Source: Rhodopseudomonas sp. BR0M22
Lineage (GTDB): Bacteria; Pseudomonadota; Alphaproteobacteria; Rhizobiales; Xanthobacteraceae
Assembly (NCBI RefSeq): GCF_010907035.1
Contig: NZ_QUMK01000042.1
Span: 1 to 50,049 of the forward strand
Direction of reading: 5' to 3'
Length of the DNA: 50,049 bases
Shown in pieces: positions 1 through 50,049 of this stretch (positions are counted from its first letter, which is position 1; each line of letters opens with the position of its first letter). The translations under genes were made by a program, and so were the position numbers. The notes under the pieces are model-generated. The model was not told where the DNA came from and ran no database searches. It was given only the letters and a program-made list of their open reading frames with translations.

Positions 1-79
1 GGGGGGGGGGGGGGTGGGGGCCCCAGGCACAGTGCCTGCTTCGCCTTCACCCCGGCCCTCTCCCGCAAGCGGGAGAGGG
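1..79. repeat. G-tract followed by two hairpins
   Basis: The window opens with 14 consecutive G, a T and five more G. A perfect 7-bp palindrome (CAGGCAC-A-GTGCCTG, 25-39) follows. Then comes a perfect 11-bp inverted repeat with a two-base centre, CCCTCTCCCGC-AA-GCGGGAGAGGG (56-79). The last lies ten bases beyond the stop of the leftward binding-protein gene and could end its transcript, but no T-run follows on that strand. I recognise this CCCTCTCCCGC/GCGGGAGAGGG pair from memory as frequent in Bradyrhizobium relatives, so dispersed repeat is the safer call. Confidence 0.55.
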
Positions 80-88
80 AGAAGAGCC

Positions 89-1708
89 TCAGCCCTTCAC
101 CATCGTCCGGTAGTCGAGACGGCGGTGGAACCAGTAAGCGAAGCCGGAGACGTTCTTCTGCATCGCGACGTTGAGGTAGGGCTGGTACAGCGGGACGCGC
201 GGGATGTCCTTGAAGGCGAGATCGACGAAGCCCTTGACGTCGCTGTCGTAGGTGGCGGTGTCGCCGGTCGCGGCGGCGACGCGGGAGCTGTCGATCAGCT
301 TGTCCATCTCGGGCGAGTCGTAGCCCATGGTGTTGAAGATCGACTTGCCGGAGTGGTAGCACCAGTAGAAGAAGTATTCCGGATAATCGAGCCATCCCGA
401 GAAGATGTTGACGTAGAGCGGCATCACCTTCTTGTTCAGCTCGGTGCGCCAGTTGGCGCCCGGAATCTTGTTGATGGTGCAGCGGATGCCGATCTGCGCC
501 AGGCTCTCCTGGATCAGGATGCACATCGGCTCGTTGACGCCGGCAAAGCCGAGATCGAACGACAGCGTGGTGTCGAAGCCATTGGCGTAGCCGGCCTCGG
601 CCATCAGCGCTTTCGCCTTGGCCATGTCGGTATTGTACTTGGTCGGCTGCGGCCACTTCACCTCGGTCGCCTTGTCGGCGGCCGCGCCGAACATCGGGTT
701 GGCGAGGCCGAACATCACCGCGTCGATGATCTTCTGATACGGCACCGCATAGGCCACCGCTTCGCGCACCTTCGGATTGTTGAACGGCGGCTGGGTGACG
801 TTCATGCCGAGATACTGGATGCCGTTCGAGATCGGCAGCGACACCACGTTGACCTTGCCGTCGCGCTTCATCTCGGCGAAGTCCTGGTTCGGCAGCTCGT
901 AGGAGATGTCGGCATCGCCGCGCTCCAGCAGCGCCCGCCGGTTGCCGGCTTGCGGCACCATGCGCCAGATCACGCGCTTGATCTTCGGCAGCGGGCCGCC
1001 GACCCACTTGTCGTTGCGCTCCATGATCACTTCGGTGCCGGCGGTCCACTTCACCACCCGATAGGCGCCGGAGCCGGCGGTGTTCTGCTTGGTGTATTCG
1101 AGGCCCCACGGATCCTTGTCGGTGGCGTGCTTCTTCACCAGCTCCGAGTTGACGACGCAGGGCACGATCACCGCGAGATCGGGGATCGTCAGCCTGTCCT
1201 TCTTGAGGAAATCGACCCGCACGGTGTGGTCGTCGACGATCACGAATTGCTCGGGCTTGGTCAGCGAGCCGGCGCTCATCTGGAAGGTCGGGAAGCCGCC
1301 GACGCTGACCGAGCGGTCGAGCGACCACTTCACGTCCTTGGCGGTGACCGGGGTGCCGTCCTGGAAGGTGGCGTTCTTCTTCAGCTTGAACGTCGCCGAC
1401 ATGTCGCCGATCACCATGTCGTCGGCGAGTTCGCCCTTGAATTTGTCCTTGTCGTAGTAAGGGACGCCGCCGGGGCCTTCCTTCATTTCGTGGGTGATCA
1501 AGCGATCGTAGCAATTCCAAGACACTTCATAGCCGGGGACATTGGTGCCGACGCCGTGGATGTCGAGATTGTTCGGACCGCTCTCCGAGACGACCAGCAG
1601 GCTCTCCGACCGTGCATCGGCCTTGGCGGCCGACCAGATGGCCGGGGCCGGCACCATTGCGCCGGCGGCGAGGGCGGTGGCGGACTTCAGGAAATCGCGA
1701 CGCTTCAT
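89..1708 (-). CDS. ABC transporter substrate-binding protein, peptide/nickel type
   Basis: This is a 539-residue extracytoplasmic solute-binding protein of family 5 (DppA/OppA type), which captures a peptide or similar solute in the periplasm for an ABC importer. The N-terminus MKRRDFLKSATALAAG carries a twin-arginine RRDFLK motif, a hydrophobic stretch and an Ala-rich cleavage region near residue 30, so it is probably exported folded by Tat. The mature part has the usual family features, such as a DGTPVTAKDVKWSLDR segment. I chose the ATG at 1708 because GGAG lies six bases upstream; an in-frame TTG four codons earlier is possible. No permease or ATPase genes are visible, but they could lie to the left of the window. 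The true substrate cannot be told from sequence. Confidence 0.88.
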   Translation of the reverse strand: MKRRDFLKSATALAAGAMVPAPAIWSAAKADARSESLLVVSESGPNNLDIHGVGTNVPGYEVSWNCYDRLITHEMKEGPGGVPYYDKDKFKGELADDMVIGDMSATFKLKKNATFQDGTPVTAKDVKWSLDRSVSVGGFPTFQMSAGSLTKPEQFVIVDDHTVRVDFLKKDRLTIPDLAVIVPCVVNSELVKKHATDKDPWGLEYTKQNTAGSGAYRVVKWTAGTEVIMERNDKWVGGPLPKIKRVIWRMVPQAGNRRALLERGDADISYELPNQDFAEMKRDGKVNVVSLPISNGIQYLGMNVTQPPFNNPKVREAVAYAVPYQKIIDAVMFGLANPMFGAAADKATEVKWPQPTKYNTDMAKAKALMAEAGYANGFDTTLSFDLGFAGVNEPMCILIQESLAQIGIRCTINKIPGANWRTELNKKVMPLYVNIFSGWLDYPEYFFYWCYHSGKSIFNTMGYDSPEMDKLIDSSRVAAATGDTATYDSDVKGFVDLAFKDIPRVPLYQPYLNVAMQKNVSGFAYWFHRRLDYRTMVKG

Positions 1709-2045
1709 AAAGGGCTCCAAAGCACGAGACGGTACTGCTGGAACTCGTTTGCAATCGCTATGCCAGCCTTCTTTGGCTGATCAAGTATATGATTATGCAG
1801 AGAAAAACGCAGAATGCGGTGCCGCGCCCTCTCGCCTAGGATTGCGTATTGCATACAACAAGCAGAAACTGCCTAAAATATAGGCGATGGCTTGGCGTGG
1901 CTGATCTGTGGCCCTGCACCGTCGGCCGGAGTGCGGTCCCCATCGCGCACGCCGCCGAATGGGCGGCGAGCAAGAACAAAGGCGGCGGGGAAATCCCCGC
2001 CGCCCGACGTCCCGATGGATGGCTTAAACGATCCGCCCGAGGCGG
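1709..2045. other. Gene-free interval with leftward promoter and terminator
   Basis: This interval lies upstream of the leftward binding-protein gene and downstream of the leftward membrane-protein gene. Apart from the GC-rich terminator hairpin at 1981-2004, I see no gene in it. Open frames here are short and lack ribosome-binding sites. The part near 1760-1880 is more AT-rich than its surroundings, as expected for a promoter of the binding-protein gene, but I cannot place -35 and -10 hexamers with confidence. Confidence 0.5.
1981..2004 (-). terminator. Intrinsic terminator after the 154-aa membrane protein gene
   Basis: GGCGGCGGGG-AAAT-CCCCGCCGCC is a perfect 10-bp stem with a four-base loop. 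Read on the minus strand, the stem is followed by CTTTGTTCTTG, a T-rich tail, so it should terminate the transcript of the gene that stops at 2046. Confidence 0.8.
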
Positions 2046-2510
2046 TCAGTTCATCGTGGTGCTTTCGCTGCGCGCCGGCGCGTAGATCACCGTGTCTGTT
2101 GCGGACTTCGACTCGATCGCGGTGGTCGGCCGCGTCAGGGGACGATGACTGCGGTAGACTTCGAACGCGTACCACGCGGCGACGACGACGGCGATCAGCG
2201 CCACTTGGCTCGGCGGCAGGATCAGCGCCAGCGCGACCAGCGCGGTAGCAATCGTCGCGGCCTTCACGACGCTCTCGCCGTCGTGGAACATGGCGTTGAA
2301 GCGCTCCCAGTTTTCGCCCTTCCAGAACGGCGCGGAGAAACGATCGAGCGCGAAACGCGTCCAGGCGCCGGCGAAGCCGAGCTTCCGCGCCCACATCAGA
2401 TAGAGTGAGCCCGCGAAGGCGAGCAACGACACCGCAGCCCCAACGGGGCCGGCTGCATAACCGATGACCACGACCAGCGCGGCCGTGAATGCAATGATCC
2501 AGTATTGCAT
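2046..2510 (-). CDS. Small membrane protein of unknown function
   Basis: This 154-residue protein is not one I recognise. It starts with two closely spaced hydrophobic segments (about residues 5-22 and 25-42), has a central soluble part with the sequence MFHDGESVVKAA, and then two further hydrophobic stretches near residues 87-115, giving perhaps four membrane spans. The C-terminal 35 residues are polar and contain several Thr and Ser. The ATG at 2510 is preceded by AAGGG about eight bases upstream. The gene stands alone, with an intrinsic terminator just beyond its stop. Nothing in the neighbours suggests a role. Confidence 0.7.
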   Translation of the reverse strand: MQYWIIAFTAALVVVIGYAAGPVGAAVSLLAFAGSLYLMWARKLGFAGAWTRFALDRFSAPFWKGENWERFNAMFHDGESVVKAATIATALVALALILPPSQVALIAVVVAAWYAFEVYRSHRPLTRPTTAIESKSATDTVIYAPARSESTTMN

Positions 2511-2774
2511 TATGTGACCCTTTCGCCCGCGAACGGGCGCCTTTCAGATTGATTCGATGGCGGCGATAGCCAGCCTATTATGTGCTGTTTTCCACAGCCA
2601 CGCCGCAAAAATATCGCGTGTTAGTTGTTCATCCGATTAGCAATTTGGCGAAAGGTATTAGGTGGTAGGTTGGTGTTGCTGCGGCAATGTTCCGTTGCGA
2701 CAGAGCGCCGCAGAAATCGATCGGTCACGCAAGTAGCGATTAGTTTTCTGGATAATCATACCGTCGCGCTGACT

Positions 2775-3014
2775 TCATCGCGCGAGACGACTTTCAGCTT
2801 CGGCAATCTTGGCGTTCCGAATGCGTTTCGCATCGCGGCTTGCCATGAACGGCATGCCGAGCTTGCGCGCTTTCACTTGGACCGAAGAGCGCGCGCGCTT
2901 CAAGGCCGCGGCAGCCCGGACCGCCGATGCCCCGCTCGCGATCAGCTCCTTCAATCGCTCGACCTGCTCGTCGTCCCACGGCCTGCAGGCATTGCTCTTC
3001 ACGGACATTGGCAT
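2775..3014 (-). CDS. Small helical protein, possible DNA-binding (SANT/Myb-like)
   Basis: This is a 79-residue basic protein. Residues about 12-52 (PWDDEQVERLKELIASGASAV and onward to RSSVQVKARKLG) read like a compact three-helix unit: an acidic first helix, a short turn, then a helix with RARSSVQVKARKLG. That layout resembles the SANT/Myb-like or GcrA-like helix-turn-helix proteins that are common in Bradyrhizobium relatives. The C-terminal third is rich in Arg and Lys. AGGAG lies six bases before the ATG, which strongly supports the start and the gene. DNA binding is an inference from the pattern; I can name no target. Confidence 0.65.
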   Translation of the reverse strand: MPMSVKSNACRPWDDEQVERLKELIASGASAVRAAAALKRARSSVQVKARKLGMPFMASRDAKRIRNAKIAEAESRLAR

Positions 3015-3510
3015 CGGCTGCTCCTCTTGTGCTCAAGCCCCCGCCGTGATCGATGGCTCGGTCGGCGGGCTATTGGCGAATCTGCGATTTCAAGTGCGCA
3101 AGCGAACCATCGTCGGCTGTCGTTGCAGTCGGAGGATGTCACCGCGCGGCTCGGGCAATCAGCTGGCTGGCGGCTCCCAGTCTTTGCGACGGAATGCCGG
3201 CCGCAGCCACTTCTTGCCCAATTCCGATCGCGCGTGATTGTTCCGAGTGCTGCCGCAGAAGTTGCGCCAAGACCTCGAAGCTCTTGCCCGTCGCACGTCT
3301 GTCATCGGCCAACGATAGGGGGAGGACGTGCAGCGGCGAGATGCCGCCCGATCACCGAAAAATCCAGCGCGACTTCTGATCGTCTTGGGGGGCGCTCACC
3401 GGCCGGAATGGTCGCGATGGGGCGGCAATCGCATTGACGCTCGGGGCGATGCCTGCGCGATCCGGCGGTGCTCCAAGTCGCCCTCACAGCCTGAACCATG
3501 AGATCCGACG
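3015..3510. other. About 500 bases without a convincing gene
   Basis: Several overlapping open frames run through here on both strands, but their predicted proteins are low-complexity, rich in Arg, Ser and Cys, and have no recognisable motif or ribosome-binding site. I see no RNA gene or strong hairpin. The region may be decayed coding sequence or regulatory DNA for the phosphoesterase gene at 3511. Confidence 0.45.
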
Positions 3511-4383
3511 ATGCCGCCGAAACCGATCCTGATTGCACAAATCTCTGATCTGCACATCAAGACGCCGAGCGGCTTTGCTGATGGCTCTGCCGATACAGCG
3601 ATGGCGATCACGCGCTGCGTTGCGACGTTGAACGCGCTGGCGCCGCGGCCGGATCTGGTGGTGGTCTCCGGCGATCTGGTCGACACGCCGACGAAGGCGG
3701 AATACGCGTATCTGAGCGAACTGCTGGCGCCGTTGCAGATTCCGTTCGTTGCTCTTCCCGGGAGTCACGACTGTCGCGAGCTGATGCGGAGCGCGTTTCC
3801 GCAGCCCGCGTATCCGGACGAAGGACCGCTCAATCAGCTCCACCCGGTGGGCGCAATAGATGTCGTGCTACTGGATTCCAGCGTGCCGGGTCAGCCGCAT
3901 GGCGAGCTCGACGCCGATACCTTGTTGTGGCTGGATACGGTGCTGTCGGCGTCGGACCAACGACCGGCACTGCTGTTCCTTCACCATCCCCCGTTTCGTA
4001 CCGGCATCTACCAGACGGCCTGGCAGCCCCTGCGAAACGCTGCCGAGTTCGCCCTCCTGGTCGAACGCTACCCCTGGGTTCGTCTGGTCGCCTCCGGCCA
4101 TGCGCATCGTGCCACAGCCACCGCGTTCGCCGGCACGGTGGCAACGATTTGCCCCACGCCTCATGGAGGGACGCGCATCCTGAGAGACCTGGCCGCTCCG
4201 TCTTTCGGCTCCGAGCCTGGAGCGTTCCACCTGCACGCTTGGTCGGAAGGAGGGCCTTTTGGCGAGCTGGTCACCCACCAGGTTACGATCGGCAGCTTTG
4301 GCGGGTCGCATCCGTTGTTTTCAACCCGCGACGAGACAGCCGAGGTGCCCCTCGCCGCGTCCCTCGTCGTTAACGACGCCTAA
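3511..4383 (+). CDS. Calcineurin-like metallophosphoesterase (CpdA/Icc-like)
   Basis: This 290-residue cytoplasmic protein belongs to the class III phosphodiesterase family, which includes cyclic-AMP phosphodiesterase CpdA. Metal-binding motifs appear in order: ISDLH (about residues 11-15), SGDLVD (53-58), LPGSHD (82-87), LFLHHPPF (about 155) and ASGHAHR (about 195). The third motif is normally GNHD; here the metal-bridging Asn is Ser85. The other ligands are intact, so this substitution is the one odd feature: the enzyme could be altered in metal use or weakened. The substrate is uncertain, since the family also cleaves other phosphodiesters. The next gene, a response regulator 93 bases downstream on the same strand, may or may not share its transcript. 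Confidence 0.82.
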   Translation: MPPKPILIAQISDLHIKTPSGFADGSADTAMAITRCVATLNALAPRPDLVVVSGDLVDTPTKAEYAYLSELLAPLQIPFVALPGSHDCRELMRSAFPQPAYPDEGPLNQLHPVGAIDVVLLDSSVPGQPHGELDADTLLWLDTVLSASDQRPALLFLHHPPFRTGIYQTAWQPLRNAAEFALLVERYPWVRLVASGHAHRATATAFAGTVATICPTPHGGTRILRDLAAPSFGSEPGAFHLHAWSEGGPFGELVTHQVTIGSFGGSHPLFSTRDETAEVPLAASLVVNDA

Positions 4384-4476
4384 GAAATCTGGACAATTTT
4401 ACCTAGGGACAATCCCGCAGCACGGGAACGATCCGCAGGCTGAGTCTTTGATGAATGGTCGAAGCGCGTACAGAGG

Positions 4477-4848
4477 ATGGCGAAGGTGAGCAGGAGACCC
4501 GTCGTGCTGGTGGTCGAAGACGAACCGCTCCTGCGCATGAATGCCGTCGATATGATTCAAGCTGCGGGGTACGAGGTTCTCGAAGCCGGGTCGGCAGATG
4601 AGGCGATCACCATCCTCGAAAAGCGGACCGACGTCCGATTGATCTTCACCGATATCCAGATTCCCGGCTCGATGGACGGCCTCAAGCTGGCCCGTGCAGT
4701 GCACGGGCGCTGGCCGCCGATCAAGATCGTGACCACCTCTGGTCGGGTGAGTGTCGGCCCGAGCGACTTGCCGGATGGCGGAAAATTCGTACCGAAGCCG
4801 TATACCTCCGCGCAGATCAGCCGGCTGCTGCAGGAGATGCTGATGTGA
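4477..4848 (+). CDS. Single-domain response regulator (CheY-like)
   Basis: This 123-residue protein is only a receiver domain. The conserved acidic pair is in VVEDEPLL (near residue 13), the phosphoacceptor Asp is in FTDIQIPGSMDG (near residue 56), the conserved Thr/Ser is in TTSGR, and the Lys is in FVPKPYT. No output domain follows, so it should act by protein contact or phosphotransfer. No kinase gene is adjacent, which is normal for orphan receivers of this type in Rhizobiales. The ATG at 4477 directly abuts an AGAGG sequence, so a GTG three codons later (4486) is an alternative start. Confidence 0.85.
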   Translation: MAKVSRRPVVLVVEDEPLLRMNAVDMIQAAGYEVLEAGSADEAITILEKRTDVRLIFTDIQIPGSMDGLKLARAVHGRWPPIKIVTTSGRVSVGPSDLPDGGKFVPKPYTSAQISRLLQEMLM

Positions 4849-4868
4849 GCCGCTCGTGCGACCTTGGT

Positions 4869-4882
4869 CCGAGCCCGCTCGG
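4869..4882 (+). terminator. Weak hairpin after the response regulator
   Basis: CCGAGC-CC-GCTCGG is a 6-bp perfect stem followed by GACTTTCC. It lies 21 bases beyond the response regulator stop. The loop is tight and the T-run short, so this is a tentative terminator. Confidence 0.35.
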
Positions 4883-4985
4883 GACTTTCCGAAATTTAAC
4901 CAGTGTCATTCCAGAACTAGGTCTTTTCGAGCTATCGTCTCGCCCCAGCTAAATGGTGAGGAAGGCGGGCGGGTCTGGAACAACG

Positions 4986-5831
4986 ATGAAGCGACCACTG
5001 ATTATCTTCATTTTGCTGAGCGCGGTGGCGATCGCGGCGTATTTCACGTTCAGCCACTGGGCGATCAAGCACGAGACCTTGACGTTCTTCGACCAGGAGC
5101 GCGGTCGGCCGGTCGCCGTCGATCTTGCAGTGCGGCGTGATGCCGAAATGAAGGCTGAAGCCGGCATGGTGACGCTTCCCGTCGCCATCGTCAGCCATGG
5201 CAACACCGTCAAGAATACCGAGTACTCGTTCCTGGCCAACGTGCTTGCTGCGCGGGGCTACCTGGTGGCGAGCATTCAGCACGACCTGCCCGACGACAAG
5301 CCGCTGATGACCGTTGCCGGCTCGCTCTATGTCGGGCGCCTGGCGGTGTACGAGCGCGGCGAACAGAACATTTTCTTCGCGATCAAGGAACTGAAGAAGA
5401 TCGAGCCGAACGCCGATTACGGACACCTGACTCTGGTCGGGCATTCGAATGGTGGCGACATCTCGATGTTCTTTGCCCAGCAGCATCCGGAGCTGGTGCG
5501 GCGGGTGGTGACATTGGACAATCTGCGGGTGCCGTTCGTCACGTCCGGCTTCGCCAAGATCCTGTCGTTCCGCTCCAAGGATCCGCACTTCAAGACCGAT
5601 CCGGGTGTCCTGCCTGATCCGAAGATCGCCAAGGAGGCGGGCATCGAGATCATCGACACCGGTGCTCAGCACACCGAGATGAGCGATCGCGGTCCGGAGA
5701 GCGTGAAGGAGCGGATCCAGTCGACGCTCGACAAATTCCTGTCGGACGACAGCGTCAGCAAGCTGCGTCCCCTGGACGTCCAGAAAGACATCAAGCGGAT
5801 GTACAACGATCCACGGGCGATGGGGCCGTAG
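4986..5831 (+). CDS. Membrane-anchored alpha/beta hydrolase
   Basis: The protein of about 281 residues begins with a basic N-terminus and one hydrophobic segment (MKRPLIIFILLSAVAIAAYF), so it is probably anchored in the inner membrane or exported. An alpha/beta-hydrolase fold follows: an oxyanion-region SHGN (about residue 67), a nucleophile elbow VGHSNGG (about 155) and a candidate catalytic His in QHTEMSDRG (about 230). The fold resembles platelet-activating-factor acetylhydrolase-like or dienelactone-hydrolase-like esterases. I chose the ATG at 4986 because the hydrophobic anchor starts there; an earlier ATG at 4953 adds 11 residues. The substrate is unknown. It converges with the oxidoreductase gene that ends at 5856. 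Confidence 0.75.
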   Translation: MKRPLIIFILLSAVAIAAYFTFSHWAIKHETLTFFDQERGRPVAVDLAVRRDAEMKAEAGMVTLPVAIVSHGNTVKNTEYSFLANVLAARGYLVASIQHDLPDDKPLMTVAGSLYVGRLAVYERGEQNIFFAIKELKKIEPNADYGHLTLVGHSNGGDISMFFAQQHPELVRRVVTLDNLRVPFVTSGFAKILSFRSKDPHFKTDPGVLPDPKIAKEAGIEIIDTGAQHTEMSDRGPESVKERIQSTLDKFLSDDSVSKLRPLDVQKDIKRMYNDPRAMGP

Positions 5832-5855
5832 CGACTGCGCTCGGATCGACCTCGG

Positions 5856-7091
5856 TTAGATCGGCGATCGATCCAGTGCGAAGTGCTCGAGCCCCGGTGG
5901 TCGCTGGCCATCGATCAGGCGACCGATCATCCGGCTCGCCATGAAGCTGAATGTGATTCCGTTGCCGCCATAGCCGTAGGCGGCATAAATTCGCGGCTGA
6001 CCGGGAACTTCGCCGATCAGCGGCAAGCCATCCACCGTGGTGGAAAACGCGCCCGACCAGACGAATTCCGGAACCGCTGCCGCCTGCGGCCACAGCCGAT
6101 GCAGCTTGTCGAGCAGGATTCGCGCTTTCTCCGGCATCAGTGCGTCGCGCGCCTCCGGGTCGATCACCTCATCGTCGTCCTCGCCGCCGATAATGATCCG
6201 GTTGTCCGCCGTGGTGCGCGCGTACAGATAATCGGCCGAGGCCTCCCAGATCAGCGCACGATCCCGCCACAACTGCTCCGGCGGCTGCGGCAGTGTCGCC
6301 ACCACCCAGCTCGATGCGGTCTTGTGCAGGTCGGATGTGACGATGTTAGGGAGGGTGTAGCCGGTCGCCAGGACGACATGCGCCGCCTCGATGCAGCAGC
6401 CGTTGTCGGTCGCAACGTGTACCCCGCGGCCGAAGCTGTCGTAGGCGGTCGCCTCGGCGTCGAACAGCATCGCGCCGCGCTCAGCGGCGGCGGTCAGCAG
6501 CGCGTGCGACAGCAACAGCGGATCGACCTCGGCAGATCCCGGCGAGACGATCGCCGCTTCGCGGTCGAAGCCGTATTCGGTCCGCAGTTCGCGGAAGTCG
6601 AGAAAGGCGCCAGGCAAGCCGGCGCGTTTGCGAAGTTCGTGCTCCTCCAGCAGCTCCTTCGCCCCATGATCGCCGGCGGCGAGATACACGGTGTCGCGCG
6701 GCCGCAGTGCACTTGGAAGCCGCAGCGAATGCGCCAACCGATACAACCCCGCCACGGCGTCGTGGCTGAGCCGGTACACATCGGCAGCGCGCTCGAAGCC
6801 GTAGAACGCCGCCAGTTCGGTCAACGATCGGTCGATCTCCCACTCCAGCATCGCCGTCGACGCCGCGGTGCTGCCGAAGCCGGGGCGTTCGCGATCGATG
6901 ATGCAGACCTTGCGATCCTGCCGCGCCAGATGCTCGGCCATCATCGACCCGGTGATGCCGCCGCCGACGATCAGCACGTCGACAGCCATGTTGCGGTCGA
7001 GTGGTTGCCGGATCGGCCGTGTCAGACCCGCCGCCCATGGCGCGACGCCGCCGTGTAGTTCACTCTGCCGAGAAGCTCGAAACTGATCCAT
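5856..7091 (-). CDS. FAD-dependent oxidoreductase of the glycine/D-amino-acid oxidase family
   Basis: A 411-residue flavoprotein of the DAO family. The dinucleotide-binding motif VLIVGGGITGSMMAEHLARQ (about residues 39-58) is followed by an acidic residue at the end of the second strand (VCIIDRERPG). Near the C-terminus lies the second FAD contact region, AAYGYGGNGITFSF, typical of the PuuB/ordL-type subgroup. This group oxidises amines or amino acids, usually with oxygen or the electron-transfer chain as acceptor; the exact substrate is not visible. About 35 residues precede the FAD motif, as in gamma-glutamylputrescine oxidase homologues. It is transcribed alone, convergent with the hydrolase at 4986. 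Confidence 0.8.
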   Translation of the reverse strand: MDQFRASRQSELHGGVAPWAAGLTRPIRQPLDRNMAVDVLIVGGGITGSMMAEHLARQDRKVCIIDRERPGFGSTAASTAMLEWEIDRSLTELAAFYGFERAADVYRLSHDAVAGLYRLAHSLRLPSALRPRDTVYLAAGDHGAKELLEEHELRKRAGLPGAFLDFRELRTEYGFDREAAIVSPGSAEVDPLLLSHALLTAAAERGAMLFDAEATAYDSFGRGVHVATDNGCCIEAAHVVLATGYTLPNIVTSDLHKTASSWVVATLPQPPEQLWRDRALIWEASADYLYARTTADNRIIIGGEDDDEVIDPEARDALMPEKARILLDKLHRLWPQAAAVPEFVWSGAFSTTVDGLPLIGEVPGQPRIYAAYGYGGNGITFSFMASRMIGRLIDGQRPPGLEHFALDRSPI

Positions 7092-7132
7092 GACTCATCG
7101 TCTCCCGGCGAAGCTATCGACGCCCGATCGCG

Positions 7133-7171
7133 AAAAGGGCCTCGCTCCGTCGACACGGCCGAGGCCCTTTT
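7133..7171 (-). terminator. Intrinsic terminator, symmetric
   Basis: AAAAGGGCCTCG and CGAGGCCCTTTT form a perfect 12-bp inverted repeat around a 15-base loop. Because the arms carry A4 and T4, it can end transcription in either direction. It lies 28 bases beyond the stop of the leftward 27-residue microprotein gene, which it most likely serves, separating that gene from the oxidoreductase. Confidence 0.85.
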
Positions 7172-7198
7172 CTGTTCCGTGTGCTGCCCGCGTCGGAC

Positions 7199-7282
7199 TT
7201 AGCGCCAGAACAACGCCAGCAGAATAATGATCGGCAGCGGGACGCCGATCAGCCACATCAACGCACCTTTTCCGAACGTCAT
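7199..7282 (-). CDS. 27-residue hydrophobic membrane microprotein
   Basis: This short gene encodes [20 protein letters not shown] and seven further residues ending FWR. It is a single membrane span with a Pro-containing core (VPLP) and basic ends. Three independent signs support it: a strong ribosome-binding site (GGAGGATGAGGC before the ATG), an intrinsic terminator just beyond the stop, and an EcfG-like promoter 34 bases upstream. Similar tiny proteins with an LIGVPLPI core occur in Bradyrhizobium relatives, as far as I recall, but I know no function. The promoter suggests expression in the general stress response. Confidence 0.75.
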
Positions 7283-7315
7283 GCCTCATCCTCCAGTCAT
7301 CTAACCTGCGGCAAT

Positions 7316-7340
7316 AACAATGGCCTTCGCGAACGGTTCC
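7316..7340 (-). promoter_or_regulatory. EcfG-type stress promoter for the microprotein
   Basis: On the minus strand GGAAC (7340-7336), a 16-base spacer and TGTT (7319-7316) match the alphaproteobacterial EcfG consensus GGAAC-N16/17-CGTT except for the first -10 base. The -10 element is 34 bases before the ATG at 7282. The match is a reading of the sequence; control by EcfG is inferred. Confidence 0.55.
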
Positions 7341-7441
7341 GGGCTCGGATTTCGAATCCGGTTGCTCATCCTGATGCCGTCTTGACGGCTGCCCCGCGCC
7401 GGGCGAGGGATCAGGTCTGGTTCGAAGGCATGGAGTGCAAG

Positions 7442-9094
<1,653 letters not shown>

Positions 9095-9159
9095 CGCGCG
9101 ACAACGTTGGAGTCGGCAAGCCGGGCGATGTCTGGCGCATAACCTGTCTTCGCTTCACT

Positions 9160-9243
9160 CCGTCATTGCGAGCGAAGCGAAGCAATCCAGATTTCCACGC
9201 ACGACGCTGGATTGCTTCGTCGCTTCGCGCCTCGCAGTGACGG
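9160..9243. repeat. Dispersed palindromic repeat (CGTCATTGCGAGCGAAGCGA type)
   Basis: The left arm, CCGTCATTGCGAGCGAAGCG and on through AAGCAATCCAG (9160-9190), is nearly the inverted copy of the right arm, from CTGGATTGCTTCGTCGC through CAGTGACGG (9207-9243), around a 16-base centre. The two arms differ by a few bases and a short insertion. From memory this palindrome occurs in many copies in Rhodopseudomonas and Bradyrhizobium genomes, so it is REP-like rather than specific to this locus. It lies in the pgm-nnrU gap and may also act as a stem-loop for the pgm transcript. Confidence 0.8.
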
Positions 9244-9271
9244 ACTGCGACGCCAACGTGTGAGGTCGACC

Positions 9272-9964
9272 GTGTCCGGCTGGACTGAATTCGTCGCCGC
9301 CTTCGCCGTGTTCTTGCTCAGCCACGCGATTCCGGCGCGGCCGGCGGTGCGGGCGAGGTTGGTCGGGGCGCTCGGCGAGCGTGGCTTCCTGATCGCCTAC
9401 AGCCTCGAGTCGTTGGTCGTGCTGACTTGGCTGATCGTCGCCACCGAGCGGGCGCCGTTCGTCGAGTTATGGCCGTTCGAGATCTGGCAGATGTGGCTGC
9501 CGAACCTGGCGCTGCCGCTGGCCTGCCAGTTTGCGGCGTTCGGCATCGGCGCTGCCAATCCGCTGTCGTTCGGCGGCGATCCGCGCAAGTCCTTCGATCC
9601 GCGACACCCGGGCGTGGTCGGCATCGTCCGGCATCCGCTGCTGTGGGCGATCGGCCTGTGGGCCGGCGCGCACGTTGTGCCGAACGGTGACCTCGCGCAT
9701 GTGCTGTTGTTCGGCTTCTTCGCGCTGATCGCGCTGCTCGGGATGGTCATCATCGATCGCCGCAAGCGGCGCCAGCTCGGCGCCGAGCGGTGGGCCGAGC
9801 TGGCGGAGCGGACCTCGTTCTGGCCGTTTGCGGCGCTGATCAGTGGCCGTTTCAGGCCACAGACCTGGCGGATCAACCCGCTGCGGTTCGGCATCGGCCT
9901 AGCCGCGTGGCTCGCGCTGCTGCTGCTGCATCCGCTGGTGATCGGCGTATCGCCGCTGCCCTGA
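9272..9964 (+). CDS. nnrU: NnrU family membrane protein
   Basis: A 230-residue integral membrane protein with about six hydrophobic segments. It begins VSGWTEFVAAFAVFLLSHAI and contains the family's conserved RHPGVVGIVRHPLLWAIGLW block near residue 115, related to isoprenylcysteine-methyltransferase-like folds. NnrU proteins are found beside denitrification genes and are required for normal nitrite and nitric oxide reductase activity in Rhodobacter; their biochemical role is not settled. The start is a GTG at 9272 preceded by GTGAGG, since frames opening further upstream run through the palindromic repeat. nnrS lies 130 bases downstream on the same strand, which supports the assignment. Confidence 0.85.
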   Translation: MSGWTEFVAAFAVFLLSHAIPARPAVRARLVGALGERGFLIAYSLESLVVLTWLIVATERAPFVELWPFEIWQMWLPNLALPLACQFAAFGIGAANPLSFGGDPRKSFDPRHPGVVGIVRHPLLWAIGLWAGAHVVPNGDLAHVLLFGFFALIALLGMVIIDRRKRRQLGAERWAELAERTSFWPFAALISGRFRPQTWRINPLRFGIGLAAWLALLLLHPLVIGVSPLP

Positions 9965-10004
9965 CGAGCAGCAGAAACAGGCTCTCTGCAAATCGCTCGC
10001 GAGT

Positions 10005-10018
10005 TTGTCGTGGCACAA
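10005..10018 (+). promoter_or_regulatory. Candidate FNR/NNR-type box before nnrS
   Basis: TTGTCGTGGCACAA fits the TTG-N8-CAA core of FNR/NNR/DNR regulators and is nearly palindromic. It lies 77 bases before the nnrS ATG, in the gap after nnrU. The inner bases depart from the usual TTGAT-N4-ATCAA, so the site is tentative. Confidence 0.35.
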
Positions 10019-10094
10019 CCAGCCTCGCGAACCGCCCGCCTACACCGGATGAAGCCGGCGAATACACCGCCGGCGTCAGACCCGGTGGACCGCA

Positions 10095-11321
10095 ATGAGC
10101 AGCACGACAACCCAATCTTCCGCAGCCGGCCCCGCCAAACGCAAGCCGGTGCCACGATACTCGCCGCGGGCCGGCTGGACCGTGCTGTCGGCCGGCTTCC
10201 GTCCGTTCTTTCTGCTCGGCGCGATTTTCGCGGCGGTCGCGGTGCTGTTGTGGCTCCCGGTCTATCACGGCGAACTGACACTGCAGACCGCGTTCGCGCC
10301 GCGTGATTGGCACGTCCACGAGATGCTGTACGGCTACCTGCCGGCGGTGATCACCGGCTTCCTGCTCACGGCAATTCCAAATTGGACGGGCCGGCTGCCG
10401 CTGCAGGGCGCGCCACTCGCGACGCTGGCGCTGGTCTGGTTGGCCGGCCGGCTGGCCGTGACCTTCTCGGCGGATACCGGCTGGCTCGCGGCGCTGCTGA
10501 TCGATGCGAGCTTCCTGGTGCTGGTGGCGCTCGCCGCGCTGCGCGAGATCATCGCCGGTCGCAATTGGCGTAACCTCAATGTCGTCGCGCTGCTGACGCT
10601 GCTGCTGGCCGGCAATGTCGCGTTTCATCTCGAGGCGCATGTCGGCGGGGCAGCGGACTACAGCATTCGCATCGGCATCGCGGTGGTGATCCTGCTGATC
10701 TCGCTGATCGGCGGCCGGGTCACGCCGAGCTTCACCCGCAACTGGCTTGTGCGCGAGCAGCCCGGCCGCCTGCCGCAGCCATTCAACAAGGTCGACATGG
10801 CGATCGTGGCGTTCAGCGCGCTGACGCTGGTGCTGTGGGTCGTGCTTCCGGTCAGCCGGATCAGCGGCGCCGCGTTGCTGCTCGCCGGCGTGCTGCATCT
10901 CGTCCGGCTCGCCCGCTGGGCCGGCGACCGCACCGTGAAGGAGAAGCTGCTGCTGGTGCTGCACGTCGGCTACTTCTTCGTCCCGCTCGGCTTTCTGCTG
11001 ACGTCGGCGGCAGCGTTCGAGCTGATTCCGGCCAGCGCCGGCATCCATGCCTGGATGGTCGGTGGCGCCGGCGTGATGACGCTCGCGGTGATGACCCGTG
11101 CCTCGCTCGGCCACACCGGTCAGCCGCTCACGGCCTCGCTGTCGACCCAGGGAATCTATCTGGCGGCGCTGTTCGCCGTGGCCGCGCGGATCGCGGCGTC
11201 CCTGCTGCCGGACTGGAGCGATCCGTTGCTCCACTTGGCGGCGCTCGGCTGGGCCACAGCCTTCCTCGGCTTCGCGCTCGGCTACGGGCCGACGCTGCTC
11301 GCCCGCGGCAAGCCGCACTGA
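10095..11321 (+). CDS. nnrS: NnrS family haem-copper membrane protein
   Basis: A 408-residue protein with about twelve predicted membrane spans. The family hallmark WHVHEMLYGYLPAVITGFLLTAIPNWTGR lies near residues 72-100 and supplies conserved His residues; NnrS of Rhodobacter sphaeroides contains haem and copper. The family protects cells against nitric oxide and iron-nitrosyl stress. The first 25 residues are Ser/Thr/Ala-rich and probably cytoplasmic. GGTGG precedes the ATG at 10095. A DUF2249 gene follows after 43 bases, so nnrU-nnrS-DUF2249 probably form one unit for nitric oxide handling. Confidence 0.9.
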   Translation: MSSTTTQSSAAGPAKRKPVPRYSPRAGWTVLSAGFRPFFLLGAIFAAVAVLLWLPVYHGELTLQTAFAPRDWHVHEMLYGYLPAVITGFLLTAIPNWTGRLPLQGAPLATLALVWLAGRLAVTFSADTGWLAALLIDASFLVLVALAALREIIAGRNWRNLNVVALLTLLLAGNVAFHLEAHVGGAADYSIRIGIAVVILLISLIGGRVTPSFTRNWLVREQPGRLPQPFNKVDMAIVAFSALTLVLWVVLPVSRISGAALLLAGVLHLVRLARWAGDRTVKEKLLLVLHVGYFFVPLGFLLTSAAAFELIPASAGIHAWMVGGAGVMTLAVMTRASLGHTGQPLTASLSTQGIYLAALFAVAARIAASLLPDWSDPLLHLAALGWATAFLGFALGYGPTLLARGKPH

Positions 11322-11364
11322 CGATGTTCCGATCCGACCTTCAACCCCAGCCAGGACAGGACTC

Positions 11365-11610
11365 ATGACCGAAGCTGCCACCGCCGAACGCGTCCTCGAT
11401 GTCCGCGAGATCCCGCCGTATCAGCGCCACGAGATCATTCCGCGGCTGTTCGATCAGCTTGCGGTCGACGCGACGATGCAGATCGTGGTCGATCACGATC
11501 CGCTGCCGCTGCGACAGTTCTTCGCCGCCGTGCACGGTGAGGATTGCGAGTGGAGCTATCTCGAGCAGGGGCCCGACGTCTGGCGCGTGCGGCTGCGCCG
11601 CGCTGCGTAG
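11365..11610 (+). CDS. DUF2249 domain protein
   Basis: A small soluble protein of 81 residues. The core VLDVREIPPYQRHEIIPRLFDQLAVDATMQIVVDHDPLPLRQFF is characteristic of DUF2249, a SirA/TusA-like alpha-beta fold. The HDPLPLRQ stretch and C-terminal WRVRLRR are typical family features. DUF2249 proteins are often next to nnrS, hcp or denitrification genes, which fits this location 43 bases after nnrS, but their activity is unknown. The ATG at 11365 follows AGGACAGGACTC. It converges with the CoA-transferase gene, with only three bases between the stops. Confidence 0.85.
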   Translation: MTEAATAERVLDVREIPPYQRHEIIPRLFDQLAVDATMQIVVDHDPLPLRQFFAAVHGEDCEWSYLEQGPDVWRVRLRRAA

Positions 11611-11613
11611 CGC

Positions 11614-12822
11614 TCAGCGTGCGCCGAACTGCGCAAGTTCGTCGTCGGAAAAGCCGGCTTGCTGCAGGACCGTCTTGGTGTGCTCGCCGAGCCGCGCCAC
11701 GCGCGGGTTCGGAGACGGATTGGCCGCCGACATCCGGAACGGCAGATTGAGCACCTTGAAGCTGCCGGCGTCGTCGTGCACTTCGGCGAGCGCCTGGCGG
11801 TGCGCGGTCTGCGGATCGGCCATCGCCTCGGCCACGGTGCGATACGCCGAGCAGGGCACGCCGAACTTGTCGAGCGCGGCGAGACATTGTTGCGACGTCA
11901 GCTTGCGCGACCAATTTTCGATCGTATCCATCAGCTCGCCCCAGTTGAGGCGGCGGTCGGCGTATTTTTCGAACCGCGGATCGGTGATCAGGTCGGGGCG
12001 CTCGGCCGCAAGCATGAAGCTGCGGAACGACTTCTCGCTCGCCACCGCGATCATGACATAGCCGTTGGAGGTTTCGACCGGCCCGAATTGCGGGCGCGAC
12101 GACAGCGTCACCGGGAACTGCGACCACTGCATCTCGTTCAGCGTCAGCGTCAGCATCGATTCCAGCATCGAGACGTCGATATGCTGGCCCTCGCCGGTGC
12201 GCGTGCGCTGATACAGCGCCGAGGTGATCGCCCCATAGGCGTAGATGCCGCTGACCACGTCCGCCAGATAGATGCCGCAGTAATCGGGCCGGTCGCGGCC
12301 GGGCTGATAGGCGAGATGCGCCATGTCGAAGCCCGATGCGGCATGGATCGCAGGCGCGTAGGCCGGCAGTTCCGCCGAAGGCCCGGTCTGGCCGTAGCCG
12401 GAAATCGAGCAATAGATCAGCTCGGGATTGAAGCTGCGCAGCGACTCGTAGTCCATCCGCAGACGCTGCATCACGCCGGGGCGGAAATTCTCCACCAGTA
12501 CGTCGGCGGAGGCGACCAGCCGCTGCACCGCTTCGAGCCCGGCCGGCGATTTCAGATCGAGCACGATGCTCTTCTTGCCGACGTTGAGCTGGCCGAACGC
12601 GGTGCTGCAGGCCTCGCGCACCGGCGGCCGGTTGCGCATGGTGTCGCCGTCGGCGGCTTCGACCTTGATCACCTCGGCGCCCATGTCGGACAGCATCCGG
12701 GTGCAATGCGGGCCGGCGATGGTGGTGGAGAAATCGAGCACGCGGAGCCCGTCGAGGGCTTTGGCGCCGGAAACCGGAGCGGTGGTGGCCTGCGGCTTCT
12801 GCGTCCGCGTGTCGACGGTCAT
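11614..12822 (-). CDS. Class III CoA-transferase (CaiB/BaiF family)
   Basis: A 402-residue enzyme of CoA-transferase family III, like formyl-CoA:oxalate CoA-transferase and CaiB, which moves CoA from an acyl-CoA to a free acid. The N-terminal GLRVLDFSTTIAGPHCTRMLSDMGAEVIKVE and ENFRPGVMQRLRMDYESLRSFNPELIYCSISGYGQTGP blocks are diagnostic. The catalytic Asp expected near residue 170 is in the IYLADVVSGIYA region. GGAGG lies just upstream of the ATG at 12822. No acyl-CoA ligase or dehydrogenase gene adjoins it, so the acid substrate cannot be named. Confidence 0.92.
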   Translation of the reverse strand: MTVDTRTQKPQATTAPVSGAKALDGLRVLDFSTTIAGPHCTRMLSDMGAEVIKVEAADGDTMRNRPPVREACSTAFGQLNVGKKSIVLDLKSPAGLEAVQRLVASADVLVENFRPGVMQRLRMDYESLRSFNPELIYCSISGYGQTGPSAELPAYAPAIHAASGFDMAHLAYQPGRDRPDYCGIYLADVVSGIYAYGAITSALYQRTRTGEGQHIDVSMLESMLTLTLNEMQWSQFPVTLSSRPQFGPVETSNGYVMIAVASEKSFRSFMLAAERPDLITDPRFEKYADRRLNWGELMDTIENWSRKLTSQQCLAALDKFGVPCSAYRTVAEAMADPQTAHRQALAEVHDDAGSFKVLNLPFRMSAANPSPNPRVARLGEHTKTVLQQAGFSDDELAQFGAR

Positions 12823-12954
12823 TCGGTCCTCCCCATGCTTCCCGTTCGGATGACGGCGTCGAAGGCGCCGTCGCGCGGGATGTTCTGCTCGCTCAACCAG
12901 TGAGCAGGCTAGCGGGTCGTTCGGACCGGATCAACGGCTCGAGGCCGGGGGCGC

Positions 12955-13626
12955 CTATGGGTCGGACAGCCAGCCCATGCTGAGCGCGAACCGCACCACC
13001 TCGACGCGGTTGTGGAAGCCGAGCTTCGCCATGCCGCGCGCCTTGTAGGTTTCGACGCTCTTGGCGCCGATCTGCAGTTTGGCGGCGATGGTCTTATTGC
13101 TGTGGCCGATCGCGGCCAGCCGCAACACCTCGATCTCGCGGGTCGACAGTTCCGACACCGCGTTGTGCTCTTCGCCGTGGTGCGGGTGCGTCGTGGCGCG
13201 GCCGATCGCCCGCCCGGCGATCGCCGGGTCGAGATAGATGCCGCCGGTGCCGACAGCATGGATGCCGCGGATCAGTTCCTCGGTGGCGGAGCGCTTCAGC
13301 ACGTAGCCGGCGACGCCGAGGTCGAGCAGTTGCCGCAAGTAAGCGCCGTCTTCGTGCACAGTCAGGACCAGCACCCGGCAATCCGGGCAGGCGGCGAGAA
13401 ATTTGCGCGCCACCTCGATGCCATTGAGGCCGGGCATCGACAGATCGAGCACGGCGACGTCGGGTTTGAGTTCGGTGGCGCGACGCAGTGCGTTGGGGCC
13501 GTCGTTGGCTTCACCGACCACTTCGAGGCCGGGGTCGTCAGCGACCAGGGCTTTCATGCCGCTGAGCACGACCGGGTGATCGTCGGCGAGAAAGACGCGC
13601 AGTCGGGAAGATGCTTGCTGGTCCAT
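12955..13626 (-). CDS. NarL/LuxR-type response regulator, partner of the phytochrome-like kinase
   Basis: A 223-residue DNA-binding response regulator. The receiver domain spans about residues 5-120, with the phosphoacceptor Asp in VAVLDLSMPGLNG and the conserved Lys in YVLKRSATEEL. A LuxR-type helix-turn-helix occupies about residues 150-210 (LSTREIEVLRLAAIGHSNKTIAAKLQIGAKSVETYKARGMAKLG). It lies directly downstream of the phytochrome-like kinase gene, 18 bases from its stop, so they should be co-transcribed and form a pair. In R. palustris the equivalent regulator (Rpa1489, from memory) acts on the adjacent puc promoter. A start at 13641, five codons earlier, is possible. Confidence 0.93.
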   Translation of the reverse strand: MDQQASSRLRVFLADDHPVVLSGMKALVADDPGLEVVGEANDGPNALRRATELKPDVAVLDLSMPGLNGIEVARKFLAACPDCRVLVLTVHEDGAYLRQLLDLGVAGYVLKRSATEELIRGIHAVGTGGIYLDPAIAGRAIGRATTHPHHGEEHNAVSELSTREIEVLRLAAIGHSNKTIAAKLQIGAKSVETYKARGMAKLGFHNRVEVVRFALSMGWLSDP

Positions 13627-13644
13627 CGCGGTCACTTCCATAGG

Positions 13645-15963
13645 TCACAGCGGAATTCGGGCGTAGAGGGCGGTGCCCTTGCCCGGCGCGGTTTCGAGTT
13701 CGAGCGTGCCGCCGACCAGCGACAGCCGCTCACGGATGCCGAGCAGACCGAGCCGGTTCGCCGGTTGTTTGGGGCCCGCAGAGGAGAAGCCTCGGCCGTC
13801 GTCTTCGACGATCATCGTGACCTGGCGGTCGTGCAGCCGCAGCATCACGCCGACGTGTCGGGCCGCGGCATGGCGGATCACGTTGGTCAGCGCTTCCTGC
13901 AGCACACGATACAGCGTGGTCTCGACCGCGGGCGGCAGCCGGCTGGCGCCGAGCGTGATGTGCAGATCGAACTCGATGCCCGATCTTTCGCTACAGGAAT
14001 CCAGCAGAGTCTGGATCGCGGTCTGGATGCCGAGATCGTCGAGCGCCGTGGGGCGGATTTCCCACGCGAGCCGATTGGCCTGGCTGCCGATGTCGGCGGT
14101 CAGGCTCTTCATCTCGGCGATCCGCTGCTTCAATTCAGGCGCATCGCCGGCGGCCTGGCCGAGTTTGTCGAAGCCGAGCTGCAACAGGGTCAACGACTGG
14201 CCGAGCGTGTCGTGCAGCTCGCGCGCGATCCGCAGCCGCTCGGCCTCCTGGTCTTCGACGGTCCGGCGCAGCACCTGGGAGAGATCGTCCTCGACCAGCA
14301 CGCGGCGCCGCTTCTCCTCCTGCAGCGTCTGCGCGACGTCCTTCGAGCGATTCAGGCCGATCTCGACCTGTCGCATCAATTGCTCCTGCAGCAGCAGCGC
14401 CGACCGGCGCTCGCGGGCAATGCCGTTGATCCTCCGCAGCACGACGTCGAGCAACGACTGACGCAGTCGGTGGGCCGCTTCGACCTCGGCGCCCAGCCAA
14501 GGCTCGCAGTGCAGTCGCACCTCCTCTTCCCAGCTTGCCGGGCAGCGATTGGCCGAGGGGCGTCCGTCGCCGCTGTCGACGCCGACCGGCTTGTTCGGCG
14601 CGCCGGCCCAGGTGACGCGGCGGACGATCTCGGGGCGAAACCACAACACGTAGTCACGCGGAGTGTTCGACAGCGACAGTGCGATCAGTCCGCAGGCCTG
14701 TGCGGCGAACGCTTTGGACGGCGGATAGGCGAGTGGCAGGCAGTCGGTGTGATACACGCCGTCATGTGCCACGCCGTGCAGCCAGCCGATCAGCGCGGCG
14801 ACCTGCTTGGCGTCCGGAGTGATTCCGGTCCCGGTGAACTGGCCGTCGATCCACAGTCCGACCCCGGCCGCCGGAATGAAATCCAGCAGATCGGGATAGA
14901 AACGGATCAGACCTTCGCCGAGGTCGGACTCCTGGCTCATCCGCGTGACCAGTTCCTCGTGGACGCTGGCGCTGTGCAGGCGTGCTGCGAGCTGCTCGGC
15001 GGCGAGCCGCGCTTCGAGCTGCGACGACGCCATCTCGGCGAACAGCGCGCAGGCCTCGCGCATCCGGTAGGGCAGGAAGCGCGGCACGGCGTGGTGGCAG
15101 ACCATCAAGCCCCAGGGGGCGCCGTCGACGGTCAGCGACACCGACAGCGACGCGGCGACGCCGAGCTGAGCCAGATACAACCGATGCTCCGGCGAGGCGC
15201 TGCGGATCGAACTGTGGGAAAGGTCGAGCACGGCGCCGCTGCGCGGATCGATCCCCGGCATCACCGGCGCGGCTGTTGCGCGGGCATCGGGCTGCAAGCG
15301 GATTCGGCTGCCCGGGCCGGGCTGATTCGGTATGTCGGGCTGCGGATCGCGCAGCCCGAGAAAAGAGCCGATCTCAGGCGCGCGCGCTTCGGCGATCACA
15401 TCGCCGCTGCCGTCTGCCGCGAAGCGATAGACCATCACCCGGTCGAAGCCGGTGACGCTGCGCAGCTCGGCCGCCATTGCTTCACAGAATTCCTGCACCG
15501 TGGAGGCGGACTGCACGCGCCGGAGCATGGACTGAACCAGCGCCAGCGAGTTCTCCGGCGGCTGTTCGCGGCACGGGTCGAGCTCCACCACCAGCAGTCC
15601 GGAGGCGTGATGGGCGATCACGTCGGTCGGCACGGCATCGGGCGGGTCGAGCGTGAACGCATATAACGGCTGCTCGATCGGCTGGTCCGCCGTCGCCAGC
15701 GTGCGCAACCGGGCGATCTGATCGGACGAAAACACCGTGGTGGCCGCGGCCCCAGGCAGCAGCTCCGCGGGCGCGCCGAACAACGCTTCGGTGGCGCCAC
15801 CAGCATGAACGATCGCCAGATTGTCCGGCGCGAGCGCCAGCAAGGCAGCGTGGGGCTGGATCGATCCAGGAGGACTCACCGCCGCGCGCCGGCCGCCGAC
15901 GCGACCGGATGCGGCGCAATCCGCGACGCCAAACTCGGTCGAACTGTCAAGACCAGAGTGCAT
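13645..15963 (-). CDS. bphP4: Bacteriophytochrome-like histidine kinase lacking the bilin-binding cysteine
   Basis: A 772-residue PAS-GAF-PHY sensor with a NarX-type kinase. PGSIQPHA (32-39) marks the PAS domain. Canonical phytochromes have the chromophore Cys eight residues before that Pro; here that position is Gly24, and the nearest Cys, 16, is too far away. GAF-domain signatures SASPEHRLYLAQLGVAASLS and VCHH remain, but PASDIP reads PQPDIP and the PHY tongue PRxSF reads NRCPASW. The H-box RIARELHDTLGQ carries the phosphorylated His near 584; N and G boxes (LQEALTNVIRHA, VEDDGRGF) follow. Published work on R. palustris CGA009 describes such a Cys-less BphP4 as a redox rather than light sensor controlling LH2. 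The protein agrees with that, and the location beside puc supports it. The start is ATG 15963; a GTG lies one codon before. Confidence 0.9.
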   Translation of the reverse strand: MHSGLDSSTEFGVADCAASGRVGGRRAAVSPPGSIQPHAALLALAPDNLAIVHAGGATEALFGAPAELLPGAAATTVFSSDQIARLRTLATADQPIEQPLYAFTLDPPDAVPTDVIAHHASGLLVVELDPCREQPPENSLALVQSMLRRVQSASTVQEFCEAMAAELRSVTGFDRVMVYRFAADGSGDVIAEARAPEIGSFLGLRDPQPDIPNQPGPGSRIRLQPDARATAAPVMPGIDPRSGAVLDLSHSSIRSASPEHRLYLAQLGVAASLSVSLTVDGAPWGLMVCHHAVPRFLPYRMREACALFAEMASSQLEARLAAEQLAARLHSASVHEELVTRMSQESDLGEGLIRFYPDLLDFIPAAGVGLWIDGQFTGTGITPDAKQVAALIGWLHGVAHDGVYHTDCLPLAYPPSKAFAAQACGLIALSLSNTPRDYVLWFRPEIVRRVTWAGAPNKPVGVDSGDGRPSANRCPASWEEEVRLHCEPWLGAEVEAAHRLRQSLLDVVLRRINGIARERRSALLLQEQLMRQVEIGLNRSKDVAQTLQEEKRRRVLVEDDLSQVLRRTVEDQEAERLRIARELHDTLGQSLTLLQLGFDKLGQAAGDAPELKQRIAEMKSLTADIGSQANRLAWEIRPTALDDLGIQTAIQTLLDSCSERSGIEFDLHITLGASRLPPAVETTLYRVLQEALTNVIRHAAARHVGVMLRLHDRQVTMIVEDDGRGFSSAGPKQPANRLGLLGIRERLSLVGGTLELETAPGKGTALYARIPL

Positions 15964-15984
15964 CACAATTTACTCAATTTTCCG

Positions 15985-16034
15985 TGTCCGGGACTTGTCG
16001 GACCGGTTTGAGGCTGTCCGGTATGACACGGACA
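15985..16034. promoter_or_regulatory. Two tandem TGTCCG-N8-CGGAC inverted repeats
   Basis: TGTCCG-GGACTTGT-CGGACC (15985-16004) and TGTCCG-GTATGACA-CGGACA (16015-16034) have identical spacing within each unit and start 30 bases apart, close to three helical turns. The second is a perfect 6-bp inverted repeat. They sit upstream of the PpsR boxes and next to a NarL-type regulator gene, so they are a good candidate for its binding sites. That assignment is inference. Confidence 0.55.
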
Positions 16035-16042
16035 GTCCTGGG

Positions 16043-16060
16043 TGTCATGTTAAATTGACA
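16043..16060. promoter_or_regulatory. PpsR/CrtJ-type box 1 of the puc promoter
   Basis: TGTCATGTTAAATTGACA is a perfect TGT-N12-ACA site, the recognition sequence of the redox/light repressor PpsR (CrtJ). Its right half contains TTGACA, a -35-like hexamer, so a bound repressor would cover a sigma-70-type promoter. The right 12 bases recur in the crtD-crtE region. Confidence 0.75.
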
Positions 16061-16068
16061 AAGATGTG

Positions 16069-16086
16069 TGTCAGGATAGTCTTACA
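16069..16086. promoter_or_regulatory. PpsR/CrtJ-type box 2 of the puc promoter
   Basis: TGTCAGGATAGTCTTACA is a second perfect TGT-N12-ACA site, starting 26 bases after the first. Paired boxes allow cooperative PpsR binding in Rhodobacter, which fits this arrangement. Confidence 0.75.
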
Positions 16087-16090
16087 ATCA

Positions 16091-16237
16091 CTCGGATGTG
16101 ATCAAGGCGTGAGTCTTCGTCATCCGAGGGCTGGAAGCATCCGCATCGGCCCGTTCCAAGGCGAGACGAGTCTCGCCGTTGTCGGCCGGGTGTCGGGGGC
16201 TAACAGGAAATGCTGAGACCAAGCGAACGAATGTTCG
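16091..16237 (+). promoter_or_regulatory. puc leader stem-loops
   Basis: The untranslated leader has three inverted repeats: CTCGGATG/CATCCGAG (16091-16098 and 16121-16128), GGCGAGAC-GA-GTCTCGCC (16160-16177) and CGAAC-GAAT-GTTCG (16224-16237). They would fold in the 5' part of the puc messenger and may stabilise it, as leaders do for puf and puc messages in other purple bacteria. Confidence 0.45.
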
Positions 16238-16306
16238 GCGTAGCAGCGACAATCAACCTACGTGCAGGTTCAGCACGACACTGTAAGTCTCTCTGGAGGA
16301 TTTACT

Positions 16307-16462
16307 ATGGCAGACGATCCCAACAAGGTCTGGCCGACCGGTCTGACGATCGCGGAATCGGAAGAGCTCCACAAGCATGTGATCGACGGCACGCGCATCT
16401 TCGGCGCGATCGCCATCGTCGCTCACTTCCTGGCGTATGTTTACTCGCCCTGGCTGCACTAA
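16307..16462 (+). CDS. pucB: Light-harvesting 2 beta polypeptide
   Basis: A 51-residue LH2 antenna beta subunit. It has an N-terminal cytoplasmic part ([20 protein letters not shown]), an amphipathic [11 protein letters not shown] segment and one membrane span. His40, in [15 protein letters not shown], is the ligand of B850 bacteriochlorophyll; His22 is also conserved in the family. GGAGG lies nine bases before the ATG. It is followed by pucA after 12 bases, the standard puc order. The sequence is a normal LH2-type beta, close to that of Rhodoblastus acidophilus, with no truncation. Confidence 0.96.
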
Positions 16463-16474
16463 GGAGTACGTAAG

Positions 16475-16654
16475 ATGAATCAAGGTCGTATTTGGACTGT
16501 TGTGAAGCCGACCGTCGGTCTTCCGCTCCTGCTCGGCAGCGTCACCGTGATCGCCATCCTGGTGCACTTTGCTGTTCTCAGCAACACCACCTGGTTCCCG
16601 AAGTACTGGAACGGCAAGGCTGCGGCGATCGAGAGCTCGGTCTCCATCGGCTAA
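16475..16654 (+). CDS. pucA: Light-harvesting 2 alpha polypeptide
   Basis: A 59-residue LH2 alpha subunit: [15 protein letters not shown], then one membrane span with His31 (AILVHFAVL), the B850 ligand. The C-terminal [10 protein letters not shown] keeps Tyr44 and Trp45, the residues that hydrogen-bond B850 acetyl groups; LH3 and low-light LH4 variants replace them. So this pair should give a normal B800-850 spectrum rather than a blue-shifted one. The start methionine in the family can carry the B800 ligand. AAGGAG precedes the ATG. The C-terminal tail ([12 protein letters not shown]) is slightly longer than in R. acidophilus. Confidence 0.96.
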
Positions 16655-16684
16655 TTCAGCTTCTCTTCGAAGCTGTCGTGGCTG

Positions 16685-16708
16685 GACCGGGATCCATGGG
16701 TCCCGGTC
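16685..16708 (+). terminator. Stem-loop between pucA and pucC
   Basis: GACCGGGA-TCCATGGG-TCCCGGTC is a perfect 8-bp stem with an 8-base loop, 31 bases after pucA. The following bases are not a true T-run. Such hairpins usually protect the abundant pucBA segment and reduce read-through into pucC, so attenuator or stabiliser is as likely as full terminator. Confidence 0.6.
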
Positions 16709-16841
16709 GCTTGCTTTGTAGCCGGAGAGCAGTGCGGAGATTTGATCTGCCGCAGTTCATCTTTGGCTTCAAAGTGGTGCTGTTCGATCGGACACCGGCG
16801 GACGAGACCGCCGGGCTCACGCAAGCTGGAATCGCTGCACG

Positions 16842-18278
16842 ATGAACACAGTCAGCCAAAAGATGATGAAAGTCTGGGCCTCGCTCGGGCCCCGCTTTCT
16901 GCCTTTCGCGGATGCGGCCACGCCGGATCTGCCGTTGTCCCGGTTGCTGCGCCTGTCGCTGTTTCAGGTCGCGGTCGGCATGTCGCTGGTGCTGCTGGTC
17001 GGCACGCTGAACCGGGTGATGATCGTCGAGCTCAACGTGCCGGCGTCGATCGTCGGCATCATGGTCTCGCTGCCTTTGATTTTCGCGCCGTTCCGGGCGC
17101 TGATCGGCTTCAAGTCCGACATTCACAAATCTGCGCTGGGCTGGCGCCGCGTGCCGTTCCTCTACAAGGGGACCATGGTGCAGTTCGGCGGCCTGGCGAT
17201 TCTGCCGTTCGCGCTGCTGGTGCTGTCGGGCGGCGGTGACGCAGGTCAGGCGCCGGTCTGGGTCGGGCAGGCTGCGGCGGCCACGGCGTTCCTGCTGATC
17301 GGCGCCGGGGTGCACACCACGCAGACCGTCGGGCTCGCGCTGGCGACCGATCTGGCTCCGCCGGACTCGCGGCCGAAGGTGGTCGGCCTGATGTACACGA
17401 TGCTGATGCTGGGCATGATCGCCAGTGCGATCATCTTCGGCATCCTGCTCGCCGACTTTTCGCCCGGCCGCCTCATTCAGGTGATCCAGGGCTCCGCGGT
17501 GGTCACCATCATCCTCAACGGCGTCGCCTCGTGGAAGATGGAGGCGCGCCGCCGCGACAATCCCAATCAGGCGACGCCGCATCCGGATGCGCCGAGCGGT
17601 GGCTTCCGGCAGTCGTGGGATGCGTTCATCCATGGTCCGAATGCGATGCGCCGGCTGGTGGCGGTCGGTTTCGGCACCATGGCGTTCAGCATGGAAGACG
17701 TGCTGCTCGAACCCTATGGCGGACAAATTCTCAATCTGAGCGTCGGTGATACCACCAAGCTCACCGCGGCATTGGCGGTCGGCGGCCTGCTCGGCTTCGG
17801 CTATGCGTCGCGCGTACTGAGCCGCGGCGCCGATCCGTTCCGGATGGCGAGCGCCGGTGCGCTGGTCGGGATTCCCGCCTTCCTCGCCGTGATCTTCTCC
17901 GCGAGCTTGTCGTCGACGATGGCGTCCGCGCTGGTGTTCGGCTTCGGTACGCTGATGATCGGGTTCGGTGCCGGTCTGTTCGGGCACGGCACGCTGACCG
18001 CGACGATGAATGCGGCGCCGAAGGATCAGGTCGGTCTGGCACTCGGCGCATGGGGCGCGGTGCAGGCGTCCGCGGCCGGCATCGCCATTGCGCTCGGTGG
18101 TATTTTGCGTGACCTGGTAACCGCTTACGCGCCGCACGGGTGGGATGGTGCCGCTGCGGGTTATCACTTTGTCTATTATCTCGAACTGGTGTTGCTCATT
18201 GCCACGCTGGTGACGATGTTCCCTCTGACGCGGCGGCGCGACACGATTCTGATGCAGGGCCAGTTGACCAGGTCCTGA
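16842..18278 (+). CDS. pucC: PucC-type LH2 assembly factor (BCD family)
   Basis: A 478-residue protein with about twelve membrane spans, from the BCD branch of the major facilitator superfamily that includes PucC, LhaA and Bch2. These proteins are needed to assemble LH2 or LH1, probably by delivering bacteriochlorophyll. Conserved blocks are RLSLFQVAVGMSLVLLVGTLNRVMIVEL (about residues 33-60), PFRALIGFKSDIHKSALGWRRVPFLYKG (about 86-113) and MAFSMEDVLLEPYGG (about 280-295). Its position right after pucBA supports LH2 as the target. The ATG at 16842 has only a weak upstream purine stretch, in line with lower expression than pucBA. Confidence 0.95.
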   Translation: MNTVSQKMMKVWASLGPRFLPFADAATPDLPLSRLLRLSLFQVAVGMSLVLLVGTLNRVMIVELNVPASIVGIMVSLPLIFAPFRALIGFKSDIHKSALGWRRVPFLYKGTMVQFGGLAILPFALLVLSGGGDAGQAPVWVGQAAAATAFLLIGAGVHTTQTVGLALATDLAPPDSRPKVVGLMYTMLMLGMIASAIIFGILLADFSPGRLIQVIQGSAVVTIILNGVASWKMEARRRDNPNQATPHPDAPSGGFRQSWDAFIHGPNAMRRLVAVGFGTMAFSMEDVLLEPYGGQILNLSVGDTTKLTAALAVGGLLGFGYASRVLSRGADPFRMASAGALVGIPAFLAVIFSASLSSTMASALVFGFGTLMIGFGAGLFGHGTLTATMNAAPKDQVGLALGAWGAVQASAAGIAIALGGILRDLVTAYAPHGWDGAAAGYHFVYYLELVLLIATLVTMFPLTRRRDTILMQGQLTRS

Positions 18279-18296
18279 GATTGAGACGGAGTACCC

Positions 18297-18944
18297 ATGA
18301 CGCAAATCATCGCCCGCTTGTATGACTCCGGCAGCCGCCTGTCGGCGCTCGAAAGCGATCTGAAGAGCAGCAATTTCAAGTACGCGGTGGTGTCGGCAGG
18401 CCGGTCGTCGGCCGAAGAGACCGCTGCGGCGCTCGTCAAGGCCGGCGTGTCACGCTCGGAAGCAGCGACCTACGCCGACTATCTGAAGAAGGGTGGCGTC
18501 GTTGTCGCGGCGCAGGCCGAGTTCGGCTTCGGCGCCAAGCTGACCAAGATTCTCGACGGCTACGGGCCGAACCCGATCAGCCTGAAGTCGTCGTCCTCGC
18601 ACGCCGCCGATCAGAGCGTAGGTGCGCCGTTCTCCAACATGATCCACGCGCCGGTGCTGCTCGACACGTCCGGCCCGTACAAATCCTATTCCGGTGACTT
18701 GCTGCTGGTCGACAGCGACAAGACCTTCTCTGGTACGCCGCTGGTTATCAGCAGCGATGGCCCGTATCAGTCGTTCTCCGGAACACCGTTGTTGCTCGAC
18801 AGCAGCGGCCCGTACAAGTCCTTCTCAGGGACTCCTCTGTTGCTGGACACCAGCGGTCCGTACAAGTCGTACTCGGGCGAGCCGCTGTTGATCAACAACT
18901 CCACACCCTTCTCCTCCTGGCTGGGCCTGCCAGTGCTCCTCTAA
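18297..18944 (+). CDS. Repeat protein with a stress-protein-like N-terminal domain
   Basis: A 215-residue soluble protein of no family I can name. Residues 1 to about 95 resemble the general-stress-protein 17M/YflT-like fold: an opening strand (QIIARLYDSG), a helix (ALESDLKSS), a second strand (FKYAVVSAG), a helix with ETAAALVKAGVSRSEAATYADYLKKGG, then the strand VVVAAQAE. From about residue 117 the chain is built of imperfect 16-residue repeats with the pattern GPYKSFSG-TPLLLDSS, five or six copies. No signal peptide or membrane span is visible. GGAG precedes the ATG, and pucC ends 18 bases upstream, so it should be co-transcribed with puc. By position it could be an LH2 assembly or stability factor; that is inference only. 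Confidence 0.85.
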   Translation: MTQIIARLYDSGSRLSALESDLKSSNFKYAVVSAGRSSAEETAAALVKAGVSRSEAATYADYLKKGGVVVAAQAEFGFGAKLTKILDGYGPNPISLKSSSSHAADQSVGAPFSNMIHAPVLLDTSGPYKSYSGDLLLVDSDKTFSGTPLVISSDGPYQSFSGTPLLLDSSGPYKSFSGTPLLLDTSGPYKSYSGEPLLINNSTPFSSWLGLPVLL

Positions 18945-18960
18945 GTAAAAGGAATCGACC

Positions 18961-19254
18961 ATGAGCGAAGAATACAAAGGACATTCCGGTCACCCGCTGA
19001 TCCTCAAGCAGGAAGGCGAGTACAAGAGCTATTCCGGCGAGCCGCTGATCCTGAAGCAGGAAGGCGAGTACAAGGGCTACTCTGGTACTCCGCTGATCCT
19101 CGAGCAGAAGGGCGAGTATCAGAGCTTCTCCGGCACGCCGCTGATCCTGAAGGACGAAGGCGAATATCGGGGCTTCTCCGGTATGCCGCTGATCCTGAAG
19201 CAGGAAGGCGAGTACAAGTCGTTCTCCGGCTATCCGCTGCTGCTCAACATCTGA
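18961..19254 (+). CDS. 97-residue protein made entirely of six 16-residue repeats
   Basis: After MSE the whole protein is six tandem copies of a 16-residue unit, consensus EYKSYSGTPLILKQEG, the last copy cut to 14 residues. The invariant frame is Y-x-x-[HYF]-S-G-x-P-L-[IL]-L. The unit is the same as in the preceding gene (GPYKSFSGTPLLLDSS there), but the linker residues are changed from neutral DSS-GP to charged KQE-GE. A turn at S-G, a PLIL strand and an aromatic strand suggest a regular beta structure. No signal peptide, Cys or membrane span is present. AAAGGAA precedes the ATG, 16 bases after the previous stop. It is the last gene of the puc operon. I do not recognise the family. Confidence 0.88.
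   Translation: MSEEYKGHSGHPLILKQEGEYKSYSGEPLILKQEGEYKGYSGTPLILEQKGEYQSFSGTPLILKDEGEYRGFSGMPLILKQEGEYKSFSGYPLLLNI
18970..19251 (+). repeat. Six tandem 48-bp coding repeats
   Basis: The DNA of the repeat protein gene is itself a tandem array with a 48-base period, starting at 18970, six units with the last cut short. Differences between copies are largely at third codon positions plus a few replacements, which indicates selection on the peptide repeat rather than very recent duplication. Confidence 0.85.
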
Positions 19255-19279
19255 GCCATCGGCGCCTTACAGGTCCCAT

Positions 19280-19309
19280 GACGCCGCGGGCAGCAATGTC
19301 CGCGGCGTC
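19280..19309 (+). terminator. Hairpin ending the puc operon
   Basis: GACGCCGCGG-GCAGCAATGT-CCGCGGCGTC is a perfect 10-bp stem with a 10-base loop, 25 bases after the last puc-operon stop, followed by GTGCGTTTGG. The T-run is short, but the stem is very stable. Confidence 0.7.
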
Positions 19310-19395
19310 GTGCGTTTGGATCGCAAAAAAGTGCTGGGCAAATTCGCCTGCAGCGGCCAATCTGTTTCCAACGACACAAAAAAAGTCGAGGAAAC

Positions 19396-20934
19396 ATGCC
19401 CCACTCCGATGCCCACCGGATCGGCGCGACCGCTGATGCTCCGGCCAATGCCTCCATCCTCCACGCCGATTGCGACCATGTCGACGTCCTGATCGTCGGC
19501 GCCGGGATTTCCGGCATCGGTGCGGCCTATCATCTGACGACGCAGTGCCCGGACACCCGCTTCGTGGTGCTCGAAGCCCAGGATGGATTCGGCGGCACCT
19601 GGCGCACCCATCGCTACCCCGGCATCCGCTCCGACAGCGATCTCTACACCTTCGGCTATCGCTTCAAGCCGTGGACCGGCAAACCGATCGCGACCGCAGC
19701 CGAGATCCGCGACTATCTCGGCGAGGTGATCGACGAGCACGATCTCGCCCGTCACATCCGCTACGGCCATCGCATCGTTTCGGCGAGCTGGTCGAGCGAG
19801 GATGCGTGCTGGACGATCGAAGCACGGCGCGGGGAGGGCGGCGAGACGGCGCGCTTCACGGCGAACTTCCTCTGGATGTGCCAGGGCTACTATCGCCACA
19901 GCGAAGGCTACACTCCGGAGTGGCCGGGCATGGCCGAGTTCAAGGGCCGGATCGTGCATCCGCAGACCTGGCCCGACGATCTCGATGTCACCGGCAAGCG
20001 GGTGATCGTGATCGGTTCGGGAGCAACGGCGGCGACGCTGGTGCCCTCGGTCGCGCCGACTGCCGCGCACGTCACGGTGTTGCAGCGCTCGCCGACCTAT
20101 TTCATTCCCGGCCGCAACAAGATCGAGATCGCCGACACGCTTCGCGAGCTCGGCGTTTCCGAAGACTGGATCCACGAGATCGTCCGCCGCAAGATCCTGT
20201 TCGATCAGGCGACCTTCACCCGCCGGTCGATGACCGAGCCGGAGGTGGTGAAAGAGGAGCTGTTGGCCGGCGTTCGCGCCCATCTCGGTCCCGATGCCGA
20301 TCTCGATCCGCACTTCACCCCGAGCTATCGGCCGTGGCGGCAGCGCATCGCCTTCGTTCCGGACGGCGATCTGTTCAAGGCGATTGCGTCGGGCAAGGCG
20401 TCGGTGGTCACCGATGAGATCGAACGGTTCACCGAGCAAGGTATCCGGCTGAAGTCCGGCGAGACGCTCGAGGCCGACGTCATCGTGACCGCCACCGGCT
20501 TCAATCTCAACGTGCTCGGCGATATCGCGTTCTCGATCGACGGCAAGCCGCTCGATTTCGCCGACACCGTCACCTATCGCGGCATGATGTTTACCGGCGT
20601 GCCGAACATGGCCTGGGTGTTCGGCTACTTCCGTGCGAGCTGGACGCTGCGTGCCGACCTCGTCGCGGACTTCGTCTGCCGACTGCTGAGCCATATGAAG
20701 GCGCAAGGCTATCGCAGCGTGGTGCCAGCGCTTCGGCCGGAGGATCGCGATATGCCGCTGCTGCCGTGGATCGACCCCGAGAACTTCAATCCAGGCTATC
20801 TGATGCGCGGCATGCACCTGTTGCCGAAGCGCGGCGATAAACCGGAGTGGCAGCACAGCCAGGACTATTGGACCGAGAAGGACCAGTTGCCGGCGATCGA
20901 CCTCGCCGACTCGGCCTTCGTCTTCACGCCCTGA
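19396..20934 (+). CDS. Flavin monooxygenase, type I Baeyer-Villiger group
   Basis: A 512-residue FAD/NADPH enzyme. The FAD-binding motif is VLIVGAGISGIGAAYHL (about residue 34), then FGGTWRTHRYPGIRSDSD. The Baeyer-Villiger fingerprint FxGxxxHxxxWP is exact in FKGRIVHPQTWP (about residues 182-193), directly before the NADPH motif VIVIGSGATAATLV. Such enzymes insert oxygen into ketones or oxidise heteroatoms. The substrate cannot be told. GAGG lies just before the ATG. It is separated from the puc operon by a hairpin and needs oxygen, unlike the anaerobic photosynthesis genes, so a functional link is unlikely. The C-terminal EKDQLPAIDLADSAFVF region is typical of this subgroup. Confidence 0.88.
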   Translation: MPHSDAHRIGATADAPANASILHADCDHVDVLIVGAGISGIGAAYHLTTQCPDTRFVVLEAQDGFGGTWRTHRYPGIRSDSDLYTFGYRFKPWTGKPIATAAEIRDYLGEVIDEHDLARHIRYGHRIVSASWSSEDACWTIEARRGEGGETARFTANFLWMCQGYYRHSEGYTPEWPGMAEFKGRIVHPQTWPDDLDVTGKRVIVIGSGATAATLVPSVAPTAAHVTVLQRSPTYFIPGRNKIEIADTLRELGVSEDWIHEIVRRKILFDQATFTRRSMTEPEVVKEELLAGVRAHLGPDADLDPHFTPSYRPWRQRIAFVPDGDLFKAIASGKASVVTDEIERFTEQGIRLKSGETLEADVIVTATGFNLNVLGDIAFSIDGKPLDFADTVTYRGMMFTGVPNMAWVFGYFRASWTLRADLVADFVCRLLSHMKAQGYRSVVPALRPEDRDMPLLPWIDPENFNPGYLMRGMHLLPKRGDKPEWQHSQDYWTEKDQLPAIDLADSAFVFTP

Positions 20935-21297
20935 AGCGCGCTCAATTGTCCCCAGACGGCATCGATGGTCGTCGCTCCGGCGGCGGCCGAGGTGCCGTCG
21001 CTCAAGTCGGGTTAAGCAGTCGCTAATTCGCCGAACGGCCATTAACCTGCGGCATTTGTTCGCATTTTTTGAATGTCACGGAGCTGTGAGGGCGCGAAAA
21101 TCGTGCCGGATCAGGCGGTTCCAGGCCGTGTGACATTGCGCCGCCGCCACCCGATGTTGTGCTGCACAAATCCGCGATTAACATCTGTTCATCAGTCGCT
21201 TCCACGGTCGGATGACGGTTGTCGGCGGTCCTTATTCATGTCGCTGATGGCGCGGGCCTTGCTCGACCGAATTGAAGCGCACGAGATGAGGATTCAG
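20935..21297 (+). other. Interval before the efflux operon
   Basis: This stretch of 363 bases has no gene I can support. In-frame extensions of the adaptor gene upstream to 21073 lack a ribosome-binding site and would place a long unrelated leader before the lipoprotein signal. A short AT-rich patch (about 21056-21076, CATTTTTTGAATG) may hold the promoter. No TetR-type regulator gene or clear operator is visible. Confidence 0.5.
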
Positions 21298-22497
21298 ATG
21301 CGGCGAAGGATGAGCTTTGGATTGGCGGCGCTGGCGCTCGCCTGCTTGGCACCGGCGTTGGCCGGCTGCAACGAGCCGTCCGTCGCCAACGCATCGTCGC
21401 CCGAGAAGCCGGAAGTCGGCGTCGTCACCATCAAGGCGCATCCGCGCTCGATCGTGCGCGAACTGCCTGGGCGAATCGCGCCTGTCAGGGTCGCAGACGT
21501 GCGCCCACGGGTGTCGGGAATCATCCTCAAGCGGCCGTTTCAGCAGGGCAGCGAAGTGAAAGCCGGCGATCCGCTGTATCAGATCGACCCGCGTCCGTTC
21601 GAAGTCGAGCTACAAGCGGCCGAAGCCGCTTTGGCAAAGGCGACCGCTGCCCGCGATCAAGCCGAGATGCATGCCAAGCGCGTTTCGTTGCTGGCGCACG
21701 AGCAGGCGGCGTCGCGGGCCGCCAACGAGGTTGCGATCAGCAATCTGCGTCAGGCAGCGGCCGACGTGGCGGTGCGCGAGGCCGAGGTCGCTCGTGCCAA
21801 GCTCAATCTGGAATACGCGACCATTCGGGCGCCGATCAGCGGCCGGATCGGCGCGGCGCTGGTCAGCGAAGGCGCGCTGGTGGTGCAGAACGACTCCACC
21901 AGTCTGGCCACGATCCAGCAGCTCGACCATGTTTATGCCGACTTCACCCAGCCGGTGTCGGAGATGGCGCGGCTGCGCCGTGCGTTCGATTCCGGCGAGC
22001 TCGACCAGATCGCGCCCGATGCGGTGCGCGCTCACCTCGTGCTCGACGACGGCTCTCTGTATCCGGTGCACGGCAAGCTGCTGTTCTCGGACGCCAAGGT
22101 CGACGCCTATACCGGTCAGGTGACGCTGCGCGCCGAGTTCGACAATCCGAAGCGCGAGCTGCTGCCGGGCATGTATGTCCGGGTCCGGATCGAGCAGGGC
22201 ATCGATGCGGATGCGATCGCGGTGCCGGAGCAGGCGGTGCAGCGCAACAGCGGCGGCGGCAGCGAAGTGTTCGTCGTCAAGCCAGACAACCGCGTCGCCG
22301 TGCAGGCGGTGCGGCTGGGTCCGCAGCAGGACGGGCAATGGCTCGTGCTGGATGGACTGAAGCCGGGCGAACGTGTCGTGGTCGAAGGCTTTCAGAAATT
22401 CGCTGCCGGCGACACGGTGGTTCCGGTGAATATCGGCGAACGTCGGTCGGCAGCCGTCACCGGCGAGACCACGGACACCGCTAGCGCGGTGCGGTAG
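21298..22497 (+). CDS. RND efflux periplasmic adaptor lipoprotein
   Basis: A 399-residue membrane-fusion protein of the AcrA/MexA family, linking an inner-membrane RND pump to an outer-membrane channel. The signal peptide ends with the lipobox LAGC near residue 21, so Cys becomes lipidated. Order: lipoyl-like halves (about residues 60-100 and 160-200, with IRAPISGRIG), a coiled-coil hairpin of about 60 residues between them (AAEAALAKATAARDQAEMHAKRV), then beta-barrel and membrane-proximal domains. I chose the ATG at 21298 because GAGG lies six bases upstream. It is followed by the pump gene after 9 bases. No outer-membrane channel gene follows, so a channel encoded elsewhere would be shared. 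Confidence 0.93.
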   Translation: MRRRMSFGLAALALACLAPALAGCNEPSVANASSPEKPEVGVVTIKAHPRSIVRELPGRIAPVRVADVRPRVSGIILKRPFQQGSEVKAGDPLYQIDPRPFEVELQAAEAALAKATAARDQAEMHAKRVSLLAHEQAASRAANEVAISNLRQAAADVAVREAEVARAKLNLEYATIRAPISGRIGAALVSEGALVVQNDSTSLATIQQLDHVYADFTQPVSEMARLRRAFDSGELDQIAPDAVRAHLVLDDGSLYPVHGKLLFSDAKVDAYTGQVTLRAEFDNPKRELLPGMYVRVRIEQGIDADAIAVPEQAVQRNSGGGSEVFVVKPDNRVAVQAVRLGPQQDGQWLVLDGLKPGERVVVEGFQKFAAGDTVVPVNIGERRSAAVTGETTDTASAVR

Positions 22498-22506
22498 GCG
22501 CCGCAG

Positions 22507-25500
22507 ATGCCAGCATTTTTTATCGACAGGCCGATCTTCGCCTGGGTCATCGCGCTGTTCATCTGTTTGATCGGCGCGATCTCGATTCCGTTTCTGCCGG
22601 TCGCGCAGTACCCGATCATCGCGCCCCCGTCGATCGCGATCGCCACCGCCTATCCGGGCGCCTCGCCGGAAAATCTCTACAACAGCGTCACCCGGCTGAT
22701 CGAAGAAGAGCTGAACGGCGCCAACGGCATCCTCAACTTTGAGTCGACCTCCGACTCGCTCGGCCAGGTCGAGATCACCGCCAATTTCGAACCGGGCACC
22801 GATACCCAGTTGGCCTCGGTGGACGTGCAGAACCGCATCAAGCGGATCGAGTCGCGCCTGCCGAAGGCGGTGCTGCAGCAGGGTATCCTCGTCGAGGAAG
22901 CCTCCAGCGCGGTGCTGCAGATCATCACCCTGAGTTCGACCGACGGCTCGCTCGACGAAGTCGGCCTCGGCGACTTCATGATCCGCAACGTGCTCGGCGA
23001 GATCCGCCGTATCCCCGGCGTCGGCCGTGCGACGCTGTATTCGACCGAGCGCGCGCTGCGGATCTGGATCGATCCGGACAAGCTGGTCGGCTACAATCTC
23101 ACTGCCGACGACGTCACCAAGGCGATCGAAGCGCAGAACGCTCAGGTCGCGTCCGGCAGCATCGGCGCCGAGCCGTCGCCCAAGGACAAGAAGACGTCGA
23201 CCCTGGTGCTGGTCAAAGGCCAGCTCTCCTCGGCGGACGAATTCGGCGCGATTGTGCTGCGCGCCAATCCGGACGGCTCCACGGTGCGGCTGCGCGACGT
23301 CGCCCGCATCGAGATCGGCGGCTTCTCCTATCAGTTCAACACCCGCCTCAACGGCAAGCCGACCGCCGGCCTGTCGGTGCTGATGTCGCCGTCCGGCAAC
23401 GCGCTCGCCACCGCCAGCGCGGTCGAAGCCAAGATGAAGGAGCTGTCGCGCTTCTTCCCGGCCAACATCAAATACGAGATCCCCTACAACATCACCCCGG
23501 TGGTCGAAGCCTCGATCACCAAGGTGGTGCATACGCTGCTGGAGGCGGTGGCGCTGGTATTTGTGGTGATGTTCCTGTTCCTGCAGAACATCCGCTACAC
23601 CATCATTCCGACCATTGTGGTGCCGGTGGCGCTGCTCGGCACCTGCGCGTCGCTGCTGCTGTTCGGCTATTCGATCAACATGCTGTCGATGTTCGGCATG
23701 GTGCTGGCGATCGGCATCCTGGTCGACGACGCCATCGTCGTGGTCGAGAACGTCGAACGCATCATGTCGGAGGAGGGGCTGCCGCCGAAGGAAGCGACCC
23801 GCAAGGCGATGTCGCAGATCACCTCGGCGATCATCGGCATCACACTGGTGCTGATCGCAGTGTTCCTGCCGATGGCGTTCTTCCCGGGCTCGGTGGGCAT
23901 CATCTATCGGCAGTTCTCGGTGACGATGGTGTCGGCGATCGCGTTCTCGGCGCTGATGGCGCTGACGCTCACTCCGGCGCTGTGTGCCACGCTGTTGAAA
24001 CCGGTGACCAAGGGCCATGCCCACGCCGAGGGCGGCGTGTTCGGCTGGTTCAACCGGACCCTGGATACGGTTCGCGAGCGCTATTCCGGGATCGTGCGCT
24101 GGAATCTCGGCCGCACCGGACGCCTGATGGTGATCTATGCGGTGCTGGTCGGCGTGCTCGGCTGGGCGATGGTGCGGATGCCGGGCGGGTTCCTGCCGGT
24201 CGACGACCAGGGCTTCATCACCGTGGACGTGCAGACGCCCTCGGACTCGTCCTATAACCGCACCTACGACGTGGTGAAGCAGGTCGAGGACTATCTGCTC
24301 GAGCGCGACGGGGTCGAGAACGTCACCTTCCTGACCGGCTTCAGCTTCCTCGGTCAGGGCATGAACGCCGCGCAGGCCTTCGTCACGCTGAAGGATTGGG
24401 GCGAGCGCGACGACAATTCCTCGGCTGCCGCGATCGTCGACGACGCCAACCGCAAGCTCGGCAGCATCCGCGACGCGCGTGTCTCGGCCTTGCAGCCGCC
24501 GCCGGTCGACAACCTCGGCAATTCGTCGGGCTTCAGCTTCCGTCTGCAGGATCGCGGCCAGAAGGGATACGACGCGCTGGTGAAGGCCAGCGAGCAGCTC
24601 GTCGCCGCCGCCAACGCCAGCCCGGTGCTGCAGAAGGTCTATGTCGAAGGCCTGCCGCCGGCTCCGGTGCTCAATCTGGTGATCGACCGCGAAAAGGCCG
24701 GTGCGTTCGGCGTCACCTTCGAGGACATCAACTCGACGGTCTCGACCAATCTCGGCTCGTCCTACGTCAACGACTTCCCCAATCGCGGCCGCATGCAGCG
24801 CGTGATCGTGCAGGCCGATGCCGCGGGCCGGATGAATGGCGACGACATCCTCGCATACACGGTGAAGAACAGCCGCGGCCAGCTCGTCCCGTTCTCGTCC
24901 TTCGCAACCGTGGAATGGGCCAAGGGGCCGACCCAGATCGTCGGCTTCAACTACTATCCGGCGATCCGCATCAGCGGCGAGGCGCGGCTCGGCTTCACCT
25001 CCGGCGACGCGATCGCCGAAATGGAGCGGCTCGCCGATCAGCTGCCGCGCGGCTTCGGCTACGATTGGACCGGTCAGTCGCTGCAGGAGAAGCTGTCCGG
25101 CTCGCAGGCGCCGATCATTCTGGCGCTGTCGGCGCTGGTGGTGTTCCTGGTGCTGGCGGCGCTGTACGAGAGCTGGACGATTCCGCTGTCGGTGCTGCTG
25201 ACGGTTCCGCTCGGAATCGCCGGTGCGGTGATCGCAGCCTCGATGCGTTCCCTGCCGAACGACGTGTACTTCACGGTCGGCCTGATCACGATCATCGGTC
25301 TTGCCGCCAAGGACGCAATTCTGATCGTCGAGTTCGCCAAGGATCTTCGCAAGGAAGGCAAGAGCCTGCGCGACGCGACGATGGAGGCCTGCCATCTCCG
25401 GTTCCGGCCGATCCTGATGACCGGTCTGGCATTCTGCTCGGGCGTGCTGCCGATGGCGATCGCGCACGGCGCGGGCGGCAAGAGCCAGCAGGCGCTCGGC

Positions 25501-25674
25501 ACCGGCGTGATGGGCGGCATGATCGCGGTGGTGATCCTGGCGCTGCTGATGGTTCCGGTGTTCTTCGTCGTGGTGCAGCGCCTGTTTGCCGGCGATCGTT
25601 CCGACGATCCGGTGGCGGAAACCGTCACGCATCAGGTTCCGATGCACGCCCAGTTGCCGCACGACCAGGCGTAA
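22507..25674 (+). CDS. RND multidrug efflux pump, AcrB/MexB type
   Basis: A 1055-residue inner-membrane drug:proton antiporter of the HAE1 family. It has the usual two halves, each with a large periplasmic loop. The N-terminus MPAFFIDRPIFAWVIALFICLIGAISI is standard. The proton relay is visible in GMVLAIGILVDDAIVVVENVER (the Asp pair, about residue 407) and in the second half in GLAAKDAILIVEFAKDLRKEG (relay Lys, about residue 940). Length matches AcrB (1049). It is co-transcribed with the adaptor. Substrates cannot be read from sequence; there is no sign of truncation. Confidence 0.96.
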   Translation: MPAFFIDRPIFAWVIALFICLIGAISIPFLPVAQYPIIAPPSIAIATAYPGASPENLYNSVTRLIEEELNGANGILNFESTSDSLGQVEITANFEPGTDTQLASVDVQNRIKRIESRLPKAVLQQGILVEEASSAVLQIITLSSTDGSLDEVGLGDFMIRNVLGEIRRIPGVGRATLYSTERALRIWIDPDKLVGYNLTADDVTKAIEAQNAQVASGSIGAEPSPKDKKTSTLVLVKGQLSSADEFGAIVLRANPDGSTVRLRDVARIEIGGFSYQFNTRLNGKPTAGLSVLMSPSGNALATASAVEAKMKELSRFFPANIKYEIPYNITPVVEASITKVVHTLLEAVALVFVVMFLFLQNIRYTIIPTIVVPVALLGTCASLLLFGYSINMLSMFGMVLAIGILVDDAIVVVENVERIMSEEGLPPKEATRKAMSQITSAIIGITLVLIAVFLPMAFFPGSVGIIYRQFSVTMVSAIAFSALMALTLTPALCATLLKPVTKGHAHAEGGVFGWFNRTLDTVRERYSGIVRWNLGRTGRLMVIYAVLVGVLGWAMVRMPGGFLPVDDQGFITVDVQTPSDSSYNRTYDVVKQVEDYLLERDGVENVTFLTGFSFLGQGMNAAQAFVTLKDWGERDDNSSAAAIVDDANRKLGSIRDARVSALQPPPVDNLGNSSGFSFRLQDRGQKGYDALVKASEQLVAAANASPVLQKVYVEGLPPAPVLNLVIDREKAGAFGVTFEDINSTVSTNLGSSYVNDFPNRGRMQRVIVQADAAGRMNGDDILAYTVKNSRGQLVPFSSFATVEWAKGPTQIVGFNYYPAIRISGEARLGFTSGDAIAEMERLADQLPRGFGYDWTGQSLQEKLSGSQAPIILALSALVVFLVLAALYESWTIPLSVLLTVPLGIAGAVIAASMRSLPNDVYFTVGLITIIGLAAKDAILIVEFAKDLRKEGKSLRDATMEACHLRFRPILMTGLAFCSGVLPMAIAHGAGGKSQQALGTGVMGGMIAVVILALLMVPVFFVVVQRLFAGDRSDDPVAETVTHQVPMHAQLPHDQA

Positions 25675-25716
25675 ATCCGTCCCCCGATTTGCGGCGCTCG
25701 TCACAACCGCCGGGGC

Positions 25717-25741
25717 GGAACGAATCGAATTATCTCCAGTT
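25717..25741 (+). promoter_or_regulatory. EcfG-like promoter before the 148-aa membrane protein
   Basis: GGAAC (25717-25721), 16 bases and AGTT (25738-25741) resemble the EcfG consensus GGAAC-N16/17-CGTT; only the first -10 base differs. The -10 is 50 bases before the ATG at 25791. Confidence 0.45.
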
Positions 25742-25790
25742 GGTTGTCGACAGGTGCGCAACTCTCCTCATCGACAACCGGAGGTAATTC

Positions 25791-26237
25791 ATGAACGGAG
25801 ACCAACCCATTAGCTGGCTGATGTTCTTCACGCTCGCCGCGGGCGTCGTGGTGGTCGGGCTCGCTTTCGTCAACTTCATCCGCTCGCGCTCCAATCGCGA
25901 GATCGCCGCCGATACGCTGGAGGGCAACGGTTCGGGGCGGGGCGCCGCAGCCGACGGTGCGCTGCCGGAGCTGGCCGGCGTCGCAGTGTTCGCGTTGATC
26001 GCGATGGGCCTGCTGGCGGCGGGAGCGAACTACAAATCGGATGAACGCGCGACCGCGCAGATCAGCAACCCGATCCCCGAGGCCGGCACCACCGGCTTGG
26101 CTCAGCCCAAGGGCCTCCAGAACGAGCCGAAGCGCTATCAGCCGAACAACCCCGGCACCGATACCCGTACCTCACCGACGGGCTCGGATGCGGGCGTGGG
26201 CGACTCGCCCGGTTCGACCGGCACGCTGACGAAGTAA
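25791..26237 (+). CDS. Membrane protein of unknown function with a disordered tail
   Basis: A 148-residue protein with two membrane spans (about residues 8-28, WLMFFTLAAGVVVVGLAFVNF, and 63-82, VAVFALIAMGLLAAGA) separated by a 35-residue Gly/Ala-rich loop. After residue 90 the chain is Pro/Gly/Ser/Thr-rich and likely disordered (TDTRTSPTGSDAGVGDSPG). A strong ribosome-binding site (CGGAGGTAATTC) precedes the ATG. An EcfG-like promoter and an intrinsic terminator bracket it, so it is probably a monocistronic stress-response gene. I do not recognise the family. Confidence 0.75.
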   Translation: MNGDQPISWLMFFTLAAGVVVVGLAFVNFIRSRSNREIAADTLEGNGSGRGAAADGALPELAGVAVFALIAMGLLAAGANYKSDERATAQISNPIPEAGTTGLAQPKGLQNEPKRYQPNNPGTDTRTSPTGSDAGVGDSPGSTGTLTK

Positions 26238-26268
26238 TTGCCGGAAAAGCCTGCCAAATTGATACGAG

Positions 26269-26303
26269 GGCCTCGGTCGAAAGACCGGGGCCTTTGCTTA
26301 TTT
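26269..26303 (+). terminator. Intrinsic terminator with GAAA tetraloop
   Basis: GGCCTCGGTC-GAAA-GACCGGGGCC forms a 10-bp stem with one G-U pair and a GNRA loop, followed by TTTGCTTATTT. It lies 31 bases beyond the stop at 26237. Confidence 0.88.
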
Positions 26304-26449
26304 GGAGCAGTTCGTCGATTGATGGAAACCGGTCTGTCCGTTCTTCCCGGGAGTGCAGGGTACAGGGTCTTCCGCGTCAGGCCCGGCCAGGAGAGGCGGG
26401 CGAGCGACGGCTGACCAAATGCTCACGGCTTGCAGATTGGAGCGGACAC

Positions 26450-26471
26450 AAAAACGGGGGCCTTGGCCCCC
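26450..26471 (-). terminator. Intrinsic terminator after the four-helix-bundle gene
   Basis: On the minus strand GGGGGCC-AA-GGCCCCC is followed by GTTTTTGTG. It lies 31 bases beyond the stop at 26503 and matches a classic rho-independent terminator. Confidence 0.88.
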
Positions 26472-26502
26472 GAAAGTCGTGCTCGCTTGACGGAAGCGCT
26501 GA

Positions 26503-26952
26503 TCAATGCGCCGCTTCGTAAGCCGCATTCTGCTGTTCCATCAGCGCGATCTTTTCGCTGATCCTGGCGCGCTGAGCCGTCAGGGTGGAAGCGACGCCCG
26601 GCGATGCGGCGGCCACCTTCAGCGCATCGTCGTACTTCGACAGATTGCGCTTCTCGCCGTCGATCAGGCCGGGCAGCACGCTGCCGTCGAGGCCGTCGAA
26701 CAGCGATCGCACGCTCATGATGGTGCGGTGAACCACGCTCATGAACGAGCCGGAATCGTCGGCGGTCTCGCCGGCATTGATCAGCATCCCGGCAAGCTCT
26801 TCGGCGTTGCCGTGATGCAGCGCGATCATGTCGCGGAACAGTGGGGTCATGCCCTTGCCTTCGGCGTCCTCGAGCGCTTCTTCGTAGCCGTTGCGCGCAT
26901 CGATCGCCGTGGTGTGCAGCGTCTTCAGATGGTCGATGATGTCGTGGTCCAC
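26503..26952 (-). CDS. PA2169-type four-helix-bundle protein (DUF2383)
   Basis: A protein of about 149 residues, all helical by pattern, with DIIDHLKTLHTTAIDARNGYEEALEDAEG and a second helix FRDMIALHHGNAEELAGMLINAG, typical of the ferritin-like DUF2383/PA2169 family. Conserved His and Glu positions recall ferritin-like metal sites, but metal binding is unproven. I prefer the GTG at 26952, since GGAGG lies five bases before it; the ATG at 26964 overlaps that sequence and would add MEAD. The gene has its own EcfG-like promoter and terminator, which points to general stress expression, in line with what is usual for this family. Confidence 0.8.
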   Translation of the reverse strand: MDHDIIDHLKTLHTTAIDARNGYEEALEDAEGKGMTPLFRDMIALHHGNAEELAGMLINAGETADDSGSFMSVVHRTIMSVRSLFDGLDGSVLPGLIDGEKRNLSKYDDALKVAAASPGVASTLTAQRARISEKIALMEQQNAAYEAAH

Positions 26953-27011
26953 GTCAGCCTCCATGCTCGGTGCAGCGATGCGCGAGCGACGCCCGCCATC
27001 TCGTGCGCGAT

Positions 27012-27036
27012 AACCGGCATCAGGAAACTCGGTTCC
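27012..27036 (-). promoter_or_regulatory. EcfG-type promoter for the DUF2383 gene
   Basis: Minus strand GGAAC (27036-27032), 16 bases, GGTT (27015-27012). It matches GGAAC-N16/17-CGTT except for one base, and lies about 60 bases before the proposed start. Confidence 0.55.
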
Positions 27037-27063
27037 GCGTAGCTACCGCGGCGTGGAGATGAA

Positions 27064-28293
27064 TTAGTTGCGGTGCTCGTCGTCTTGCGGCTCGAGGCCA
27101 TAAGGCCTTACCAGGGCCCAGACGTGCGCAGGTATCATGTTCTTCATTTTGTGTTTGTAGTGACGCCGCAGATGCAGCACGGTCTCCACCGCCTTCATCT
27201 CGACCCGGGCGCGGGCGAATTCGAGCCCGCGCGGGCCGACCTTCGGCATCAGCCAGCCCATCAACGGCCGCAGCCAGTTCGGCATGCCGCGTACCGGCAG
27301 GCCGCCGGCGGCGAGCTCGGTGTTCTTCAGGAAGCCCTTCACCGGCGCGACCCGGTTGCCGGCGCTGGTCGGCTCACTCAAGCGAACGTCGTCGCCGAGC
27401 AAGTTCAGAAGTTCCTCGCCACGCTCGTTGCGAACCAGCAGCCATTGCTCCCCGCGTCCGCCCATGTAGCCGACGGTGATATCGGCGAGCGTATTGGTGT
27501 AGTCGACGCAGGTGCGGCAGGTGATCGGGAAGAAGTCCGGCGGCAGCTTGGAGATCGGTAGCAGCAGGAACGGAATCGCCTTGCTGCGGCCGTCGTCGAA
27601 CCGAAGCTCGACGTGATAGTCGGCGCGGAATTCGAGATAGGTGATGGTTTCCGGCTTGTCGGACAACAGATCGAGGAAGCCGTGAAACGCCTCGGTGGTG
27701 GTATTGTCCGAGCACGGCGTGCCGATCACATACAGCCGTTCCAGTCCGAGCTGTTGCTCGAGCCGGCGCAGTGCGTAGATCTGGCAGGGCACGCCGATGA
27801 CCGCGAGCCGCTTGTAGCCGGCGGCGACGGCGGGCTCCAGCAGCGCCAGCGACGGGGCGTAGCCCATCCGCATGCCGCGGCATTGCGCCATGCCTTCAGG
27901 CCTGGTCACCAGCACAGGCATCGGCTTCCATTTGTCGGCCGGGTCCGGCGCCATTGCGATCACCGCATCGACCGCGCCGGTCTCCAGCAGCCGCTGCGCG
28001 ATCGTCGTGGTGATGCCGGTCCATTGCGCTCCGTCGCGCGGCTGTTTCATCGCGGCCTGCACCATGCGGCGATACGGACCGAAGAAGGCTTCGTCGCCGG
28101 ATGCCGCGTCGCGGGTGCGGCCATGGACACGTTGTTCCATCGCCGGATAGTCCGGCTTGATGAACTGGCAGGCCTGCCCGCATTGCTTCGGATCGCTCAT
28201 CCGCGAGACGCCGCAATCGGTGCACAGCTCGCGCGCCGCCGGCGCGTTCAGCGGCGGCGTCCACAGCGCGGACTGAATGTTGCGATCGTCCAT
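27064..28293 (-). CDS. bciB: 8-vinyl reductase of bacteriochlorophyll synthesis (ferredoxin-type, BciB)
   Basis: A 409-residue iron-sulfur flavoprotein of the F420-hydrogenase beta-subunit (FrhB) family. It reduces the C8-vinyl group of divinyl (proto)chlorophyllides, using ferredoxin. The N-terminus LCTDCGVSRMSDPKQCGQACQF supplies Cys24, 27, 38 and 42, with further Cys in VIGVPCQIYALR, VIGTPCSDN and ITCRTCVDY, as needed for 4Fe-4S clusters. The blocks HGRTRD, GAQWTGITTTIAQRLLE and IGVPCQIYALRRLEQQLGLERLYVIGTPCSDN line up well with my memory of cyanobacterial BciB (Slr1923). It is the fourth gene of a leftward set beginning at 31.8 kb, 60 bases after CIA30. Its location in the photosynthesis cluster supports the call. 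Confidence 0.87.
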   Translation of the reverse strand: MDDRNIQSALWTPPLNAPAARELCTDCGVSRMSDPKQCGQACQFIKPDYPAMEQRVHGRTRDAASGDEAFFGPYRRMVQAAMKQPRDGAQWTGITTTIAQRLLETGAVDAVIAMAPDPADKWKPMPVLVTRPEGMAQCRGMRMGYAPSLALLEPAVAAGYKRLAVIGVPCQIYALRRLEQQLGLERLYVIGTPCSDNTTTEAFHGFLDLLSDKPETITYLEFRADYHVELRFDDGRSKAIPFLLLPISKLPPDFFPITCRTCVDYTNTLADITVGYMGGRGEQWLLVRNERGEELLNLLGDDVRLSEPTSAGNRVAPVKGFLKNTELAAGGLPVRGMPNWLRPLMGWLMPKVGPRGLEFARARVEMKAVETVLHLRRHYKHKMKNMIPAHVWALVRPYGLEPQDDEHRN

Positions 28294-28353
28294 GGGCGCG
28301 TCTTCTAGGAACCGGCGGATGGCGTCGCCATTCGCCTTAAGTTGCTGAACCGA

Positions 28354-28842
28354 TCAATAGAGCCAAAGCCGGGCGATCGATAGATCTGCATCAAATTCGC
28401 GGCCGATCGCCACCAGACCAATTCGTCGCAGCCGGCTCACATCGAGCGGCGTGTCGGTGCGGTGTGGCGTGAACGAGGCGAACGGACATTCGATCACCTG
28501 CCAGTGCGGTGTCGCCTGGAAGGCGTGGCGATAGGATTGCTGCGGCCGCAGCAGATCGGTGGTGCGAAGATGCAGGCCGTAGGCCTCGCCATTGCCGAGC
28601 AACTCGGCGGCGATGCCGTGAAAGCTGCTTGCATCAAACGCGCCGCCGTCCGGCGACAGATCCATCGCGATCTGGATGAAGCCGCCATTGTTGGCGGTCG
28701 AGACGGCGCCGCGCATCCGCGCTGCCATCCGGCCCTCGATCTCGGCAAGCTGCAGCGTGCCTTGCGAGACGCCGCCCATCACCGTGTCGGTGATCACCCG
28801 CCACCGCCGCTGTCCCGCCGCAGGCCACAGCTCGTGTTGCAT
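28354..28842 (-). CDS. CIA30 family protein
   Basis: A 162-residue protein of the complex I intermediate-associated protein 30 (CIA30) family, a galactose-binding-like beta sandwich. Conserved blocks are WRVITDTVMGGVSQG (about residues 14-28), ANNGGFIQIAMDL (about 51-63) and FHGIAAELLGNGEAYGLHLRT (about 74-94). CIA30 proteins assist assembly of membrane complexes; plant homologues such as HCF173 act in photosystem II biogenesis. Its ATG overlaps the stop of the preceding hydrolase-membrane gene (TGATG), and bciB follows after 60 bases, so translation is probably coupled. Function here is unknown. Confidence 0.85.
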   Translation of the reverse strand: MQHELWPAAGQRRWRVITDTVMGGVSQGTLQLAEIEGRMAARMRGAVSTANNGGFIQIAMDLSPDGGAFDASSFHGIAAELLGNGEAYGLHLRTTDLLRPQQSYRHAFQATPHWQVIECPFASFTPHRTDTPLDVSRLRRIGLVAIGREFDADLSIARLWLY

Positions 28843-30446
28843 CAGCGGATCACCATCGGGAACGTCACGGCGATTGCCCAGGCGAACAGCACCGCATTGG
28901 CCAGCGCACCGGGGAGCGGATGATTGGTCGCCTTGTAGGTCCAATTGCTGATCAAGCCGAAGGCGAGGAACAGCAGCAGGATCGCGGGCACGATGATGAT
29001 GAGGAAGAACAATTTCTGCAGATTGAGCGCCACCGCGGCGGCCAGCGAGGCGAGGAAGCAGAATTTTGCCAGCGCATAGGCGCCGCGCTTGGCGCCCTGG
29101 CCATGCGCCATCCATTCTGCGGTGAGGAAATACGGGATCGTGCCGCACGCCACGGCCGCGATCAGGTGGATGCGCGGTTCGATCGGCATGAACGAGAACA
29201 GATAGCTGTCCAGCGCGATGCCGAAACCGAGGATGTTGTACGCAATTGCCGCCACGGTCGCGATCACCAGCGCGGCGATTGCGACGCGCGGGTGGGCGGG
29301 ATCTGGCAGGGCGTCCAGCGCCGTCAGTTCCTGTTGGTGAGGCCGCGTGGGATGCGCCGCGGCGCGGCGGCTGCGCAGCCGGATCAGCACCAGGATGGCC
29401 GCGGTCAGCAGGCCGTAGAGCAGGAAGTGCAGCGTCAGATAGTCGCCGAGCAGGATGGTCAGGAAATCGGTCGGCGCCTTCCACAGCAGCAGCGGTGTCA
29501 GCACCGCGGGCACGATCGCGGTGACCAGAAGCTGCTTCCAGGTGAGGCTCGCGCCGATCGGCGCCGCGGCGGCACGCGGCAGCAGCTTCGACAATGGCCA
29601 GGCCAGCGCGATCAGGCCGCCGAACAGCAGTGCCAGCCAGCGCGGCCGCTGGTCGATCCAGCCGGAGCTGGTGCGGCCGAACGCGTCGTTCATCCAGTGC
29701 AGCGCTTCGCGCATCGAATCCTGGCTGTACAGCACGCCGATATGTTCGACGCCCGAAGCCAGGACGAAGCGCCGCGCGGTGCCGTCGGCGAAGCTGCCGT
29801 AGGTCCGGCCCGCGACGGCGTTGCCGCCGGCGACCTGATTGACGATGCGCAGGCCTTCGTCGTTCAGCATTTGCGGCTCGAGCGCGCCAACGATCACCAG
29901 CAGATTGTGCGGCAGCGTGGCGGTGGATTTGCGGGTGAACACCGACACCGCGACAGTGGCGGTGATCTCCGGATGCGCCACCGCATAGGCCACCACGATG
30001 TCGGACGCCATCGAGTGGCCGAGCACGGCGGCGCGGCCGTCGCTTTCCGGCAGCTTGCGGGCATAGTCGGTGACCCGGCCGAGTTCGTCGACCAGCACGC
30101 CGGTGATCTTGGTCGGCTCGTCGACGTCGCCGACCATCGTCACCGGATTACGGCCGTGCCCGGTGAAGTCGAAGGTGACCGCGATGTAACCGTTGCGCGC
30201 CAGGGTCTGCGCGAACGGCTGCATCAATTGCTGCGAACCGGCAAAGCCGTGGGCGATCACCACCACCGGTGCTTTGGTGGCGGCCGGTTGCCGAAACACC
30301 GTGACCGGCGTCTGACCGACCGTTGTGTGAGTGATGAGCAGGCCGTCCTTGCCACGCTGCAATTGCCACAGGCCAGCGGCAATCGTCACCAGCGCTGCGA
30401 GGGCGACCAGAATACGAAGCGACTTCAGCGTGCGGCGCGCGGCCAT
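28842..30446 (-). CDS. Alpha/beta hydrolase fused to a multi-span membrane domain
   Basis: A 534-residue protein. A first span (about residues 10-28) is followed by an alpha/beta-hydrolase domain to about residue 250: VIAHGFAGSQQLMQPFAQ (oxyanion region), FDFTGHGRNP, the nucleophile elbow VLGHSMASD and a candidate catalytic His in GVEHIGVLY. After that about seven hydrophobic segments follow, from WLALLFGGLIALAWPLSKLL to the C-terminus. The domain fusion is unusual; I do not know its activity. The start is the ATG at 30446, which overlaps the stop of the DUF3422 gene (TGATG). Operon partners are DUF3422, CIA30 and probably bciB. Confidence 0.8.
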   Translation of the reverse strand: MAARRTLKSLRILVALAALVTIAAGLWQLQRGKDGLLITHTTVGQTPVTVFRQPAATKAPVVVIAHGFAGSQQLMQPFAQTLARNGYIAVTFDFTGHGRNPVTMVGDVDEPTKITGVLVDELGRVTDYARKLPESDGRAAVLGHSMASDIVVAYAVAHPEITATVAVSVFTRKSTATLPHNLLVIVGALEPQMLNDEGLRIVNQVAGGNAVAGRTYGSFADGTARRFVLASGVEHIGVLYSQDSMREALHWMNDAFGRTSSGWIDQRPRWLALLFGGLIALAWPLSKLLPRAAAAPIGASLTWKQLLVTAIVPAVLTPLLLWKAPTDFLTILLGDYLTLHFLLYGLLTAAILVLIRLRSRRAAAHPTRPHQQELTALDALPDPAHPRVAIAALVIATVAAIAYNILGFGIALDSYLFSFMPIEPRIHLIAAVACGTIPYFLTAEWMAHGQGAKRGAYALAKFCFLASLAAAVALNLQKLFFLIIIVPAILLLFLAFGLISNWTYKATNHPLPGALANAVLFAWAIAVTFPMVIR

Positions 30447-31759
30447 CAATCGACGTCCGGGACGTGCTTCTTGCGGATGCGGCGGATCGTCCACCAGATC
30501 GACAATGCGGCGATCGGAACGAACCCTGCGGTCAGGAGGTTGGGATCGATCTTCAGGCGACCGGCCTCCGCGGCGCCTTTCACCATGTAGGCGAACAGAC
30601 CGACCACGTAGTAAGTGATCGCTGCGGTCGACAGGCCTTCGACCGTGGTCTGCAACCGAAGTTGCAGCCGGGTGCGGGCGTTCATCGATTTGAGCAGTTC
30701 CTGGTTCTGCTGCTCGAGTTCGACGTCGACCCGGGTGCGCAGCAGGTTGGCGGCGCGGGCGAGCTTGAGCGACAGGTCCGATTGCCGCGCCTCGGTGGTG
30801 GCGCAGGTGCGCATCGCCGGCTTCATTCGGCGGGCCAGGAACGACGACCAGGTCGGCAGTCCGCCGACCTTGCGTTCGCCGAGCGTCGCCAGGCGGCCGT
30901 TCATGATCTCGTCATAGGCGCGGCTGGCGCCGAACCGGTACAGGCTCGCGGCCGCGCCGGCTTCAACCTCGGCGGCGAGTTCGGTCAGCTCCTGGAGCAG
31001 CTTGTTGTTGTTGGCGAGATCGCCGACGCGGCGCATCTCCGCGGTGACTTCGGCGAGGCGCTTCTCGCTCGCCGCAATCGACGGCGCGAGCCGCTGCGCC
31101 TCGGGCAGGCCGAGCAGCGCCAGCGTCCGGTAGGTCTCGACTTCGAGCACGCGCTGCACCAAAGCGCCGGCTCGCTCGGGCGACATGCCGCGATCGATCA
31201 CCAGCACCCGCACGAAGCCGGACGGGCCCGGCTGAAAATCGGTGGCGAACAGCGCCGCGCCGTCTGAGTTTTCCGCGACCGCCAGACTGGCGCGATCGAA
31301 CAGCCGATCCGGCGCGGTGCGCGGCAGATCCTCCGGCATGACGTGCAAGTCGACTGCGACCAAGAGCGGCCCCGGCTGCGGCAGCAGACGCATCGGCGAC
31401 GCCAGCGACGAGGCTTCCGGGTGAAATGGAGCCGCGGCCGGATCGGCCGGAATCTCCCAGGTGTAGGTGGTGAACTCGGAGTGCTGCTCCCAGCGCAGCA
31501 TCGTGGTGCCGAACCGGGCGCGATGATGTTTCTCGCCAGCGGGAGGCGGCTGCAGGCCGCGCGACTCACAGAAACTGATCATCGCGTCGCGGTCGGCGGC
31601 GGCGCGTGCGCCCGAGGTCTCGAATGCGAAGTGCAGGACGCGCGCCGGGACGCTCAGCGCAGTAAACGGTCGCGCATGAACTTCACCCAGCACGACCGCG
31701 CGCAATGGATGCGGCGAAAGTCGAACGTCGCCGTCACCGATCAGAACTTCAGCCGTCAT
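30446..31759 (-). CDS. DUF3422 family membrane protein
   Basis: A protein of about 437 residues. The long soluble N-terminal part (HPLRAVVLGEVHARPFTAL, then FCESRGLQPP) is diagnostic of DUF3422. Helical segments with coiled-coil character lie about residues 200-300 (EKRLAEVTAEMRRVGDLANNNKLLQELTELAAEVE), and two membrane spans lie at the C-terminus (ITYYVVGLFAYMVKG, LLTAGFVPIAALSIWW) with a basic end. Function unknown. It heads the leftward set that leads to bciB and diverges from hemC. I chose the ATG at 31759; a TTG at 31780 with AGGCG upstream is an alternative start seven codons earlier. Confidence 0.85.
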   Translation of the reverse strand: MTAEVLIGDGDVRLSPHPLRAVVLGEVHARPFTALSVPARVLHFAFETSGARAAADRDAMISFCESRGLQPPPAGEKHHRARFGTTMLRWEQHSEFTTYTWEIPADPAAAPFHPEASSLASPMRLLPQPGPLLVAVDLHVMPEDLPRTAPDRLFDRASLAVAENSDGAALFATDFQPGPSGFVRVLVIDRGMSPERAGALVQRVLEVETYRTLALLGLPEAQRLAPSIAASEKRLAEVTAEMRRVGDLANNNKLLQELTELAAEVEAGAAASLYRFGASRAYDEIMNGRLATLGERKVGGLPTWSSFLARRMKPAMRTCATTEARQSDLSLKLARAANLLRTRVDVELEQQNQELLKSMNARTRLQLRLQTTVEGLSTAAITYYVVGLFAYMVKGAAEAGRLKIDPNLLTAGFVPIAALSIWWTIRRIRKKHVPDVD

Positions 31760-31996
31760 CTCGCTTTTGACCTTGCTCAATATTGCGCCTAGTTGACTTG
31801 AGTACCATTGCGTGGCGATAGACAGAAGCTGAAAGGTTCTGCAGAAGACTGTCGCAGGCGCCGGAATTGTCCGAGATCAACGACCCCGGAACCCCGCCGG
31901 GCTTCTACGAGACTTCGGTGTCATCCGTTTGCAATCTGGCTCGGGCTGGTCATAAGGTTCGGCCGAACTTCGCCGCGGGCCCGTCGCGGTTGTCGA

Positions 31997-32989
31997 ATGG
32001 AGCGTGTGGTGAAATTTCCAGTCCGTATTGGTACGCGCAAGAGCGTGATGGCGCTTGCCCAGACTGAAGACATCGCCAAGCAGTTGAGCGCGGCTGCCAG
32101 TGAGCTCGATCCCCAGATCATCAAGTTCGAGACCGTCGGCGACAGCGATCAGGTCAGCAAGCTATTGCCGCACGGCGGCAAGGGCGGCGCCTTCGTGGCC
32201 GAGATTCGCGCCGCGATGCTGCGGGGCGAACTGCATTGCGCAATGCACTCGCTCAAGGACATGCCGGCCAACGAAGAGACGCCCGGCCTGATCGTCGCCG
32301 CCACGCTGGCGCGCGATCCGGCATGCGACTCGCTGGTGCTGCGCAAAGGTCTCACTCTGGAAGAGCTGAAGAAGTCGCGTGGCAAGGGCTACACCATCGG
32401 CACCAATGCGGTGCGGCGCGCGGCCTATGCCAAGCGGCTGTTTCCGGAAGTCCAGGTGATCCATTTCCGCGGCGCCGCCGATACCCGGATGCGCAAGCTC
32501 GACAATGGCGAGAAGCAGCGGCTGCCCGACGGCAGCGAGGTCGGTCCGGCCGATGCGCTGATCATGGCGCGCGCCGGCATCGAGCGCGTCGGCTTCGTCG
32601 ATCGCGTCGCTCACGATTTCACCCCGGAAGAAATGCTGCCCGCAGCCGGCCAGGGTATCGTCGCGGTGGAATGCCCCGTGCACGAGTGGAAGACCCGTCA
32701 GTATCTGGCGCTGATCGACGATCAGAAGTCGCGGATGTGCTGCGACGCCGAGCGCGAGGTGCTGTGGGTGCTCAACGGCCACTGCAACTCGCCGATCGCG
32801 GCGCACTCGATCATCACCGGCGACGAGATGACGTTGCGCGCTTCGGTTCTCGATCTGGAGGGCGGGATGTTCATCGAGGCGGTACGCACCGGTCCGGCCA
32901 ATCGGCCGCGCGAACTCGGTCGTGCCGTCGGACTCGAACTGCTCGACAAGGGCGCAGCCGCGGTGATCGAAAAGACCCGGCCGGAGTAA
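31997..32989 (+). CDS. hemC: Porphobilinogen deaminase (hydroxymethylbilane synthase)
   Basis: A protein of about 330 residues that condenses four porphobilinogens to hydroxymethylbilane, the precursor of haem and bacteriochlorophyll. Family motifs: FPVRIGTRKSVMALAQTEDIA, HCAMHSLKDMPA (catalytic Asp), IGTNAVRRAAYAKRLFP (cofactor Arg), AAGQGIVAVEC, and LNGHCNSPIAAHS, whose Cys holds the dipyrromethane cofactor. Possible starts are ATG 31997, GTG 32006 and GTG 32009; GGAG six bases before 32009 favours the last. bchI follows five bases after the stop, so it is in the bchID operon. Another hemC elsewhere would not be visible here. Confidence 0.92.
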   Translation: MERVVKFPVRIGTRKSVMALAQTEDIAKQLSAAASELDPQIIKFETVGDSDQVSKLLPHGGKGGAFVAEIRAAMLRGELHCAMHSLKDMPANEETPGLIVAATLARDPACDSLVLRKGLTLEELKKSRGKGYTIGTNAVRRAAYAKRLFPEVQVIHFRGAADTRMRKLDNGEKQRLPDGSEVGPADALIMARAGIERVGFVDRVAHDFTPEEMLPAAGQGIVAVECPVHEWKTRQYLALIDDQKSRMCCDAEREVLWVLNGHCNSPIAAHSIITGDEMTLRASVLDLEGGMFIEAVRTGPANRPRELGRAVGLELLDKGAAAVIEKTRPE

Positions 32990-32994
32990 TCGCA

Positions 32995-34017
32995 ATGGCC
33001 ACAGTGTTTCCGTTCTCCGCGATCGTCGGCCAGGACGAGATGAAGCTGGCGCTGCTGATCGCAGCGGTCGATCAGAAGGTCGGCGGCGTGCTGGCGTTCG
33101 GCGATCGCGGTGCCGGCAAGTCGACCGCGGTGCGTGCGCTCGCGGCGCTGCTGCCCAAGATGAAGACCGTGGTCGGCTGCCGCTACAATTGCGACCCCGA
33201 TCAGCCCGAGCGCTACTGCGAAGAGTGCAGGGAGAAGGTCAAGCACGGCAAGGTCAAGACCGCGCAGGTGCCGGTGCCGGTGGTCGATCTGCCGCTCGGC
33301 GCGACCGAAGATCGCGTCGTCGGTGCGCTCGATCTCGAACGCGCGCTGGCCAAGGGCGAGAAGGCGTTCGAGCCCGGCCTGTTGGCGCGGGCGCATCGCG
33401 GCTTCCTCTACATCGACGAAGCCAACCTGCTCGAAGACCATCTGGTCGATCTTCTGCTCGACGTCGCCGCCTCCGGCGAGAACGTGGTCGAGCGCGAAGG
33501 CCTCAGCATCCGTCATCCGGCCCGCTTCGTGCTGGTCGGCACCGGCAACCCGGAAGAAGGCGAGCTGCGTCCGCAATTGCTCGACCGCTTCGGCATGTCG
33601 GTCGAAGTCAAGACCCCGGACACGCTGCCGGAGCGCATCGAAGTGGTGCGTCGTCGCGACGCGTTCGAGACCGATCCTGAGGGCTTCGTCGCCGCCTGGG
33701 CCAAGGAAGAGACCAAGCTGCGCCGCAAGATCTCGCAGGCCAAGGAACGGCTCCCCGACGTCACCGTCAGCGATGCGGCGCTGGAGCGCGCCGCCAAGCT
33801 GTGCATGACGCTCGGCACCGACGGCCTGCGCGGTGAGCTCACGTTGATGCGGGCCGCGCGCGCGCTCGCCGCGCTCGAGCACGACAAGACCGTGACCGAC
33901 GAACACCTGAAGCGGATCGCGCCCTCTGCCTTGCGGCACCGGTTGCGCCGCAATCCGCTCGACGACGCCGGCTCCAGCGTGCGGGTCGACCGCGCGCTTG
34001 CCGAAATCTTCGGATGA
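32995..34017 (+). CDS. bchI: Magnesium chelatase ATPase subunit I
   Basis: A 340-residue AAA+ ATPase. With BchD and BchH it inserts Mg2+ into protoporphyrin IX, the first committed step to bacteriochlorophyll. Walker A is FGDRGAGKSTAVR (about residues 37-49), Walker B GFLYIDEANLLEDHLVDLLLD (about 137-157). The Cys-rich insert CRYNCDPDQPERYCEEC is typical of BchI, and the sensor/arginine-finger region GTGNPEEGELRPQLLDRFG is present. It begins five bases after hemC and overlaps bchD by four bases (ATGA). Length is normal for the family. Confidence 0.97.
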   Translation: MATVFPFSAIVGQDEMKLALLIAAVDQKVGGVLAFGDRGAGKSTAVRALAALLPKMKTVVGCRYNCDPDQPERYCEECREKVKHGKVKTAQVPVPVVDLPLGATEDRVVGALDLERALAKGEKAFEPGLLARAHRGFLYIDEANLLEDHLVDLLLDVAASGENVVEREGLSIRHPARFVLVGTGNPEEGELRPQLLDRFGMSVEVKTPDTLPERIEVVRRRDAFETDPEGFVAAWAKEETKLRRKISQAKERLPDVTVSDAALERAAKLCMTLGTDGLRGELTLMRAARALAALEHDKTVTDEHLKRIAPSALRHRLRRNPLDDAGSSVRVDRALAEIFG

Positions 34018-35786
34018 GCATCGAGGTCGCATGGTCCGATGCGGTGACCGCGGCGCAATTGTTCGCGGTCGATCCGGTCGGTACCGGCGGTGTGTTGCTG
34101 CGCTCGCGCGCCGGCCCGGTGCGCGACCGCTGGCTCGCGATGCTGCGCGCCGCGCTGCCGCCCGAACAACCCTATAAGCATCTGCCGCTGCATATCGCCG
34201 ACGGCCGCCTGCTCGGCGGGCTCGACCTGTCGGCGACGCTGCTCGCCGGCCGTCCGGTGGCCGAGCGCGGCCTGCTGTCCGAAGCCGACGGCGGCGTTCT
34301 GGTGGTGGCGATGGCCGAGCGGCTGCAGTCGTCCACCAACGTGTATCTCACCGCCGCGATGGACGCGCACGAGACCGCGGTGGAGCGCGACGGCCTGTCG
34401 CTGCGGATGCCGGCGCGGTTCGGCGTGGTGGCGCTCGACGAAGGACTCGAGGACGAATTCTCGCCGGCGGGTCTGCGTGACCGGCTCGGCTTCCATCTCG
34501 ATCTCGATCAGTTCGCCTGGCGCGAGACCGACGACTTCCCGATTTCGCTCGACGATATCCGCGCCGCGCGCGAGCGGCTCGCGAACATCAAGGTCGAGAG
34601 CGAGCAGATCGAGGCGGTGTGCACCGCCGCGGCCGCGCTCGGCATCATCTCGCTGCGTGCACCTTTGCTGGCGATCCGCGCCGCCAAGGCGAGCGCTGCG
34701 TTGTTCGATCGCACCAAGATCGAACAGGACGACATCACGCTCGCTGCACGCTTGGTGCTGGCGCCGCGCGCCACCGTGTTTCCGCAGCAGGAGCAGCCGG
34801 ATCAGGCCGACGAGCCGCCGCCGCCCGAGCCTCCGCCGCCGGAAGACGACAATCAGGACAACAACGATCAAGAGCAGCAGACGCCCGACATCGACAAGGC
34901 GCTGGACGAAGTGATCCTCGCCGCCGTCAAGGCCGCGATGCCGCCCGGCGTGCTGGAGGCGATGCGCGCCTCGGCCGGACGGGCGCGGGCTCGCTCCGCC
35001 GGCAAGGCCGGCGAACTGCAGAAGTCGAAGAAGCGCGGCCGTCCCGCCGGCAGCATCCGCGGCGAATTGCGCGACGGATCCAAGCTGAACGTGATCGAGA
35101 CGCTGCGCGCCGCAGCCCCATGGCAACCGCTGCGGCGGCGCCAGGCCGAAGGTCGCAACGGCAGCGCGCCGCGCATCCTGGTCGAGAAGGACGATTTCCG
35201 AATCGCACGCTTCAAGCAGCGCACCGAAACCATCACCATTTTCGTGGTCGACGCCTCCGGCTCGGCGGCGCTGCACCGGCTCGCCGAGGCCAAGGGCGCG
35301 GTCGAACTGTTACTTGCCGATTGCTACGTCCGCCGCGATCAGGTGGCGATGATCTCGTTCCGCGGCACCATCGCCGAGATCCTGCTGCCGCCGACGCGGT
35401 CGCTGGCGCGCGCCAAGCGGAGCCTTGCCGGCTTGCCCGGTGGAGGCGGCACGCCGCTGGCGTCCGGGCTCGATTGTGCCTTCATGCTGGCGGATTCGAT
35501 CAAGCGCAAAGGCCAGACGCCGACCGTGATCGTGCTCACCGACGGCCGCGCCAACATCGCGCGCGACGGCGCGCCGGGACGGCCGCAGGCCGAAGAGGAT
35601 GCCAAGACATCGGCGCGCCAGTTCCGCGTCGCCGGGATCAGTTCGGTGGTGATCGACATGTCGCCGCGTCCGGGGCCGCAGGCCGAAGCCTTCGCCAAGG
35701 AAATGGACGCACGCTATCTGCCGCTGCCGCACGCCGACGCCACCGTGCTGGCGCAGGCGGTGACCGCCGCAACCCGGCAGGACTGA
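34014..35786 (+). CDS. bchD: Magnesium chelatase subunit D
   Basis: A 590-residue partner of BchI. The N-terminal AAA+-like part (about residues 1-255) lacks an intact Walker A, as usual for BchD. A Pro-rich acidic linker (QADEPPPPEPPPPEDDNQDN, about residues 262-300) follows. The C-terminal von Willebrand A domain has the MIDAS motif FVVDASGSAALHR (about residue 410) and a later VIVLTDGRANIARD, typical of integrin-I-like folds that contact BchI. The ATG overlaps the bchI stop. No bchO follows directly; it lies 3.2 kb away, which differs from the bchI-bchD-bchO order of Rhodobacter. Confidence 0.96.
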   Translation: MSIEVAWSDAVTAAQLFAVDPVGTGGVLLRSRAGPVRDRWLAMLRAALPPEQPYKHLPLHIADGRLLGGLDLSATLLAGRPVAERGLLSEADGGVLVVAMAERLQSSTNVYLTAAMDAHETAVERDGLSLRMPARFGVVALDEGLEDEFSPAGLRDRLGFHLDLDQFAWRETDDFPISLDDIRAARERLANIKVESEQIEAVCTAAAALGIISLRAPLLAIRAAKASAALFDRTKIEQDDITLAARLVLAPRATVFPQQEQPDQADEPPPPEPPPPEDDNQDNNDQEQQTPDIDKALDEVILAAVKAAMPPGVLEAMRASAGRARARSAGKAGELQKSKKRGRPAGSIRGELRDGSKLNVIETLRAAAPWQPLRRRQAEGRNGSAPRILVEKDDFRIARFKQRTETITIFVVDASGSAALHRLAEAKGAVELLLADCYVRRDQVAMISFRGTIAEILLPPTRSLARAKRSLAGLPGGGGTPLASGLDCAFMLADSIKRKGQTPTVIVLTDGRANIARDGAPGRPQAEEDAKTSARQFRVAGISSVVIDMSPRPGPQAEAFAKEMDARYLPLPHADATVLAQAVTAATRQD

Positions 35787-35828
35787 TCGGCCACCTTCTA
35801 CTGGATTAGTCCGGCTCGGCGGCGTCAG

Positions 35829-36563
35829 TCAGGCGTCGAGTACGAATGCGTCGTCGGTCCCGGAGACGGCCGGCGGAATTGCAACCGGCGGCGCCGGCAG
35901 TTCGGAGGAGGTCGCCAGCCGTTCGACGCGCGCGTTGACGGCGGCGTTGCGCTGCGGCGCTCGTGCGATCCGCCATTCCAGTTCGCTGCGATTCTGCAGT
36001 TCGGCGAACTTTACCGCAAAGCCGTCGGGGCGGTGACGGACGACGCGGCCGACGCAGCCCCCGACCGCCAACGGCGTGCCGATCTCCGGCTGCACGTCCG
36101 CCGACACTGCGGCACCCGAGATCGACATGTCGATCACGAAGCAGGTGTGCATCGATCCATCGGCCAGGGTCAGCGTCGAGTGCGGGCACGCCGGCACGAT
36201 CCTCGCCTGCTCGCGCGAATCCTTGATCTGCGGATCGAGCATTTTGCGCTCCAGCCAGGTGAGCTGGTTCGACAGCCGCTCGCGCATCGCGCGGGTCACC
36301 GAAAGCTCCAGCAGGAAGCCGCCGGGAAGCGTGTCGCTGATATGACCTTCGAGCTTGCCGAATTCGCTGAAGTAGGAGGAGATGTGGTCGCCGACGCGGC
36401 CGATCACCGGAACGTCGATGATCATGCGGAACGGTGAGACGCGGCTGGTTCGGCAAGCGAATTGGCGCAGCTTGCCGCTGTGATCGTACCAGTTCGCCAG
36501 CGAGTAGTTGCCGCCAACGGTGACATTGACGGCGCGCTGCTTCAGAAATCGCTGGACGGACAC
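35829..36563 (-). CDS. PilZ domain protein
   Basis: A 244-residue protein that seems to contain two PilZ-like beta barrels. The second has a DMSISGAAVSADVQPEIGTPLAVGGCVGRVVRH segment (about residues 125-158), typical of a PilZ domain, though the N-terminal RxxxR motif that binds cyclic di-GMP is not clear. The C-terminal 40 residues are Pro/Ala-rich. The start is a GTG at 36563 with AGGA nine bases upstream. It reads toward bchD and away from hemE, and I see no reason to link it to pigment synthesis. It may sense cyclic di-GMP; this is a family-based guess. Confidence 0.75.
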   Translation of the reverse strand: MSVQRFLKQRAVNVTVGGNYSLANWYDHSGKLRQFACRTSRVSPFRMIIDVPVIGRVGDHISSYFSEFGKLEGHISDTLPGGFLLELSVTRAMRERLSNQLTWLERKMLDPQIKDSREQARIVPACPHSTLTLADGSMHTCFVIDMSISGAAVSADVQPEIGTPLAVGGCVGRVVRHRPDGFAVKFAELQNRSELEWRIARAPQRNAAVNARVERLATSSELPAPPVAIPPAVSGTDDAFVLDA

Positions 36564-36910
36564 GTCTATATTCCTGGTGGAGAATTATCCGACAGGTAAC
36601 GCATTCCCCCGCTTTTCGTTCTTCGATAACGGCATACCGACAGCGATGATCCGAACTGTGGTTATCGATTTCTTCTGTCCGCCGATCGTGTTGTCGAAGT
36701 CTGGAACTGGGGTTGCTCGCAGCAGCAGGATCGCTGCATCGACGTCGATTCCCGCTCGTGTCGCGCGAGTAATCGGTCGGTTGTGCAACCGAGTTTTGCT
36801 GGACGCATCGCGATCGGTGCTTCGGGGGCGGTTGCCGCGGCGGCAAACAAAAAGGGCCGGCGCGCGCGCCGGCCCTTCGATCACGATCGCGTCGCCCGAA
36901 GGCGAGGGGC
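36564..36910. other. Interval between the PilZ gene and hemE
   Basis: This stretch holds the PilZ promoter region and the hemE terminator (listed separately). The central part (about 36640-36840) shows no gene with a ribosome-binding site and no PpsR box. Confidence 0.5.
36844..36877 (-). terminator. Intrinsic terminator of hemE
   Basis: AAGGGCCGGCGCG and its inverted copy form a perfect 26-base palindrome (36852-36877). On the minus strand it is followed by TTTTGTTTG. It lies 33 bases beyond the hemE stop. Confidence 0.88.
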
Positions 36911-37957
36911 TCAGCCCTTGTAGTCGCGGACGCGTTTCACCATCTGCTCGACATGCGCGATCGACGCGTCGGGCGTGATGCCGTGGCCGAGATTGAAGAT
37001 GTGACGGCCGGACGAGAAATTCTTCAGCACCTCGTCGACACCTTCGTCGAGCGCCGAGCCGCCGGCGATCAGCAGCAGCGGATCGAGATTGCCCTGCACC
37101 GCGACCTTGGTCTGCACCTGTTCGCGCACAAGCTTCGGCTCTGCGGTCCAGTCGATGCTGACGGCATCGACGCCGGTGCGCTCGATGAAGGCCGGCAGCA
37201 GCGCGCCGGCGCCGCGCGGGAAGCCGATGATCTTGGTGCCCGGCTTGACCTTGCGGATGCCTTCGACGATCCGGCGGGTCGGCTCGATGCACCACTTCTC
37301 GAATTCGCGCGGCGGCAGGATGCCGGCCCAGGTATCGAAGATCTGCAGCACGTCGGCGCCGGCATCGAGCTGCTTGAGCAAATACTGAATCGAGCTCTCG
37401 ACCAGCACGTCGATGATCTTGGCGAACGCGCCGGGGTGCTGATACGCCATCAGCCGGGCCGGGTGCTGATCCGAAGTGCCCTGGCCGGCGACCATGTAGG
37501 TCGCGACCGTGAACGGCGAACCGCAGAAGCCGATCAGCGTGGTCTCGGGTTTCAGTTCGCGGCGCACGATGCGCAGCGCTTCGAACACCGGCTCGAGCTT
37601 GGACAAATCGATCGCGCTGTTCAGCGTGCCGACCAGATCGGGCGAATTCAGCGGGTCGAGCCGCGGGCCTTCGCCGACTTCGAACCGCACCGAACGACCG
37701 AGCGCGTAGGGCACCACCAGAATGTCGGAGAAGATGATCGCGGCGTCGAAGCCGAATCGCCGGATCGGCTGCAGCGTCACCTCTGCGGCGAGCTCCGCAT
37801 TGAAGCACAGATCGAGGAAACTACCGGCTTGCGCGCGCGTTGCGCGGTATTCCGGCAGGTAACGTCCGGCCTGCCGCATCATCCACATCGGGGGAGAGGC
37901 CTGCCGATTGCCGGAAAGCACTTCCATGAACGGTTTGGTCACCAGATTCTGTGTCAA
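36911..37957 (-). CDS. hemE: Uroporphyrinogen decarboxylase
   Basis: A 348-residue enzyme that removes four carboxyl groups from uroporphyrinogen III to give coproporphyrinogen III. Diagnostic blocks: [17 protein letters not shown] (about residues 20-36), [20 protein letters not shown] (active-site Asp, about residue 80), [33 protein letters not shown], and [11 protein letters not shown] near the C-terminus. The likely start is a TTG at 37957 ([10 protein letters not shown]); a GTG at 37942 is a shorter choice. Both have weak ribosome-binding sites. It diverges from an alpha/beta-hydrolase gene and ends in an intrinsic terminator. Confidence 0.94.
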
Positions 37958-38067
37958 GAGAGCTACCCACTGTTGTACGACAAGTCTTCTTGACGGTCTG
38001 ATACACTGCGCGCACCGTCTTGACCACGCCGACCTGCGGCGGAGATGCCGCGAATAGGAATTTCGAG

Positions 38068-39021
38068 ATGAACGCAACCGCACCCACCCCCGCATCGTCC
38101 GAGACGCTGAGCGGCAACCCGGCGCTTCCGCCGCCGGTCCCGGGCGAACGTCACGACATCGACAGTTTCGGCGGGCGGCTGACCTATTGGTCCGCGTCGC
38201 CGTCGGAGCCGTCGTCCGAGCCGCCATTGCTGCTGATCCACAGCGTCAATGCCGCAGGCTCGGCCTACGAGGTTCGGCCGATCTTCGAGCACTATGCGCA
38301 GAGCCGGCCGGTCTATGCGATCGAATTACCGGGCTTTGGTCATTCGTCGCGGGCAAAGCGTCAATACTCCGTTCGGATGATGACGGACGCGATCCATACG
38401 GTCGTCACCGAGATTCAGAAGGTACACGGGGACAAGCCGATCGATGCGCTGGCGCTGTCGCTCGGCAGCGAATTTCTCGCGCGCGCCGCGAGCGAAACGT
38501 CGCAGGCGTTCCGCAGCTTGGCGCTGGTCGCCCCCACCGGCTTTGACAAGAAGAACCAGCGCTGGACCCAGGGATCGCGCGCGATTCCGTGGCTGCATGC
38601 GTTCTTCGAAAATCCGGTGTGGAGCGAGAGCATCTTCAAGCTGCTCACGATGAAGCCGGTGATCGGCTGGTTCCTGAAGAAGGCGTTCGGCGCACCGAAC
38701 ATCGATCAGGGCATGCTCGATTACGACTATCTGACGACGCATCAGCCCGGTGCCCAGCACGCGCCGTATTACTTCGTTGCGGGCTATCTGTTCAGCCAGG
38801 ACATTCTGCGGATCTATCAGGACCTGACCATGCCGGTGTGGTTCAGCCACGGCGTGCGCGGCGATTTCGTCGACTACAGCCTGAAGACCACCGTCGAGGG
38901 CCGTCCGAACTGGACCGTCACTGTGTTTCAGACCGGCGCGCTGCCTCATTTCGAGGTGCCGGGAGAATTCATGCGGGCCTATGACGAGTTTCTCGGCCGG
39001 GTGAGCAAGATCGGGGCCTGA
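38068..39021 (+). CDS. Alpha/beta hydrolase in the photosynthesis gene cluster
   Basis: A 317-residue protein with an alpha/beta-hydrolase fold: [20 protein letters not shown] (oxyanion region), [10 protein letters not shown], then [14 protein letters not shown] where the usual G-x-S-x-G elbow reads SLGSE, and a C-terminal His in [13 protein letters not shown] hydrophobic [14 protein letters not shown] segment may associate with the membrane. It is followed 10 bases later by bchO, so both are probably co-transcribed, and the two look like distant relatives. The ATG at 38068 has AGGA eight bases upstream. The elbow lacks the last Gly, so activity is uncertain. Substrate unknown. Confidence 0.78.
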
Positions 39022-39031
39022 GGCTTTCGCA

Positions 39032-39919
39032 ATGTCCGACCTGGTTTGGAGTCGGGACGGGCTCGATTGGCCTCATCGCGAGGCCAGCCGCTTCGTCGAA
39101 GCGGGCGGCTTCCGCTGGCATGTGCAACGGATGGGATCGCCCGCGGCTCCGGCGATCCTGCTGATTCACGGCACCGGCGCGGCGTCGCACTCCTGGCGCG
39201 GTCTGGCGCCGCTGCTGGCGCGGCACTATCACGTCGTCGCGCCGGATCTGCCCGGCCATGGCTTCACCCAGTCGCCGCGCGGGCATCGGATGTCGTTGCC
39301 GGGCATGGCAGCGGATGTCGGTGCATTGCTGCGGGCGATCCAGATCTCCCCGCGCCTCGTCGTCGGCCACTCCGCGGGCGCGGCGATCCTGGCGCGGATG
39401 TGCCTCGATGGCGCGATCGATCCGGCGATCCTGTTCAGCCTGAACGGGGCGTTTCTGCCCTATGGCGGGCCGGCTGCGAGTTTCTTTTCGCCGCTCGCCA
39501 AGATGCTGGTGATGAATCCGTTCGTACCGAGCCTGTTCGCCTGGCAGGCCGGGCACCGCGGCGCGGTCGAGCGGCTGATCGGCAATACCGGTTCGACCAT
39601 CGATCCGGCGGGGATCAAACTCTACGGCAAGCTGGTCTCCAGCCCCCATCATGTCGCCGCGGCGCTGCGGATGATGGCGAACTGGGACCTCGAGCCGCTT
39701 TTGAAATTGCTGCCGAATTTGAAGCCGCTGCTGGTGCTGGTGGCGGCGGAAGGCGACCGCGCGATTCCGCCCTCGGTGGCGGTTAAGGTACGGGAAATTC
39801 AGCCGAAAGCGGTGATCGAGCGGATTCCCGCGCTCGGTCATCTCGCCCACGAGGAACGTCCGGCGCTGATTGCTGCGTTGATCGAACGCTACGCGGAAAA
39901 ACTGGAGAATATCGAATAG
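39032..39919 (+). CDS. bchO: Magnesium chelatase-associated alpha/beta hydrolase BchO
   Basis: A 295-residue alpha/beta-hydrolase-fold protein. The opening SDLVWSRDGLDWPHREASRFVEAGGFRWHVQRMG is typical of BchO proteins, which are encoded with magnesium chelatase genes and needed for normal bacteriochlorophyll levels, by an unknown mechanism. Core motifs are LLIHGTGAASHSWR, the nucleophile elbow VVGHSAGAA (about residue 114), and a His in PALGHLAHEERP. It follows the upstream hydrolase after 10 bases. crtI follows after a 75-base gap with two PpsR boxes. Confidence 0.88.
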   Translation: MSDLVWSRDGLDWPHREASRFVEAGGFRWHVQRMGSPAAPAILLIHGTGAASHSWRGLAPLLARHYHVVAPDLPGHGFTQSPRGHRMSLPGMAADVGALLRAIQISPRLVVGHSAGAAILARMCLDGAIDPAILFSLNGAFLPYGGPAASFFSPLAKMLVMNPFVPSLFAWQAGHRGAVERLIGNTGSTIDPAGIKLYGKLVSSPHHVAAALRMMANWDLEPLLKLLPNLKPLLVLVAAEGDRAIPPSVAVKVREIQPKAVIERIPALGHLAHEERPALIAALIERYAEKLENIE

Positions 39920-39932
39920 ATCAAAGACGGAT

Positions 39933-39950
39933 TGTCAGGACCTGCTTACA
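39933..39950. promoter_or_regulatory. PpsR/CrtJ-type box 1 before crtI
   Basis: TGTCAGGACCTGCTTACA is a perfect TGT-N12-ACA site, 62 bases upstream of the crtI ATG. It resembles box 2 of puc (both start TGTCAGGA and end CTTACA). Confidence 0.75.
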
Positions 39951-39967
39951 GATTGCCGCTAGCCCTC

Positions 39968-39985
39968 TGTCAATTTTTTGTTACA
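39968..39985. promoter_or_regulatory. PpsR/CrtJ-type box 2 before crtI
   Basis: TGTCAATTTTTTGTTACA is another perfect TGT-N12-ACA site, starting 35 bases after the first and ending nine bases before the crtI ATG. Its closeness to the start codon implies a short leader or a roadblock-type site. Confidence 0.75.
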
Positions 39986-39994
39986 GTGGTACCC

Positions 39995-41530
39995 ATGCTC
40001 GATCCTGGCTCCAATCCTGCTGTTCGTTCTCTTCGCGATCATGCTCCGCATGCGGTGGTGATCGGCTCCGGCTTCGGCGGTCTCGCTGCCGCCGTGCGGC
40101 TCGGCGCCAGGGGGTATCGGGTTACTGTTTTGGAGAAGCTCGATCAGCCAGGCGGTCGTGCTTACGTGCACCGGCAGGATGGCTTCGCGTTCGACGCCGG
40201 CCCGACCATCGTGACTGCGCCGTATCTGTTCGAAGAGCTGTGGAAGCTGTGCGGCAAGCGGATGTCGGACGACATCACGTTGAAGCCGATGTCGCCGTTC
40301 TATCGCATCCGGTTCGACGACGGTACGCACTTCGACTATTCCGACGACCGCAACGCGGTGCTGGATCAGATCGCCAAGTTCTGTCCCGACGACGTGCCGG
40401 CCTACGACCGCTTCATGGCGGCGTCGCACGAGATCTTCAAAGTCGGTTTCGAGCAGCTCGGCGATCAGCCGTTCAGCCACTTCACCGACATGCTGAAGAT
40501 CGCGCCGGCGATGATCAAGCTCGAGAGCTATCGCAGCGTCTACGGTTTGGTCGCCAAGCACTTCAAGGATCCGAAGCTGCGCCAGGTGTTCAGCTTCCAT
40601 CCGCTGTTGATCGGCGGCAACCCGTTCATGTCGAGCTCGGTGTACTGCCTGATCACCTATCTGGAAAAACAGTGGGGCGTGCATTCGGCGATGGGCGGCA
40701 CCGGCGCGCTGGTCGCCGGGCTGGTCAAGCTGATCGAAGGGCAGGGCAACGAGATCCGCTACAACCAGGATGTCCGCCAGATCGTCGTCGAGAACGGCAC
40801 CGCGACCGGCGTGAAGCTTGCGGACGGCGAAGTGATCAAGGCCGATATCGTGGTGTCGAATGCCGATTCGGCCTCGACCTATCGCTATCTGCTGCCGCCG
40901 GAGACGCGTAAGCGCTGGACCGACGCCAAGATCGAGAAGTCGCGCTACTCGATGAGCCTGTTCGTCTGGTACTTCGGCACGAAGCGCCGTTACGAGGACG
41001 TCAAGCACCACACCATTCTGCTCGGGCCGCGCTATCGCGAATTGATCAGCGATATCTTCAGCCGCAAGGTGGTGGCCGACGATTTCAGCCTGTACCTGCA
41101 TCGTCCGACCGCGACCGACCCGTCGCTGGCCCCGCAGGGATGCGACACGTTCTATGTGTTGTCGCCGGTGCCGAATCTGCTCGGCAATGTCGATTGGCAC
41201 AGCAAGGCGGAGCCGTATCGCGCTGCGATCGCCAAGATGTTGGGCGCGACCATTCTGCCGGATCTCGAAAATCAGATCGCAACTTCGAAGATCACAACGC
41301 CGCTCGATTTCCAGGACCGGCTGTCGTCGTTCCGCGGCGCTGCGTTCGGTCTGGAGCCGGTGCTGTGGCAAAGCGCCTGGTTCAGGCCTCACAATCAAAG
41401 TGAAGACGTCAAAAGGCTTTATCTCGTCGGCGCCGGAACGCATCCCGGCGCTGGCCTGCCCGGGGTTCTATCCTCGGCGCGGGTCCTCGATGCGCTGGTC
41501 CCCGAGGCCGACAGTTTGGTGACATCATGA
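39995..41530 (+). CDS. crtI: Phytoene desaturase
   Basis: A 511-residue FAD-dependent desaturase that converts phytoene to lycopene (or neurosporene) in the membrane. FAD-binding motif: AVVIGSGFGGLAAAVRLGARGYRVTVLEK (about residues 20-48). The carotenoid dehydrogenase signature LYLVGAGTHPGAGLPGVLSSARV lies near the C-terminus (about residues 475-498). A longer frame opens at 39932 (TTG), but that would cover both PpsR boxes, so the ATG at 39995 is the better start. The stop overlaps the crtB ATG by four bases. Confidence 0.96.
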   Translation: MLDPGSNPAVRSLRDHAPHAVVIGSGFGGLAAAVRLGARGYRVTVLEKLDQPGGRAYVHRQDGFAFDAGPTIVTAPYLFEELWKLCGKRMSDDITLKPMSPFYRIRFDDGTHFDYSDDRNAVLDQIAKFCPDDVPAYDRFMAASHEIFKVGFEQLGDQPFSHFTDMLKIAPAMIKLESYRSVYGLVAKHFKDPKLRQVFSFHPLLIGGNPFMSSSVYCLITYLEKQWGVHSAMGGTGALVAGLVKLIEGQGNEIRYNQDVRQIVVENGTATGVKLADGEVIKADIVVSNADSASTYRYLLPPETRKRWTDAKIEKSRYSMSLFVWYFGTKRRYEDVKHHTILLGPRYRELISDIFSRKVVADDFSLYLHRPTATDPSLAPQGCDTFYVLSPVPNLLGNVDWHSKAEPYRAAIAKMLGATILPDLENQIATSKITTPLDFQDRLSSFRGAAFGLEPVLWQSAWFRPHNQSEDVKRLYLVGAGTHPGAGLPGVLSSARVLDALVPEADSLVTS

Positions 41531-42594
41531 GTTTGCAATCCGATATGTTGGCCCAATCCGACATGCTGGCGTGCCGCGAGATGATCAAGGAAGGCTCGCA
41601 CACCTTCCACGCGGCCTCGATGGTGTTGCCGCGCCGGATCAGCGATCCGGCGATCGCCCTGTATGCGTTTTGCCGCGTCGCCGACGATGCCGTCGATCTC
41701 GGGCTCGATCGCGCCGCCGCGGTCGAAGTGCTGAAGGATCGCCTCGATCGCGCCTGCCGCGGCGTGCCGCGGGCCTATCCGTCCGACCGCGCCTTCGCTG
41801 ATGTGGTGGCGCGGTTTTCGATTCCGCCGGCGATTCCCGAGGCGCTGATCGAGGGCCTGGAGTGGGACGCGCAGGGCCGCCGCTTCGAAACACTGTCTGA
41901 TCTGTATTCCTATTGCGCCCGCGTCGCCGGCACCGTCGGCGTGATGATGACGCTGGTGATGGGGCAGCGCAAACCCGACATCGTGGCGCGCGCCTGCGAC
42001 CTCGGCTGCGCGATGCAGCTCACCAATATCGCGCGTGATATCGGTGAAGACGCGCGCAACGGCCGCATCTACATGCCGCTGCAATGGATGCGTGAAGCGG
42101 GCGTCGATCCGGAAGTTTGGCTCGCCGATCCGAAATTCACGCCGCAGATCGCCGGCATCGTCAAGCGGCTGATCGACACCGCCGACGCGCTGTATGATCG
42201 CGCCACGCTCGGTATCGCCAACCTGCCGCGCTCCTGCCGTCCCGGCATTTTCGCGGCGCGCGCGCTGTACGCCGAGATCGGCCGCGAGGTCGAGCGCTCC
42301 GGCCTCGATTCGGTGTCGAGCCGTGCGGTGGTGTCGACCGGTCGCAAACTTGCGGTCCTTGCCCGCCTGCTGGCGTTCCAGGAAACCGAATGGGCCCCGG
42401 CGAAGTATCTGCCGGCCAAATTCGGCGACATGGAGGAGACCAAGTTTCTGGTCGACGCCGTGATCGCGCATCCGGTGCGCGAGATGCCGCCGCGCCAGAA
42501 GATCAAGCCGGTCGAGCAGAAGGTGGCCTGGTTGGTCGACCTGTTCACCCGCCTCGAACGCCGCGACCAGATGCTGCAACGCAGCCGGGTGTAG
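41527..42594 (+). CDS. crtB: Phytoene synthase
   Basis: A 355-residue enzyme that joins two geranylgeranyl diphosphates to phytoene. The first Asp-rich motif is RVADDAVDLGLD (about residues 50-61), the second NIARDIGEDARNGRIYMPLQWM (about 164-185), typical of the squalene/phytoene synthase family. It overlaps crtI (ATGA), so translation is coupled. After the stop at 42594 comes a 333-base repeat-containing gap, and no hairpin with a T-run is visible. GGPP would come from CrtE at 48.7 kb. Confidence 0.96.
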   Translation: MSLQSDMLAQSDMLACREMIKEGSHTFHAASMVLPRRISDPAIALYAFCRVADDAVDLGLDRAAAVEVLKDRLDRACRGVPRAYPSDRAFADVVARFSIPPAIPEALIEGLEWDAQGRRFETLSDLYSYCARVAGTVGVMMTLVMGQRKPDIVARACDLGCAMQLTNIARDIGEDARNGRIYMPLQWMREAGVDPEVWLADPKFTPQIAGIVKRLIDTADALYDRATLGIANLPRSCRPGIFAARALYAEIGREVERSGLDSVSSRAVVSTGRKLAVLARLLAFQETEWAPAKYLPAKFGDMEETKFLVDAVIAHPVREMPPRQKIKPVEQKVAWLVDLFTRLERRDQMLQRSRV

Positions 42595-42927
42595 TTAGCA
42601 GATCTCCGTCTCAATTTCGTCATGCCCGGGCTCGTCCCGGACGTCCGCGAGCGGCGGTTGCGCCGACATTTGTGGCGCATGGTTCGAGACGGCGCTATGC
42701 GCCTCCTCACCATGAGGACATTGCGCGTAGCGACACTCCACGAATCTCAATTGGGCCATCCGCTCGCTTCCACCTCAGCCTGAGGAGAAGCGTAGCGGCC
42801 GTCTCGAACGGATCGGCCGCGAGCGATACGACCTCGGCACCGTTCAAACGCAACTGATTTGCAAAATCTCTCGAAGCCGCCACACTGGCGTGATACCGAT
42901 GCTGACATTGTTCAACGGATCACGACC
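42595..42927. repeat. Repeat-containing gap: two palindromic elements
   Basis: Two dispersed-type repeats fill this gap. The first is CGTCATGCCCGGGCTCGTCC (from 42618) with continuation to about 42649, a short palindrome. The second is bounded by a perfect 12-bp inverted repeat, GTTCGAGACGGC (42682-42693) and GCCGTCTCGAAC (42798-42809), with CCTCCTCACCATGAGG and CCTCAGCCTGAGG segments inside. I recall both types as frequent in Rhodopseudomonas and Bradyrhizobium. I see no gene and no PpsR box; the last 80 bases should carry the hemF promoter. Confidence 0.75.
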
Positions 42928-43842
42928 ATGGCCATCGATACAGACCTCGAACGCTCGCCCGAAACTTCGCAACACGCCGCCGTTGAGGCTCGCCGGACTG
43001 CGGCGCGAGCCTGGTTCGAGGGACTGCGCGATCGGATTTGCGCCGAGATCGAAGTTCTGGAGCGCGAGGCGCCGGCCGAGCTGTTTCCCGGCGAGCCAGC
43101 GACGTTCACTTACAAACCTTGGCAACGCAAGACCGGCTCCGGCGGCGGGGTCGGCGGCTTTCTGTCGAACGGCCGTCTGTTCGAGAAGATCGGCATTCAC
43201 ACCTCGTCGGCCAATGGCAAGCTGACTCAGGAGATGGCCAGGAATTTGCCGGGCGACGGCGTCAGCCTGGACTACGTCTCCACCAGCATCAGCCTGATCA
43301 TGCATCCGCGCAGCCCGCGGGTGCCGACCGTGCATATGAACACGCGGTTTCTGTCGACGTCGCAGGGCTGGTTCGGCGGCGGCGCCGATCTGACGCCGAT
43401 GCTGCCGGAGCAGCGCAGCCAGGACGCCGAGGACGCGGTGATCTTCCACAATGCGATGAAGCGCGCGTGCGACGCCCACGATCCGGCCTACTATGACAAG
43501 TTCAAGCCTTGGGCTGACACCTACTTCTTTCTGCCGCATCGCGGCGTCGCCCGCGGCGTCGGCGGGATCTTCTTCGATCATCTCGACAGCGGCGATTTCG
43601 ATCGCGACTTCGCCTTCGCGCGCGAGGTCGGCTCGGCGCTGCTCGACGTCTATCCGAAGATCGTGCGCAAGCGCATGGTCGAGCCGTGGACCGACGAGGA
43701 GCGGGCGCAGCAGCTCGCCTGCCGCGGTCTCTATGTCGAGTTCAATCTGCTGTACGATCGCGGCACGATGTTCGGTCTGCAGACCGGCGGCAACACCGAA
43801 ACGATCATGAGCTCGATGCCGCCGCTGGTGAGCTGGAGCTGA
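42928..43842 (+). CDS. hemF: Oxygen-dependent coproporphyrinogen III oxidase
   Basis: A 304-residue enzyme that converts coproporphyrinogen III to protoporphyrinogen IX using oxygen. Family blocks: GGGVGGFLSNGRLFEKIGIHTSS, TRFLSTSQGWFGGGADLTPMLPE (active-site Asp/His region) and RGLYVEFNLLYDRGTMFGLQTGGNTETIMSSMPPL. Its presence in a gene cluster used under low oxygen is worth noting, since the anaerobic enzyme HemN would serve there. I chose the ATG at 42928; the ribosome-binding site is weak. An earlier TTG at 42859 lacks support. Two 44-residue microprotein genes follow after 70 bases. Confidence 0.94.
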   Translation: MAIDTDLERSPETSQHAAVEARRTAARAWFEGLRDRICAEIEVLEREAPAELFPGEPATFTYKPWQRKTGSGGGVGGFLSNGRLFEKIGIHTSSANGKLTQEMARNLPGDGVSLDYVSTSISLIMHPRSPRVPTVHMNTRFLSTSQGWFGGGADLTPMLPEQRSQDAEDAVIFHNAMKRACDAHDPAYYDKFKPWADTYFFLPHRGVARGVGGIFFDHLDSGDFDRDFAFAREVGSALLDVYPKIVRKRMVEPWTDEERAQQLACRGLYVEFNLLYDRGTMFGLQTGGNTETIMSSMPPLVSWS

Positions 43843-43912
43843 TCCGCCCCGCGCGGCGCGGGGGCGGACCAGAGCTGGCTGTCACCCGCGCGTCGGATTG
43901 CGGAGGTTGGCG

Positions 43913-44047
43913 ATGGAGCAGTACTACGGTCTGATCGAGCTGATCGCGGTATTCGGTTGCCTGGTCGTCGGCTGGCTGGCGCTGGAGCGCCAAGGCAAGC
44001 GCCTCGACCGCGCCCGCGCCGAACGCGACAAGGCCGACCCGCGATGA
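43913..44047 (+). CDS. 44-residue membrane microprotein, first of a tandem pair
   Basis: The sequence begins MEQYYGLIELIAVFGCLVVG: an acidic start and one membrane span, then a basic amphipathic tail (ERQGKRLDRARAERDK). GGAGG lies seven bases before the ATG. Its stop overlaps the ATG of the next gene (ATGA). The two proteins are the same length and share the G-W-[LA]-[AV]-L-E-x-Q-G-[KR]-R-L-D-R core, so they are tandem paralogues. It sits 70 bases after hemF in the same direction. I do not recognise the family. The size and topology resemble small antenna- or reaction-centre-associated peptides; that is only a guess. Confidence 0.75.
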   Translation: MEQYYGLIELIAVFGCLVVGWLALERQGKRLDRARAERDKADPR

Positions 44048-44178
44048 ACAGCGACAGCGCCTTCAACTACTTCGAGATCCTGATGCTCGGCACGTTCGCC
44101 GCCGGCTGGGCCGTGCTCGAATGGCAGGGCCGGCGGCTGGACCGGAAGCGGGAGTCGGAGAAGATTAGTGGTCTCTAG
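44044..44178 (+). CDS. 44-residue membrane microprotein, second of a tandem pair
   Basis: The sequence begins MNSDSAFNYFEILMLGTFAA, a single span, then GWAVLEWQGRRLDRKRES. It is the paralogue of the preceding 44-residue protein, with coupled translation. The last five residues (KISGL) are written in AT-rich codons unlike the rest, and the low-GC segment begins here, so the original C-terminus may have been replaced when the AT-rich DNA arrived. Function unknown. Confidence 0.72.
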   Translation: MNSDSAFNYFEILMLGTFAAGWAVLEWQGRRLDRKRESEKISGL

Positions 44179-44236
44179 CAATCCTTCATCTTTAGATATT
44201 CCGTTACGCAGAAAATCGTTGGAGGTGAGCTCGTCC

Positions 44237-44299
44237 ATGTTATTAGCAATTTTGTTGGTATTGGTCGAAAGAGGCGAGGAACCAATACGTGAGGTTTAA
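44237..44299 (+). CDS. Possible 20-residue leader peptide
   Basis: A short frame MLLAILLVLVERGEE and five more residues, rich in Leu and TTA/TTG codons. GGAGGTGAG lies about 11 bases upstream. Its stop falls 11 bases past the GTG start of the next gene, in another frame, so it could couple or attenuate translation of that gene. The evidence is slim. Confidence 0.3.
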   Translation: MLLAILLVLVERGEEPIREV

Positions 44300-45056
44300 T
44301 CCAATTTTTGGTCAACGCGAAGCTGCAGAGAAATTTCTTGCATGGCCGGTTGTCGATCTCCCGACGCCCGACGTGCCGCTATTCAAAGATTATGATCTTG
44401 CTTGGGATTACTATAAGCAGAATCTTGAGGAGCGGCGCGAAATAATAAGAAGAATTTTGATTGTTACGTCGGCGCCTAGTGCAGTTGCTTCGGTGGTGGC
44501 GTTTGCTGTGCGCCTCAAGATTCTCGATGATCTCAGGCCGATTCTAGGTGTCACTCCAACACAAATATTGCCGCTTACGGTTTGTGCGATTTGGGTGATT
44601 TACATTTATTCGCTACTTCAATTAATCAGTCTTGCGAGCGAAGAACGAGTATCGCAGGACTATCTCAATTTTATCAATAGGCTGCGTAGGTACCTCGGCG
44701 AAGAAGTGCCAAAGATACAAATTCGATTCTTCTTCAAATATCGAAAGTTTGAGGATGAGCTCGATGCGCTCTTGTCAGATAAAAACGCCGCGGTAGATGC
44801 ATCGCCCGCGCGGTCGAGCCTGAAGAAGATTCTTTGTCATCTTGTCGATTTTCTTAAGTTCTTCAGAAAGCCTCGATTTTGGCGAGCGTCAGGTGTCATG
44901 TTTCTAATGGCAGTTCTGTTTTCCGTCTCGACTGGACTGACTTGGCTTTGGGTAAGTCCAGGATATATTTGCAAGTGGTGTATTTTTCTAACGATGCCTA
45001 TGGCTTTCCTTTTTCATGTTGTTTGGTTTCGAAGAGTGGCGGGCGATCGCAAATGA
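44289..45056 (+). CDS. AT-rich membrane protein of unknown function
   Basis: A 255-residue protein I do not recognise. It has a soluble N-terminal part (about residues 1-50), two hydrophobic segments (about 55-75, IVTSAPSAVASVVAFAVRL, and 88-115, ILPLTVCAIWVIYIYSLLQLISLAS), a central soluble region with basic patches, and two C-terminal spans (about 198-218 and 225-245). Base composition is much lower in GC than its neighbours, with frequent TTA, ATA and AGA codons, a sign of transfer. The start is a GTG with GAGGCGAGGA eight bases upstream. The stop overlaps the next gene's ATG (ATGA), so the two work as a unit. Confidence 0.7.
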   Translation: MRFNPIFGQREAAEKFLAWPVVDLPTPDVPLFKDYDLAWDYYKQNLEERREIIRRILIVTSAPSAVASVVAFAVRLKILDDLRPILGVTPTQILPLTVCAIWVIYIYSLLQLISLASEERVSQDYLNFINRLRRYLGEEVPKIQIRFFFKYRKFEDELDALLSDKNAAVDASPARSSLKKILCHLVDFLKFFRKPRFWRASGVMFLMAVLFSVSTGLTWLWVSPGYICKWCIFLTMPMAFLFHVVWFRRVAGDRK

Positions 45057-46072
45057 GAGTTTGTGTTGTCGCTGGCGTTCGTCCTCATTTTTTGAAGCTG
45101 GGAAGACTTTCTAGTGTCTTTCGTGAACGTCGCGTTGATTTTCGAATTATTAGGATTAATCAACAAGTAGTTGATGGGTATGATTATTACGAGCAGCTCG
45201 ACAAATCCGTCATCTGCAGGGACCTGATGGCGGGTTCTTTCTCATATGGTGGTGCAGGGAAATTCATTGAAGAGAGTCTTCGGCATATGCGGGCGCGCAT
45301 ATGTTTGGTTATTGGAGATACGAAAACTACATACGTTGGCGCTGTCGCTGCAAATCGAGCTGGTGTGCGATTGGTTCATTTTGAAGCTGGAATGCGATCA
45401 TTGTGCTCCAGCGGAATTGAGGACAGAATAAGGTCTGCGGTAGATCGCAGATCTGATGTTCTGATTTGTTGCCATGAATCAGATAGGATAAATCTAATAA
45501 GAGAAGGACGAGACGAGAAGGGTATCTTTGTTGCAGGTAGTTTGTACATGGAGCGAATTTATTCAGAAATCATATGTGATGAAAACGTCAATCATCTTGA
45601 TCGTTCTGTATGTTTAGTTACAATTCATAGGAAAGAAAACCTGAGGTTTAGTTTGCTAAAAGATGTTGTTGAATCGATCTCATTATTGGGGGTGCCTGTA
45701 AAATTTGTCGTTCACGATTCCGCGCTTGATCTTCTCCAGAATTTACGTTGGCCAAGCCATGTCGCGTTTCATCGGAGTATGTCTCGGAGGGAATTGCTCG
45801 AGTGCCTCTGTCGGTCGCTGCTCGTCGTCACTGATTCCGCTGGCCTGAGTGAAGAGGCTGTGGTTCTCAGGGTGCCTACAGTTGTAGTGAGGTCAGATAC
45901 GGAGCGACCATGGCTTCTGGGACGGAATTGCGTGCTGGCTAGTGCGTCGGAAATTTTTGACGCGGCTGCAAGAGCTCGGCGCGAGTTTTTGCCCCTATTT
46001 CCCTTGCCGAGGCATCGCTACGTTTCCGATCGTATTGCAGAAGTTGTCGGCCGTTTAGCCTTGGCGGGGTAA
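45053..46072 (+). CDS. UDP-N-acetylglucosamine 2-epimerase homologue (WecB/MnaA family)
   Basis: A 339-residue protein of the family that converts UDP-GlcNAc to UDP-ManNAc for surface polysaccharides. Recognisable blocks: VVAGVRPHFLKLGRL (family GTRPE-IK), IGDTKTTYVGAVAANRAGVRLVHFEAGMRS, EDRIRSAVDRRSDVLICCHESDRINLIREG, VTIHRKENL and TDSAGLSEEAVVLRVPTVVVRSDTERP. Several are altered (GTRPE reads GVRPH, HRRE reads HRKE), and it is about 35 residues shorter than typical enzymes, so it may have another nucleotide-sugar substrate. A line inside the gene (45541-45600) has 19 of 60 G+C, against 50 of 60 at 46261-46320 in crtC. It was probably acquired with the preceding gene. Confidence 0.83.
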   Translation: MRVCVVAGVRPHFLKLGRLSSVFRERRVDFRIIRINQQVVDGYDYYEQLDKSVICRDLMAGSFSYGGAGKFIEESLRHMRARICLVIGDTKTTYVGAVAANRAGVRLVHFEAGMRSLCSSGIEDRIRSAVDRRSDVLICCHESDRINLIREGRDEKGIFVAGSLYMERIYSEIICDENVNHLDRSVCLVTIHRKENLRFSLLKDVVESISLLGVPVKFVVHDSALDLLQNLRWPSHVAFHRSMSRRELLECLCRSLLVVTDSAGLSEEAVVLRVPTVVVRSDTERPWLLGRNCVLASASEIFDAAARARREFLPLFPLPRHRYVSDRIAEVVGRLALAG

Positions 46073-46079
46073 CGTTGAC

Positions 46080-47033
46080 TCATCGCCGCCGCGGCATCCG
46101 GAATGGCAGCATGGCTTGCACGACGGGCATGCGGAAGCGGTCGAGGGACAGGCTTTCGTGCATCAGCGTGACTTTCTCGCCGAGCAGCGTCGTCTCCACC
46201 ATCGAGCGGGCGTAGAACGGGGTGTCTTCCAGGGTGCGGACGAGCTTCGCATCGGTCTCGCTGCGCGCGCTGCGGTCGACCCGCCAGCCCGAGCGCGGCA
46301 GCGGCAGCAGCTGCGGCGGGGTGAATTCCTGTTTGTTGCCCGCCGCGTCGAAGGTGACGGCGAGATCGACCCGGCTGCCGTCGCGGCGCTCGGCTTCGTA
46401 CAGGATCACGGTCTTGTCGCGCATCGCGCCCCGCGCCCATTCCCAATGCCGGAAGCCGGTCTCGATCGGCTCGTCGCCGGCATTGCTGTCGAGATAGCCT
46501 TCGCCCTGCCAGGACAGGTTCGGTCGCCGCAGATCGACCTCGACGCGCGCGCGCGGCGCGATCGGCCACCAGCGGTGATTGCCCTGCGGATTGAGGACGA
46601 AGAAATCCTTGGTGATCGCCCGCGGTGTCACTCGCACCCGGCCCTCGATCCGTCCCGGCACCGGCGCGCCGGTTTCGCGGATGTTGATGGTCAGCGTCTT
46701 GCCGTCCCAGCCGAGGTCGCTCGGCCCGATCAGGAACGCGTTGACGTTGCGCGCCACGCGCCCGCGGCCGCGCTCGGTCATGGTCCAGCGCTTGCCGGCC
46801 TGATGATACAGCGCCACGTTGATGGCGCAGTGGTCGAGCGGATCGGCGGGCGCACGGCGCCGCGCGAACGCGTAGTAAGGCGAGAACACGCTGCCGATGA
46901 AGGCGATGATCGTCAGCCCTTCGCGGCCGTCGTCGCTGATCGCGTCGACGTACCACCAGGCGTAGCCGTTGCGTGGAATATCGGCGTTGAATCCGGCGCG
47001 GCGCTCGTCGGTTTCATTAGGCCATGCAATCAT
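46080..47033 (-). CDS. crtC: Carotenoid 1,2-hydratase (hydroxyneurosporene synthase)
   Basis: A 317-residue enzyme that adds water to the psi end group of neurosporene or lycopene, the first step to spirilloxanthin or spheroidene. Recognised by GYAWWYVDAISDDGREGLTIIAFIGSVFSPYYAFARRR near the N-terminus and the FRHWEWARGAMRDKTVILYEAERRDGS region. It has no signal peptide. It starts four bases after the crtD stop, so crtDC are one unit. The AT-rich insert ends seven bases from its stop, on the opposite strand. Confidence 0.92.
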   Translation of the reverse strand: MIAWPNETDERRAGFNADIPRNGYAWWYVDAISDDGREGLTIIAFIGSVFSPYYAFARRRAPADPLDHCAINVALYHQAGKRWTMTERGRGRVARNVNAFLIGPSDLGWDGKTLTINIRETGAPVPGRIEGRVRVTPRAITKDFFVLNPQGNHRWWPIAPRARVEVDLRRPNLSWQGEGYLDSNAGDEPIETGFRHWEWARGAMRDKTVILYEAERRDGSRVDLAVTFDAAGNKQEFTPPQLLPLPRSGWRVDRSARSETDAKLVRTLEDTPFYARSMVETTLLGEKVTLMHESLSLDRFRMPVVQAMLPFRMPRRR

Positions 47034-47037
47034 AATC

Positions 47038-48597
47038 TCACGTCGTCTTGGCAGAGGCGGGGCGTAGCGCAGGCTTCGCACCCGCCGGGTTGGCTTCGAG
47101 GTCGGCGAACAAGGTCGCCGCGGCGGCGCGGCCCGACAGGGCGGCCATCGGCACGCCGGGGCCCGGATGGGTGCTGCCGCCGGCCAGGTACAGGCCGGGG
47201 ATCCTTGTACGCGCTCCGGGACGTTCGAACGAGGCGCTCCAGCCGTGCGAGGCGCGACCATACAGCGCGCCACCAGTCGCCGGAAACAACCGATTGAAAT
47301 CGGCCGGCGTGGTCACCTCTGTCTTGCTCGCGTCGGCGTCGATTCGCAGCCCGCAGCGCTGCAGCACGCCGAAGGCGCGCTCGGCGGCGCGGTCGATCTC
47401 GCCTTGATCGAACGCCTTGCGGTCGCCGACCGGCGGCGCGTTGATCAGCACCAGCAGTTCTTCCTCGCCGCTGCTGGCGAGACGCGCCTCGTCGTCGATG
47501 CGATCCTGCGCGCAGACATACACCGTCGGTTCGTTCGGCACTTCGCCGCGGCCGAAGATCTCGGCGAATTCGCGGGGATAATCGCGCGAGAAGAACACCG
47601 AATGGCGGCACAGCGGAAAACCGTGTGTCTTCGCCACCATGCTCCAGGTGATGGCGGAGAGCGAGCGCAGCCGCGGTGCGAGCGGTGCGACCGCCGAGCG
47701 TACCGCTTCGCCGAACAGTCCCGCCGGGAGCGCGCCGACATCGGCATTGACGATCACCGAATGCGCTTCGATCCGCTCGCCGCTGTCCAGGACCACGCCG
47801 GCGGCGCGGCCGCCCGACACCATCACTTCGCGCACGCTTTGCTCATAGCGAATCGTCGTGCCGAACTTCGCCGCGCAGTCCGCCAGCGCCCGCGCCAGCG
47901 CGTGCATGCCGCCGTCGATGATCCACACGCCTTCATGTTCGACATGCGCGACCAGCATCAGGGTCGCCGGCGCATCGAACGGCGATGACCCGCAATAGGT
48001 CGCGTAGCGGCCGAACAGTTGCCGCATCCGCGGATCGTGGAAGTAATCGCCGAGCGCTTTCCACATCGTGGTGAAGGGACGGATCTTGCGCAGCTCGAGC
48101 AGGCCACCGAGTCCGCCGGCGGTCGCGAGCTTCGGCAGGCTCGGGGCGGTGGCGCGGAGAAACGGCTTTTCCAGAATCTCGTAGATGTGCCGGCTGTCGG
48201 CGCAGAACTGCCGATAGCGCTTCGCTTCAGCTGCGCCGGCGAACGCGCCGATCGCATCGGCCGAGCGCGCCTCGTCGGCGAACAGATCGAGATGTTGGGT
48301 GTCGTCCCAGGCGTGGCGCGCCAGCACGGACAAAGGCCGCAGGTGGACATGGTCGGAGAAATTCAGGCCGGCTCCGGCGAACAGTTCCTCGAACACCCAG
48401 CGCATCGTGAACACGGTCGGGCCGCTGTCGATCCGCGCCGGCCCGATCGCGACTTCTCGCATCTTGCCGCCGGGGCCCGCGGCGCGTTCGAGCACCGTGA
48501 CGTCGAAGCCGCGTGCGGCCAGGGCCAGCGCAGACGTCAGTCCCGCGACGCCTGCGCCGATCACTACGACGCGATTTCTCGCGGTCTGATCCCGCAT
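47038..48597 (-). CDS. crtD: Methoxyneurosporene/hydroxylycopene 3,4-desaturase
   Basis: A 519-residue FAD-dependent carotenoid desaturase, a relative of CrtI. FAD motif VVVIGAGVAGLTSALALAARGFDVTVLER (about residues 10-38); C-terminal signature GLYLAGGSTHPGPGVPMAALSGRAAA. Pairing with crtC and position opposite crtE identify it as CrtD rather than a second CrtI. I prefer the ATG at 48597; a GTG at 48609 adds four residues. The ribosome-binding site GGAG is 11 bases upstream. The shared crtD-crtE control region carries PpsR-type boxes. Confidence 0.93.
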   Translation of the reverse strand: MRDQTARNRVVVIGAGVAGLTSALALAARGFDVTVLERAAGPGGKMREVAIGPARIDSGPTVFTMRWVFEELFAGAGLNFSDHVHLRPLSVLARHAWDDTQHLDLFADEARSADAIGAFAGAAEAKRYRQFCADSRHIYEILEKPFLRATAPSLPKLATAGGLGGLLELRKIRPFTTMWKALGDYFHDPRMRQLFGRYATYCGSSPFDAPATLMLVAHVEHEGVWIIDGGMHALARALADCAAKFGTTIRYEQSVREVMVSGGRAAGVVLDSGERIEAHSVIVNADVGALPAGLFGEAVRSAVAPLAPRLRSLSAITWSMVAKTHGFPLCRHSVFFSRDYPREFAEIFGRGEVPNEPTVYVCAQDRIDDEARLASSGEEELLVLINAPPVGDRKAFDQGEIDRAAERAFGVLQRCGLRIDADASKTEVTTPADFNRLFPATGGALYGRASHGWSASFERPGARTRIPGLYLAGGSTHPGPGVPMAALSGRAAAATLFADLEANPAGAKPALRPASAKTT

Positions 48598-48646
48598 CCG
48601 CTTTCTCACTCCGGCTCAGCTGTCTTTGAGCCATATCATTGACAGG

Positions 48647-48664
48647 TGTCCATAATAACTTACA
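48647..48664. promoter_or_regulatory. PpsR/CrtJ-type box between crtD and crtE
   Basis: TGTCCATAATAACTTACA is a perfect TGT-N12-ACA site in the divergent crtD-crtE interval, 50 bases from the crtD start and 54 from that of crtE. Confidence 0.75.
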
Positions 48665-48672
48665 GTTTCGCA

Positions 48673-48690
48673 TGACAAGTTAAATTGACA
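48673..48690. promoter_or_regulatory. Degenerate PpsR-type box before crtE
   Basis: TGACAAGTTAAATTGACA keeps one half site (ACA) and has TGA in place of TGT in the other. Its right 12 bases GTTAAATTGACA are identical to those of puc box 1. Likely a weaker site; it starts 26 bases after the perfect box, the same spacing as in puc. Confidence 0.55.
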
Positions 48691-48717
48691 CTTGTGCCTC
48701 AGCGCGGGAGTGTGGCC

Positions 48718-49584
48718 ATGGATGTGACCAATCGGATCGAGCGTGCTCTGACGGAAGCGCTCAATCAGGCCGACATGGCCGGATGCCCGCCGCGGCTTGC
48801 GGCGGCGATGCGGAGTGCGGTGTTCCCGCGCGGCGCGCGGGTCCGGCCCCGGCTTTGCCACAGCGTGGCGCTCGCCTGCGGCGAAGACAATCCGGGCATT
48901 ACCGAAGCTGCCGGTGCCGCGCTCGAATTGATGCACTGCGCCTCGCTGATCCATGACGATCTGCCGTGCTTCGATGGCGCCGACCTGCGTCGCGGCCGTC
49001 CTTCGGTGCACAAGGCGTTCGGTGAACCGCTTGCGGTGCTCGCCGGTGACGCGATGATCGTGCTCGCGTTCCAGACCATCGCACGGGCCGAAGGTCCGGC
49101 GGACCGGCTGCTCAAGCTGACCCAGCTCATCGGCGGCGCGGTCGGCGTGCCGTTCGGCATCGTCGCCGGTCAGGCCTGGGAATGCGAGTCCGAGATCAAT
49201 CTCGCGCATTATCACCGTTCCAAGACTGGCGCGCTGTTCGTTGCCGCGACTGCGATGGGTGCGGCTTCGGCCGGTTCCGATCCGGAGCCGTGGCGGATGG
49301 TCGGCGAGAAGATCGGCGAGGCCTATCAGGTCGCCGACGATCTGCGTGACGCCGCCGCCGATGTCGAGGAGATCGGCAAGCCGGTCGGCCAGGATATCGC
49401 CCATGATCGCCCCAGCGCGGTGCGCGAGATGGGGATCGACGGCGCGATTTATCACCTGAAGTCGCTGGTGCGCGGCGCCGTCGAGGCGATGCCGGACTGC
49501 ACCAATGGCAACGAGTTGCGGTCGCTGATCATGTCGGAAGCGACGCGTCTGGTGCCGGCGAAACTCGCCGCCACAGCGGCCTGA
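48718..49584 (+). CDS. crtE: Geranylgeranyl diphosphate synthase
   Basis: A 288-residue prenyltransferase that makes GGPP for both carotenoids and the bacteriochlorophyll tail. The first Asp-rich motif is SLIHDDLPCFDGADLRRGRPSVH (DDxxxxD type, about residues 79-101), the second YQVADDLRDAAADVEE (about 203-218). GGAG lies seven bases before the ATG. It is followed by crtF after 49 bases in the same direction. Confidence 0.95.
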   Translation: MDVTNRIERALTEALNQADMAGCPPRLAAAMRSAVFPRGARVRPRLCHSVALACGEDNPGITEAAGAALELMHCASLIHDDLPCFDGADLRRGRPSVHKAFGEPLAVLAGDAMIVLAFQTIARAEGPADRLLKLTQLIGGAVGVPFGIVAGQAWECESEINLAHYHRSKTGALFVAATAMGAASAGSDPEPWRMVGEKIGEAYQVADDLRDAAADVEEIGKPVGQDIAHDRPSAVREMGIDGAIYHLKSLVRGAVEAMPDCTNGNELRSLIMSEATRLVPAKLAATAA

Positions 49585-49633
49585 TGCATCCGCCGGCGTG
49601 GCCCTCGCGGGCCGCCGGTGGTAGCAGAACCGA

Positions 49634-50049
49634 ATGGTCCCCTTGAGCCTGCGTGACCGGCTGCTCGGCTGGCGCGATTCGATCCTGTCGAATCCGCGGT
49701 TTCAGCGCTTTGCCGCGGTGTTTCCGCTGATGCGCCCGGTTGCGCGCAGCCGCGCCGTGGCGATGTTCGACCTCGTCGCCGGCTTCGTCTACTCGCAGAT
49801 CCTGCTGGCCTGCGTGCAGCTTCGGCTGTTCGACATGCTTGCCGAGCGTCCGGCCACGGCCGAGGACCTCGCCGCGCGGCTGTCGTTGCCGGTCGAGTCG
49901 ATGCGCATGCTGCTCGACGGCGCGGTCGCGCTCAAGCTGCTGCAGATGCGCAGCCAATCCCGTTATGGCCTCGGCCAGCTCGGCGCAGAGCTGCGCGGGA
50001 ATCGGGGCGTGCTCGCGCTCGTGGAGCATCACGCGATGCTGTATCGGGA
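49634..50049 (+). CDS. crtF: Hydroxyneurosporene O-methyltransferase, cut by the window end
   Basis: The first 138 codons of a methyltransferase gene. The N-terminus LRDRLLGWRDSILSNPRFQRF and the dimerisation and winged-helix-like region FDLVAGFVYSQILLACVQLRLFDMLAERPATAEDLAARL are typical of CrtF, which methylates the 1-hydroxy group in spirilloxanthin or spheroidene synthesis. The S-adenosylmethionine-binding domain lies beyond the window. Position after crtE fits the usual crtEF order. The ribosome-binding site is weak. Confidence 0.88.
   Translation, partial: MVPLSLRDRLLGWRDSILSNPRFQRFAAVFPLMRPVARSRAVAMFDLVAGFVYSQILLACVQLRLFDMLAERPATAEDLAARLSLPVESMRMLLDGAVALKLLQMRSQSRYGLGQLGAELRGNRGVLALVEHHAMLYR

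Follow-up and report, generated by a model that had tools for sequence, protein, structure and literature searches.

An apparently undescribed relative of LH2-gamma in a wider protein family linked to LH2 operons

LH2-gamma and the operon that encodes it

LH2-gamma, resolved by cryo-EM in 2022, is a BChl-binding ribbon that lies around six of the nine alpha-beta pairs of the Rhodopseudomonas palustris LH2 (PMC9618040). According to the excerpts of that paper used here, gamma is wound around a portion of the LH2 ring, close to the cytoplasmic side, and carries six BChl, one per repeat, through serine-Mg coordination. The same excerpts describe gamma as restricted to Rhodopseudomonas, with a single candidate gene, and report one extra band near 10 kDa in SDS-PAGE of purified LH2, where a 22-kDa band is not named. 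PucC is required for efficient LH2 assembly in three species, and its deletion or interruption reduces LH2 assembly in Rhodobacter and Rubrivivax (excerpts of PMC4949548).

A stretch of 50,049 nucleotides from Rhodopseudomonas sp. BR0M22 (contig NZ_QUMK01000042.1), referred to here as the window, contains an LH2 operon in which pucB, pucA, pucC, gL and gamma all lie on the + strand; gL is a working name. The gaps between pucC and gL (18 bp) and between gL and gamma (16 bp) agree with an initial annotation, made from the sequence alone, which had placed both genes within 16-18 bases of the gene before. The features are as follows, with coordinates in the window.

16043..16060, + strand: TGTN12ACA box 5' of pucB (motif scan)
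16069..16086, + strand: second TGTN12ACA box 5' of pucB (motif scan)
16307..16462, + strand: pucB, LH2 beta polypeptide (sequence and pattern recognition)
16475..16654, + strand: pucA, LH2 alpha polypeptide (residues Y44 W45)
16685..16708, + strand: 10-bp stem-loop between pucA and pucC (terminator-like sites: 3 found, 2.0 expected)
16842..18278, + strand: pucC, PUCC-family protein for LH2 assembly (Pfam PF03209, E 1.2e-149)
18297..18944, + strand: gL, 215 aa, YflT-like N-terminal domain and gamma-type ribbon tail
18297..18578, + strand: gL N-terminal domain, residues 1-94 (model, and profile link to YflT-type proteins)
18621..18941, + strand: gL tail, residues 109-215, five SG units between two serine-less ones
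18961..19254, + strand: LH2-gamma, 97 aa, six BChl-ligand serines (identity to PDB 7zcu_S)
19272..19322, + strand: strong hairpin closing the gene run (folding against shuffles)

Judged by the table in the excerpts of PMC5069747, the window pucA is of the LH2 type (Y44 W45). The gene run ends, as the initial annotation had it, at a strong hairpin 3' of gamma (-40.5 kcal/mol, z -3.78), and none of 200 shuffles folds as well. No T-run directly follows this hairpin, which is absent from the terminator-scan list, and a search of Rfam over the operon returned no matches. gL and gamma are the last genes of the LH2 operon. The TGTN12ACA box, which we take to be a PpsR-type motif, matches six times in the window against 3.57 expected, so that the motif alone is not significant.

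Two further TGTN12ACA boxes (39933-39950 and 39968-39985), 18 bp apart, mark the beginning of a gene that resembles crtI (39932-41530), and a crtB-like gene (41527-42594) comes next; both names were given by eye from the sequence. A bacteriophytochrome-type histidine kinase (13645-15966, - strand) is divergent from the puc operon, and genes like it also flank the puc operons of several relatives.

The product of the last gene consists of six 16-residue units, as had been claimed, with the SG serines at residues 9, 25, 41, 57, 73 and 89. Its period-16 self-similarity exceeds that of all 2000 shuffles (z 27.7), and Tandem Repeats Finder reports a 48-bp period in both the gL gene and the gamma gene. 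The statement that no described system of this kind was known is, for the last gene, overturned by the structure of 2022 (excerpts of PMC9618040). In the PDB the protein matches one chain, 7zcu_S "PucA-LH2-gamma" (E 3.6e-57), with 93 of 97 residues identical over the full length, and by this sequence identity the product of 18961-19254 is assigned to LH2-gamma, an already known subunit. In one sample genome (L006), gamma is identical to 7zcu_S and follows directly after pucC and gL. Assignments of gamma to the beta/gamma crystallins (PF00030, 16.7 bits against a cut-off of 25) and to DUF3823 (below the Pfam cut-off) have been rejected.

The initial annotation had proposed that the two repeat proteins form a soluble beta-repeat scaffold, with neutral linkers in one member and charged linkers in the other. 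The linkers do differ in this way, with neutral DSSGP in gL and charged KQEGE in gamma, and the sequence is repetitive. Solved gamma, however, is a ribbon in the plane of the membrane without beta-sheet (excerpts of PMC9618040), which contradicts the proposal for gamma and makes a soluble scaffold of gL and gamma for LH2 storage or packing highly improbable.

Two parts of the gL protein

The gene before gamma had been annotated as carrying five or six copies of the unit in its C-terminal half, and what is found there is five SG units, with serines at residues 132, 145, 161, 177 and 193, flanked by two serine-less units like them (PFSNMIHAPVLL and PFSSWLGLPVLL). In these end units the serine has been replaced, giving FSNMIHAP at the start and SSWLGLP at the end. 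The period-16 self-similarity of the tail is greater than in all 2000 shuffles (z 18.8), while residues 1-105 lack this period, their best value being attained in 1116 of 2000 shuffles. Residues 142-200 match 7zcu_S with an E-value of 1.6e-27, and at the sequence level gL and gamma are homologous through the SG-unit ribbon. gL has not been classed as a gamma, as it has 215 aa, an extra folded domain and five SG units.

The tail of gL is under strong purifying selection (dN/dS 0.11-0.22). A separate observation concerns the stretch 18660-18959 in the palustris-like group (five loci), in which third-codon-position differences drop to 0-6% across the repeat tail of gL, compared with 9-41% in gL before the tail and 7-39% in most of pucC. 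Within gL of this group, the NG86 dS values are 0.04-0.12 for the tail but 0.27-0.69 for the N-terminal domain; the third-position dip is only mild in four more distant strains. The same stretch folds better than 200 shuffles (z -3.01). The dip could reflect recombination within the clade or constraint at the nucleotide level.

No Pfam or NCBIfam family matches gL at its cut-off, and no Pfam family, PF11181 included, does so at E<=1. The profile of the N-terminal domain, compared with a profile of seven YflT-type proteins from the family sample described below, gives an hhalign E-value of 1.4e-12 (a single comparison) and a probability of 97.7; three of the seven have been scanned, and all three carry PF11181 above the cut-off. 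Structure prediction, an approach suggested by the initial annotation, has been informative for the N-terminal domain but not for the ribbon. Residues 1-94 are modelled as beta-alpha-beta-alpha-alpha-beta-alpha (mean pLDDT 80.4, pTM 0.64), whereas the full-length model has a pLDDT of about 30 in the ribbon tail and is uninformative there. A Foldseek search of the PDB with gL gave no match at E<=0.001, and folds such as NDK, cytokinin dehydrogenase or PstA have been rejected for the N-terminal domain (best E>=0.069, not significant).

A folded domain (pLDDT 80) followed by a low-confidence ribbon, together with the long neutral linkers, would also suit a connector, in which the ribbon grips one LH2 ring while rings are linked to each other, or to RC-LH1, through the N-terminal domain, so that gL organises the membrane. 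There is no sign of self-association or of a partner and nothing directly in favour of such a function, and we regard it as improbable.

According to the excerpts of PMC5069747, RPA1491 is pucBe and RPA1492 is pucAe; by gene order, gL should therefore be RPA1494. A literature search of CC-licensed papers without preprints, in which absence is weak evidence, returned no paper on the gL gene and no occurrence of the term RPA1494.

Repeat numbers and linkage to puc operons

In the Rhodopseudomonas group, five SG units are present in all 22 gL ORFs, despite unit lengths of 13 and 16. Of the 20 short gamma ORFs in this group, 19 have six SG units, and a 68-aa copy in G008 has four. The gammas of R. 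faecalis and JSC-3b have mostly 13-residue units and retain the six serines. A third type, consisting of repeats only (145 aa; here gamma8), has eight SG units in all four ORFs, together with a serine-less end unit. The gamma8 loci come from four genomes and lie within or next to low-light-type puc operons, of the LH4 or LH2' type.

L044 11165-11602: gamma8
L045 6073-6510: gamma8
L046 3077-3514: gamma8
L049 225-662: gamma8

In G008 and G011, gamma8 shares its operon with an alpha chain bearing the LH4 residues M26, F44 and M45, and in G020 the alpha chain of the operon has Y44 and M45, which is LH2' by the table excerpted from PMC5069747. In G013 the contig begins just before gamma8, and a convergent LH4-type pucA is located 1410 bp away. 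A second gL lies directly after an LH4-type pucBA in G006 and after an LH3-type pucBA in G015, and neither pucC nor gamma is present there.

These numbers bear on the chief rival to the reading preferred below, namely that gL is a stoichiometric, pigment-bearing alternative to gamma in some LH2 or LH4/LH3-type rings. In its favour are the conservation of all five ligand-type serines throughout the 22 Rhodopseudomonas-group gL ORFs, the presence of gL without gamma in the LH4/LH3-type operons of G006 and G015, and a tail that is subject to strong purifying selection (dN/dS 0.11-0.22). However, most relatives lack the serines yet keep the gL gene, the extra band of purified LH2 near 10 kDa has the size of gamma (excerpts of PMC9618040), and seven gL units plus six gamma units exceed the nine pairs of a ring. 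Such a subunit is possible but rather unlikely.

The distribution of gL has been followed by profile searches in two samples, one of 391 genomes from the family and one of 397 from the order. Scoring covered a small number of first-look candidates in each genome (seven in the searches for gL and its relatives, four for PucC), and further copies may have been missed. In the family sample, 33 of 391 genomes match the gL profile at E<=1e-5 and 21 at E<=1e-20 (all at 1.8e-26 or better). The 21 strong matches are 16 genomes of the window's own genus and G020, G060, G064, G150 and G331. The other 12 (2.1e-7 to 9.7e-6) are confined to about profile positions 33-117; seven proteins from them have been aligned, and the three that were scanned all have PF11181. 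PucC (PF03209, E<=1e-40) is present in 51 of 391 family genomes, including all 21 with gL. The remaining 30, with no gL match at E<=1e-20, presumably lack an LH2 operon, since they have at most two PucC-family copies.

gL adjoins pucC in 20 of the 21 genomes. In the last, G013, contig ends interrupt the locus, and what can be seen there is limited to gamma-type pieces and gamma8. The order sample adds 15 genomes besides the window's own that match the profile at E<=1e-8, from seven other families, and gL is beside pucBA and pucC in all 15, a linkage counted from gL matches only, so that LH2 genomes without gL may exist. The arrangement is pucB-pucA-pucC-gL in 12, pucA-gL-pucC in two, and in one gL and pucB are divergent with 321 bp between them. 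With the window's own family, this co-location of gL with puc genes extends across eight families. The association with puc genes that a profile search had been expected to show is borne out (PucC in 21 of 21 family genomes, a place beside pucBA and pucC in 15 of 15 order genomes), and in these samples the homologues are not mostly in LH2-less genomes. A repeat family unrelated to LH2 is rejected on these counts.

A plasmid search with gL gave no match, and one with PucC gave 11 records. A pattern scan of viral contigs gave 12 matches, none of them to a relative.

One genome outside the genus, G150, deserves a separate description. It is a single-contig genome of 5.8 Mb, listed as 100% complete, with one PucC-family copy and a locus (L051) that contains pucB-pucA-pucC-gL and a bacteriophytochrome. 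No reaction-centre match (PF00124) and no BchY match (TIGR02015) were obtained in it. Either G150 has an LH2 operon without visible photosynthesis genes or these are on another replicon. With gL kept in such an operon, a role in LH2 assembly is insufficient as the sole explanation.

Paralogs of the gL N-terminal domain are also found outside puc operons. Two are on other contigs of the same genome as the window (L161, 6283-6816; L162, 6460-6912). The paralogs of this kind carry GLPVLL or SNTFFSGFPLL units, and several adjoin an alpha-amylase-like gene. They are present in all 19 Rhodopseudomonas-group genomes among the 391; elsewhere they are matched only through gL itself. Together with the relationship of the N-terminal domain to YflT-type proteins, these further paralogs would fit a stress protein that shares the puc promoter and whose tail binds membrane or free pigment and limits photodamage. 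We consider this very improbable, given the tight co-location with pucBA and pucC across eight families and the homology of the tail to an LH2 subunit.

None of the 17 gL proteins from outside the Rhodopseudomonas group has at least three SG units (the strict pattern gives a motif count of 0 in each), and their tails are built of units such as NPAPLSSLLGLPVLS. Self-similarity is highest at lag 16 in 13 of the 15 tails from the order sample, and the lag-16 value is reached by 0 of 500 shuffles in seven of the 15 and by 2 of 500 in one. In two tails clipped to 37 residues by the motif, 14 and 17 of 500 shuffles reach the best value; in four tails 51 to 107 do, and period 16 is thus not significant everywhere. 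The L159 tail peaks at lag 26. Of the 51 residues scored where the ligand serine would stand, 38 are hydrophobic, six are Ser, three Thr, three Lys and one Gly, with L159 excluded from the alignment and these counts and the register caught partly for L148, L150, L155 and L160. S/T-G units are found at the second tail position (for example in L146, L148, L150, L154 and L156-L158), and a single pigment site in some relatives is therefore possible.

A profile of 16 divergent proteins finds the window gL at 102.3 bits, and by such sequence comparisons the homology of gL across the order is firm. A profile of the divergent tails gives scores of 50.9 bits for gL and 13.0 bits (E 0.0043) for gamma, the best of 1000 shuffles reaching 6.0 bits, and in the reverse search the gamma profile beats the best shuffle in six of 16 divergent proteins. 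The link between the divergent ribbons and gamma is weak when the Rhodopseudomonas rows are left out, and their homology depends mainly on the Rhodopseudomonas gL as a bridge.

Proposed role and origin of gL

We propose, with a probability of about 50%, that gL is the parent type of gamma, that it docks on the LH2 ring and acts with PucC in assembling or holding the ring, and that the Rhodopseudomonas gL may bind up to five BChl. The N-terminal part, a small alpha/beta domain, would descend from stress proteins of the YflT type, and the tandem 16-residue ribbon that follows would lie on the outer surface of nascent or finished LH2 rings, on the same face as gamma, with the N-terminal domain remaining cytoplasmic. 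In most relatives outside Rhodopseudomonas, where the ribbon positions are hydrophobic, gL would work mainly without BChl, while five BChl at most are predicted for the Rhodopseudomonas protein. Contact with the ring, binding of BChl and assistance in assembly are all deduced from the comparisons given above.

Assembly or ring-holding appears the likeliest function because of the neutral linkers, the folded domain and the constant place beside pucC, and because gL is retained where the serines are missing while purified LH2 shows a single extra band of 10 kDa (excerpts of PMC9618040). In those excerpts no 22-kDa band is named, which fits a transient or minor gL, although its absence from purified LH2 is not thereby established. 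The initial annotation had suggested a role in LH2 assembly, storage or packing; assembly survives as the leading reading for gL, and no support was found for storage or packing.

gL is present without gamma in G150, G331, all 15 order genomes and the second operons of G006 and G015, and the short gamma has been seen only in genomes that also have gL. It is probable that gL is older than gamma and represents the parent type of the ribbon. Since the order tails largely keep the register and have hydrophobic residues at 38 of 51 ligand positions, gamma looks like an offshoot of gL. The simplest sequence of events would begin with gL, continue with the gain of serine in its ribbon and end with gamma as a separate gene. 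In Rhodopseudomonas, five gL units would have gained the serine, and gamma would have arisen from the gL tail as a pigment-carrying subunit.

A broader reading is put forward more tentatively, at slightly worse than even odds. It holds that gL founds an unrecognised ribbon family of LH2 operons across the order, whose rings would be built with, or would carry, a ribbon unseen in structures; that gamma came from the gL tail by exchange of hydrophobic residues for serine at a single position of the 16-residue repeat; and that the serine count, which is five in gL, six in gamma and eight in gamma8, then became a genetic dial setting how many additional 800-nm pigments are carried. Gamma, described in 2022 as an orphan of Rhodopseudomonas only (excerpts of PMC9618040), gains a probable parent in the wider gL family, and with it a likely route from a pigment-free repeat protein to a pigment-binding subunit. 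gL is also a candidate LH2 assembly gene, located next to pucC in eight or more families of a single bacterial order, and the eight serines of gamma8 predict that some low-light antennas have rings carrying eight additional BChl.

The described systems nearest to these proteins include LH2-gamma of R. palustris (RPA1495; PDB 7zcu, 7zdi, 7ze3 and 7ze8). The 97-aa protein of the window is the same subunit, with all six SG serines, whereas gL has an extra YflT-like domain, one SG unit fewer (five), end units that lack the serine, and linkers that are neutral. The N-terminal domain of gL is similar, by the profile-profile match, to the YflT heat-induced stress domain (PF11181), but it lacks the glycine-rich hydrophobic insert that the YflT-type proteins have between their two halves. 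In Rhodobacter, PucD and PucE are encoded by extra puc genes that follow pucC in the operon, as gL does, and PucE is associated with LH2. PucC/LhaA (PF03209), the product of the gene beside gL, functions in LH2 assembly (excerpts of PMC4949548) and is a twelve-helix membrane protein, unrelated to gL in sequence. LH1 gamma of Blastochloris viridis is, like the ribbon, a small extra polypeptide outside an antenna ring; as far as the excerpted source describes it, there is one per LH1 subunit, 16 in total, placed between beta polypeptides, and it forms no repeat ribbon. Of the two repeat proteins, gamma is already known, and gL is apparently an undescribed relative of it in a wider family linked to LH2.
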